Shown here one piece after another: positions 1-33,108 of a stretch of DNA of 33,108 bases. Both the position numbers and the translations under genes were made by a program. The stretch covers positions 1 to 33,108 of the forward strand of contig JAPLMD010000051.1 of assembly GCA_026387235.1 (NCBI GenBank), in the 5' to 3' direction. Positions within the stretch are counted from its first letter, which is position 1; the number at the start of each line of letters is the position of its first letter. Source of the DNA: Candidatus Omnitrophota bacterium. GTDB taxonomy: Bacteria > Omnitrophota > Gorgyraeia > Gorgyraeales > Gorgyraeaceae. The notes under the pieces were generated by a model, which made no database searches, was not told the DNA's origin, and worked only from the letters and a program-made list of their open reading frames with translations.

Positions 1-324
1 GGTTTTTAAGAAGTTTTCAAAAGTATCTTTTGTTGATGCATCAATAGAAACCACTACACGGCTTTGTCCTTCACCAAACAGGCAGGCATCTTTTCTTATG
101 GAAGAACAAGTCGTAATCTCAAAACCAAAGTTGCGTGTCATGGCACTTTCCAGCACAGCTATAAATAATCCGCCTTCGCTTAAATTTTTAGTCTGAGATA
201 CGTCAAATTTTAATTCCTCGCCTTCCAGATGCGCATATGAAACAATATAGCTTCTGTCTATTCTTTTGAATTTTCTTCGCTCAAACTTTATATCGTCAGG
301 CTGGAATCCCTGTTTATCATCCAT
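1..324 (-). CDS. PilZ-like N-terminus joined in frame to a PurL-like C-terminal region (partial)
   Basis: The frame opens at ATG 324 and is still open at the window edge (108 codons seen). Residues 14-50 look like the start of a PilZ domain: FERRKFKRIDRSYIVSY, then DVSQTKNLSEGGL. From the SEGGLF motif onward the protein instead matches the C-terminal part of phosphoribosylformylglycinamidine synthase II: SEGGLFIAVLESAM, then FGFEITT, RKDACLFGEGQSRVVVS. PilZ domains bind cyclic-di-GMP; PurL makes formylglycinamidine ribonucleotide in purine synthesis. The two families share the SEGGL word, exactly where the switch occurs, so this may be a recombination scar or an assembly join rather than a working fusion. 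No clear ribosome-binding site precedes ATG 324. The gene follows tRNA-Pro. Family assignments are from recalled motifs. Confidence 0.6.
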   Translation of the reverse strand, partial: MDDKQGFQPDDIKFERRKFKRIDRSYIVSYAHLEGEELKFDVSQTKNLSEGGLFIAVLESAMTRNFGFEITTCSSIRKDACLFGEGQSRVVVSIDASTKDTFENFLKT

Positions 325-347
325 GATAACAGCGCCTTTTTATTTTT

Positions 348-424
348 TGGTCGGGACGGCTGGATTCGAACCAGCGACCCCCTGAACCCCATTCAGGTGC
401 GCTAGCCATCTGCGCCACGCCCCG
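348..424 (-). tRNA. tRNA-Pro (anticodon GGG)
   Basis: The 77-nt gene folds as a full cloverleaf on the minus strand. Its acceptor stem is CGGGGCG paired with CGTCCCG, with A73 and an encoded CCA end. The D stem is GCGC/GCGC, the anticodon stem CCTGA/TCAGG holds loop ATGGGGT, and the T arm is GCTGG-TTCGAAT-CCAGC. The loop gives anticodon GGG, which reads CCC and CCU. The C1-G72 pair with A73 is the usual bacterial tRNA-Pro identity pattern, and the anticodon arm closely resembles that of E. coli tRNA-Pro(GGG). Confidence 0.97.
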
Positions 425-445
425 GACCAAATTTCATGCTTAAAA

Positions 446-474
446 ATTATACCATACCCGGAGCGTGATTTCAA
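446..474 (-). promoter_or_regulatory. Sigma70-type promoter for tRNA-Pro
   Basis: On the minus strand TTGAAA (474-469) and TATAAT (451-446) are separated by 17 bp, and a TG dinucleotide one base upstream makes an extended -10. Expected initiation is near 439, about 15 nt before the tRNA. The -35 box spans the gpsA stop region, so the tRNA can be transcribed independently of gpsA. Confidence 0.75.
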
Positions 475-475
475 A

Positions 476-1465
476 TCATTCGGCTTTTGGCTCTCTACTC
501 ATCAATTCATTGACTGCCAAAAGAGGAGATTTATTTTCAAATAAAACCGCATGCACCTGCTGGGTAATGGGTAATTCCACATTATATTTTTTGCCAAGCT
601 CCACTGCGGCGGCCGAAGTCCACGCGCCTTCTATTTCCATAACGCTTTTATTTAAAAGCAATTCCGGCTTACTGCCTTTTCCAACCTCTACGCCAAATCT
701 ATGATTCCTGCCTTCAGGACTAACGCAGGTAGTAATCATATCCCCTAATCCGCTCAACCCCTGAAAAGTATCTCTGGAAGCGCCCATTGCGCAGCCGAGA
801 CGAGTCATCTCCGCAAGCCCTCTCGTGAGTATGGCTGCTTTTGTATTTGCCCCGAACCCAAGCCCGTCTGAAATGCCGGACGCAATCGCTATTATATTTT
901 TAAGAGCTCCGCCCAGCTCAACTCCTACCAGGTCTTTATTAGTGTAAACCCTGAATCGCTCTGTCCTGAATATGTCGCTGACCCTTCTGGCAAAGATATC
1001 ATCCACTGAAGCTACGACTACAGCTGTCGGAATCCCCCGGGCAACTTCAGGAGCAATGCTGGGACCGGATAAAACAGCTATCTCCGCGCCCCCTAGAACT
1101 TCTCCGGCAATCTCGCTCATTCTTTTCAAAGACCTTTCTTCTATTCCTTTTACAACGCTTACAAAACCAGCCTGCGATTCTTTTAACATCTTTTTATTTT
1201 TTGTGATCACGTCCCTGAAAAATCTGGACGGTATCGCAAGGACTATGATATTAGCGTCTTCGCACGCAGTATACATTTCGCTGGTAAGCCGGATGGTTTT
1301 TTGAACCTTAAAACCTGGCAGGAATTTTTTATTTTCTCCGTCCTGTTTTATAGCCTCTATATCTTCCTTGAAAGCTCCCCAGAGAGAAACATCAAAACCT
1401 TTACTTTTCAACAGAATGGCTAACACAGTCCCCCATCCGCCATCACCTAAAACTGATATTTTCAA
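476..1465 (-). CDS. gpsA: Glycerol-3-phosphate dehydrogenase [NAD(P)+]
   Basis: It reduces dihydroxyacetone phosphate to sn-glycerol-3-phosphate, the backbone for phospholipids, in the cytoplasm. Visible motifs are the N-terminal dinucleotide-binding GDGGWGT, the SGPSIAPEVARGIPTAV segment, the catalytic-lysine region GVELGGALKNIIAIASG and the LSGLGDMITTC...RNHRFG substrate loop. The 329-residue length is normal for the family. I chose TTG 1465 as start because GGAGG lies five bases upstream and the protein then begins directly at the Rossmann strand (LKISVLG). The ATG at 1519 would add 18 atypical residues and lies upstream of the likely transcription start. The gene has its own promoter and stands apart from its neighbours. 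Confidence 0.95.
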   Translation of the reverse strand: MKISVLGDGGWGTVLAILLKSKGFDVSLWGAFKEDIEAIKQDGENKKFLPGFKVQKTIRLTSEMYTACEDANIIVLAIPSRFFRDVITKNKKMLKESQAGFVSVVKGIEERSLKRMSEIAGEVLGGAEIAVLSGPSIAPEVARGIPTAVVVASVDDIFARRVSDIFRTERFRVYTNKDLVGVELGGALKNIIAIASGISDGLGFGANTKAAILTRGLAEMTRLGCAMGASRDTFQGLSGLGDMITTCVSPEGRNHRFGVEVGKGSKPELLLNKSVMEIEGAWTSAAAVELGKKYNVELPITQQVHAVLFENKSPLLAVNELMSREPKAE

Positions 1466-1487
1466 TGTAACCTCCAGAATTGACTTA

Positions 1488-1516
1488 AGTTTATCATATG
1501 GCAATAAGGTAGTCAA
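1488..1516 (-). promoter_or_regulatory. Sigma70-type promoter for gpsA
   Basis: TTGACT (1516-1511) and TAAACT (1493-1488) are spaced by 17 bp on the minus strand. Initiation near 1481 would leave a leader of about 16 nt containing the GGAGG ribosome-binding site and then TTG 1465. This placement argues against translation from ATG 1519. Confidence 0.75.
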
Positions 1517-1548
1517 CATGTGATTAATTCGTAACTGATGCGCTCATT

Positions 1549-1589
1549 AAAAAAACCCCGGCCTTTTATCTATCAAAAAGACCGGGGTT
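1549..1589 (-). terminator. Intrinsic terminator after the 1631-1993 gene
   Basis: A 14-bp stem with one mismatch joins AACCCCGG (1554-1561) plus CTTTT to its complement at 1576-1589, around an 8-nt loop. On the minus strand the stem is followed by a run of T residues (1555-1549). It lies about 40 nt past the stop of the upstream gene and just before the gpsA promoter, separating the two transcription units. Confidence 0.85.
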
Positions 1590-1630
1590 GACCAAGGAGT
1601 AAAGCTTGAAACTATAGTACCACCCCCTTA

Positions 1631-1993
1631 TTAAGATGTATGTGTGTATAAAAAATCCACTTCAAAAGAATGTTTGAATGCCACCGAATAAATATCACAG
1701 CCAGTCACCGCATAAAACTTCCCTATAACATCGCATATAAACATGTCTTTATTGAGCTTAGTATCGCGCTTTTTAATAATAAAAACATGCCTTTTATTAG
1801 CATTCAGCCCTACGGTCTTTTTCCATTTTAACAGTTCTTCTAGATTGTTAAATTTATTGCGGGCGCCTATTATATAGATAGAATGCCTCTGGGTAGTAGT
1901 GGTAACTCCGTTTCTATCGAATGTCTCGGAGACATAGAGGTCTTTTCTTTTTTTATTCCCTGAGGTTATGTTTTTAAAAAGCAGTTCTCTCAT
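1631..1993 (-). CDS. Hypothetical protein, 120 residues, monocistronic
   Basis: I do not recognise a named domain. The protein is soluble-looking, basic in its first half (GNKKRKDL) and contains TTTTQRHSIYIIG and a hydrophobic/aromatic C-terminal half (FICDVIGKFYAVTGCDIYSV, then AFKHSFEVDF). It has no signal peptide or membrane segment. ATG 1993 is preceded by AGAGG at a suitable distance. Its setting is clearer than its function: a perfect consensus promoter lies upstream and a strong intrinsic terminator downstream, so it is transcribed alone and probably strongly. The 5' leader is about 70 nt and AT-rich, and carries a second copy of the ribosome-binding-site segment. No partner is suggested by its neighbours lspA and gpsA. 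Confidence 0.8.
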   Translation of the reverse strand: MRELLFKNITSGNKKRKDLYVSETFDRNGVTTTTQRHSIYIIGARNKFNNLEELLKWKKTVGLNANKRHVFIIKKRDTKLNKDMFICDVIGKFYAVTGCDIYSVAFKHSFEVDFLYTHTS

Positions 1994-2059
1994 AATAACC
2001 TCTTTTAATTAAACTTTTTAAATCTATTTAATACAAGAATAAAAAAAATAACCTCTTTT
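1994..2059 (-). repeat. 13-bp direct repeat duplicating the ribosome-binding site in a leader
   Basis: AATAACCTCTTTT occurs at 1994-2006 and again at 2047-2059 (plus-strand reading). On the minus strand each copy gives AAAAGAGGTTATT. The proximal copy is the ribosome-binding site of the 120-residue gene. The distal copy lies near the start of the leader and is not followed by a start codon. The function is unknown; it could be a ribosome standby site or chance in AT-rich DNA. Confidence 0.6.
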
Positions 2060-2070
2060 TTCTTACTTAA

Positions 2071-2099
2071 ATTATATCACATATTTAAATTTTTGTCAA
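2071..2099 (-). promoter_or_regulatory. Perfect-consensus sigma70 promoter
   Basis: TTGACA (2099-2094) and TATAAT (2076-2071) are separated by exactly 17 bp on the minus strand, matching the full consensus. The -35 and spacer overlap the last codons of lspA (stop at 2077). Initiation near 2064 gives a leader of roughly 70 nt to ATG 1993. Confidence 0.88.
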
Positions 2100-2589
2100 A
2101 TTTGGCAAAAGAAATGATAAGTAATGCAGTTCCTATTGTAATAGATGAGTCTGCGAAATTAAAAACAGGCCATATTCTAACATCAATAAAATCAATGACA
2201 TATCGCAATCTGGCTCTGTCTATCAGATTGCCAAGGGCTCCTGATATTATGAGGATAAGGCTGAAATTAAAAAAGGAACTGCCAAAAAATTTGTCATTCC
2301 TGATAGCCTTCAAAAGAATAGCCCCTACTATTATTACGGCAATCACAGATACCGTAATAAAAAAGTAAGTGCTGTTTTTGAAAAGCCCAAACGCAGCGCC
2401 TGTATTTTTTACAAACGTCAGATGCAGGACATATTTTATTATAGGTATAGACTGGCCCGGAGATAATTTTGAAGAAACAACTGTTTTGGAAACCTGATCT
2501 ATAAGGAGGATTGAAAGAATTGAAAGGATACTTACGATACTACTTTTTCTTTTCCTCTTCTGACTTGCATTGTATGCAATATTTGGCAT
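2077..2589 (-). CDS. lspA: Lipoprotein signal peptidase (signal peptidase II)
   Basis: It is an inner-membrane aspartic protease that removes the signal peptide from diacylated prolipoproteins. It shows the conserved motifs in order: DQVSK (31-35), KNTGAAFGLF (61-70), GALGNLIDRARLRYVIDFIDV (residues 117-137, catalytic Asp133) and VFNFADSSITIG (catalytic Asp147). Four hydrophobic segments are present, and the 170-residue length is normal. With ATG 2589 the gene overlaps the DksA-like gene by 50 nt and I see no good ribosome-binding site. I found no ATG, GTG or TTG closer to the first membrane segment, so the exact N-terminus is uncertain. It appears to be the last gene of the long dcw-to-lspA run. 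Confidence 0.95.
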   Translation of the reverse strand: MPNIAYNASQKRKRKSSIVSILSILSILLIDQVSKTVVSSKLSPGQSIPIIKYVLHLTFVKNTGAAFGLFKNSTYFFITVSVIAVIIVGAILLKAIRNDKFFGSSFFNFSLILIISGALGNLIDRARLRYVIDFIDVRIWPVFNFADSSITIGTALLIISFAKFDKNLNM

Positions 2590-2911
2590 AAGGAACTGCG
2601 CTAAGGCGTTTTTGAGGTATCTTCTTGCTACAAGAGATGCATAGTCCGAATTTACCCTCTTCCATGCGCTTCAATGCATCATCGATCTCGTATATAATCT
2701 CCTGCTCTTCGCCGGCAATATTCAAGCTCAGTTCTCTGTCATAGCTATCGCTTGCCATATCCGCCATGTGAAAGCTGTAACCGGATAAATCCCCCGACGA
2801 TTCTTTCTGGGATTTCAGGCTCTCCTTGGCTATATGATTTATATCGCCATTGATTGTTTCTCTCACCTTTATTAAAAGCCTCTTGTATTTTGCCAGTTCT
2901 AACTTAGTCAT
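2540..2911 (-). CDS. TraR/DksA family C4 zinc-finger protein
   Basis: The C-terminus has the four-cysteine zinc finger of the DksA/TraR family: CISC at 91-94 and CIQC at 112-115, with LSAVPYAKYC between. The preceding segment GEEQEIIYEIDDALKRMEEG is the family's helical region. DksA proteins enter the RNA polymerase secondary channel and act with ppGpp. At 123 residues it is closer to the short YocK/TraR-like members than to E. coli DksA (151), so I do not assign the dksA symbol. The start ATG overlaps the ileS stop as ATGA, implying translational coupling. Placement between ileS and lspA recurs in other bacteria as I recall. Confidence 0.88.
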   Translation of the reverse strand: MTKLELAKYKRLLIKVRETINGDINHIAKESLKSQKESSGDLSGYSFHMADMASDSYDRELSLNIAGEEQEIIYEIDDALKRMEEGKFGLCISCSKKIPQKRLSAVPYAKYCIQCKSEEEKKK

Positions 2912-5688
2912 TTTGTTTTATCCTCCGTTACAACATCGATGCATCTCTCGCAAAGTGTTGGATTGTTTCTATCCTCTCCAACTAACGCGCTCCAGTTCCA
3001 GCAACGGCTGCATTTTTTACCGCCTGCCTTCGTAACCTGGATATATTTTTTATCTCCTATTGCAATCTCTACCTGCGAGACTATGAATATATAACGTAAA
3101 ATTGCCTGGTAACTATTTAAGAATTCGTATTCTTCTGTGTCGGCTGTAACCAGCTTCACTTTAGCTTCAAGAGGACTGCCTATTAATTTAGCGATCCTTT
3201 TTTCTTCAAGGGCTTTTAAAACATCTTCCCTCAGCTGTATCAACCTCTGCCATCTGGCCTCGAGCTCAGTATCAATCAGATTGCTCTCTAGCTTCGGCCA
3301 ATCCGCAAGATGCACCGAGCCAGCTTTATTAAAATAACCCCATATCTCTTCTGCTGTAAACGGAATTATAGGAGCCATCTGCCTTGTGAGAACACTTAAA
3401 ATTTTATAAAGAGCTGTCTGGCCGGACCTCCTGGCCTTTGAACTAGCCCCAAAAGTATACAACCTATCCTTTAAAATATCAAGATAAAAATTTGACATGT
3501 CAAGTATGCAGAATTTATAGATGGAACTCGCGGCTTCATGAAACATAAACTTTTCAAATGAATCCGTAACTTCCTTGAGAACGGAATTCAGCCTGGAAAA
3601 AGCCCACCTGTCAATCTCAAACAAATCCTTGTTGGCTACTGAGTCTTTTTCCGGGTCAAAATCATAAAGATTGCCGAGAAGGTATTTCGCGGTATTCCTG
3701 AATTTACGATACGCTTCCACGGTGCGGTCTAAAATCTCTTCCGAAACCCTGACATCGTCAAAATAAGACGACGAACTTACCCAGAGCCTCAGTACGTCCG
3801 CGCCTTTTTTAGAAATTATTTCCTGCGGACTTACCACGTTGCCGGCTGATTTTGACATCTTCTTGCCTTCGCCATCTACTACAAAACCATGCGTAAGCAC
3901 GTTCTTGAACGGGGATTTTGCCTCAATTCCCATCCCGATCAAAATAGAAGTCTGGAACCAGCCTCTGTGCTGATCGCTGCCTTCCAGATACAGATCAGCA
4001 GGGAAACCAAGCCCCTTATTTATCCTGAGGACTCCCTGATGACTCGCGCCTGATTCAAACCAGACGTCAAGTATGTCTGTTTCCTTTTTGAATTCATTGC
4101 CGCCGCACTTTTTACATTTGAAGCCATCCGGCATGAAACTCTTTGCGTCTTTAGAAAACCAGGAATCAGAACCCAGGCTGCCGAAAATATCTTCTATGTT
4201 TTTCATCACCCGGCTGTCTATCACTTCTGAATTACATGAAACGCAATATAAAATAGGTATGGGCACGCCCCAGTAGCGCTGCCTTGAAAGGCACCAGTCA
4301 GGCCGCAGCTCTATCATGCTGGAGATGCGTTTTTCGCCTGCATCAGGTATCCATTTTACGCTCTTTATTTCATCTAGAGTTTTCTGCCTCAGGCCGAGTC
4401 TATCTACCCCAAGGAACCATTGTTTTGTGGCGCGGAATAAAAGCGGCGAATGGCAGCGCCAGCAATATGGATACGAATGTTCCGTCCTCGCTGATATCAA
4501 AAGGGCTTTTTTATCCGACAGGATCTTTAAGACAATATCATTGGCCTCCAATATCGGCTTGCCTACGATTTCATCGGGAACTTCGAATGAATCTATTTTT
4601 TTAAACCTGCCCTTTTCATCCACAGGCATGACAATCGGCAGATTATACTTTAATCCGACTTCATAGTCTTCCTGGCCATGGCCCGGGGCAATGTGAACGC
4701 AGCCTGTTCCATCTTCATTTGAAACATAATCCGCCAATACAACCTTTGAGGAGCGGTTTAAAAAAGGATGGCTAGCTGTCATGCCTTCTAATTCTCTGCC
4801 TTTTACTGTTTTTACGACGTTGCCGCTTACGCCGAGTTTTTTAAGCACGGTTTCCAGGAGGTCCTGGCACAATATTAAAGTTCCATGGCTATCGGTTTCG
4901 ACAAACACGTATGCGAGGTCAGGATGAACAGCTATTGCCACGTTTGAAACAAGCGTCCAAGGCGTAGTTGTCCAGACGAGAAAAAATAACTCACCTGGCC
5001 CACCTGTCAGGTGAGCCAATTGGCTCACCTGACAGGTGGATTCGGTATGAAATCTAACATATATAGACGGGGAGGTATGATCTTCGTATTCAACCTCAGC
5101 CTCTGCAAGAGCGGTTTCGCATTTTGCACACCAGTTTATAGGCTTAAGGCCCCGATAAATAAAGCCGCCCTGCACGAGTTTATTGAAACTCGCCACTACC
5201 GCCTTTTCGTATTCCGGTTTAAGGGTAAGATACGGATTATCCCAATCCCCGAAAACCCCAAGTCTTTCAAATTCAGCCTTCTGGATTTCTACAAATTTCA
5301 TTGCGAATTCATGCGCCATTTTTCTGAACCTTACCTGATCCACGTCGTGCTTTGTCTTTTTCATTTCCTTAAAAAGCTGATGCTCAATAGGCATGCCGTG
5401 GCAATCCCATCCTGGGACATAGGGCGCGTCATACCCTCGCATTGTTTTAAACTTTATGACTATATCTTTAAAGGTTTTATTCAAAGCGTGGCCTATGTGG
5501 ATATTCCCATTCGCGTATGGCGGGCCGTCGTGGAGTATGTATTTCGGCTTGCCTTTCTGCTTTTCCCTTATCATTTTATAAAGATCCATCTTTTCCCATT
5601 TTTCGAGAATGACAGGTTCTTCATCAGGAAGATTGGCCTTCATCGGAAAATCAGTCCTGGGCAGATTTAAAGTATTCTTATATTCCAT
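2908..5688 (-). CDS. ileS: Isoleucine-tRNA ligase carrying an in-frame palindromic insert
   Basis: It charges tRNA-Ile and edits misactivated valine. Class I signatures are PPYANGNIHIGH (56-67) and GEGKKMSKSAGN (KMSKS near 610-614). The editing-domain motif VWTTTPWTL lies near 238-246, the anticodon-binding domain follows, and a C-terminal zinc ribbon shows CSRCW...CERC. The length of 926 residues is normal. Residues 217-230 (STCQVSQLAHLTGG) are encoded by a perfect 40-bp palindrome, sitting between the YVRF strand and the editing motif, at a point where the family varies in length. The frame is intact, so the enzyme is probably functional. The gene starts one base after the mtnP stop and ends in an ATGA overlap with the DksA-like gene. 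Confidence 0.97.
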   Translation of the reverse strand: MEYKNTLNLPRTDFPMKANLPDEEPVILEKWEKMDLYKMIREKQKGKPKYILHDGPPYANGNIHIGHALNKTFKDIVIKFKTMRGYDAPYVPGWDCHGMPIEHQLFKEMKKTKHDVDQVRFRKMAHEFAMKFVEIQKAEFERLGVFGDWDNPYLTLKPEYEKAVVASFNKLVQGGFIYRGLKPINWCAKCETALAEAEVEYEDHTSPSIYVRFHTESTCQVSQLAHLTGGPGELFFLVWTTTPWTLVSNVAIAVHPDLAYVFVETDSHGTLILCQDLLETVLKKLGVSGNVVKTVKGRELEGMTASHPFLNRSSKVVLADYVSNEDGTGCVHIAPGHGQEDYEVGLKYNLPIVMPVDEKGRFKKIDSFEVPDEIVGKPILEANDIVLKILSDKKALLISARTEHSYPYCWRCHSPLLFRATKQWFLGVDRLGLRQKTLDEIKSVKWIPDAGEKRISSMIELRPDWCLSRQRYWGVPIPILYCVSCNSEVIDSRVMKNIEDIFGSLGSDSWFSKDAKSFMPDGFKCKKCGGNEFKKETDILDVWFESGASHQGVLRINKGLGFPADLYLEGSDQHRGWFQTSILIGMGIEAKSPFKNVLTHGFVVDGEGKKMSKSAGNVVSPQEIISKKGADVLRLWVSSSSYFDDVRVSEEILDRTVEAYRKFRNTAKYLLGNLYDFDPEKDSVANKDLFEIDRWAFSRLNSVLKEVTDSFEKFMFHEAASSIYKFCILDMSNFYLDILKDRLYTFGASSKARRSGQTALYKILSVLTRQMAPIIPFTAEEIWGYFNKAGSVHLADWPKLESNLIDTELEARWQRLIQLREDVLKALEEKRIAKLIGSPLEAKVKLVTADTEEYEFLNSYQAILRYIFIVSQVEIAIGDKKYIQVTKAGGKKCSRCWNWSALVGEDRNNPTLCERCIDVVTEDKTK
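5000..5039. repeat. Palindromic element family A, copy 1 (inside ileS, translated)
   Basis: This is a perfect 40-bp palindrome: the left arm CCACCTGTCAGGTGAGCCAA is exactly the reverse complement of the right arm. Each arm also contains a small nested palindrome, CACCTGNCAGGTG. It shares 36 of 40 bases with the core of the murB-ddl copy. Two of the four differences are paired (T-A versus C-G), preserving the stem. On the minus strand it is read in frame as part of ileS without a stop. A further CTCACCTGG lies just outside at 4990-4998. Confidence 0.92.
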
Positions 5689-5689
5689 A

Positions 5690-6541
5690 TCACACGTATT
5701 TTCCTATTATTATACTCAGTTTTTCTTTTGTGTTTTCCGGTATCAATTTTTTGTCAGTTACTATAGCATATTTAAGGGCTTCCCTGCAACCGCATTTTCT
5801 CTTTTTGGAAAGCTGCGGTACCACCTCTTTTATCAAATTCTTCGCGGTATCGACATTTTTTAGTAAATTTCCCACGACCATTTCTATATTTACGTCTTCT
5901 TCGTACCAGCAGTCATAATCTGTCACCATGGCAATAGTCGCGAAACACATTTCTGCTTCTCTGGCAAGCCTTGCCTCAGGCATGTTGGTCATGCCTATAA
6001 TATCCATTCCCCAGCTTTTGTACAGATGAGATTCTGCTCTTGTGGAAAAAGCCGGGCCTTCCATATTAAGGTACGCACCTTTATCATGTATCGTAAGCCT
6101 GAGTTTCCTGCCCGCATCGTAAATTATTTTTCTCAGCTCGCTGCATACAGGATCCGCGAAACTTACATGCGCGACTATGCCCTGGCCGAAAAACGTGGTC
6201 TTGCGCGCCTGATTAGTCCTGTCCACAAACTGGTCCGGAAGCACGATGTCCAGAGGCTTTAATTCTTTCTTGAAGCTTCCGACTGCTGAGATAGATATCA
6301 ACTGTTCCACGCCGAGCTTTTTCATGGCGTATATATTTGCCCTGTAATTAAGCTCTGAGGGTAAAATCGTATGGCCTCTTTTATGCCTGGCGAGAAATGC
6401 CACCTCTACGCCTTCTAAGTTCCCGATGATAAAATTATCGGAGGGATTGCCGAAGGGCGTTTCCATTGCAATTTCCTTTATATCCTTTAATGCGTCTATC
6501 TGATACAATCCGCTACCGCCAATTACCCCTACTTTCGGCAT
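5690..6541 (-). CDS. mtnP: S-methyl-5'-thioadenosine phosphorylase
   Basis: It cleaves methylthioadenosine, the by-product of polyamine synthesis, with phosphate to adenine and methylthioribose-1-phosphate. Visible features are the N-terminal GVIGGSGLY, the RHKRGH loop (52-57), the SAVGSF segment (85-90), NMEGPAFSTRAES (159-171) and NMPEARLAREAEMCFATIAMVTDYDCW with Asp208 and Asp210 near the base. The 283-residue length fits the MTAP branch better than purine nucleoside phosphorylase I. AAGGAG stands seven bases before ATG 6541, and the gene overlaps the proC end by 13 nt. I see no other methionine-salvage gene nearby. Confidence 0.93.
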   Translation of the reverse strand: MPKVGVIGGSGLYQIDALKDIKEIAMETPFGNPSDNFIIGNLEGVEVAFLARHKRGHTILPSELNYRANIYAMKKLGVEQLISISAVGSFKKELKPLDIVLPDQFVDRTNQARKTTFFGQGIVAHVSFADPVCSELRKIIYDAGRKLRLTIHDKGAYLNMEGPAFSTRAESHLYKSWGMDIIGMTNMPEARLAREAEMCFATIAMVTDYDCWYEEDVNIEMVVGNLLKNVDTAKNLIKEVVPQLSKKRKCGCREALKYAIVTDKKLIPENTKEKLSIIIGKYV

Positions 6542-7281
6542 GCCATTTCTCCTTTTGTAATATTAGAAGATTTAAGTAAAGCTGATTTGACTGCTTGCTT
6601 TATGATACCTTCTATTTTTTTGCTTTTAAATACTTTCAGGGCGGCTTCTGTGGTGCCGCCTTTGGACGCGACCTTTTTGACAAATTCTTCCATAGACAGA
6701 TCATCATGACAGGCAATTTCCGCGGCGCCTATAAAAGTAGCCTTCGCGAGTTTTATCGCCAGGCCTTTCCCAAGCCCGCTTGCCTCGCCTGCCTTAGCCA
6801 ATAAATGCGTAAATAAGAAATAATACGCAGGCCCGCTGCCGCTCACAGCAGTAATAGCGTCCATCATGCTTTCTTTGACCTCCACCACATCTCCGACTTT
6901 TAAAAAAATCCCGAAAGTTATTTTTAAATCACTAGGCCTGGAGAATCTGCCGCGGGTAATCGCGGAAATGCCTTTCCCAACCATGGCAGGCATGTTGGGC
7001 ATCACTCTGATTACCCTTACTTTACCTAAAGCCTTTTCTATGGATGATGTGGTTACGCCTGCGGCTATGGAAATCATGAGTTTTTCTTTAACGTAAGGCT
7101 TTATTTCTTTCAGAACTTCTGCCATATCCTGCGGTTTTACAGCCAGGATAATGATATTTGAGCGCTTCGCGACAGTGACATTATCAGAGATGCGCTTATT
7201 CTTATCGCTTAAAAGGACCCTGTCTTTAATGCGCGACGCTATTGCCATTCCCATATTGCCTGCGCCGATTATACCAATCAT
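6529..7281 (-). CDS. proC: Pyrroline-5-carboxylate reductase
   Basis: It catalyses the last step of proline synthesis, NAD(P)H-dependent reduction of pyrroline-5-carboxylate. The Rossmann motif GIIGAGNMGMAIASR starts the protein. ILAVKPQDM, IRVMPNMPAMVGKG, VSGSGPAYYF and ASKGGTTEAALKVF are the family signatures in order. I chose ATG 7281 rather than GTG 7287. ATG 7281 has AAGGAG five bases upstream, and it overlaps the ftsA stop as ATGA. The resulting 250 residues are slightly short of the usual 260-270, which is still within range. Its position directly after ftsA is where ftsZ is commonly found. Confidence 0.93.
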   Translation of the reverse strand: MIGIIGAGNMGMAIASRIKDRVLLSDKNKRISDNVTVAKRSNIIILAVKPQDMAEVLKEIKPYVKEKLMISIAAGVTTSSIEKALGKVRVIRVMPNMPAMVGKGISAITRGRFSRPSDLKITFGIFLKVGDVVEVKESMMDAITAVSGSGPAYYFLFTHLLAKAGEASGLGKGLAIKLAKATFIGAAEIACHDDLSMEEFVKKVASKGGTTEAALKVFKSKKIEGIIKQAVKSALLKSSNITKGEMACRK

Positions 7282-8165
7282 TTCCACTCCTTAAAAATAT
7301 TATTCTTAAGGAACGGCTCCAGTTTTTTATAAATATCTTCCATTACCGCCTCTACCTTTGGCAATAAAAGGTTTGTAACCTCGCTTTTTGCGACAAGCCC
7401 GTATTTTATTTTCATCTCATCCGCTTCGTCAAACATGATTTTCAGATTATCCTGCAAAATCTGGGTAAGGTCGTCCCCGCCGAACGGAAAAGTAAAAGAG
7501 TCCAGGATTTTTCCGTCTATAAAAATAGACGCCTCCGTAATCTCTTTCCCTGCATCTATAAGCACGGCCCCGCTCACGAGCTCCTCGTCTTTAAAAACAG
7601 CTAGTCCCGTGCCTGCGCCTGAAACTATCAGCTCGTCCGCTTCATAACCCGCCAGATTAACAGCCTTCGCGATATTCTGCAAAACAGTGACAAGAGATGT
7701 AATGATGTTGAGATCTACGTCAAGTTTTGAGCCGAACAAGCCTAGCGGATCGTTAATCTCCATCTTGTCGTCTATAAAAAATCTCACCGGCACCAGATGC
7801 ACTGCCTCTCTATCCAAAGACATGGCGATAACCTTGGCGGATTCTATACATCTTTTTATGTCACTACCAGCGATCTCGCTGGGCCTGTCAGAGATATACA
7901 CTGAGCCGCGGCTCTGAAACGTCCTTATGTGCACGCCTGAAACATTGGTTATGACCTTCCGCACTTTGACCCTGGCCATTTCTTCCGCTTTCATAACGCT
8001 CGCTTCTATCGCGTCTGACAATAAGCTGAGATTTGAAACAACGCTTTTTGAAAAACCCCTGGTAGGAGCCTGTCCGAATCCAAGTATATTCTGGTCAGAA
8101 TTTGCAATCACAGCGCGGATATTTGAAGCGCCTATGTCTAGACCACAAATTATTTCTGCATGCAT
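7278..8165 (-). CDS. ftsA: Short FtsA-like cell-division protein, C-terminally reduced
   Basis: FtsA is an actin-like protein that ties FtsZ filaments to the membrane. The phosphate-1 loop GLDIGASNIRAV (8-19), the SHS2/1C region (about 84-160) and a phosphate-2 strand at 201-213 are present. At 295 residues it is about 100 shorter than usual. It ends before the second nucleotide-binding part (the VLTGGG motif), and the usual DxGGGTTD is degenerate (DAGKEITE). The last residues, LEPFLKNNIFKEWK, could form an amphipathic helix like the membrane-targeting tail. GAGG lies seven bases before ATG 8165. The stop overlaps proC as ATGA, so a deletion that removed the 3' part is possible. It follows ftsQ, which supports the name. 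Confidence 0.8.
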   Translation of the reverse strand: MHAEIICGLDIGASNIRAVIANSDQNILGFGQAPTRGFSKSVVSNLSLLSDAIEASVMKAEEMARVKVRKVITNVSGVHIRTFQSRGSVYISDRPSEIAGSDIKRCIESAKVIAMSLDREAVHLVPVRFFIDDKMEINDPLGLFGSKLDVDLNIITSLVTVLQNIAKAVNLAGYEADELIVSGAGTGLAVFKDEELVSGAVLIDAGKEITEASIFIDGKILDSFTFPFGGDDLTQILQDNLKIMFDEADEMKIKYGLVAKSEVTNLLLPKVEAVMEDIYKKLEPFLKNNIFKEWK

Positions 8166-8181
8166 AATAGTTACCTCGCTC

Positions 8182-8241
8182 TTCTCGACTCTCCGCCTAC
8201 GGCGGATTGCTCGAAGAATATTGTTCGAGCGAAGTCGAGAA
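8182..8241. repeat. Palindromic element family B, copy 1 (ftsQ-ftsA spacer)
   Basis: Outer arms TTCTCGACT (8182-8190) and AGTCGAGAA (8233-8241) enclose two hairpins: TCCGCC-TAC-GGCGGA (8192-8206) and GCTCGAA...TTCGAGC (8209-8230) around AATATT. The whole can fold as a three-way structure. It is 60 bp long, a multiple of three, and five of its six frames are free of stops. It matches the murE copy in the opposite orientation at 56 of 60 aligned bases. It takes up most of the 87-bp gap between ftsQ and ftsA and ends close to the ftsA ribosome-binding site. Confidence 0.88.
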
Positions 8242-8252
8242 CAATTTTAATA

Positions 8253-9074
8253 TTACCTAGGCCCCACTATCGGGTCCTCAAAACGTAAATCAATATATTT
8301 TACTCTATCTATATCCCGGCCCAGCTGCTCCAGCACCGTAGCGAGCACGTCCAGCCTTTTATTAAATTCAGATTCGCCTATCTTTATTTCTACTTTTTCC
8401 GCATCGCTGGCATTGAGAAAAAAAGATATGTTACGGCTGTCGGCTATATCTATTGTTTTTATTTTGTATCCTGAAAGTTTTCTATTCACTGACAGCGCAT
8501 ATATAAGGAATAATGCCTTATTAATCTTTTCCTTCTGGACCGAACTGCCTCTAAAGGGACTAACCCTAATCCCGGAAATAAGGGGGATGCCTTCCCCGCT
8601 ATTTTTCGTATCTGTCAGAAAAACACCATCTTTGTCTATAAGATACAGCCTGTCACCGTAAATTTGAGCTACAGGCAGCCTTCTTCTCGCCTGAACAATC
8701 AATTTATTGGGTAACGCGCGTCTAACGACAATGTCTCTTAATTCAGGATGTTTAAGCTCTATTCTATCTTTAAAGTTCTTAAGGTCCACTAAAAATATAT
8801 TGGATCCCAAAACATCTTTGTCTTCAATATCGCTAAAACTTGCCCTGTGCAACACATTCTTCTCGTCATAAAATCTGACATCCAGGCCTTTAACGTTAAA
8901 ACTATCGGAATCCACAAACATGTACTGAAACGCTACAATGCCTGCGCCGATGAGCGCTACAAGAAGCGTCCAAAAAATAAATTTAATAACGCCTTTAAAA
9001 TTACGCTTTGCTCTAGGCTGAGGTTCTCTCTTTTTTTTGTGCGGATGAACCTTTTGTTTTTTTATTTTTACCAT
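8253..9074 (-). CDS. ftsQ: Cell-division protein FtsQ (POTRA domain)
   Basis: It is a bitopic inner-membrane scaffold of the divisome. A basic cytoplasmic stretch (MVKIKKQKVHPHKKKR onward) precedes one membrane helix at about residues 28-50. A periplasmic POTRA-like segment follows, with VKGLDVRF, LGSNIFLVDL, RRALPNKLIVQARRRLPVAQ, then the FtsQ beta region with YLIDKDGVFL. The size of 273 residues is normal. ATG 9074 overlaps the ddl stop by 7 nt. The order ddl-ftsQ-ftsA is the standard dcw order. The end is followed by family B element copy 1. Confidence 0.9.
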   Translation of the reverse strand: MVKIKKQKVHPHKKKREPQPRAKRNFKGVIKFIFWTLLVALIGAGIVAFQYMFVDSDSFNVKGLDVRFYDEKNVLHRASFSDIEDKDVLGSNIFLVDLKNFKDRIELKHPELRDIVVRRALPNKLIVQARRRLPVAQIYGDRLYLIDKDGVFLTDTKNSGEGIPLISGIRVSPFRGSSVQKEKINKALFLIYALSVNRKLSGYKIKTIDIADSRNISFFLNASDAEKVEIKIGESEFNKRLDVLATVLEQLGRDIDRVKYIDLRFEDPIVGPR

Positions 9075-10012
9075 GCGGAGTTCAAAATTTTAAGGCAGAG
9101 GTCTTCAAAGCTGATTCCTATAGACTTTGCCGCCTTCGGCAGAAGACTTGTCTGGGTAAAGCCCGGTATGGTATTTATTTCCAATACCACAGGCCCCATC
9201 TTCTCATTCAATATAATATCCACGCGCGAAAATGACCTGGCTGAAAGAACCTTATGAGCCCTCAGACCAGCGTCCTGGCACATCTTATACGTCTTTTCAT
9301 CTATCCGGGCAGGCACAATATATTCAGTCATGCCCTTTTCGTATTTAGCGGTAAAATCAAAAAATTTTCTTTTCGGCACAATCTCTACAATCGGCAAAGC
9401 ACTGTCTTCTATTATGCCCACTGTAATTTCTCTGCCGGGAATATACTCCTCTATAATCAATTTATCGTCGTATCTAAACGCGTCATCAATAGCTATCTTT
9501 AAATCTTTCTCGTTACCCGCTATATTCAGGCCTATGCTGGATCCGCCATTTGAAGGTTTTACAACAAGGCTTGAGCCGAGCGATTTAAAATACGCATTTA
9601 TATCGCAGTTTTTATTAAGACTGCTCCTGGACAGAACTTCATGCCTGGCAATCGGTATATTATTCGACTTAAATACTTCCTTTGCCGTAATTTTATTCAT
9701 CGCGACCTTAGAGGCAGCGGACGAACTTCCTGTATAAGGTATATTCATTTCCTCAAGCAATTGCTGCACTGTGCCGTCTTCTCCGAATTCTCCGTGAAGC
9801 GCTATAAATGCCACGTCTATTTTCATGCGGGTTATCAGCGCAGAGACTGCTTTTTTATAGCCGTTCGTATTTGAACCTGACATGAGCTCCACGGGCACGT
9901 AATCTATCTGCTTTGCTTCAAGCGCTTTACAGACTGCCTTGCCAGATTTTATAGAAATCTCCCTTTCAGAAGAAGGCCCGCCCATCAATACGCCTACGCG
10001 TTTATTTTTCAT
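9068..10012 (-). CDS. ddl: D-alanine--D-alanine ligase
   Basis: This ATP-grasp enzyme joins two D-alanines for the pentapeptide stem. It opens with the N-terminal VGVLMGGPSSEREISIKSG and shows ALHGEFGEDGTVQQLLE, PYTGSSSAAS, VVKPSNGGSSIGL and C-terminal EINTIPGFTQTSLLPKAA with the Mg-binding Glu/Asn. It is 314 residues, normal for the DdlB type. The start ATG 10012 sits just after the family A palindrome. The outer arm supplies AAGG about nine bases before the ATG, the only ribosome-binding-like sequence there, so the palindrome could affect ddl translation. Confidence 0.95.
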   Translation of the reverse strand: MKNKRVGVLMGGPSSEREISIKSGKAVCKALEAKQIDYVPVELMSGSNTNGYKKAVSALITRMKIDVAFIALHGEFGEDGTVQQLLEEMNIPYTGSSSAASKVAMNKITAKEVFKSNNIPIARHEVLSRSSLNKNCDINAYFKSLGSSLVVKPSNGGSSIGLNIAGNEKDLKIAIDDAFRYDDKLIIEEYIPGREITVGIIEDSALPIVEIVPKRKFFDFTAKYEKGMTEYIVPARIDEKTYKMCQDAGLRAHKVLSARSFSRVDIILNEKMGPVVLEINTIPGFTQTSLLPKAAKSIGISFEDLCLKILNSAW

Positions 10013-10020
10013 AATCCATT

Positions 10021-10076
10021 ACCTTGGTCCACCTGCCAGGTGAGCCATCTGGCTCACCTGGCAGGTGGACCAAGGT
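10021..10076. repeat. Palindromic element family A, copy 2 (murB-ddl spacer)
   Basis: Two perfect 27-bp arms (10021-10047 and 10050-10076) flank a 2-base centre. The inner 40 bp match the ileS copy at 36 positions, and the arms extend further with ACCTTGGT/ACCAAGGT. It starts directly at the murB stop and fills nearly the whole 64-bp spacer. No T-run follows on the minus strand, so it does not look like a classical terminator. The arm carries the AAGG that may serve ddl. Confidence 0.93.
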
Positions 10077-10955
10077 TTACAGTATCTTTAATTCAAGTTC
10101 TAAGTCCATGCCGAATTTTTGGCGAACGCTCGTTTTCGCCAAATCTATCAGACCAAGGACGTCATTTGCCTTTGCCCTGCCAAGGTTCACTATAATATTT
10201 GCGTGAACCTTGGAAATCTCAGCTCCGCCTATCCTCCTGCCTTTTAAGCCGCAGGATTCTATCAGCATACCTGCCGGTTTATCAAGGCAGGGATTTTTAA
10301 ATATACTGCCTGCGTTCGGAAAACCTATTTTAATAAACCACTCCCGTTTTTTATTAAACGCTTTTATTTTATCCTCAATATTCTCTTTTTTGTCTTTTTT
10401 CAGCTTAAGCCTGGCTCCTAAAATAACTTTTCCATCCAGGCCTGAATAACGATATTTAAAATCTATGTCTTTTCTGCTTAAAGTTTTTATCTTCCCGCTT
10501 TTTAAATCTAAAACTTCCGCGTCAAGAAGTATATCTTTTATCTCGTCGAATTTAGCAGGATCTTCCAGGCTTCTCGCGCCCGCGTTCATGAAAATCGCGC
10601 CGCCAACATTGCCAGGAATTCCGGTTAAAAATTCGCAACCTCCCAGACCCAGATCTAAAGCATATTTTACCAGCTTTGCCGCGCTAAGCCCTGCGCCTAT
10701 CTTTATTATTTCTTCGCCTTCTTTTTCTCTTTTTTCAAAACCTTTGGTCAGGCAAATTATTACGCCGTCAAATCCCTCATCTTTAACCAGCAGGTTCGTG
10801 CCTTTTCCTATTACGCTGAATTTTTTATTTTTGCTCTCTGCAAAAGAGACTGCTTCTAAAACGCCTTTCGGATTTTCAGGCTGCGCCCAGCAATACGCAG
10901 AGCCTCCTATCTTAAAACTCGTATGCCGGGATAATGGCTCATTATACCTTAGCAT
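10077..10955 (-). CDS. murB: UDP-N-acetylmuramate dehydrogenase
   Basis: This flavoenzyme reduces UDP-GlcNAc-enolpyruvate to UDP-MurNAc with NADPH. The FAD-binding region shows RHTSFKIGGSA, FSVIGKGTNLLVKDEGFDGVII, LTGIPGNVGGAIFMNAGA. The catalytic serine motif NAGSIFKNP and the substrate domain with GGAEISKVHANIIVN follow. The length of 292 residues fits the type II MurB group. ATG 10955 overlaps the murC end by 14 nt, and murC-murB-ddl is a typical order. MurA, which makes its substrate, is not in the window. Confidence 0.95.
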   Translation of the reverse strand: MLRYNEPLSRHTSFKIGGSAYCWAQPENPKGVLEAVSFAESKNKKFSVIGKGTNLLVKDEGFDGVIICLTKGFEKREKEGEEIIKIGAGLSAAKLVKYALDLGLGGCEFLTGIPGNVGGAIFMNAGARSLEDPAKFDEIKDILLDAEVLDLKSGKIKTLSRKDIDFKYRYSGLDGKVILGARLKLKKDKKENIEDKIKAFNKKREWFIKIGFPNAGSIFKNPCLDKPAGMLIESCGLKGRRIGGAEISKVHANIIVNLGRAKANDVLGLIDLAKTSVRQKFGMDLELELKIL

Positions 10956-12321
10956 TAATATCTTTCAGGGTTTTCGCGATCTTGGAAGGCATTTCCCCTA
11001 TATCCCCTGCCCCTAATAAAAATACCGCGTCGCCCGGCTTAACTACGTCTATCAAATGTTTTATTATATCATCTTTTGAAATAAAATGCGCATCTTTATG
11101 GCCGTAGCTTTTGGCACTTTCGCATATGTCGTTGCCGCTCACTCCCTCGATTGGTTTTTCATCCGCGGGATATATGTCAGTCACCACCAGATGATCTGCT
11201 ATGTCAAAACATTTGCCAAACTGGTCTTTCAGATCCCTCGTCCTGGTAAATCTATGAGGCTGAAATACAGCTACTATACGCCTGCCTGAAGATTCCATTG
11301 CTTTAAGCGTCGCCCTTATTTCTGTCGGATGGTGAGCGTAATCGTCTATAATAACAATGTTTGAATCCAGATGTGTTATTCTGAAACGCCTGTCAGCGCC
11401 TTTAAATTCTCCTATCACGCCTTTTATCTTATCGAAATTCATCCCCAGTTCCATTGCCACGCCTATTGCAGCCAGGCTATTTATTACGTTGTGCAGGCCG
11501 AGTATCGAAAGTTTTATCCTGCCAAGCTTGTTACCTTTATATTTTACATCAAATTCCGAGCCGTCAAGGCCCAGGAGCACGATATTCTCCGCTCTTATAT
11601 CAGCGTCCTCTGAAATGCCGTATTTTATAATCCTTTTTTTGGATTCTTTCGCTATATTTTTCAGATTTTCATCTTCGGCGCATATAAAAGCGCAGCCTTC
11701 GTTCTTTGTATTTTCTATAAATTGTTTGTACGCCTTTAAGACATTATCCATAGTTCCATAATAGTCCATATGTTCCCTGTCTATATTGGTGCTGACGCTA
11801 TATAACGGGTTCAATAAAATGAAAGTCCCGTCTGATTCGTCCGCCTCAGTAACCATGATATCGCTCTGGCCGCACTTTGCGTTTCCGCCCAGAAAATGCA
11901 CGTCCGCTCCTATAAATACCGTAGGATCGAGGCCGGCTTCGATTAATAAAATAGATACAAGCGACGTCGTGGTGGTTTTTCCGTGCGCTCCTGAAACAGC
12001 TATAGCCTTTTTGTCCTGCATCAGCATGGCCAGGGCCTGCATGCGTTTTAATATGGTAAGATTTTTTTCTCTGGCAGCCGCGAGTTCAGGATTCTTTTCA
12101 GCAATGCACGAAGAATATACCACTAAATCAGCGCCTTCTATATTTTCCGGCCGATGGCCTATTTTAATGGTCAACCCCATCTTTTCAAGCCTGTCAGTAA
12201 CCTTTGATTTTCTTAAATCAGAACCTTGCACAGAATAACCATGACAATAAAACACCTCCGCCAGACCGCTCATACCTATGCCGCCTATTCCTATAAAATG
12301 CACAGTCTTCTCATTCGTCAT
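10942..12321 (-). CDS. murC: UDP-N-acetylmuramate--L-alanine ligase
   Basis: It adds L-Ala, the first residue of the stem peptide. The N-terminal Rossmann part has HFIGIGGIGMSGLAEVF, and the ATP-binding P-loop GAHGKTTTTS is at 111-120. TEADESDGTFILLNP, TNIDREHMDYYG and DDYAHHPTEIRATLKA follow, as expected for Mur ligases of this step. It is 459 residues, normal. The start ATG 12321 overlaps the murG stop as ATGA, indicating coupling. Confidence 0.97.
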   Translation of the reverse strand: MTNEKTVHFIGIGGIGMSGLAEVFYCHGYSVQGSDLRKSKVTDRLEKMGLTIKIGHRPENIEGADLVVYSSCIAEKNPELAAAREKNLTILKRMQALAMLMQDKKAIAVSGAHGKTTTTSLVSILLIEAGLDPTVFIGADVHFLGGNAKCGQSDIMVTEADESDGTFILLNPLYSVSTNIDREHMDYYGTMDNVLKAYKQFIENTKNEGCAFICAEDENLKNIAKESKKRIIKYGISEDADIRAENIVLLGLDGSEFDVKYKGNKLGRIKLSILGLHNVINSLAAIGVAMELGMNFDKIKGVIGEFKGADRRFRITHLDSNIVIIDDYAHHPTEIRATLKAMESSGRRIVAVFQPHRFTRTRDLKDQFGKCFDIADHLVVTDIYPADEKPIEGVSGNDICESAKSYGHKDAHFISKDDIIKHLIDVVKPGDAVFLLGAGDIGEMPSKIAKTLKDINAKV

Positions 12322-13382
12322 TTATAAAGCTCCTTTATTAAAATTTTGCACGCTTCCGGCTTATCAACATCTTTTGCCCTGGCTGACATAACGCCTAAAA
12401 CATTTCTATCCATTAATTTTAATATGGCATCCCGCATGACACAGGAAGTTAAATTTTTCTCTTCCAGCAATATCCCAGAACCTATTTTTTCAAGCGCCTC
12501 CGCATTCAGCTTTTGATGGCCTCCCGCGTACGGATAAGGCACCAATATCGCCGGTATCCCAAGCGCTAATAATTCAGACACTGTCATGGCGCCGGCTCTT
12601 GAGATTACAAAATCGCATTCATTATAAAGCCTTGCCATATGCTCTGTAAAGGGAAATACCCTGTTTTTTATTTCTATTTTTCCGTAAGATTTTTCCACAT
12701 CCTCCTTTTCGTTTTTGCCGGCAATATGGATGATATTCAGCATGTTTCTATGGCTATCCTGCATCAGGCTTATCGCCTCCGGCACGATAGTATTTAATTT
12801 ATGCGCGCCTTGACTGCCGCCGATTATAAGCGCGCTAAAAGAATCGGCAGGCCTCTCTCTTTCGTCTCTTTTAAGGCCTTCTCTCAGGGGATTTCCGGAA
12901 AAAATAATCTTTGATTCAAAGCCTTTAAAATAGTTTTTCGCGTCCGGAAAACTTATGGCGATTTTATTTACAAACCTCGCCAGGATTCTATTTGCCTTTC
13001 CTGGATACGCGTTCTGCTCGTGTATTATTGTCCTCATTTTTAAAAAACTCGCCGCCAAAACTATGGGGCCGGAAACATATCCGCCGAACCCTACCACGGC
13101 ATCAGGCCTGAATTTTAAAAGCGTAAAAATCGATCCTATTGTCCCCGCAAAAAGCCTTGTTAAAAAATTCAATATGCTAAAAATGTTTTTAGACCCTAGC
13201 GGCGTTATGGGCAGCGCGATAAAATCTACGCCTTTTCCGAAGACAATATCCCGGTCCTGCTTTTTGGAAGATATAACAAACAAGACTTCTCCAATATTTC
13301 CAGCCTTGATCTCCCTGGCTAGCGCCAAAGCCGGTAATATATGTCCCCCTGTCCCTCCTGCCACTATCAAAATTTTCATCAT
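12318..13382 (-). CDS. murG: Lipid II synthase (UDP-GlcNAc transferase MurG)
   Basis: It transfers GlcNAc to lipid I on the inner face of the membrane to give lipid II. Family GT28 signatures are visible: GGTGGHILPALALAREI at the N-terminus, HEQNAYPGKANR, IIGGSQGAHKLN, and the UDP-GlcNAc site FVISRAGAMTVSELLALGIPAIL with PYPYAGGHQKLNAEAL. Its length of 354 residues is normal. The ftsW stop lies 9 bp before its start. Confidence 0.97.
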   Translation of the reverse strand: MMKILIVAGGTGGHILPALALAREIKAGNIGEVLFVISSKKQDRDIVFGKGVDFIALPITPLGSKNIFSILNFLTRLFAGTIGSIFTLLKFRPDAVVGFGGYVSGPIVLAASFLKMRTIIHEQNAYPGKANRILARFVNKIAISFPDAKNYFKGFESKIIFSGNPLREGLKRDERERPADSFSALIIGGSQGAHKLNTIVPEAISLMQDSHRNMLNIIHIAGKNEKEDVEKSYGKIEIKNRVFPFTEHMARLYNECDFVISRAGAMTVSELLALGIPAILVPYPYAGGHQKLNAEALEKIGSGILLEEKNLTSCVMRDAILKLMDRNVLGVMSARAKDVDKPEACKILIKELYK

Positions 13383-13391
13383 ATCTCCCCG

Positions 13392-14486
13392 TTAAGAGTT
13401 AGAGATATTAATTAGTATGGCAACGGCGATGATGCTGAAAATTAATGCCGTGCCGCCATAGCTGATAAAAGGCAAAGGCAAGCCTTTAGTAGGTATTGCG
13501 CCCGTCGAGACCGCTATATTGATGACTGCCTTCAAGCCGATGCTCGTAGTTATACCAAGGCCGAGAAACCTGCCGAATAAATCCTTTGCCTTGATTGATA
13601 TTTGTATGCCAAGCCATACAAATATCACAAATAGCGCCACAACCGATAAAGTGCCTACAAGCCCTGCCTCTTCCCCTATTATTGAAAATATAAAATCCGT
13701 ATGCGCCTGAGGCAGATAAAAAAGCTTTTGTTTTGAACATCCCAGGCCGAGCCCTAGAATGCCTCCTGAACCAAGCGCCAAAAATGACTGGATTATCTGA
13801 AAACCGGCTCCCTGGGTATCGCTCCAGGGATCAAGATAACTCGCTATGCGGCGCAATCTGTACGCGACTTTAAATATGAGAAAATAAAAAATCGGGATAA
13901 TAAAGACTAGGAAAGGTAGAAAATACTTCATGTTTATGCCTGCGACAAACATCATGATAAGCCCTACTGCCATGATGCAGACCGAGCTGCCTAAATCAGG
14001 CTGTAAAAGTATCAATAAAACCGAAAAACCAAGAATCATTAAAGGCGGTATAAAACCATGCAGGAAACTCCTGATCACAGGCTGTTTTCTGTCAAGGATA
14101 TCAGCTATGTAAACTATCAGGAAAAATCCGGCAAATTCGGAAGGCTGAAATCCTACGAAACCCAGCTTCACCCACCTTTTCGCTCCGCCTGCCTCGCGGC
14201 CTATACCTGGCAGAAGCGCCAGCACTAACCCTAATATCGAAATCGCAAAAAATACTTTAGTGTATTTTTTTAAATTTTTATAATCTTTCTTCAAGAAAAA
14301 TCCTGCGAGCAAAAGGCCAAAAGCGAAATGCATCAGATGCCTTTTCAAATAATACGCGCTGTCGTTATACTGTTCATACGCGTAGCAGCTGGAGGCGGAA
14401 TAAATCATTATTATCCCTATGCATAATAGTATAGTAGAAACTATTAAAAGATGCTGGCTGTCTCTATTCAGATCTTTTAATTTCAT
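13392..14486 (-). CDS. ftsW: Septal peptidoglycan polymerase FtsW (SEDS family)
   Basis: This multi-span membrane glycosyltransferase polymerises lipid II at the septum together with FtsI. About ten hydrophobic segments are visible. Family marks are IMIYSASSCYAYEQYND near the N-terminus, KRWVKLGFVGFQPSEFAGFFLI, LLQPDLGSSVCI, GLGLGCSKQKLFYLPQAHTD, FSIIGEEAGLVGTL and the C-terminal GLPLPFISYGGTALI. Neighbours murD and murG favour FtsW over RodA. The start overlaps the murD end by 23 nt. Confidence 0.96.
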   Translation of the reverse strand: MKLKDLNRDSQHLLIVSTILLCIGIIMIYSASSCYAYEQYNDSAYYLKRHLMHFAFGLLLAGFFLKKDYKNLKKYTKVFFAISILGLVLALLPGIGREAGGAKRWVKLGFVGFQPSEFAGFFLIVYIADILDRKQPVIRSFLHGFIPPLMILGFSVLLILLQPDLGSSVCIMAVGLIMMFVAGINMKYFLPFLVFIIPIFYFLIFKVAYRLRRIASYLDPWSDTQGAGFQIIQSFLALGSGGILGLGLGCSKQKLFYLPQAHTDFIFSIIGEEAGLVGTLSVVALFVIFVWLGIQISIKAKDLFGRFLGLGITTSIGLKAVINIAVSTGAIPTKGLPLPFISYGGTALIFSIIAVAILINISNS

Positions 14487-15741
14487 TTACAAACCCCTTA
14501 AAAATTTTACCGCGCTCTTCGTAATTTTTGAACATGTCAAAGCTGGAGCATCCGGGAGAAAGAAGCACCCTTCCTCCTTTTTTTGCCTTTTTAAAGCCTT
14601 CGAATACTGCATCGCTAAAATTATCTGCTTCAAATATAGGTTTCACGCCTTCCAGGCCGTTTTTTATCTGAGGCCTGGCCTCGCCTATTGAGATTATATA
14701 ATCCACTTTTTCCCTTACAAGGTCTTTTAATAATCCGAAATCCCCTCCTTTATATTTTCCACCCATGATAAGAACAATGTTTTCTCCGAGAGATTTTAGC
14801 GCCCATTCCACGCTTGAGATAGTAGTAGCCTTTGAATCATTTATAAAATCAACTCCGTTAATATTCGCCACGGCCTCCAGCCTGTGCTCTATACCTTTAA
14901 AATTCTCTATCACTTTCAGCATCGCGGCTTCATTGACATTCATGGCGGAAGCCGCTGACATGGCTGCCAGATAATCCTCATTCAATATGTTATATCTTTT
15001 GCCAAAATCTTTATACTCATTGAAAAATTCAACCTTCGGCCCTTTTACGGCGCTGGCAATTTCTCTCAAAAGCTCGTCATTTTTATTTAAGAAAAGGACG
15101 TCTTTTTCATCCTGGTTCATGAAAACCCTGCACTTTGCAGTAATGTATTCTTCCATATCCTTATACCTGTCCAGATGATTGCTAGAGACATTTAAAATAA
15201 CGCTTACTCTGGGCTTAAATTTATCTGTCAGTTCCAGCTGGAAAGAGCTTGCCTCCAGAACCACCACAGAATTTTTCTTTATCCTTTTTATTTCTCCGGA
15301 AAATGGATTGCCGATATTGCCGCATATTACCGCATCAAGGCCAGCGCCTTTAAGCATCTGGCCGATGAGAGTCGTGGTGGTGGTTTTCCCGCTCGTGCCT
15401 GTTACGGCGATAATAGGCGCAGGGCACATGGTATAAGCTAACTCTAACTCGCTTATTACGGGAATCTTTCTGGATTCAGCTAATTTAACAGGCAATGCGT
15501 CCCGCCTTACGCCAGGGCTCACTACCATTAAATCAGCTTTTTTTATAAATTTATCCGTGTGGACGCCGAGTTCTATGTTTTCAGGCTTAACCGTGCCTTC
15601 TTTAATCAATAAATCCCTGGCAATTTTGCCGGCCGCGTCATTTTTAAACTCTGTTATAAAGACGGTGTCTTTGCGGCTTGATAAAAGCCGCGCCGCCTCT
15701 TGCCCGCTTTTCGCCAGACCAACAACTACTACTTTTGCCAT
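14464..15741 (-). CDS. murD: UDP-N-acetylmuramoyl-L-alanine--D-glutamate ligase
   Basis: It adds D-Glu to UDP-MurNAc-L-Ala. VVVVGLAKSGQEAARLL forms the N-terminal UDP-binding domain. The P-loop is VTGTSGKTTTTTLIGQ (113-128), NVSSNHLDRYKDMEEY follows, and the C-terminal domain has FINDSKATTISSVEWAL and LLSPGCSSFDMFKNYEERG, the MurD-specific ending. It is 425 residues. GGGATG lies ahead of ATG 15741, and mraY ends 10 bp upstream. Confidence 0.97.
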   Translation of the reverse strand: MAKVVVVGLAKSGQEAARLLSSRKDTVFITEFKNDAAGKIARDLLIKEGTVKPENIELGVHTDKFIKKADLMVVSPGVRRDALPVKLAESRKIPVISELELAYTMCPAPIIAVTGTSGKTTTTTLIGQMLKGAGLDAVICGNIGNPFSGEIKRIKKNSVVVLEASSFQLELTDKFKPRVSVILNVSSNHLDRYKDMEEYITAKCRVFMNQDEKDVLFLNKNDELLREIASAVKGPKVEFFNEYKDFGKRYNILNEDYLAAMSAASAMNVNEAAMLKVIENFKGIEHRLEAVANINGVDFINDSKATTISSVEWALKSLGENIVLIMGGKYKGGDFGLLKDLVREKVDYIISIGEARPQIKNGLEGVKPIFEADNFSDAVFEGFKKAKKGGRVLLSPGCSSFDMFKNYEERGKIFKGFVNEIKRSE

Positions 15742-15751
15742 TTTGTCATCC

Positions 15752-16852
15752 CTAACGGAGTTTCAGCGTAGAGAAGCTGAGCAAAACAAGTATTATCGCT
15801 ATTATCCAGAATCTTACCGTAACCTTTGATTCGTGCCAGCCGCACATTTCAAAATGATGATGCATGGGCGCTATTTTAAATATCCTCCTGCCTGTCATCC
15901 TGAAAGAAATTATCTGCAAAAGCACTGACAACGCCTCCGCTACGAATATCCCGCCCACTAGAAACAGCAGCATCTCCTTTTTTATAAAAACAGCTACAGT
16001 GCCTATTGCCCCTCCCATTGCCAGGGCGCCCGTATCGCCCATAAATATCGACGCGGGATATGAATTGAACCACAAAAATCCAAGCCCGGCGCCTATTATT
16101 GACGCGCAGAAAATAGTCAATTCCGCTGCCTCAGGAAGATAGTAAATGCCGAGGTATTCCGCGAATTTCACGTGGCCCGTTACATAGCTCATGCCCATAT
16201 AGGTGACTGCGGTCATTATTATCGCGCCTATCGCGAGGCCGTCCAGGCCGTCGGTAATATTCACGGCATTTGAACATGCGGTAATCACCAGCATTACAAA
16301 AGGTATATAAAAAATGCCCAGGTCTATTACAATATTTTTGAAAAATGGAAATTCAAGCACCCTGGTATTGTCGGGATTCCAATACAGAAACAGCGCCACA
16401 ACAAGCCCTATAAAGGCCTGAAAAAAAAGTTTTGTCCTTTTGTTAAGGCCTCTTGAGCCTGATTTTACTTTTTTGTACATCAGTTTTTTATAGTCGTCCG
16501 CGAATCCGAGGACGCCCATGTAAAGCGTGACAAAAAGCGCGAGGAGCAAATAAGCATTATTTAATTCTGCCCAAAGCAGCGTAGATGCGAAAACGCCTAT
16601 CAAAATCAATATGCCTCCCATTGTAGGGGTGCCCTGTTTAATCTTATGCTTGTCGTAAAGATTTGGGCATTCTTTTTCTCTCACGTTCTCGCCTATTTTA
16701 AGAGCCTGTAATTTTCTTATTATAGGAGGCGCGAAAATAACTATTATTAAAAATGCGGTGACGCTGGCAAAAGCAGCCCTAAAGGTAATGTACTTAAAAA
16801 CATTGAAAAACGTAAAATATTCTCTTAACGGATAAAGAAAGTAATATAGCAT
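15752..16852 (-). CDS. mraY: Phospho-N-acetylmuramoyl-pentapeptide-transferase
   Basis: It loads phospho-MurNAc-pentapeptide onto undecaprenyl phosphate to form lipid I. The Mg-binding and catalytic residues are visible: Asp119-Asp120 in GFADDYKK, NITDGLDGL with Asp201 and Asp204, and MGDTGALAMGG with Asp273. The MraY-specific PMHHHFE (330-335) follows. The QGTPTMGGILI motif and about ten membrane segments agree. It is 366 residues. The start has only a weak purine stretch upstream. Confidence 0.97.
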   Translation of the reverse strand: MLYYFLYPLREYFTFFNVFKYITFRAAFASVTAFLIIVIFAPPIIRKLQALKIGENVREKECPNLYDKHKIKQGTPTMGGILILIGVFASTLLWAELNNAYLLLALFVTLYMGVLGFADDYKKLMYKKVKSGSRGLNKRTKLFFQAFIGLVVALFLYWNPDNTRVLEFPFFKNIVIDLGIFYIPFVMLVITACSNAVNITDGLDGLAIGAIIMTAVTYMGMSYVTGHVKFAEYLGIYYLPEAAELTIFCASIIGAGLGFLWFNSYPASIFMGDTGALAMGGAIGTVAVFIKKEMLLFLVGGIFVAEALSVLLQIISFRMTGRRIFKIAPMHHHFEMCGWHESKVTVRFWIIAIILVLLSFSTLKLR

Positions 16853-16868
16853 CTAAAATTTTTTCCTT

Positions 16869-18248
16869 TCAAGTTGTTTTAAATTGCAGTTCAAGCTCAT
16901 TGACTATACCTTCCATTTTCATCGCCCTGGAGCCTTTTACGAGAATCGTATCTCCTTTTTTAATCAGGTTTGCCATTTTTTCACAGGCCTCTTTTGTAAC
17001 CGCGCATAGTTTGATTTTCCTCTGGCTCATGCCTGCTTCCTGAGCGCCTTTCGCGATATGCTCAGCGAGTTTTCCGACAGCCACTATAAGGTCAATACCT
17101 GATTCAGCGGCTTGTTTGCCTACTAAATGATGGAACCTGCCTGAAAACGTGCCAAGTTCAAGCATGTCTCCGGCTACGAGCACTTTTCTGCCTTCCGTAG
17201 TCATGTCTCTCAGCGCCTCTATTGCCTGTTTCATCGACTGGGGATTCGCGTTATAGGTATCGTTTATTATTTTTATGTCTCCGAATCTCTTAACCTCCAT
17301 TCTCATATTAGGCACCTTGAATTCTTTTAAAGCATCTTTTATGTCTTCGATAGGCACGCCGAAATCCCATGCGCACGCTATTGCGGCTAGGGCATTGTGC
17401 ACATTGTGCCTGCCGAGGACGCCGAGCGATATATCCCATTTTCCATTCAGCCTGAAATCGATACCGTCAGGCTCCAGGTTTATTTTATCGGCATAAAAAT
17501 CGGCCTCTTTATCAAATCCAAACCAGACAGTCTTGAGGTTTGTCTTTATCGTTCTCAGGCCGTCGTCGTCCGCATTTAAAATAAGTTTCCCGTTTTTATC
17601 CATATATTCCAATATTTCTAATTTTGCCTTGAGAACCGTATCAACGTCTTCCAGATATTCCAGATGCGAAGGCCCTATGTTTGTAATAATTACCCCGGTC
17701 GGCCTGGCTATCTCCGAAAGCCGCCTTATCTCTCCCAGATGATTGGTGCCCATTTCCAGAACAGCTATTCTATGCTCGCCGTTTAAACGCATCAGCGTAA
17801 GTGGCACGCCTATATTATTATTTTCCGTGCCAAAACTCTTGAGGGTATTGAATTTTTTGTTCAATATGGCGGCTGTCATTTCTTTGGTGGTAGTTTTGCC
17901 GTTTGAACCGGTAATACCTATTATAGGTATGTTAAATCTGGATCTGTGAAAATTCCCGATATCCCCTAACGCTTTTATGCTGTCACTGACCGAGATAAAG
18001 GAAACGTCCGGCAGCTTAAAATTTGCGTTTGTAATGCCTCCTTCCTGCACTAATACGCCTCCTGCGCCTTTAGCCACTGCATCAAGGATAAAACTGTGGC
18101 CGTCGAAATTTCCTCCTTTTATCGCAACGAAAAGTTCTCCGTTTTTTATCTTGCGCGTATCAGTGGATATACCCGTCAGTATTTCGTCCGGATTACCTGA
18201 CAAGAGCTTTCCTTTTACCGCGCCTAAGACATCTCCGACTGTAAACAT
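16869..18248 (-). CDS. murF: UDP-MurNAc-tripeptide--D-alanyl-D-alanine ligase
   Basis: It adds the D-Ala-D-Ala dipeptide supplied by Ddl. The P-loop GITGSNGKTTTKEM spans 111-124, EMGTNHLGEIRRL and NIGPSHLEYLED follow, and INDTYNANPQSMKQAI is the MurF substrate signature. The end has LVKGSRAMKMEG, which distinguishes MurF from MurE. It is 459 residues. GGGAGG lies seven bases before ATG 18248, which overlaps the murE end by 25 nt. Confidence 0.97.
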   Translation of the reverse strand: MFTVGDVLGAVKGKLLSGNPDEILTGISTDTRKIKNGELFVAIKGGNFDGHSFILDAVAKGAGGVLVQEGGITNANFKLPDVSFISVSDSIKALGDIGNFHRSRFNIPIIGITGSNGKTTTKEMTAAILNKKFNTLKSFGTENNNIGVPLTLMRLNGEHRIAVLEMGTNHLGEIRRLSEIARPTGVIITNIGPSHLEYLEDVDTVLKAKLEILEYMDKNGKLILNADDDGLRTIKTNLKTVWFGFDKEADFYADKINLEPDGIDFRLNGKWDISLGVLGRHNVHNALAAIACAWDFGVPIEDIKDALKEFKVPNMRMEVKRFGDIKIINDTYNANPQSMKQAIEALRDMTTEGRKVLVAGDMLELGTFSGRFHHLVGKQAAESGIDLIVAVGKLAEHIAKGAQEAGMSQRKIKLCAVTKEACEKMANLIKKGDTILVKGSRAMKMEGIVNELELQFKTT

Positions 18249-19798
18249 AGTCCCGCCTCCCTTAAAATACGTTTTACAACTTCCTTATCGTCAAATGGAA
18301 CCATCGTGTCTTTAAATATCTGGTACGTCTCATGGCCTTTGCCAGCCACGAGCACGATGTCTCCTTCCCGAGCCTCAGCCAATGCCTTTTTAATGGCATT
18401 AAATCTATCCGGCTCAATCGCATAATTATCTTTTTTAAGGTCTATGCCCCTGGCAATCTCATTTATAATATCCATGGGCTCTTCATTTCTGGGATTATCG
18501 CTTGTGATAAACACCATGTCCGAAAGTTCCGTTGAAATCTTTCCCATCCTAGGCCTTTTAAATCTGTCGCGATTTCCGCCGCAGCCAAATACAGATATAA
18601 GTTTCCCGGGCTTTAATTCTCTCAGAGATTTAAGCACGTTCTCCAGCCCATCTTCTGTATGAGCGTAATCAACGTATACTGAAAAATTCTGGCCACAGCC
18701 GACACTCTCGAGTCTTCCCGGAAGGCCTTTCATAGCCTCTATGCCTTTCTCAACATTTTTCAAATCCATTCCTAACGTAATGGCCGCGGCAATACTTGCC
18801 AGGATATTATAGATATTGTGGCGGCCGATTAAACTTGAGTTTATATCAATGTACTTCTCGACTTCGTTCGCTTCGCTCACTCCGCTCGAAGAATATTGTT
18901 CGAGCGATCCGCCATAGGCGGAGAGTCGAGAACTAACAGAAAGTCTAAATTTCAGGCCATTGCAGGAAAGTTTTATATCTTCAGCCCTGATATCTGCTCT
19001 GCGGTTAATCCCGTATGTAATTACCTTTGCCTTGCCGTCAGATTTTATCTTTTCTATAATTTTCGCCGCGCTTGGATCATCTGTATTGATTATCGCAAAC
19101 CCGCCTTTTTTTATCTTTTCAAATAATTTCAGCTTCGCGTTCAGATAATCTTCCATGTTCTTATGAAAATCCAGGTGTTCCCTGGTAAGATTAGTAAATA
19201 TCGCTGCATCAAATTTCAAGGTCTCCACCCTTCCGAGTTCCAGAGAATGCGAAGAAACCTCCATCACGCAATTCTCTATCTTTTCCTTCTGCATGCTTGA
19301 TAAAAGTGAATAAAGCTCCAGCGTCCCGGGAGTGGTATTCACCGCAGGGATCAAGCGCCGGCCGAACCTGTAATTCACAGTGCCTATAATGCCCGCTTCT
19401 TGATTTATGAATTTAAATAAACTTTCCATGAGATACGTTATTGTAGTTTTGCCGTTTGTACCTGTAATACCTATGAGACGCATCTTGCCGGAGATATCTC
19501 CGAAATACGCCTGGCAGGCCAGGGCAAGCGCTAACCTGGCGTCTTTAGTATAGATGAACGTATCGCCTTTTTTAAAAATACCTTTATCGCAGGCATCAAG
19601 CAATATCGCGCTTGCGCCCCTCTCTATTGCCTCATCAATGAAATCCGCGCCGTTTACCTTTGAGCCTTTTAAGGCAGCGAATAAATACCCCGGCTTGACC
19701 GCCTTTGAATCGCAGGCTATGCCGCTTATCTCTAGGTTTGTTTTGCCGACTACTTTAACTATTCCGGTTAAATTATCAATGATTTTTTTTAGCTTCAA
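18224..19798 (-). CDS. murE: UDP-MurNAc-L-Ala-D-Glu--meso-diaminopimelate ligase with in-frame palindromic insert
   Basis: It adds the third stem residue. DNPR (434-437, in SDNPRNEEP) is the usual meso-DAP specificity motif, so a Gram-negative-type peptidoglycan is likely. The P-loop GITGTNGKTTITYL spans 110-123; NTTPGTLELYSLL, MEVSSHSLELGRV and VDYAHTEDGLENVL follow. At 524 residues it is longer than the usual 480-500. The excess is residues 289-315, encoded by a family B palindromic element between KFRLSV and INSSLIGRHN, at a probable strand-turn of the central domain. All catalytic motifs remain. The start overlaps ftsI by 23 nt. Confidence 0.97.
   Translation of the reverse strand: MKLKKIIDNLTGIVKVVGKTNLEISGIACDSKAVKPGYLFAALKGSKVNGADFIDEAIERGASAILLDACDKGIFKKGDTFIYTKDARLALALACQAYFGDISGKMRLIGITGTNGKTTITYLMESLFKFINQEAGIIGTVNYRFGRRLIPAVNTTPGTLELYSLLSSMQKEKIENCVMEVSSHSLELGRVETLKFDAAIFTNLTREHLDFHKNMEDYLNAKLKLFEKIKKGGFAIINTDDPSAAKIIEKIKSDGKAKVITYGINRRADIRAEDIKLSCNGLKFRLSVSSRLSAYGGSLEQYSSSGVSEANEVEKYIDINSSLIGRHNIYNILASIAAAITLGMDLKNVEKGIEAMKGLPGRLESVGCGQNFSVYVDYAHTEDGLENVLKSLRELKPGKLISVFGCGGNRDRFKRPRMGKISTELSDMVFITSDNPRNEEPMDIINEIARGIDLKKDNYAIEPDRFNAIKKALAEAREGDIVLVAGKGHETYQIFKDTMVPFDDKEVVKRILREAGLCLQSEMS
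18855..18932. repeat. Palindromic element family B, copy 2 (inside murE, translated)
   Basis: Outer arms TTCTCGACT (18855-18863) and AGTCGAGAA (18924-18932) enclose GCTCGAA...TTCGAGC (18884-18905) and TCCGCC-ATA-GGCGGA (18908-18922). The 78 bp equal 26 codons. Compared with the ftsQ-ftsA copy it is reversed and carries an extra 18 bp (GGAGTGAGCGAAGCGAAC on the minus strand), also a multiple of three. It is read in murE as SRLSAYGGSLEQYSSSGV and continues through SEANEVEK, a Ser-rich polar stretch unlike the rest of the protein. Confidence 0.9.
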
Positions 19799-21485
19799 GT
19801 TTACCTTTTTCTTTTGGCCAGATTTTGTAGTAGCTCATGAGTTCGGCTGTTACTTTTTTGAATACAGGGGCGCATACCACGCCGCCGTAATACATCGGCC
19901 TTGGTTCGTCCATTATTACCGCTATGACAAGCCTTGGATTATCATACGGCACAAAACCTATAAATGAGGCTGTAAATTTACTGTGCGAATATACGCCGTT
20001 AGGTTCTACTTTTTGGGCTGTGCCTGTTTTACCGCCAGGAAAATACCCATCCACCTCTGCGAGCTTTGCTGTACCGCTATCAACAACGCCTCTTAAGATA
20101 CTTCTCATTTCTTTGGCAACCTCTTCTGAAATAACCCTCTGGGGCTTTTTTGATTCGAATTTCTGTAAAACGTGCCCCGATGCGTCTTGAATCCTTTCTA
20201 CAATCCTGGGCTTTACAAGATTCCCTCCGTTAGCAAGAACCGATATTGCGCAGGCAAGCTGAAGCGCTGTTACAGTCACTTCCTGGCCCATTGAGATACT
20301 GCAGAGAGAAAGTTTAGACCAGGTGCCAGGATGAGTCGTAATGCCATTTACTTCGCCCGGAAGCTCTACTCCTGTCTTTACGCCAAATCCAAACTTTTTT
20401 ATATATTTATACAGCCTGTCCGGACCTAGCTTCTGCGCCGCTTTCATCGTGCCTATATTTGAAGAGAGCTTAATCACATCTCTAAAAGCAAGCCAGCCAT
20501 GAGGCGTGTGATCATGGTATGTATGCCCGCACCATTTATACTCGCCATTTTCGCAAAAAAACTTATCGCTTGGCTGGACTACCTTTTCTTCCAACAAGCT
20601 AGAAGCCGCGACTATTTTAAAACTAGAACCTGGTTCAAAAAAATCGCATATGGCCCTGTTCCTCCTGAAGTCAGCAGAAGAAGCCTTGGCATTATTAGGG
20701 TCGTAACTGGGCCTATTGGCAAGGGCAAGTAAGTCGCCCGTAAAAGGATCCATTACAATGATGCACGCGCCCTTTGCGTGATATTTTTTGAAACCATTTT
20801 CCAGCTCTCTCTCCGCTATAGACTGGATCATGCTGTCTATGGTAAGGATCAAATTATCGCCGTCAGTAGGCTGGATTTCCTTATATTCATAGGCAGGAAC
20901 CTCCCGCTGTTTGGCATCTCTTATCGCATACCTGTAGCCCATAGCGCCTTTTAGATATGTATCAAACTTGAGCTCCAGGCCTTCAATGCCGTTATTATCT
21001 GTATCTGTAAAACCCATGACATGGCTTGCCATTATGCCGTTGGGATAAACCCTATGCGGCTCTTTTACAAAATCTATACCTTTAATATCAAGCGCTCGGA
21101 CAGCCCTGGCAGTATCAGGAGAAACCTTGCGGCCCAGCCACACAAATCCTTTTTCATGGCAAAGTTTTTTGTATATCTCGTCCCGGCTCACGCCAAGAAC
21201 ATTGGCAAGTTTATAACTGGCGGATTCTTTATCCTTTACCCTGAAAGGTTCCGCGAATATGGAGTTTAAATTTATGGTTATGGCTAATTCTTTGAGGTTA
21301 CGGTCATAAATAACGCCGCGTTTTGGGAAAAGCGATACTGCGAGCCTATATTGATTAGAAGCAATATCTGACAGGGATTTTCCTGCGCCCATCTGGACAA
21401 AAACAAGCCTGACGCCAAGAAGCGCAAACGCTATGATCAAAGCGTACAGAACTTTCCTTATGCGGGGGGTAGTTCCTTTATACAC
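19776..21485 (-). CDS. ftsI: Septal peptidoglycan transpeptidase (class B PBP, FtsI/PBP3)
   Basis: It crosslinks septal peptidoglycan as partner of FtsW. One N-terminal membrane helix (about 10-31) leads to the class B dimerisation region with RGVIYDRNLKELAIT. The penicillin-binding domain has the serine active-site triad: SSFK at 287-290, SSN at 341-343 and KTG at 486-488. With 569 residues and no C-terminal PASTA repeats it resembles proteobacterial-type FtsI more than SpoVD. It lies between ftsL and murE, the conserved dcw position, 16 bp after ftsL. Confidence 0.96.
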   Translation of the reverse strand: MYKGTTPRIRKVLYALIIAFALLGVRLVFVQMGAGKSLSDIASNQYRLAVSLFPKRGVIYDRNLKELAITINLNSIFAEPFRVKDKESASYKLANVLGVSRDEIYKKLCHEKGFVWLGRKVSPDTARAVRALDIKGIDFVKEPHRVYPNGIMASHVMGFTDTDNNGIEGLELKFDTYLKGAMGYRYAIRDAKQREVPAYEYKEIQPTDGDNLILTIDSMIQSIAERELENGFKKYHAKGACIIVMDPFTGDLLALANRPSYDPNNAKASSADFRRNRAICDFFEPGSSFKIVAASSLLEEKVVQPSDKFFCENGEYKWCGHTYHDHTPHGWLAFRDVIKLSSNIGTMKAAQKLGPDRLYKYIKKFGFGVKTGVELPGEVNGITTHPGTWSKLSLCSISMGQEVTVTALQLACAISVLANGGNLVKPRIVERIQDASGHVLQKFESKKPQRVISEEVAKEMRSILRGVVDSGTAKLAEVDGYFPGGKTGTAQKVEPNGVYSHSKFTASFIGFVPYDNPRLVIAVIMDEPRPMYYGGVVCAPVFKKVTAELMSYYKIWPKEKGKLEAKKNH

Positions 21486-21501
21486 GAAAATTACCTAATT
21501 T

Positions 21502-21822
21502 TTATCGGCCGCTCACAAACGAATTGGCTAAAGGGCCTTTTTTTGCTAATTTTACCACCTGCCATTTGGAAGGCATGGATAACTCTACTTCCTTTGCTAA
21601 GAGTGTTCTCTCAAGATTGACAGGTGACCTCAAATTTAAAACATTATATACCAGTATCTTATTGTGGTCAACCAGCTTTGTATATACATCATTATTCTGT
21701 TTTACTTTCAGGCCCATCTGGTATATCAAGGCCTGCTGGTTTACGTACATGACTGCTATAAAAGTCATTGCAAAGATAATCGGAAGGACTTTAGAACAGT
21801 AACTATTGGGGTTCTTTTCCAT
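21502..21822 (-). CDS. ftsL: Cell-division protein FtsL-like
   Basis: This short bitopic protein is expected to pair with the FtsB partner and FtsQ. It has a short cytoplasmic end, one membrane helix (about 12-27, VLPIIFAMTFIAVMYV), and then a periplasmic helical segment with LIYQMGLKVKQNNDVYTKLVDHNKILVYN. FtsL sequences are poorly conserved, so the name rests mainly on size (106 residues), topology and position between rsmH and ftsI. A single base separates it from the rsmH stop, and GAGAGG precedes ATG 21822. The conserved tail ...PLANSFVSGR has no recognised role. Confidence 0.8.
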   Translation of the reverse strand: MEKNPNSYCSKVLPIIFAMTFIAVMYVNQQALIYQMGLKVKQNNDVYTKLVDHNKILVYNVLNLRSPVNLERTLLAKEVELSMPSKWQVVKLAKKGPLANSFVSGR

Positions 21823-21823
21823 T

Positions 21824-22720
21824 TTACAGCCTCTCTCCCACTCGAAGTTTTGCGCTTCTGGAACGCGGATTAGTAATCATCTCATTTTCATCCGCCGTTA
21901 AAGGTTTTTTGGTAAGGACTTTAAAAATGCCCTTTGCCTTAAACTCTTTGAAACGATTTTTTACGATTCTATCCTCTAAAGAATGGAACGATATTACGCA
22001 GATCCTGGCGGTTTTCTCTAGAACATCCGGAGATTCCTCAAGGGCATGGCTTATAGAGCCCAATTCATCATTGACTCTTATGCGAAGGGCCTGAAACGCG
22101 CGGGTAGCAGGATGGATTTTGTATTTATTACGCCTATAAGGAAGGCTCTTTAAAATAACCTCTGTCAATTCTGCCGTTGTGTTGATTTCTTTTTTCTTTC
22201 TCTCTTCAACGATTCTTTTCGCTATCCTTCTGTGAAATCTCTCTTCTCCAAACTCTCTTATAATATCAGAGAGCTCTATTTCGCTAAGGCGATTTACCAG
22301 GTCTTTTGCAGTCAAAGCCTGATTCCTATCCATGCGCATGTCTAAAGGACCGTCATTTTTTATGCTGAATCCTCTTTGCCACGCCTCCATTTGGATACTG
22401 GATATGCCCAAATCAAATATAATTCCATTTACTTTTTCCACTCCTATGTCTTTAAGCGTTTCTTTGAGATGCTTAAAATTTTTGTTTATCAATTTGAATG
22501 ACCCCTCGAAAGGTTTGAGCCTCTCAGATGCCAATCTTAAAGTTTCTTCGTCTCTATCAATTCCTATCAACATGCCGCCGGGTATGATTCTTTGAAGGAT
22601 TTGCTCGCTATGCCCTGCGCCGCCTATCGTAGCGTCCACTATTATCTGGCCCGGCGCAGGATTTAAAAAACTAATTACCTCTCTCGCTAATACCGGATTA
22701 TGCAAATAACTTTTTTCCAT
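21824..22720 (-). CDS. rsmH: 16S rRNA (cytosine1402-N4)-methyltransferase
   Basis: It methylates C1402 in the decoding centre using S-adenosylmethionine. HNPVLAREVISFL at the N-terminus, VDATIGGAGHSEQIL (SAM motif, near 28-42), IGIDRDEETL, FDLGISSIQMEAWQRGFS, GPLDMRMDR, HPATRAFQALRIRVNDEL and ISFHSLEDRIVKN are all diagnostic. It is 298 residues. It overlaps the small Cys-containing gene by 23 nt. Confidence 0.97.
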   Translation of the reverse strand: MEKSYLHNPVLAREVISFLNPAPGQIIVDATIGGAGHSEQILQRIIPGGMLIGIDRDEETLRLASERLKPFEGSFKLINKNFKHLKETLKDIGVEKVNGIIFDLGISSIQMEAWQRGFSIKNDGPLDMRMDRNQALTAKDLVNRLSEIELSDIIREFGEERFHRRIAKRIVEERKKKEINTTAELTEVILKSLPYRRNKYKIHPATRAFQALRIRVNDELGSISHALEESPDVLEKTARICVISFHSLEDRIVKNRFKEFKAKGIFKVLTKKPLTADENEMITNPRSRSAKLRVGERL

Positions 22721-22886
22721 TATTGCTTCTCAATATCCTGTAAACCTCCCCACTTGACGCAAGACATTTCGGATCAATGTTTAAAGACCTGATTTTACGT
22801 ATACATTCGACAGGAATATCAAAAAAATTTGTTTCGCATACTTTACACTTGGTAACCTTATTAGAATTATAATTGCGTATATTCAC
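22698..22886 (-). CDS. Small cysteine-containing protein between mraZ and rsmH
   Basis: I do not recognise this family. I chose GTG 22886: AGGAGG lies four bases upstream, and the gene then begins 13 bp after the mraZ stop, without overlap. This gives 62 residues. A longer frame from 22910 has no comparable site. The protein has one CxxC (KCKVCET) and two further cysteines (VECIRK and PKCLAS), so a small zinc-binding fold is possible but unproven. It overlaps rsmH by 23 nt, so it is likely coupled to it. A gene here is unusual, since mraZ normally precedes rsmH directly. Confidence 0.7.
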   Translation of the reverse strand: MNIRNYNSNKVTKCKVCETNFFDIPVECIRKIRSLNIDPKCLASSGEVYRILRSNNGKKLFA

Positions 22887-22899
22887 AAAACCTCCTTTG

Positions 22900-23337
22900 T
22901 TACTCCTCAATGAGTTTTTCGGCTACCTCTTCGAAGGTATCTTTGGACTTGGAATAATACTCTTCCCAAAGTTGGTGACTCCATATCTCGATGCGGTTTG
23001 ATACGCCGATTATATACACCTCCTTTTTTATTTCCGCGTAATCCCTGAGATAGCCAGGTATAAGTATGCGGCCCTGCTTATCCGGGATCATTTCGCAAGC
23101 GCCTGAAAAATAAAGCCTGTTGAATTTTCTGGATTCCGCTTTTGTAAATGACATTGATTTAAATTTCTGCTCCTGGACCTTCCATTCGTCTTCGGCAAAC
23201 ATAAAAAGGCATTTGTCCAGACCGCGCGTAATAAGAAAGCGCTCGACATAATGCTCCTTGAGCGCTTCCCTGAATTTCGCGGGAATGATGATACGTTGTT
23301 TTCTATCCAGCGTATGTTTAAATTCTCCGTAAAACAT
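22900..23337 (-). CDS. mraZ: Transcriptional regulator MraZ
   Basis: MraZ is an AbrB-like DNA-binding protein that represses its own dcw operon in the bacteria where it was studied. The first half shows YGEFKHTLDRKQRIIIPAKFREAL, and the repeat half shows SGACEMIPDKQGRILIPGYLRDYA. These are the two DXXXR-type half-domains. Its 145-residue length is normal. GGAGA precedes ATG 23337. Three GTGG-type boxes in the leader just upstream are the expected binding site, so autoregulation of the operon is likely. Confidence 0.96.
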   Translation of the reverse strand: MFYGEFKHTLDRKQRIIIPAKFREALKEHYVERFLITRGLDKCLFMFAEDEWKVQEQKFKSMSFTKAESRKFNRLYFSGACEMIPDKQGRILIPGYLRDYAEIKKEVYIIGVSNRIEIWSHQLWEEYYSKSKDTFEEVAEKLIEE

Positions 23338-23362
23338 TAAATTCTCCGCTTACATGTTTTAC

Positions 23363-23387
23363 TCCACTTTTCACCACTTTGCCCCAC
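23363..23387 (-). promoter_or_regulatory. MraZ operator: three GTGGN boxes at 10-bp spacing
   Basis: On the minus strand GTGGG (23387-23383), GTGGT (23377-23373) and GTGGA (23367-23363) are spaced exactly 10 bp start to start, i.e. with 5-bp gaps. This matches the known MraZ recognition pattern of tandem GTGGG repeats. They lie just downstream of the expected transcription start, in the mraZ leader. Confidence 0.88.
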
Positions 23388-23397
23388 TTGTAATCAA

Positions 23398-23426
23398 AGT
23401 TTACCCTAATAGAGATTTTATGTCAA
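23398..23426 (-). promoter_or_regulatory. dcw operon promoter upstream of mraZ
   Basis: TTGACA (23426-23421) and TAAACT (23403-23398) are separated by 17 bp on the minus strand. Initiation near 23391 would put the three MraZ boxes in the first 30 transcribed bases. The rest of the spacer to ribF (23427-23511) shows no clear gene or terminator. Confidence 0.86.
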
Positions 23427-23511
23427 GGGGAAAAATGAAATTTTTTGGGATAACGCTAAATGTAGTGCGGCCGGATACTCTAATGTCAGGGTAAGTGTTG
23501 CCAGGGAAAAG

Positions 23512-24372
23512 CTATAGAGCTTCTTTGATATCTAGGGAGATTTGTTGTTTGAGCGCTTCGAGGGATTTGAATTTCTTTTCGTTTCTTACCTTCTGCTTAA
23601 ATATAACTTCTATATCTTTTCCATAGATGTCTTTTTTGAAATTAACTATATGGACTTCTATTATTTTATGCGCGCTGATATTTAATATGCCTCGGTAATT
23701 TTTCCCGTCCAGCGCCACGTCAACACTGTAAACGCCGCTCGGAGGAATTGATTCGTGATGCGGATCGACATTTGCAGTAGGAAATTCTATTTTTCTTCCG
23801 AGCCGTTTACCTTTTACGACAGTGCCTAAAATAGTAACAGGCCTCCCGAGCATCTTTGACGCTAAGTTCAAATCACCTTTTTCGATCAAGCGCCTGATTC
23901 TCGTGCTTGATATAAAATCTCTATTTATCTTCAAAGGCGGGACGCTATAAAATTTAAAATCATAAATTTTACTTAATCTCTTGAGGAGTTTTGTGCCGCC
24001 TTTTTCTCTAAATCCGAATAAAAAATTCCCGCCGGTCACAAGGACCCTGAGATTCAATTTATCTATCAGAACGCTTTTTATAAAATCCTCAGGGCTGAGC
24101 CTTGAAAATTCTTTTGTAAATTTCATTACGAGGCAATCATCCACGCCCATTTTCTTTATCAGCCTGATCCTGTGCTCCAAGGACATTAAAAACGGAATCT
24201 CCGCGCTTGGGGACAGGACTTTTACAGGATGCGGGTCAAATGTTATTACCACGCTTCTAAGACGGGATTTTCTGGCCTCCCGGATTACTTTTTTCAAAAT
24301 AGCCTGATGGCCTTCATGCACGCCGTCAAATATGCCTATCGTAACTACTGAAGGATATGATGTCTTTTTCAT
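23512..24372 (-). CDS. ribF: Bifunctional riboflavin kinase/FAD synthetase
   Basis: It phosphorylates riboflavin to FMN and adenylates it to FAD. The adenylyltransferase domain starts with VVTIGIFDGVHEGHQAIL and includes TFDPHP, LVTGGNFLFGFREKGG and SSTRIRRLIEKGDL. The kinase domain shows TVVKGKRLGRKIEFPTANVD and PPSGVYSVDVALDG. At about 286 residues it is slightly short of the usual 305-320 but has both domains. I prefer ATG 24372 (GGATGAG upstream) over 24381, which has no site. It overlaps the truB end, and truB-ribF is a common pairing. Confidence 0.94.
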   Translation of the reverse strand: MKKTSYPSVVTIGIFDGVHEGHQAILKKVIREARKSRLRSVVITFDPHPVKVLSPSAEIPFLMSLEHRIRLIKKMGVDDCLVMKFTKEFSRLSPEDFIKSVLIDKLNLRVLVTGGNFLFGFREKGGTKLLKRLSKIYDFKFYSVPPLKINRDFISSTRIRRLIEKGDLNLASKMLGRPVTILGTVVKGKRLGRKIEFPTANVDPHHESIPPSGVYSVDVALDGKNYRGILNISAHKIIEVHIVNFKKDIYGKDIEVIFKQKVRNEKKFKSLEALKQQISLDIKEAL

Positions 24373-25009
24373 GTATCTCATCCAGATTTTTTGAATCTTC
24401 CAGTAAAAAATCCCCTGACTGGGTCCTTATCAAGCCTGACATATGGCTGGGAACGCCTAGAGACCTGCCTATATCTTCACATAAGGTCCTCACATAAGTC
24501 CCCTTGGAACATTTTACTCTAAAAGTAAGCTCTGGAAATTTGAAATCCAGTATCTCAATATAGCTTATTTTTATTTTGCGAGGTTCCCTTATCACAGTCT
24601 TGCCTAACCTTGCGAGCTGGTAGAGTTTTTTGCCTTTATGTTTTATCGCGGATACCATGGGAGGTATCTGTTCTATTTCGCCCTTAAAACTATCAAGCGT
24701 TTTTTTTATAGCCTCGATGCCGGGGTTATCTATATTTTTTTCTTCGATAACCTTGCCGGAGGCATCCTGAGTATCAGTGCTTTTTCCGAAAAAAACCTTT
24801 GCTATATATTCTTTGTCATTATTAGTAAACGTATTTGAAAGCTTGGTTGCTTTGCCTAATAGCATTACCAGCACCCCTGTTGCCATCGGGTCCAGGGTAC
24901 CTGCGTGGCCAACGCGCTCCATGTTAAATTTCTGCCTGATAAAATTTACTACGTCGTGAGAGGTAATGCCTGAGGGCTTATTGACAACTAGAATTCCGTC
25001 CAGATGCAT
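24326..25009 (-). CDS. truB: tRNA pseudouridine(55) synthase
   Basis: It isomerises U55 of tRNA in the T arm. GILVVNKPSGITSHDVV at the N-terminus, GHAGTLDPMATGVLVML with catalytic Asp40, KEYIAKVFFGKSTDTQDASG, IPPMVSAIKHKGKKLYQLAR and VRTLCEDIGRSLG are diagnostic. The length is 227 residues, shorter than E. coli TruB (314) because the C-terminal PUA-like part is largely absent, as in some other bacteria. It lies 18 bp after the nrnA stop. Confidence 0.95.
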   Translation of the reverse strand: MHLDGILVVNKPSGITSHDVVNFIRQKFNMERVGHAGTLDPMATGVLVMLLGKATKLSNTFTNNDKEYIAKVFFGKSTDTQDASGKVIEEKNIDNPGIEAIKKTLDSFKGEIEQIPPMVSAIKHKGKKLYQLARLGKTVIREPRKIKISYIEILDFKFPELTFRVKCSKGTYVRTLCEDIGRSLGVPSHMSGLIRTQSGDFLLEDSKNLDEIHEKDIISFSSYDRHI

Positions 25010-25027
25010 TGCTCACCTCTGAACTCC

Positions 25028-25990
25028 TTATTTAAGCATTTGTTTGGCTGCGTCAAGGACTTTTTTTTCCACGTCTTCGAATTTGCCGAATACGCTGCAA
25101 CCGCTTGCGGTGGGATGGCCGCCGCCGCCAAAGCCTGCCGCTAGTTTATTGACGTCCACTTTACCTTTGGAGCGGAAACTCACCTTCACCCTCTCGTCAG
25201 TCCCTGTTTCCCTGAAAAGAACAGCTATCTCCACGCCGTCTATTGAGCGCGCAAAATTTATAATGCCTTCAGTGCCTTCCAAAGAGGCCTTTGTCTCCTT
25301 AAGCATATCTTTTGTAACCCACAGCCATGCGATCTTTCCGTCTTCCGTCAGTTTCATTGTCTGAAGCGACTCGCCGAGAAGATTAGTATCCTGAATACTG
25401 CTTGTCTCGTATATTCTGGAATGCATTTCGTACGGTTTCACGCCTATGTCTATTAGTTCCGCGGCTATGCAATGGGTTTTTGAACTCGTATTGGAATATC
25501 TGAAAGAGCCCGTATCCGTCATAATAGCGGCGTATAAAGCAATGGCTTCGTCCAAATCTATCTTCATCTTAAACGCTTTGAACAAATCGTAAATCATCTC
25601 GCCCACGCTTGAAAAATCAGGTTCTACCCAGTTGAATTTTCCGAAATTTACGTTTGAAATGTGATGGTCCACATTTATGATCACGCTGTCTTTTTTAATA
25701 TACTCGCTGACCCTTCCGATTCTTGCCATGTCCGGCGAGTCCAGGATGATGACTGCCTGGAAATTAAAATTATGCGGCATTTCTTTTGATATATCCTCGG
25801 TGCCTTTCATGAACCGCAGTAAATTAGGCACAGGGCTGTCGTCCAGCATTACGAATTCTTTGCCAAGCTTTCTCAACAGACACGCCATCGCGACCTGGCT
25901 TCCTATTGCGTCGCCTTCCGGATTTATGTGGCTCGTGATAAGAAATTTATTAAACTTCTTTATCGCCTGCTTGACCGTCCTCACGCTCAT
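25028..25990 (-). CDS. nrnA: DHH-family phosphoesterase, NrnA type
   Basis: NrnA degrades short oligonucleotides (nanoRNA) and 3'-phosphoadenosine phosphate. The DHH motifs are ITSHINPEGDAIGSQVA (18-34), VIILDSPDMARIG, NVDHHISNVNFG, the AIMTDTGSFRYSNT segment, and the DHHA1 ending FGGGGHPTASGC. It is 320 residues from ATG 25990, which has AAAGGA six bases upstream. An alternative start at 26005 adds only MKGYD. The gene overlaps the rbfA 3' end by about 41 nt, and rbfA-nrnA-truB-ribF is the classical order. Confidence 0.93.
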   Translation of the reverse strand: MSVRTVKQAIKKFNKFLITSHINPEGDAIGSQVAMACLLRKLGKEFVMLDDSPVPNLLRFMKGTEDISKEMPHNFNFQAVIILDSPDMARIGRVSEYIKKDSVIINVDHHISNVNFGKFNWVEPDFSSVGEMIYDLFKAFKMKIDLDEAIALYAAIMTDTGSFRYSNTSSKTHCIAAELIDIGVKPYEMHSRIYETSSIQDTNLLGESLQTMKLTEDGKIAWLWVTKDMLKETKASLEGTEGIINFARSIDGVEIAVLFRETGTDERVKVSFRSKGKVDVNKLAAGFGGGGHPTASGCSVFGKFEDVEKKVLDAAKQMLK

Positions 25991-26324
25991 GTCGTATCCT
26001 TTCAAATGTCTTTTCTAGGTTAATGCTATATTCTATTGAATTGTCTAATTTAAAATAAAGTTCCGGCACGTACCGCAGTTTCATTCTTTCAGCTATAAGT
26101 TTTCTTATGAAACCTATGGAGCTTTTAATGCCTTTGAGGCCTGCCTCCTTGGCCGCGTCATCTCCTAGAATGCTGAAATAAATCCTGGCGTATCTCAGGT
26201 CGCCGGTGAGATCGATTCTAGTGATAGTCACAAAGCCTATGCGCGGATCTTTAAGGTCTCCCTGCAGTATCTTTGAAATTTCTTTTTTTAATTGCCCCTC
26301 GACCCGCTCTGATCGTATTCCCAT
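25950..26324 (-). CDS. rbfA: Ribosome-binding factor A
   Basis: It is a KH-like factor that helps 30S subunit maturation near helix 44/45 of 16S rRNA. SERVEGQLKKEISKILQGDL, DPRIGFVTITRIDLTGDLRY, ARIYFSILG and RYVPELYFKLDNSIEYS are the family's motifs. It has 124 residues, with a charged tail RIRHEREDGQAGDKEV that overlaps the nrnA start. The usual upstream partners infB and nusA are not present; instead a short nucleotidyltransferase gene lies 13 bp upstream. Confidence 0.93.
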   Translation of the reverse strand: MGIRSERVEGQLKKEISKILQGDLKDPRIGFVTITRIDLTGDLRYARIYFSILGDDAAKEAGLKGIKSSIGFIRKLIAERMKLRYVPELYFKLDNSIEYSINLEKTFERIRHEREDGQAGDKEV

Positions 26325-26337
26325 CTCATCTCCTGTC

Positions 26338-27003
26338 TTAAACCAATTTGGTAAATACCTCTAAACATTTTTTCGGGTTTTTTTCTTTCAAGAATAACTC
26401 TATTTCTTTTCTGATCCTTCCTGCATTCACCTCGCCTAAAAACCCGTCCAATACCGCTTCTTTGATAAGTTTCTTCGTATGCGGCTCTATCTTAAAACCA
26501 AATCTTACCGAAAACCTCACTGCCCTGAATATGCGCGTAGGATCATCCATAAAACTCTTATCATGCATTATTCTTATAATGCCCTTTTTCAAATCCTTCC
26601 GGCCCCCGTAAAAATCCACTAATCTGCCGAAATTTTTCTTATTCAGGCCAATTGCCATTGCATTGATCGTAAAATCCCGCCTGAATAAATCATCTTTTAT
26701 AGCGCCGGGCTTTACAGTAGGATAAGCTGCAGGGTGTGTGTAAGTTTCTTTGCGGCTAGTTACAATATCTATTCTCTTTCCTTTAAGCTTAATAGTAGCT
26801 GTGCCGAATGCTTTGTACGCCGTTAACCTGCCTTTTAACTTTTTATTCAAAGCTTCCGCGAACTTAATCCCATCACCTTCCACTACGAAATCCAGGTCAC
26901 AATTAGATATGCCCAACAATTTATCCCTCACAGGCCCGCCTACGGTATACGCCGGGATCTTTAATTTATCCGCGATTTTTCCAACTATCTCTATAATATT
27001 CAT
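26338..27003 (-). CDS. Short CCA-adding/poly(A) polymerase head-domain protein
   Basis: The class II nucleotidyltransferase head is clear: YTVGGPVRDKLLGISNCDLD with the DxD metal site, then RRDFTINAMAIGLNKK, GRLVDFYGGRKDLKKGIIR and DPTRIFRAVRFSVRFGF. These proteins add CCA to tRNA or poly(A) to RNA. It is only 221 residues, against about 380-490 for full enzymes. It ends soon after the neck helix (ELFLKEKNPKKCLEVFTKLV), so there is no HD domain or body/tail. Its substrate cannot be given. ATG 27003 overlaps the GT28 gene stop as ATGA. Confidence 0.85.
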   Translation of the reverse strand: MNIIEIVGKIADKLKIPAYTVGGPVRDKLLGISNCDLDFVVEGDGIKFAEALNKKLKGRLTAYKAFGTATIKLKGKRIDIVTSRKETYTHPAAYPTVKPGAIKDDLFRRDFTINAMAIGLNKKNFGRLVDFYGGRKDLKKGIIRIMHDKSFMDDPTRIFRAVRFSVRFGFKIEPHTKKLIKEAVLDGFLGEVNAGRIRKEIELFLKEKNPKKCLEVFTKLV

Positions 27004-28121
27004 ATATTTTTTACAAATTCAGCTATGATTTTGGCAGCGTCCGGGTAACGGAGCAGGCCTATCCTGGTCCGCGTACCGATTAGTCTCTCAGGAGAGGCCG
27101 CGAATTCTTTGATAAATTTACAGACTTCCCTTGTATTCTTTGCCTTTACCGCAGTCCCGTATCCTGTGAGAATCTTGCAATTCCTTGTTTCCTGTCCCAG
27201 TATTGGCTGAACTATAATCATCGGCAGGGTCTTTGAAAGCGCCTCCGAAATAGTCAATCCCCCGGGCTTTGTAACTATTATATCGCTTACTTCCATGAAT
27301 TCATCTATATTATTCATATATCCAAAGGCCTTTACTTTAACTTTCAGGCTCCCGGAAGTCTTATTTAGCTCTTGGAATAAAACTTCATTCTTGCCGCATA
27401 TCGCGATTAGCTGCATCTTATCTCTTATCTTCGGCTCCAGATTATTTATTTCAGTAACTATTTCTTTCATAGGCCCTGTGCCGAATCCTCCACTCATTAT
27501 AAGAACGTTAAATAACCCGGGCTCTATGCCTAATTGTTTTATTAACGATTCCCTGCCTTTTGAAATACTAAATACCGGATCGCACGGAATACCGAATATC
27601 TTTATCTTTTCTTCAGGCACACCGCGCCTTAATAGATCATTCTTTGTCCTCTGTATGGCTCCTATGAAATAATCCGATGAACGGGCCATCCAGAAGGAAT
27701 GGCTTATAAAATCAGTTACCACGTTAATCAGTTTCCCTTTAAATTCCCCGCTGTCTTTTAATCCGGAGATAATCTCGCTTGGAAGAAAATGCGTAGATAC
27801 CACCGCATCTGGTTTCTCGCTCTTAATAAGCTCTATGAACTTTTTGGAATTTAACCTGTCTAAAAACCTCCTCACAGGCGCCATAAAAAAATCCACAGGC
27901 CTCGAATCCAATAAATAATAAAACAGCCCCCAGAAAGTCGGCGTCTTATTTATGAGAAATAAATACGCATTCGGGTACGACATCTTGAAGAACGCATTCG
28001 TATAATCCAGGACATCTACGTTCTTCGCCTCAATGCCAATGCCAGACAATGCCTTCTCTATCGCCATGGCCGCCTTTTTGTGCCCCACTCCCGCGTAAGC
28101 GTATGTAATGAGTATTTTCAT
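27000..28121 (-). CDS. GT28-family diacylglycerol/monogalactosyl glycosyltransferase-like
   Basis: The layout is that of MGDG synthase and UgtP-type processive diacylglycerol glucosyltransferases. The N-terminal domain begins ILITYAYAGVGHKKAAMAI and includes VVSTHFLPSEII and VVTDFISHSFW. The GT28 domain has NVLIMSGGFGTGPMKEI and the nucleotide-sugar site IIVTKPGGLTISEALSKTLPMIIVQPILGQE. The length of 373 residues is normal. I infer glycolipid synthesis at the membrane; the sugar donor is not predictable here. It overlaps the AbiEii-like gene by 4 nt. Confidence 0.86.
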   Translation of the reverse strand: MKILITYAYAGVGHKKAAMAIEKALSGIGIEAKNVDVLDYTNAFFKMSYPNAYLFLINKTPTFWGLFYYLLDSRPVDFFMAPVRRFLDRLNSKKFIELIKSEKPDAVVSTHFLPSEIISGLKDSGEFKGKLINVVTDFISHSFWMARSSDYFIGAIQRTKNDLLRRGVPEEKIKIFGIPCDPVFSISKGRESLIKQLGIEPGLFNVLIMSGGFGTGPMKEIVTEINNLEPKIRDKMQLIAICGKNEVLFQELNKTSGSLKVKVKAFGYMNNIDEFMEVSDIIVTKPGGLTISEALSKTLPMIIVQPILGQETRNCKILTGYGTAVKAKNTREVCKFIKEFAASPERLIGTRTRIGLLRYPDAAKIIAEFVKNI

Positions 28122-28768
28122 CCTATAACCCTTATAAGATAATCAAATTTATTCTTTACGTAATATTTTCTCGCCTCGGTATCCAGCACAGAACCCAGGG
28201 TAACTTTAAATTCACTTTCTCTAAAATTACCGGCTATATTTTTTAATTCCAGAAGCTTGCTTCTATCCGATCCAATCGCAATGCCTCTTCTCAAAAGAAA
28301 CTCTATATCAAAAAAATCTCTTATATTCTTTCTACCAAGCGCTGCTTTTATCTTATTCTCCATTGTCTGCTCAAGGGTATGGACCCTCAAAAGAACCTGC
28401 TTTGTATCATATTTTGAAAATGCTATTTTTTCTTCAAAATCGCATTTCTCCACGCCTCTTCTAATCTCTATCTTGAGTCTTTTCGGATAATCTTTAGAAC
28501 GCATTTCGAATAAAAGGGTATTTGCCTTAACCTTGGCATCCGTAAGCTCATTAAGGCTTTCTAAGTATTTTTTCGCTTTATTAAAATACACTCTTTCTTC
28601 CACCTTTTTTACAAACCAAAAATCAAGATCTGTCGAATACCTGTTGAGGCCATAACAAAGCCTCATCATTGTCCCGCCTCCAAACACAAGGGGCCGTAAT
28701 AAATCCGCATTTTTAAGGCCTTCCAGCGCTTCTATTTCAAATTTTTCATGTAATTTAAATATATCCAT
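28118..28768 (-). CDS. AbiEii-like nucleotidyltransferase (type IV toxin family)
   Basis: AbiEii/MenA toxins transfer nucleotides, for some members to tRNA, and cause abortive-infection-type growth arrest. The fold's signature is visible: VFGGGTMMRLCYGLNRYSTD, then LDFWF, with GGG/T at 30-33 and Asp47 and Asp49. The third acidic residue lies in LKIEIRRG (Glu101), and the C-terminal ENKIKAALGRKNIRDFFDIE helps stabilise the assignment. It is 216 residues. It overlaps the AbiEi-like gene by 14 nt and GT28 by 4 nt, so it is coupled on both sides. Whether it is an active toxin cannot be seen. Confidence 0.87.
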   Translation of the reverse strand: MDIFKLHEKFEIEALEGLKNADLLRPLVFGGGTMMRLCYGLNRYSTDLDFWFVKKVEERVYFNKAKKYLESLNELTDAKVKANTLLFEMRSKDYPKRLKIEIRRGVEKCDFEEKIAFSKYDTKQVLLRVHTLEQTMENKIKAALGRKNIRDFFDIEFLLRRGIAIGSDRSKLLELKNIAGNFRESEFKVTLGSVLDTEARKYYVKNKFDYLIRVIG

Positions 28769-29210
28769 ATTTCCTTAATAAAACTTGCGTCTTTTTCGGA
28801 TACGCTCGTGCTATTTTTTTTATTTGAGATTTATCAAGCCTAGCGCGATCTATCGAAGTAATGTCAAACGCATACCTGCCAAGCGACATAAGATATAGCG
28901 CATCCAGGAATGCCTTCTCAGGAACCGCGATAAAAAATCCTTCTTTTTTTATAAAACCTGAGTAAAGATCTTTATTTATCCTGCTATAATTAAACACAGC
29001 GCCTTCTATCTCTATCCGCTTGGTCCTATAAATAAGCACTGACTCTATAAAATTATTCTGGACCTGGGTTGTAACTTCATAATAATCCATGGCCGTCATT
29101 AAAGAAACATATGAAGGGCTTTGCATGAGGTTTGCCAGCATAAACTTCTCTTCTCTCGCGAGATTATCCCATTTTTCGCGCAGGATATATATATTTTTTT
29201 TAGGCCGCAC
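28755..29210 (-). CDS. AbiEi-like antitoxin, N-terminally short
   Basis: The core QSPSYVSLMTAMDYYEV and GFFIAVPEKAFLDALYL are typical of AbiEi antitoxins, which repress their operon and neutralise AbiEii. The open frame starts at GTG 29210 (AAGGCG five bases upstream) and gives 151 residues. A full winged-helix domain of about 60-70 residues is missing. The codons before GTG still read like the end of that domain (AVRFVKQGVLV), up to a stop at 29250. So the gene may be frameshifted, or the protein may be a shorter variant. Autoregulation is therefore uncertain. Confidence 0.78.
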   Translation of the reverse strand: MRPKKNIYILREKWDNLAREEKFMLANLMQSPSYVSLMTAMDYYEVTTQVQNNFIESVLIYRTKRIEIEGAVFNYSRINKDLYSGFIKKEGFFIAVPEKAFLDALYLMSLGRYAFDITSIDRARLDKSQIKKIARAYPKKTQVLLRKYGYI

Positions 29211-29219
29211 TAATACGCC

Positions 29220-29230
29220 TTGTTTAACAA
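29220..29230. promoter_or_regulatory. Second operator-like palindrome
   Basis: TTGTTTAACAA is an 11-bp palindrome with a T centre, sharing the TTGTT/AACAA half-site with the larger palindrome at 29250-29265. The two are centred about 32 bp apart, roughly three helical turns. It lies just before the antitoxin start and overlaps the Shine-Dalgarno region. Confidence 0.45.
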
Positions 29231-29249
29231 ATCTTACCGCTGTTACGCG

Positions 29250-29265
29250 TTAACAATTTTGTTAA
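29250..29265. promoter_or_regulatory. Operator-like palindrome upstream of the toxin-antitoxin pair
   Basis: TTAACAATTTTGTTAA is a perfect 7+2+7 palindrome about 40 bp before the antitoxin GTG and just downstream of the candidate -10. Antitoxin operators are often such palindromes. An AT-rich chance palindrome is possible. Confidence 0.5.
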
Positions 29266-29279
29266 TTTACTATACTTAT

Positions 29280-29307
29280 AGTATATCACGCCATATGTCT
29301 TTTTCAA
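29280..29307 (-). promoter_or_regulatory. Candidate promoter for the AbiE-like to ribF operon
   Basis: TTGAAA (29307-29302) and TATACT (29285-29280) are spaced by 16 bp on the minus strand, with initiation near 29273. No better promoter is seen before the eight-gene run to ribF, whose members are all overlapping or within 18 bp. The call weakens if the upstream frameshift reading is right. Confidence 0.55.
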
Positions 29308-29316
29308 GGGAAATTT

Positions 29317-29484
29317 TTAAAATAGTGTGTATATAAACGGCGCGACAGCTGAAGATTGGGTAAAGAATATCAATAAGCCTAACAATAAAAGCACCACCAC
29401 TATCGGTATCATCCACCAAAGTTTTCTCTCCCATAAGAATCTAAAAAGTTCGCCTAGGATTCTTGCTCGTCCTTTAATACCCAT
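29317..29484 (-). CDS. DUF5989-type small membrane protein
   Basis: This 55-residue gene has a single membrane helix (about 24-41, WMIPIVVVLLLLGLLIFF), preceded by basic and aromatic residues ELFRFLWERKLWW and followed by TQSSAVAPFIYTLF. That ending matches the short DUF5989 proteins as I recall them, which occur next to polysaccharide or cell-surface genes. Its function is unknown. It overlaps the gmhB end by 31 nt and closes the surface-glycan operon. Confidence 0.85.
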   Translation of the reverse strand: MGIKGRARILGELFRFLWERKLWWMIPIVVVLLLLGLLIFFTQSSAVAPFIYTLF

Positions 29485-30008
29485 TTGACCGCCTCCATAA
29501 GATTGTTTTTTATAAAATCAGGTTTATGCTGCCAGTTTTTTGCGCCATTCGGGTCTTCTTTTCCTGTAAGAAGCAACATTGTCTTACAGCCCATATTCTT
29601 ACCAGCTTCCACATCAAGCCTGGAATCACCTATAAAATATGTTTTTCTAAAATCTATATCCAGGCCTTTTGTGGCATTTTTTATCTGGCCTGTGTTAGGT
29701 TTCCTGCAGTCACAGCCTGCGTCTGAAGCATGAGTGCAATATGAGATTGACCGGATCTTTCCGCCCTCTGCCTCGATCTCCTTAAGCATATTCGCAGTAA
29801 TCTCATTAAGCGATCCCTGCGAAAAAAGCCCTTTAGCCACGCCTGCCTGATTTGAAATCACAAATATCTCATAGCCATTTTTATTGAGAAGCTTTATGGC
29901 ACTAATCGCGCCGGGCATAAACTCGAACTCTTTCCAGCTCTTTATATAATCCCCAAATCCCGGATCTCTGTTTATAACCCCATCCCTATCTAAAAATATA
30001 GCTTTCAT
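29454..30008 (-). CDS. gmhB: D-glycero-D-manno-heptose-1,7-bisphosphate 7-phosphatase-like (HAD-IIIA)
   Basis: GmhB removes the 7-phosphate during heptose synthesis for LPS core or glycoproteins. MKAIFLDRDGVINRD carries the catalytic DxD. VISNQAGVAKG, the zinc loop CTHASDAGCDCRKP (C-x-H...C-x-C) and FIGDSRLDVEAGKNMGCKT are typical. Length 184 residues. The zinc loop supports GmhB over histidinol phosphatase, but I see no other heptose gene in the window. ATG 30008 overlaps the epimerase stop as ATGA. Confidence 0.88.
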   Translation of the reverse strand: MKAIFLDRDGVINRDPGFGDYIKSWKEFEFMPGAISAIKLLNKNGYEIFVISNQAGVAKGLFSQGSLNEITANMLKEIEAEGGKIRSISYCTHASDAGCDCRKPNTGQIKNATKGLDIDFRKTYFIGDSRLDVEAGKNMGCKTMLLLTGKEDPNGAKNWQHKPDFIKNNLMEAVKWVLKDEQES

Positions 30009-31045
30009 ATAAAAAATTTATTGTTAGCGCCTACCCATTCTATCAGCTTTTCTAGCCCCTTTTCTACAGTAATGCCCGGTTTCCAGCCCAGCGCCTTTGA
30101 GACCTTGGAGATATCTGAAATATACACTTTCTGATCGCTAGGCCTCCATGATTTATGCTCTATTTTTCTGAATTTGATGCCTGTTTTTTGTTCCACCAGG
30201 CCAATAAATTCCAGAAGCGATGTAGTGTTCCTTGGGCCTCCGCCGATATTAAAAACATCATGTTTTATATCGCTATTTATAAATTTATCATACGCCTCCA
30301 CCAAATCGTCTACATACAATAAATCCCTCACCTGTTTCCCATCTCCATAGATAATAATATCCTGGCCTGTCAGGTTTGCTATGACAAACCACGCCACCCA
30401 GCCCTGGTCCTCAAAGCCAAATTGCCTCGTGCCGTAAATACAGGACATGCGGAAGACAGCTGTTTTCATGCCATACATATGCCCATACTCCTGAGTATAA
30501 ATATCGCCTGTATATTTTGAGGCGCCATAAGGCGTATGTCCTGTTAAATCTACAGATAGTTCTTCAGAAACGCCTTTTTTGCTCTTATACACATACCTTG
30601 TCTCTTCTTCCTCTAGTGAAATTTGATCTACATTCTCTCCATAAATTTTATTTGTAGAGCAATATACAAATGCTGCTTTAGGACAAGTCTTTCTTACGCA
30701 TTCCAATACATTCAATGTGCCATACGCATTTATACTAAAATCTTCTTTTGGGATTTTCATGGAAAGGGGCACTCCAGGCTGTCCTGCAGTATGTATTACC
30801 GCATCTACGCCATTTCCCAAAGCCTTCATTACATCTGATTCTTCTCTCACGTCTCCTTTTATCCTTTTGATATTGTCAAATTGCGCTAAATAATTCCAAT
30901 TAAACTCCACGCTCTCTTTGTTATATCCAAATAAATTTGAACGCATAAGATTATCCAGCGCAATAACCTCATCGCCTTTTTTAGCGTAATACTCTGCCGT
31001 ATGCGAACCTACTAAACCTGCGCCTCCTGTTACTAAAATTTTCAT
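30005..31045 (-). CDS. NAD-dependent epimerase, CDP-paratose-2-epimerase-like (extended SDR)
   Basis: A Rossmann start GGAGLVGSHTAEYY and the active-site YGASKYTGDIY (YxxxK) mark an extended SDR. The segments YCSTNKIYGENV and CIYGTRQFGFEDQGWVAWFV, then IYGDGKQVRDLLYVDDLV, are those of CDP-paratose 2-epimerases (tyvelose pathway) as I recall. The substrate is not proven; UDP- or dTDP-sugars are alternatives. It has 346 residues and overlaps the GT2 stop by 4 nt. It presumably makes a nucleotide sugar for the surface glycan. Confidence 0.84.
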   Translation of the reverse strand: MKILVTGGAGLVGSHTAEYYAKKGDEVIALDNLMRSNLFGYNKESVEFNWNYLAQFDNIKRIKGDVREESDVMKALGNGVDAVIHTAGQPGVPLSMKIPKEDFSINAYGTLNVLECVRKTCPKAAFVYCSTNKIYGENVDQISLEEEETRYVYKSKKGVSEELSVDLTGHTPYGASKYTGDIYTQEYGHMYGMKTAVFRMSCIYGTRQFGFEDQGWVAWFVIANLTGQDIIIYGDGKQVRDLLYVDDLVEAYDKFINSDIKHDVFNIGGGPRNTTSLLEFIGLVEQKTGIKFRKIEHKSWRPSDQKVYISDISKVSKALGWKPGITVEKGLEKLIEWVGANNKFFI

Positions 31046-31800
31046 TTTTCTTCCTTTCTAATCATCTCCCAATATTTTGCATAACTAAAAATCTGATATA
31101 ACGCGCCGTTCATCGCTACTACGAAACCTACCACACCGTCTTTATAACCTTTTTTCCTGACATATGCCCTGAAAAACCTATCAAGCGCCTTCCATAGCAT
31201 CTTGCCAAAACCTATCTCTCTTTTTTCATTAAACCACTTCTGGGCCTCAAGAGTAGTCTGGCCGTTAAGCCCTTTGAATAATTCAGCAAAATCTTCATAA
31301 CCTCTATGAATGATATCACTTTTCAAATGTCCGCATTTACCGTCATAAAAAACCCTGGGATGAACCCCTGCCTCTTCGTACCTAAACTTGGTTTTTTTAA
31401 ACAATCTATCTTTGCCGCCCGGATACCATCCGCCGTGCTGTACCCAGTAGTTTCCTATATATGTCCTAAGAGGTATATTATAAACAACGCACTTGTCTGA
31501 TTCAATTGCTTTGTTTATCTCTTCTTTCAATTCAGGCGTTACTTCTTCATCCGCATCCAGGCTTAATACCCATTCATTCTTCGCTCTTTGATATGCCCAG
31601 TTCCTATGAACGCCTTCTATATCCATGTGGCGCTGAAACACTGTCGCTCCGTTCGCCTTAGCAATCTCCACAGTCTTATCTGCGCTAAAATCATCCACTA
31701 CTATATGTTCATCTGCCCAGCTTTTAGCGCTATTAATGCACGCGGCAATATTTGCCTCTTCATTCTTTGCGATCGTAACCACTGAAAGTTTTTTTGTCAT
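31042..31800 (-). CDS. Family 2 glycosyltransferase, WaaE/KdtX-like
   Basis: The nucleotide-sugar domain shows LSVVTIAKNEEANIAACINS and HIVVDDFSADKTVEIAKANG, followed by HRNWAYQRAKNEWVLSLDAD with the DxD-type metal site. YIGNYWVQHGGWYPGGKDRL and GVHPRVFY are typical of the WaaE/KdtX-like branch that adds sugars to LPS core. The length is 252 residues. There is an amphipathic C-terminus but no clear membrane span. The acceptor is unknown. Overlaps the methyltransferase gene by 4 nt. Confidence 0.87.
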   Translation of the reverse strand: MTKKLSVVTIAKNEEANIAACINSAKSWADEHIVVDDFSADKTVEIAKANGATVFQRHMDIEGVHRNWAYQRAKNEWVLSLDADEEVTPELKEEINKAIESDKCVVYNIPLRTYIGNYWVQHGGWYPGGKDRLFKKTKFRYEEAGVHPRVFYDGKCGHLKSDIIHRGYEDFAELFKGLNGQTTLEAQKWFNEKREIGFGKMLWKALDRFFRAYVRKKGYKDGVVGFVVAMNGALYQIFSYAKYWEMIRKEEK

Positions 31801-32783
31801 CTTGTGCTCCTCTTCTCTGCCTCAACAGTAAGTGTATCAGAAAGGTGTAATATATTCAAAATAAAGCTAAAACCAGCTGCAGCTATACGGAGGATGAATC
31901 CATTTTTCAAAGAAATGTCTTTTCCTCTAGCTTTAAAAAAATAATTTACCCCCATAATAAGGAGATTTTTACTTGAGCTAAATCTCATTGATTTTATCTT
32001 TAATCCTAAATCCCCGCAGAAGCATTTCATTGAACAGGGAGAAAATCCTTGGACATGGCCTGTGCTGAGCCAAGCATCTCCAAATAAAAAGAAGGCAAAA
32101 CTCCTTGCATTCGGGATAGAGATATAAATCTTGCCGTCTTTTTTCAAAATCCTCCTTGCCTCTTTTATAGTTTTTTTAGGGTCAGGAATATGTTCGAGCA
32201 CTTGATTAAGCCGCACTACATCAAAAAAAGATTCGGAAAAACCTGCCTCTTCTAAGTTCCCGCAGAATATATTTATATTCAGCTCTTTTGCCAACTTGCA
32301 GGCATTTCTATCAATTTCAACTCCCCATACCTGCCAGCCAAGATTCTTAAGTAAGTGAAGGTATAATCCATTATTACAGCCGACATCTAATATCCTGCCC
32401 TCTTTATGAAACGGCAGTAGATTTAAAGAGGTAAATCTTGATAGAAACAATGCGCATAAATATTTTAGAATTCTTCTTGATGGAGCTTTTTTATATCCAA
32501 GGTATTCTCTTAAAACAAATCTTCTCCAAAAACTCTTTAATCTTTTAATTTTTTTGTTTGTCCTTTCCAAATCATTAAGAAAAACAGCCCTTGATTCCTC
32601 ATAAATAGTGTCTGATTCTTTAAAAGCAGGCGAAGGAAAAGAAAAAAGGTGGCTACAGCTATTGCATTTTAAAATACGATAAAAGAATCTACCTGTATCC
32701 CATTCTTCATTCTTGTCATAAAGGATTGTATTCTCTCTATTCCCGCATACAGGGCAGATGGAATCATTCGCTGCCTTTATCAT
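31797..32783 (-). CDS. SAM-dependent class I methyltransferase with N-terminal zinc ribbon
   Basis: The N-terminus has CPVCG (10-14) and CNSC (40-43), a likely zinc ribbon. The SAM motif GRILDVGCNNGLYLHLLKN spans 129-147, followed by WGVEIDRNACKLAKE and VVRLNQVLEHIPDPKKTIKE, with YISIPNARSFAFFLFG after it. HVQGFSPCSMKCFCGDLGLK is typical of sugar- or glycan-related methyltransferases in such clusters. It is 328 residues. A hydrophobic stretch near the C-terminus (ILRIAAAGFSFILNIL) may attach it to the membrane. It overlaps the upstream partial gene by 20 nt. Confidence 0.87.
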   Translation of the reverse strand: MIKAANDSICPVCGNRENTILYDKNEEWDTGRFFYRILKCNSCSHLFSFPSPAFKESDTIYEESRAVFLNDLERTNKKIKRLKSFWRRFVLREYLGYKKAPSRRILKYLCALFLSRFTSLNLLPFHKEGRILDVGCNNGLYLHLLKNLGWQVWGVEIDRNACKLAKELNINIFCGNLEEAGFSESFFDVVRLNQVLEHIPDPKKTIKEARRILKKDGKIYISIPNARSFAFFLFGDAWLSTGHVQGFSPCSMKCFCGDLGLKIKSMRFSSSKNLLIMGVNYFFKARGKDISLKNGFILRIAAAGFSFILNILHLSDTLTVEAEKRSTR

Positions 32784-33108
32784 ATCTTAACCCTCCTCCT
32801 AGTGCGAAGACACGCGCGATGAAAAATATGACAAGCGGCAGAAAATGCAGGAGCAGTCTGCTCAAGGTCCTTAAATCTTCTTCTACGCCTGGGCTCATAA
32901 TATAGATTGAGATATGGGCAAGAAAAATAAGCCCTATCGCAACAGTCAAAAATCTTAACTCTTTTCTGAATAACGTTCCGCGGATGAATGCCAAAAATAC
33001 GCTAACCATAAATAAGATCCATGTAAGATTCCAAGATTTTATATTAAAAAATTGCTTTTGATAGGCATACATGGTTAAAATTTTTATAGCAATGAAATCA
33101 GTATAAAA
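32764..33108 (-). CDS. C-terminal part of a membrane protein, GT39/PMT-like (partial)
   Basis: The frame is open at the window edge with no stop, so ATG 33072 is probably internal. About 115 codons are seen. It has three hydrophobic segments (ILFMVSVFLAF, LTVAIGLIFLAHISIYI, LLHFLPLVIFFIARVFA). The piece AHISIYIMSPGVEEDLRTLS, then RLLLHFLPL, resembles the C-terminal end of dolichyl-phosphate-mannose-type membrane glycosyltransferases. The assignment is tentative. It is the first visible gene of the surface-glycan operon. Confidence 0.6.
   Translation of the reverse strand, partial: FYTDFIAIKILTMYAYQKQFFNIKSWNLTWILFMVSVFLAFIRGTLFRKELRFLTVAIGLIFLAHISIYIMSPGVEEDLRTLSRLLLHFLPLVIFFIARVFALGGGLRYDKGSE

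Follow-up and report, generated by a model that had tools for sequence, protein, structure and literature searches.

A REPIN-like palindrome between murB and ddl of an Omnitrophota genome, one of a dispersed family probably moved by a RAYT

REPINs are inverted doublets of REP sequences that form hairpins, are linked to REP-associated tyrosine transposases (RAYTs) and frequently carry compensatory changes (PMC3116915). In vitro, a group 3 TnpA-REP depends on a perfect stem (PMC8266576). In TIRtrons (TIRYT), RAYT genes are flanked by inverted repeats unrelated to the GTAG REPs; in the same study REPs were mostly found 3' of genes, and intragenic REPs were also reported (PMC3733652). Rickettsia palindromic elements (RPEs) lie in frame within conserved genes (PMC2229807, PMC3767692). 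A literature search for palindromes or RAYTs of the Omnitrophota found no earlier report.

We have studied a palindrome in a stretch of 33,108 nt from an Omnitrophota bacterium (contig JAPLMD010000051.1; the window), together with its source genome (G000) and those of its relatives, both sister species and more distant ones, which bear the other G numbers. The palindrome belongs to a repeat family, termed family A, and lies between two genes of firm identity. The features are as follows.

10021..10076, no strand: family A element, a full palindrome of 27+2+27 nt with outer ends ACC...GGT
10021..10029, no strand: outer left arm, ACCTTGGTC, variable among copies and mostly complementary to the right arm
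10030..10042, no strand: mini-palindrome 1, CACCTG-C-CAGGTG
10043..10054, no strand: apex AGCCA-TC-TGGCT, its centre differing in sequence and length among copies
10055..10067, no strand: mini-palindrome 2, CACCTG-G-CAGGTG
10068..10076, no strand: outer right arm, GACCAAGGT, directly adjoining the stop codon of murB
10077..10955, minus strand: murB, the upstream gene
9068..10012, minus strand: ddl, the downstream gene
4996..5040, no strand: second family A copy of the window, in frame within ileS, adding about 14 codons, STCQVSQLAHLTGG
2908..5688, minus strand: ileS (isoleucyl-tRNA synthetase), host gene of the second copy

An inverted-repeat search of the window gave 27-nt arms (10021-10047 and 10050-10076) of 100% complementarity about a 2-nt centre. 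The first-pass annotation had described a 56-bp palindrome that fills the murB-ddl spacer and begins at the murB stop. This is indeed the case: it takes up the whole interval from that stop (TAA, minus strand 10079-10077) to the ddl start region, beginning at the base directly next to the stop. The reported match of 36 of 40 core bases to the ileS copy is reproduced on comparing 5000-5039 with 10029-10068; among the four differences T/C and A/G make a complementary pair and the other two are central, as had been claimed. Folding of the palindrome as RNA gave -60.2 kcal/mol (z = -12.6). No Rfam family matches the element, and the sole Rfam match in the window is a tRNA gene (351-424, minus strand). 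Elsewhere the window contains a second, inverted repeat pair (8182-8235 and 18879-18932; 54 nt, 91%) that includes TCCGCC-TAC-GGCGGA and CTCGAAGAATATTGTTCGAG, and CTCGAA/TTCGAG repeats resembling this pair occur in G004 and G014.

Searching the source genome (1.496 Mb, 69 contigs) with the arm sequence showed that the palindrome is far from unique. There are 23 complete family A copies and one partial copy (C40), a number in which badly decayed copies are under-counted since the copies were collected by sequence similarity. BLAST with family A finds about 25 places, and a half-arm pattern allowing up to 3 mismatches occurs 75 times over both arms and both strands, compared with 0 for the reversed control. 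A contig break seems to have cut one copy in two, leaving its halves at C12:8306 and C31:5; these were counted as one because, past the copy, C31 goes on as a continuation of the G006 orthologue. In a 433-kb sample of the genome, which does not contain every family A copy, 22 palindromes have arms of at least 14 nt, 14 of them family A, and the mirror-repeat control gave 0; the murB-ddl palindrome is thus not a product of chance. An assembly artefact was rejected: G009, which was assembled separately, has the ileS and fmt copies at the same positions. Exact family A matches in public contig records fall in four places, in Omnitrophota MAGs. Other species of the genus have from 0 to about 5 family A copies each, and outside the genus no exact family A was found among 47 relatives searched. 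One copy, at C62:48801, directly adjoins a tRNA-Arg(CCT) gene (locus L040, 1419-1495). A shortened family A palindrome without the apex (CCACCTGTCAGGTGG) is present at G000:C28:29660-29696, and may have arisen by internal deletion or be a form with a single hairpin.

Two of the G000 copies, at C62 44843-44896 and 45562-45609, bracket an intact Y1_Tnp open reading frame.

G000 C62:44903-45631, minus strand: Y1/HUH REP-associated tyrosine transposase (RAYT) gene, from a Y1_Tnp search over the genus

The product matches Pfam Y1_Tnp above the cut-off, and scores 61.6 bits against NCBIfam NF047646 (REP_Tyr_transpos), below the cut-off of 80. Its clade has the three marks of a RAYT (TnpA-REP). An HUH motif (H80xH82) and the catalytic tyrosine (Tyr140) are invariant across the aligned transposases, and kinship to TnpA-REP is seen in a profile search, in which E. 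coli TnpA-REP (4ER8) was the only solved relative (E = 9e-5). Clade relatives at 64-71% identity are found in G006, G014 and G007. All four loci (G000 C62, G006 C32, G014 C28 and G007 C47) are bracketed by palindromes that differ in sequence and share the same plan, and the partial gene of G005 has a palindrome on its intact side. The G006 palindrome exists in only two copies, both of which bracket the transposase, and is found nowhere else in 19 genomes of the family; amplification is therefore not general. That of G014 occurs in three places, two of them bracketing the transposase.

Across the class the clade is present in 29 of 117 genomes. At 30 loci a palindrome lies 5' in 13, 3' in 13 and on both sides in 10, set against a background of about 0.02 per flank; 14 loci scored none on either side at the threshold used, which may miss weak or imperfect hairpins. 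In more distant relatives the transposase is often bracketed by a single hairpin, GTCC-CACCT-n-AGGTG-GGAC, and in others by doublets or triplets, a range of forms suggesting that an older single hairpin may have been doubled, in inverted form, to give family A. The triplet-nested palindromes that flank the transposase in the distant relatives G099 (L328) and G079 (L331) suggest stepwise inverted duplication. Four sister species (G001, G004, G008 and G010) have no clade transposase at the threshold used yet contain nested palindromes, so one has to suppose that their transposase was lost or is of another kind. Other palindrome families of the genus (the GTAG, TTGACAC, TGCTCAAGACC and TGGTGCCAGGCAC types) adjoin other Y1 genes, and Y1 genes at L154, L155, L153, L164, L159 and L160 are bracketed by, or adjacent to, distinct palindrome families of their own.

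With a probability of about 0.8, and judging from sequence comparison, we consider the murB-ddl palindrome to be a copy of a REPIN-like element that is non-autonomous and that the C62 RAYT moves in trans. Family A was very probably spread by this gene that two of its copies bracket. The element is an inverted doublet of the short hairpin CACCTG-N-CAGGTG with ends ACC...GGT, and we infer that the transposase recognizes the folded single-strand hairpin and moves copies of it. The arms might be kept matched because only perfectly folding copies are mobilized, because one arm templates the other during copying of the hairpin, or through both. Surviving copies would be the tolerated insertions, either just 3' of stop codons or in frame within length-variable stretches of protein. 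Mobility is read here from the comparison of species rather than from lineages followed in real time.

In the inner stem of the 23 copies (18 pairs each, 414 cells), 404 cells have the consensus pair and 10 a paired change, and a change in one arm alone is never seen. All 10 fall at the central N of CACCTG-N-CAGGTG, which is C/G in 13 copies, T/A in seven and A/T in three; whichever of C, T or A occupies the centre of mini-palindrome 1, mini-palindrome 2 is always altered to match. The outer arms are variable, and are matched more often than shuffled arms, pairing being lost outward. When they are included there are 24 paired changes compared with 9.7 ± 2.7 in shuffles, and none of 1000 shuffles reached 24. 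The earlier proposal that selection or copying of a hairpin, and not a chance word, underlies the pattern is upheld by these counts, and by the dispersed mobile family with its bracketed transposase.

Between species the picture is mixed. The orthologous alaS copies of G000 and G006 have a paired difference (GTTC..GAAC versus GTCC..GGAC), which gives a different amino acid on either side (F/S and E/G), plus one unpaired change. At miaB, G000 and G004 both carry family A with two paired differences, and in the ilvD-ilvB copy common to G000 and G008 the central pair has changed together. The C57 reading frame has family A in G000 and a CACCCCGTAGGTG variant in G004; since the outer arms match closely, the change seems to be a paired one made in place. 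The miaB and C57 pairs might also represent two variants that inserted independently at one spot. Two unpaired changes are present in the G009 copy at mtnA, and decay is seen in the fmt copies of G004 and G008. Both paired and unpaired evolution thus happen between species; given some unpaired decay in the orthologous copies at mtnA, fmt and alaS, maintenance of the stem is not strict everywhere. The expectation that the two arms vary together was thus borne out within G000, and between species it held only in part.

Still assuming a mobile element, the paired changes might be due only to arm-to-arm correction of quasi-palindromes by template switching during replication, the transposase having no role in the matching of the arms. 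The in-place paired changes between orthologous copies speak for this, as does the observation that different alaS palindrome families start at the same base. Against it, the outer arms of the same copies decay unpaired, and so does the G009 mtnA copy at two positions. We regard this as possible, and somewhat doubtful.

Comparison of sites in the relatives argues for movement. The murB-ddl junction has no element in G002, G006, G009 and G010, where the murB stop overlaps the ddl start, and other palindromes are present in G008 and G011. In the G008 spacer (L070) a GTAG palindrome interrupts a different nested palindrome, one element family lying inside another. At ileS the same copy is found in G009, no element in G001, G003 and G010, and other palindromes in G004 and G007. 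At alaS, G006 also has family A, while G003, G004 and G010 have other palindromes that start at the same base. G008 carries another palindrome at miaB, where empty sites are also found among the relatives. The C57 site is empty in G006 and G008, the ilvD-ilvB site is empty in G010, and relatives have empty sites at C12 and further loci. The insertion spot in mtnA carries a GTCATTGCGAGCGAAGCGAAGCAATCTC-type repeat instead in G003 (L199). Since loci of sister species are empty, carry the same copy or carry a different palindrome, the elements evidently move or turn over.

The positions of the copies are strongly skewed. Coding sequence makes up about 91% of the sampled G000, yet only 6 of 23 copies are inside genes, all in frame (in ileS, alaS, fmt, miaB, mtnA and a 670-aa reading frame with an lpxL-like N-terminal part), and the other 17 are extragenic. 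Some 13-14 of the 23 lie no more than 15 nt 3' of a stop codon, where 1.2% would be expected. These positions fit purifying selection on tolerated insertions. The strong crowding of copies into the 15 nt that follow a stop, the very stable fold, and the in-place paired differences in orthologues (alaS G000/G006, ilvD-ilvB G000/G008 and the C57 reading frame G000/G004) might also be taken to indicate a functional RNA hairpin (an mRNA stabilizer, an RNase III site or a regulator of ddl) that selection favours where it stands at every locus, with mobility secondary. We think this improbable. Many relatives lack an element at the same junction, and at a single site both sequence and family vary by species. 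Six copies are within reading frames, in which an RNA stem-loop of 40 bases would hardly be of advantage, unpaired decay is seen in the copies at mtnA and fmt, and Rfam offers no matching family.

The short, dispersed, non-autonomous character of family A and its inverted repeats with recurrent ACC...GGT ends would also suit a MITE derived from a DDE insertion sequence and moved by the transposase of the latter via terminal inverted repeats. In the clearest empty and filled pairs, judged by eye, there is however no constant target duplication and there are no TA ends, the bracketed transposase is of the Y1/HUH type and not DDE, and an unsystematic look encountered no DDE element with ACC...GGT ends; this origin was rejected as very improbable. 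A family of intrinsic transcription terminators, for which hairpins just 3' of stop codons might be cited, is scarcely credible and was likewise rejected, as the stems of family A copies have no U-run on their 3' side and copies lie inside operons and reading frames.

Insertion of the REPIN-like element at murB-ddl would have separated genes that overlap in the relatives. The first-pass annotation was correct that its arm carries the AAGG near the ddl start: on the ddl strand (minus, 10025-10022) this motif, from the outer left arm, is 9 nt ahead of the ATG (10012), and no better Shine-Dalgarno sequence is visible before that start. The hairpin is not needed for murB-ddl, because G002, G006, G009 and G010 have the stop overlapping the start and no element; any role in ddl translation or RNA processing, as the annotation had put forward, would thus have been gained after insertion. 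Given that several other junction copies also put AAGG or AGG 4-10 nt ahead of the next start codon, a Shine-Dalgarno role for the arm is possible, but secondary. The inserted arm may now serve ddl in this way, and its AAGG might lie hidden in the stem until a ribosome halting at the murB stop releases it.

How does family A compare with the described systems? Like REPINs (PMC3116915) it is an inverted doublet of a small palindrome, with CACCTG-N-CAGGTG twice inverted in one long hairpin, it is dispersed and linked to a cognate RAYT, and it has compensatory changes across the hairpin. Unlike them it is a palindrome that is almost perfect, measures about 40-56 bp and has a very short spacer, roughly one copy in four is in frame in a gene, there are about 24 copies and not hundreds, and the host is an omnitrophotan. 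The GTAG/CGTC tetranucleotide at the foot of the repeat is on no family A copy in G000, which end in ACC...GGT; a classic GTAG REP was rejected for this reason, and we call family A REPIN-like. As in TIRtrons (PMC3733652), a Y1 tyrosine transposase gene is flanked on both sides by non-GTAG/CGTC inverted repeats (in G000, G006, G014 and G007, and at 10 of 30 loci class-wide), some of them self-complementary. Some TIRtrons have a flanking repeat that is also dispersed, at moderate abundance, in the genome, and this is seen in G000, with about 24 copies, the repeats of G006 and G014 numbering only two and three. In contrast to TIRtrons, a single clade here has several species-specific palindromes of nested design with ACC...GGT ends, in-frame insertion is frequent, and the system is spread over a class of Omnitrophota. 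With RPEs (PMC2229807, PMC3767692) family A shares in-frame palindromes in conserved genes and orthologues with different families at or near the same site. RPEs, however, are 105-146 bp long and belong to the Rickettsiales, with no cognate transposase reported in those two papers, whereas family A is 40-56 bp and RAYT-linked. Each part has a close precedent (REPIN/RAYT, TIRtron, RPE); for their combination in Omnitrophota, where in-frame insertion is frequent and sites are reused, the literature search gave no report.

A more speculative extension, which we consider unlikely, is suggested by the different alaS palindrome families that begin at the same base. Species-specific nested palindromes of one RAYT clade might replace one another at the same tolerated spots, such that exchange of elements or in-place paired conversion would repeatedly rewrite post-stop junctions and the in-frame segments of core enzymes, the aminoacyl-tRNA synthetases among them. 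Junction copies might then re-couple translation, a ribosome at the upstream stop opening the stem and exposing the Shine-Dalgarno sequence of the right arm.

The findings extend RAYT-driven dispersal of palindromes, on our preferred reading, to the uncultured phylum Omnitrophota. They join two usually separate puzzles, the RAYT-linked REPINs, which are mostly extragenic, and the RPE-like in-frame palindromes of core genes. The single-hairpin, doublet and triplet forms that lie beside one transposase clade provide a natural series bearing on the origin of REPINs and on the matching of their arms.

Follow-up and report, generated by a model that had tools for sequence, protein, structure and literature searches.

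Palindromic repeats that are translated as part of proteins are already known from bacteria. Rickettsia palindromic elements are about 150 bp long and encode a conserved peptide (PMC10969869). Intragenic REPs of the GTAG and CGTC super-families, as in Opitutus terrae and Rickettsia conorii, contribute 20 to 30 residues to ORFs, and different REPs occur at about the same recB site in two Xanthomonas species (PMC3733652). REPINs carry inverted conserved sequences and a compensatory variable part, are predicted to form hairpins in single-stranded DNA (PMC3116915), and are thought to be moved by Y1 enzymes (PMC3116915, PMC8266576). With coding palindromes described in Rickettsia and intragenic REPs in several phyla (PMC10969869, PMC3733652), a repeat read in frame, as noted in the first-pass annotation of the present DNA, is not an unprecedented event.

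Here, we analyzed a stretch of 33,108 nucleotides from a Candidatus Omnitrophota genome (G000), referred to as the window. Its murE gene (18224 to 19798, minus strand) encodes 524 amino acids, with Mur_ligase, Mur_ligase_M and Mur_ligase_C domains and MurE structures in the PDB supporting the assignment, and contains an insert. Our results suggest, with a probability of roughly 0.85, that the insert is one copy of a REPIN-like mobile repeat, designated family B, which lies in frame at a strand turn of MurE, forms a tolerated loop, and arrived by short recombination. The repeat is palindromic and largely confined to one Omnitrophota family, and would be non-autonomous. It would have entered murE at a turn between two beta strands and would be translated as a loop of 27 residues that the enzyme tolerates.

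The insert corresponds to residues 289 to 315, SSRLSAYGGSLEQYSSSGVSEANEVEK, which are encoded without a stop codon by positions 18855 to 18932. That about 27 extra residues are read in frame here, as the first-pass annotation had proposed, is borne out by translation and by empty sites in sister species. The P-loop (residues 113 to 118) and the DNPR motif (residues 434 to 437) lie outside the insert and are, as also proposed, untouched. In an AlphaFold2 model built with 26 sequences, the mean pLDDT is 90.5, and values drop to 64 for residues 291 to 300 and 49 for residues 301 to 310. This stretch of low confidence is flanked by confident strands (residues 281 to 288 and 313 to 321), in agreement with an insert at a strand turn. 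The region fits an exposed flexible loop, which is presumably harmless.

The complete element is 80 bp long (18854 to 18933, minus strand). Its ends were set by comparing 86 copies, in which both terminal G residues are conserved (98% and 94%); translation and the sister empty sites agree. The 78 bp originally assigned were correctly placed in frame, but one conserved G was omitted at each end. On the coding strand, the element begins with an outer arm, GTTCTCGACT (18924 to 18933), and ends with a second arm, AGTCGAGAAG (18854 to 18863), both delimited by copy comparison. Between them are slot 1, the hairpin cassette CTCCGCCTATGGCGGATC with a 6-bp stem (18906 to 18923), recognized from the slot catalogue and from covariation in the 18-nt hairpin class; the core, GCTCGAACAATATTCTTCGAGC, a 22-bp near-palindrome found by core pattern searches (18884 to 18905); and slot 2, GGAGTGAGCGAAGCGAACGA, which contains GCGAAGC (18864 to 18883) and occurs as the same cassette in the murE of G004 and in locus L097 (G015). 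All of these parts are on the minus strand. RNA folding gave -37.7 kcal/mol (z of -3.5 against dinucleotide shuffles), and the predicted structure consists of outer arms and inner hairpins, as had been described. A related copy of 62 bp lies in the ftsQ-ftsA spacer (8181 to 8242, minus strand). It is indeed 18 bp shorter, but it is not simply a shortened copy, as its CCGCC hairpin lies across the core from that of the murE element. The suggestion that both lengths are multiples of three carries no meaning; the true lengths are 80 and 62 bp, and 78 and 60 bp result from the choice of end cuts.

The order of arm GTTCTCGACT, slot 1, core GCTCGAACAATATTCTTCGAGC, slot 2 and arm AGTCGAGAAG is general for family B, whose members measure about 46 to 120 bp. 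Arms and core are nearly invariant. The slots are filled by cassettes that can be exchanged; many cassettes are hairpins whose stems are unrelated in sequence yet show compensation. Among 190 slots, we found empty slots of 2 nt, 10-nt slots of the CGCTTCGCTC type, hairpins of about 14 to 30 nt, 27-nt cassettes, and 34-nt cassettes of the AGTTTATCCCGAGCGAAGTCGAGGGA type. Stems in hairpin slots of 14 to 21 nt average 4.48 bp, compared with 2.60 +/- 0.10 bp in shuffles, and in the 18-nt class 94.8% of the cells are paired, with 29 double changes against 9.0 +/- 2.2 in shuffles. At one orthologous site (L127 and L154), the slots differ while arms and core are unchanged. In another orthologous pair (L109/L086), a compensated stem change from GGCC...GGCC to GACC...GGTC is seen. 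Many slot hairpins have a GAA or TTC triloop, as in GCGAAGC, a sequence that forms an unusually stable DNA mini-hairpin. Such triloops are a lead towards the handling of the repeat as a single strand.

Other cassettes follow different patterns. The 27-nt cassettes, present for example in the 96-bp copies L135, L148 and L155, have a fixed length, a very variable sequence and no clear hairpin, and their stems are not exceptional (3.46 bp, compared with 3.24 +/- 0.13 bp in shuffles). The 34-nt cassettes, found in L103, L129, L137, L158 and others, have the appearance of a further dispersed repeat that sits within family B. A half-element of 41 bp, GTTCTCGACTCCGCTCGAACAATATTCTTTGAGCAGGGATA, is present as tandem direct repeats near murE in L030 (G012; about 1.2 to 1.5 kb, reverse strand).

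Family B resembles the Rickettsia palindromic elements in that palindromes lie in frame in unrelated genes, including essential ones, are absent from orthologs, and are also found between genes. Unlike those elements, family B is only about 46 to 120 bp long, is modular with exchangeable hairpin slots, and encodes no conserved peptide; the peptides differ because all six frames are used. A scan of 84,980 genomes for the exact core gave no match in any Rickettsia. Taken broadly, family B is a coding palindrome, as it is a dispersed palindromic repeat in frame in unrelated genes and absent from some orthologs. Like intragenic REPs, its members are short palindromes in ORFs, often dimers and sometimes two per gene. 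Unlike GTAG and CGTC REPs, they have neither tag at their ends, judging from base frequencies in 86 copies, and it is their ends and core that are conserved while the hairpins vary. The inverted conserved arms and compensated hairpins are shared with REPINs that accompany RAYT (TnpAREP) transposases. However, family B has its fixed core in the centre, separated from each arm by a variable part, and whereas REPINs are mainly extragenic and accompanied by RAYT, no Y1 gene was found beside family B in 32 Y1 loci. As far as the literature shows, what is new is the phylum, an architecture built on slots, translation in all six frames, and a MurE loop that has been hit recurrently; our full-text searches gave no report of coding palindromes in Omnitrophota.

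Copies are numerous but unevenly distributed. This genome, a draft of 69 contigs, has about 10 family B places, and the genome-wide count that the first-pass annotation called for revealed both intergenic and coding copies; such counts rest on pattern searches and sequence stretches. The fetched loci contain 113 distinct cores. A control with the reversed pattern gave zero matches throughout, so the repeat is not due to chance. When two mismatches at most were allowed, a search of 384 genomes of the class recovered the core from the majority of genus members and from several genera of family f1, where copy numbers run from 0 to about 60 per genome (about 60 in G012). Of the remaining genomes, a single one of family f3 (G306) has the core, in five copies. 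These copies are on contigs C17, C21, C55 and C81, the rest of f3 is free of the core, and their presence suggests horizontal transfer. The exact core occurs in 109 stretches among 84,980 genomes, with all listed titles naming Candidatus Omnitrophica or Omnitrophota except for two that read only "bacterium." Carriage by phages was considered and set aside, as an exact scan found no core in the viral contigs of IMG/VR.

A 22-bp near-palindromic core that hardly varies and many copies in spacers of conserved operons would also be expected of a DNA-binding or RNA regulatory site, such as a palindromic operator or an mRNA-stability hairpin, that was spread by selection and left the coding copies as by-products. 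We consider this quite improbable, since related genomes have anything between 0 and about 60 copies, L127 and L154 have different slots although they occupy one site, and orthologous spacers contain different palindromes or nothing. Across the genus (L299 to L332), the ftsQ-ftsA and rplR-rpsE spacers are either empty or occupied by palindromes that differ between species, and judging from these sequences the sites turn over quickly.

The comparison of sister MurE proteins revealed no conserved domain at the insertion site. Seven members of the genus (G001, G003, G006, G008, G009, G010 and G011) have no element and a much shorter loop; some element-free proteins carry instead a short GCGGAGCGAAGCTCCGC-like hairpin, itself a repeat with a few copies in each genome. 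The G005 assembly yielded no MurE, probably owing to incompleteness. In G004, the element is at the same codon and identical at 79 of 80 positions, the one difference being synonymous, within flanking DNA that is 77 to 78% identical. G007 has a different version of family B in the loop. The loops of G002 and of G017, which belongs to another genus of the family, each contain a dimer of an unrelated palindromic repeat with 19 and 6 occurrences in the respective genomes. One MurE loop has thus been entered in frame by three unrelated palindromic repeat families in five species, with a fourth short palindrome in others. Further pairs of filled and empty orthologous sites were found for family B.

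How the element reached the murE of G000 is indicated by the mosaic structure of the gene. In most windows of comparison, the gene is closest to that of G009 (about 0.8 to 0.94 identity), a sister genome that is only 61% complete. The 20 or so codons just upstream of the element (18934 to 18993, minus strand) instead match G008 at 52 of 54 positions and G009 at 39 of 60, and likely represent a short recombinant tract; from about 13 codons past the element, G009 is again the closest. Most simply, a relative on the G004/G008 side of the genus already had the element in its murE, and G000 probably obtained it from there within a short tract exchanged by homologous recombination. Ancestral presence in the genus followed by many losses is less likely, because of the mosaic tract and because G000 and G004 are not sisters by MurE identity. 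Alternatively, the identity of the G000 and G004 copies could reflect constraint or homogenization rather than transfer.

This identity is also the argument for regarding the insert as a functional, adaptive loop of MurE, kept by selection for regulation or for contact with another protein. Between G000 and G004, 26 of 27 element codons are identical, compared with 226 of 498 (45%) elsewhere in murE; the probability is about 2e-8 at the flank rate and about 2e-5 at the rate for codons specifying the same residue. A selected loop is nevertheless quite improbable. Seven relatives do without the insert, the loop is occupied by unrelated sequences in G002 and G017 and by a different version in G007, and local mosaicism points to transfer. 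Moreover, the non-coding copy in the rplR-rpsE spacer is equally conserved between G000 and G004 (53 of 54 positions, with flanks of 80 to 83%). The same spacer in G003 has another sequence, although G003 is closer to G000 on one flank, which is similar to what is seen in murE.

Initially, 24 candidate coding copies were recognized in ORFs of at least 240 amino acids, in all six frames and both orientations; L118 was dropped from the coding list, as the ORF compared was antisense. About 18 coding sites, again covering all six frames, include conserved enzyme domains. The insertion sites lie within or next to Pfam domains in an EPSP synthase family protein (two inserts), IF-2B, GT9, GT4, malate dehydrogenase, radical SAM, T2SSF, O-antigen ligase, YfhO (two inserts) and OEP. 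In the EPSP-synthase family protein L140:1217-2659 (G003), the inserts are at residues 221 and 308 and the domain match is still full-length; L092 has an insert at the first of these two sites. At one position of a radical SAM / DUF6873 gene, L129 (G005) carries family B, L138 (G003) a short remnant-like sequence, and L118 (G004) a family A-like palindrome (CCACCTACGGGGTGAGCC...), so that a second coding site has been used by different families. Family A, a separate palindrome, is itself read in frame in the window, as had been claimed: one copy (4996-5040) encodes residues 217 to 231 of a class I (I, L, M, V) tRNA synthetase ORF (2908-5688). Another copy (10021-10076) lies between the ORFs of D-Ala-D-Ala ligase (9068-10012) and MurB (10077-10955).

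At all of the roughly 14 sites where the ortholog from another species has a long real ORF that crosses the site, the element is in frame, in a test that takes the ortholog's ORF as its criterion and is not conditioned on that of the insert. Three apparent frame-breaking copies were dismissed: the ORF compared with L138 was antisense, L088 and an intact ortholog could be aligned in a single frame, and the copy between ftsQ and ftsA belongs, by its position between two ORFs, to a spacer. The lengths of the 24 candidates leave remainders of 0, 1 and 2 modulo 3 in 10, 8 and 6 cases. A length held at a multiple of three is therefore not a family property, and the frame must come from junction changes and selection, not from element length.

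Byp elements of yeast mitochondria are small hairpin inserts in protein-coding genes that the ribosome skips and that need not be in frame. A stable hairpin at a precise position within an essential gene calls such elements to mind, and the insert might be removed or skipped after transcription, as a tiny intron or by translational bypassing, leaving the protein unchanged. However, skipping would leave an element free to contain stops and to be of any length, whereas family B copies, unlike byps, are in frame and stop-free wherever an ortholog proves the site coding, with most or all frames open, which makes skipping very improbable. All six frames are free of stops in the minimal 46-bp element and in a common 66-bp form. 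Copies of up to 74 bp have on average 5.09 open frames, compared with 3.43 +/- 0.16 in dinucleotide shuffles, and all six are open in 15 of 33 (0.4 expected); since these copies share ancestry, they should be counted roughly as a single observation, for which the chance is about 1% per shuffled element, and not as 33 independent cases. Outside genes, short copies are rather open as well (4.5 frames, compared with 5.2 in genes), so openness is in part a property of the element. The near absence of stops in every frame would let the repeat persist in genes. A further reading, possible but doubtful, is that family B is a modular selfish repeat whose fixed parts are stop-free in six frames, so that insertion and cassette swaps do little harm in essential genes, i.e., mobile DNA adapted to translation.

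Finally, a 69-contig draft and the tendency of repeats to break assemblies might suggest an assembly or binning artefact, but this is hardly conceivable, since G004, a separate MAG, shows this element at the identical codon within different flanking sequence, and the ORF stays open.

With its sharp ends, hairpins, inverted symmetry and lack of target-site duplication, family B resembles REPINs. No excess of duplicated sequence of 2 to 9 bp was found in the flanks of 86 copies, which departs from a DDE-type MITE and is as expected of Y1-type movement. This raises the possibility that an HUH (Y1) type enzyme mobilizes the repeat in the form of a single strand that folds into hairpins, a proposal that we make tentatively and at somewhat less than even odds. 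Among the Y1_Tnp genes of 20 genomes (32 Y1 loci), we found no mobilizing gene for family B. Such genes are present in 20 of 20 genomes, whether these contain 0 or 60 family B copies; nearly all of the transposases fall into one group when clustered at 40% identity; and the 32 loci contain no core, only three single-arm near matches. Within these genomes and loci, a Y1 transposase as autonomous partner was rejected, with no link to copy number and no adjacent cores.

These results extend coding palindromes to the Omnitrophota, where their hosts include MurE, an EPSP-synthase family protein and malate dehydrogenase. The MurE loop, reused by unrelated repeats, is a natural experiment on insertion tolerance in an essential enzyme. 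The exchangeable slots, which pair strictly and keep fixed positions, raise the question of which activity swaps hairpins inside a repeat, and whether a sequence free of stops in six frames evolves by sparing its host gene becomes a tractable question.
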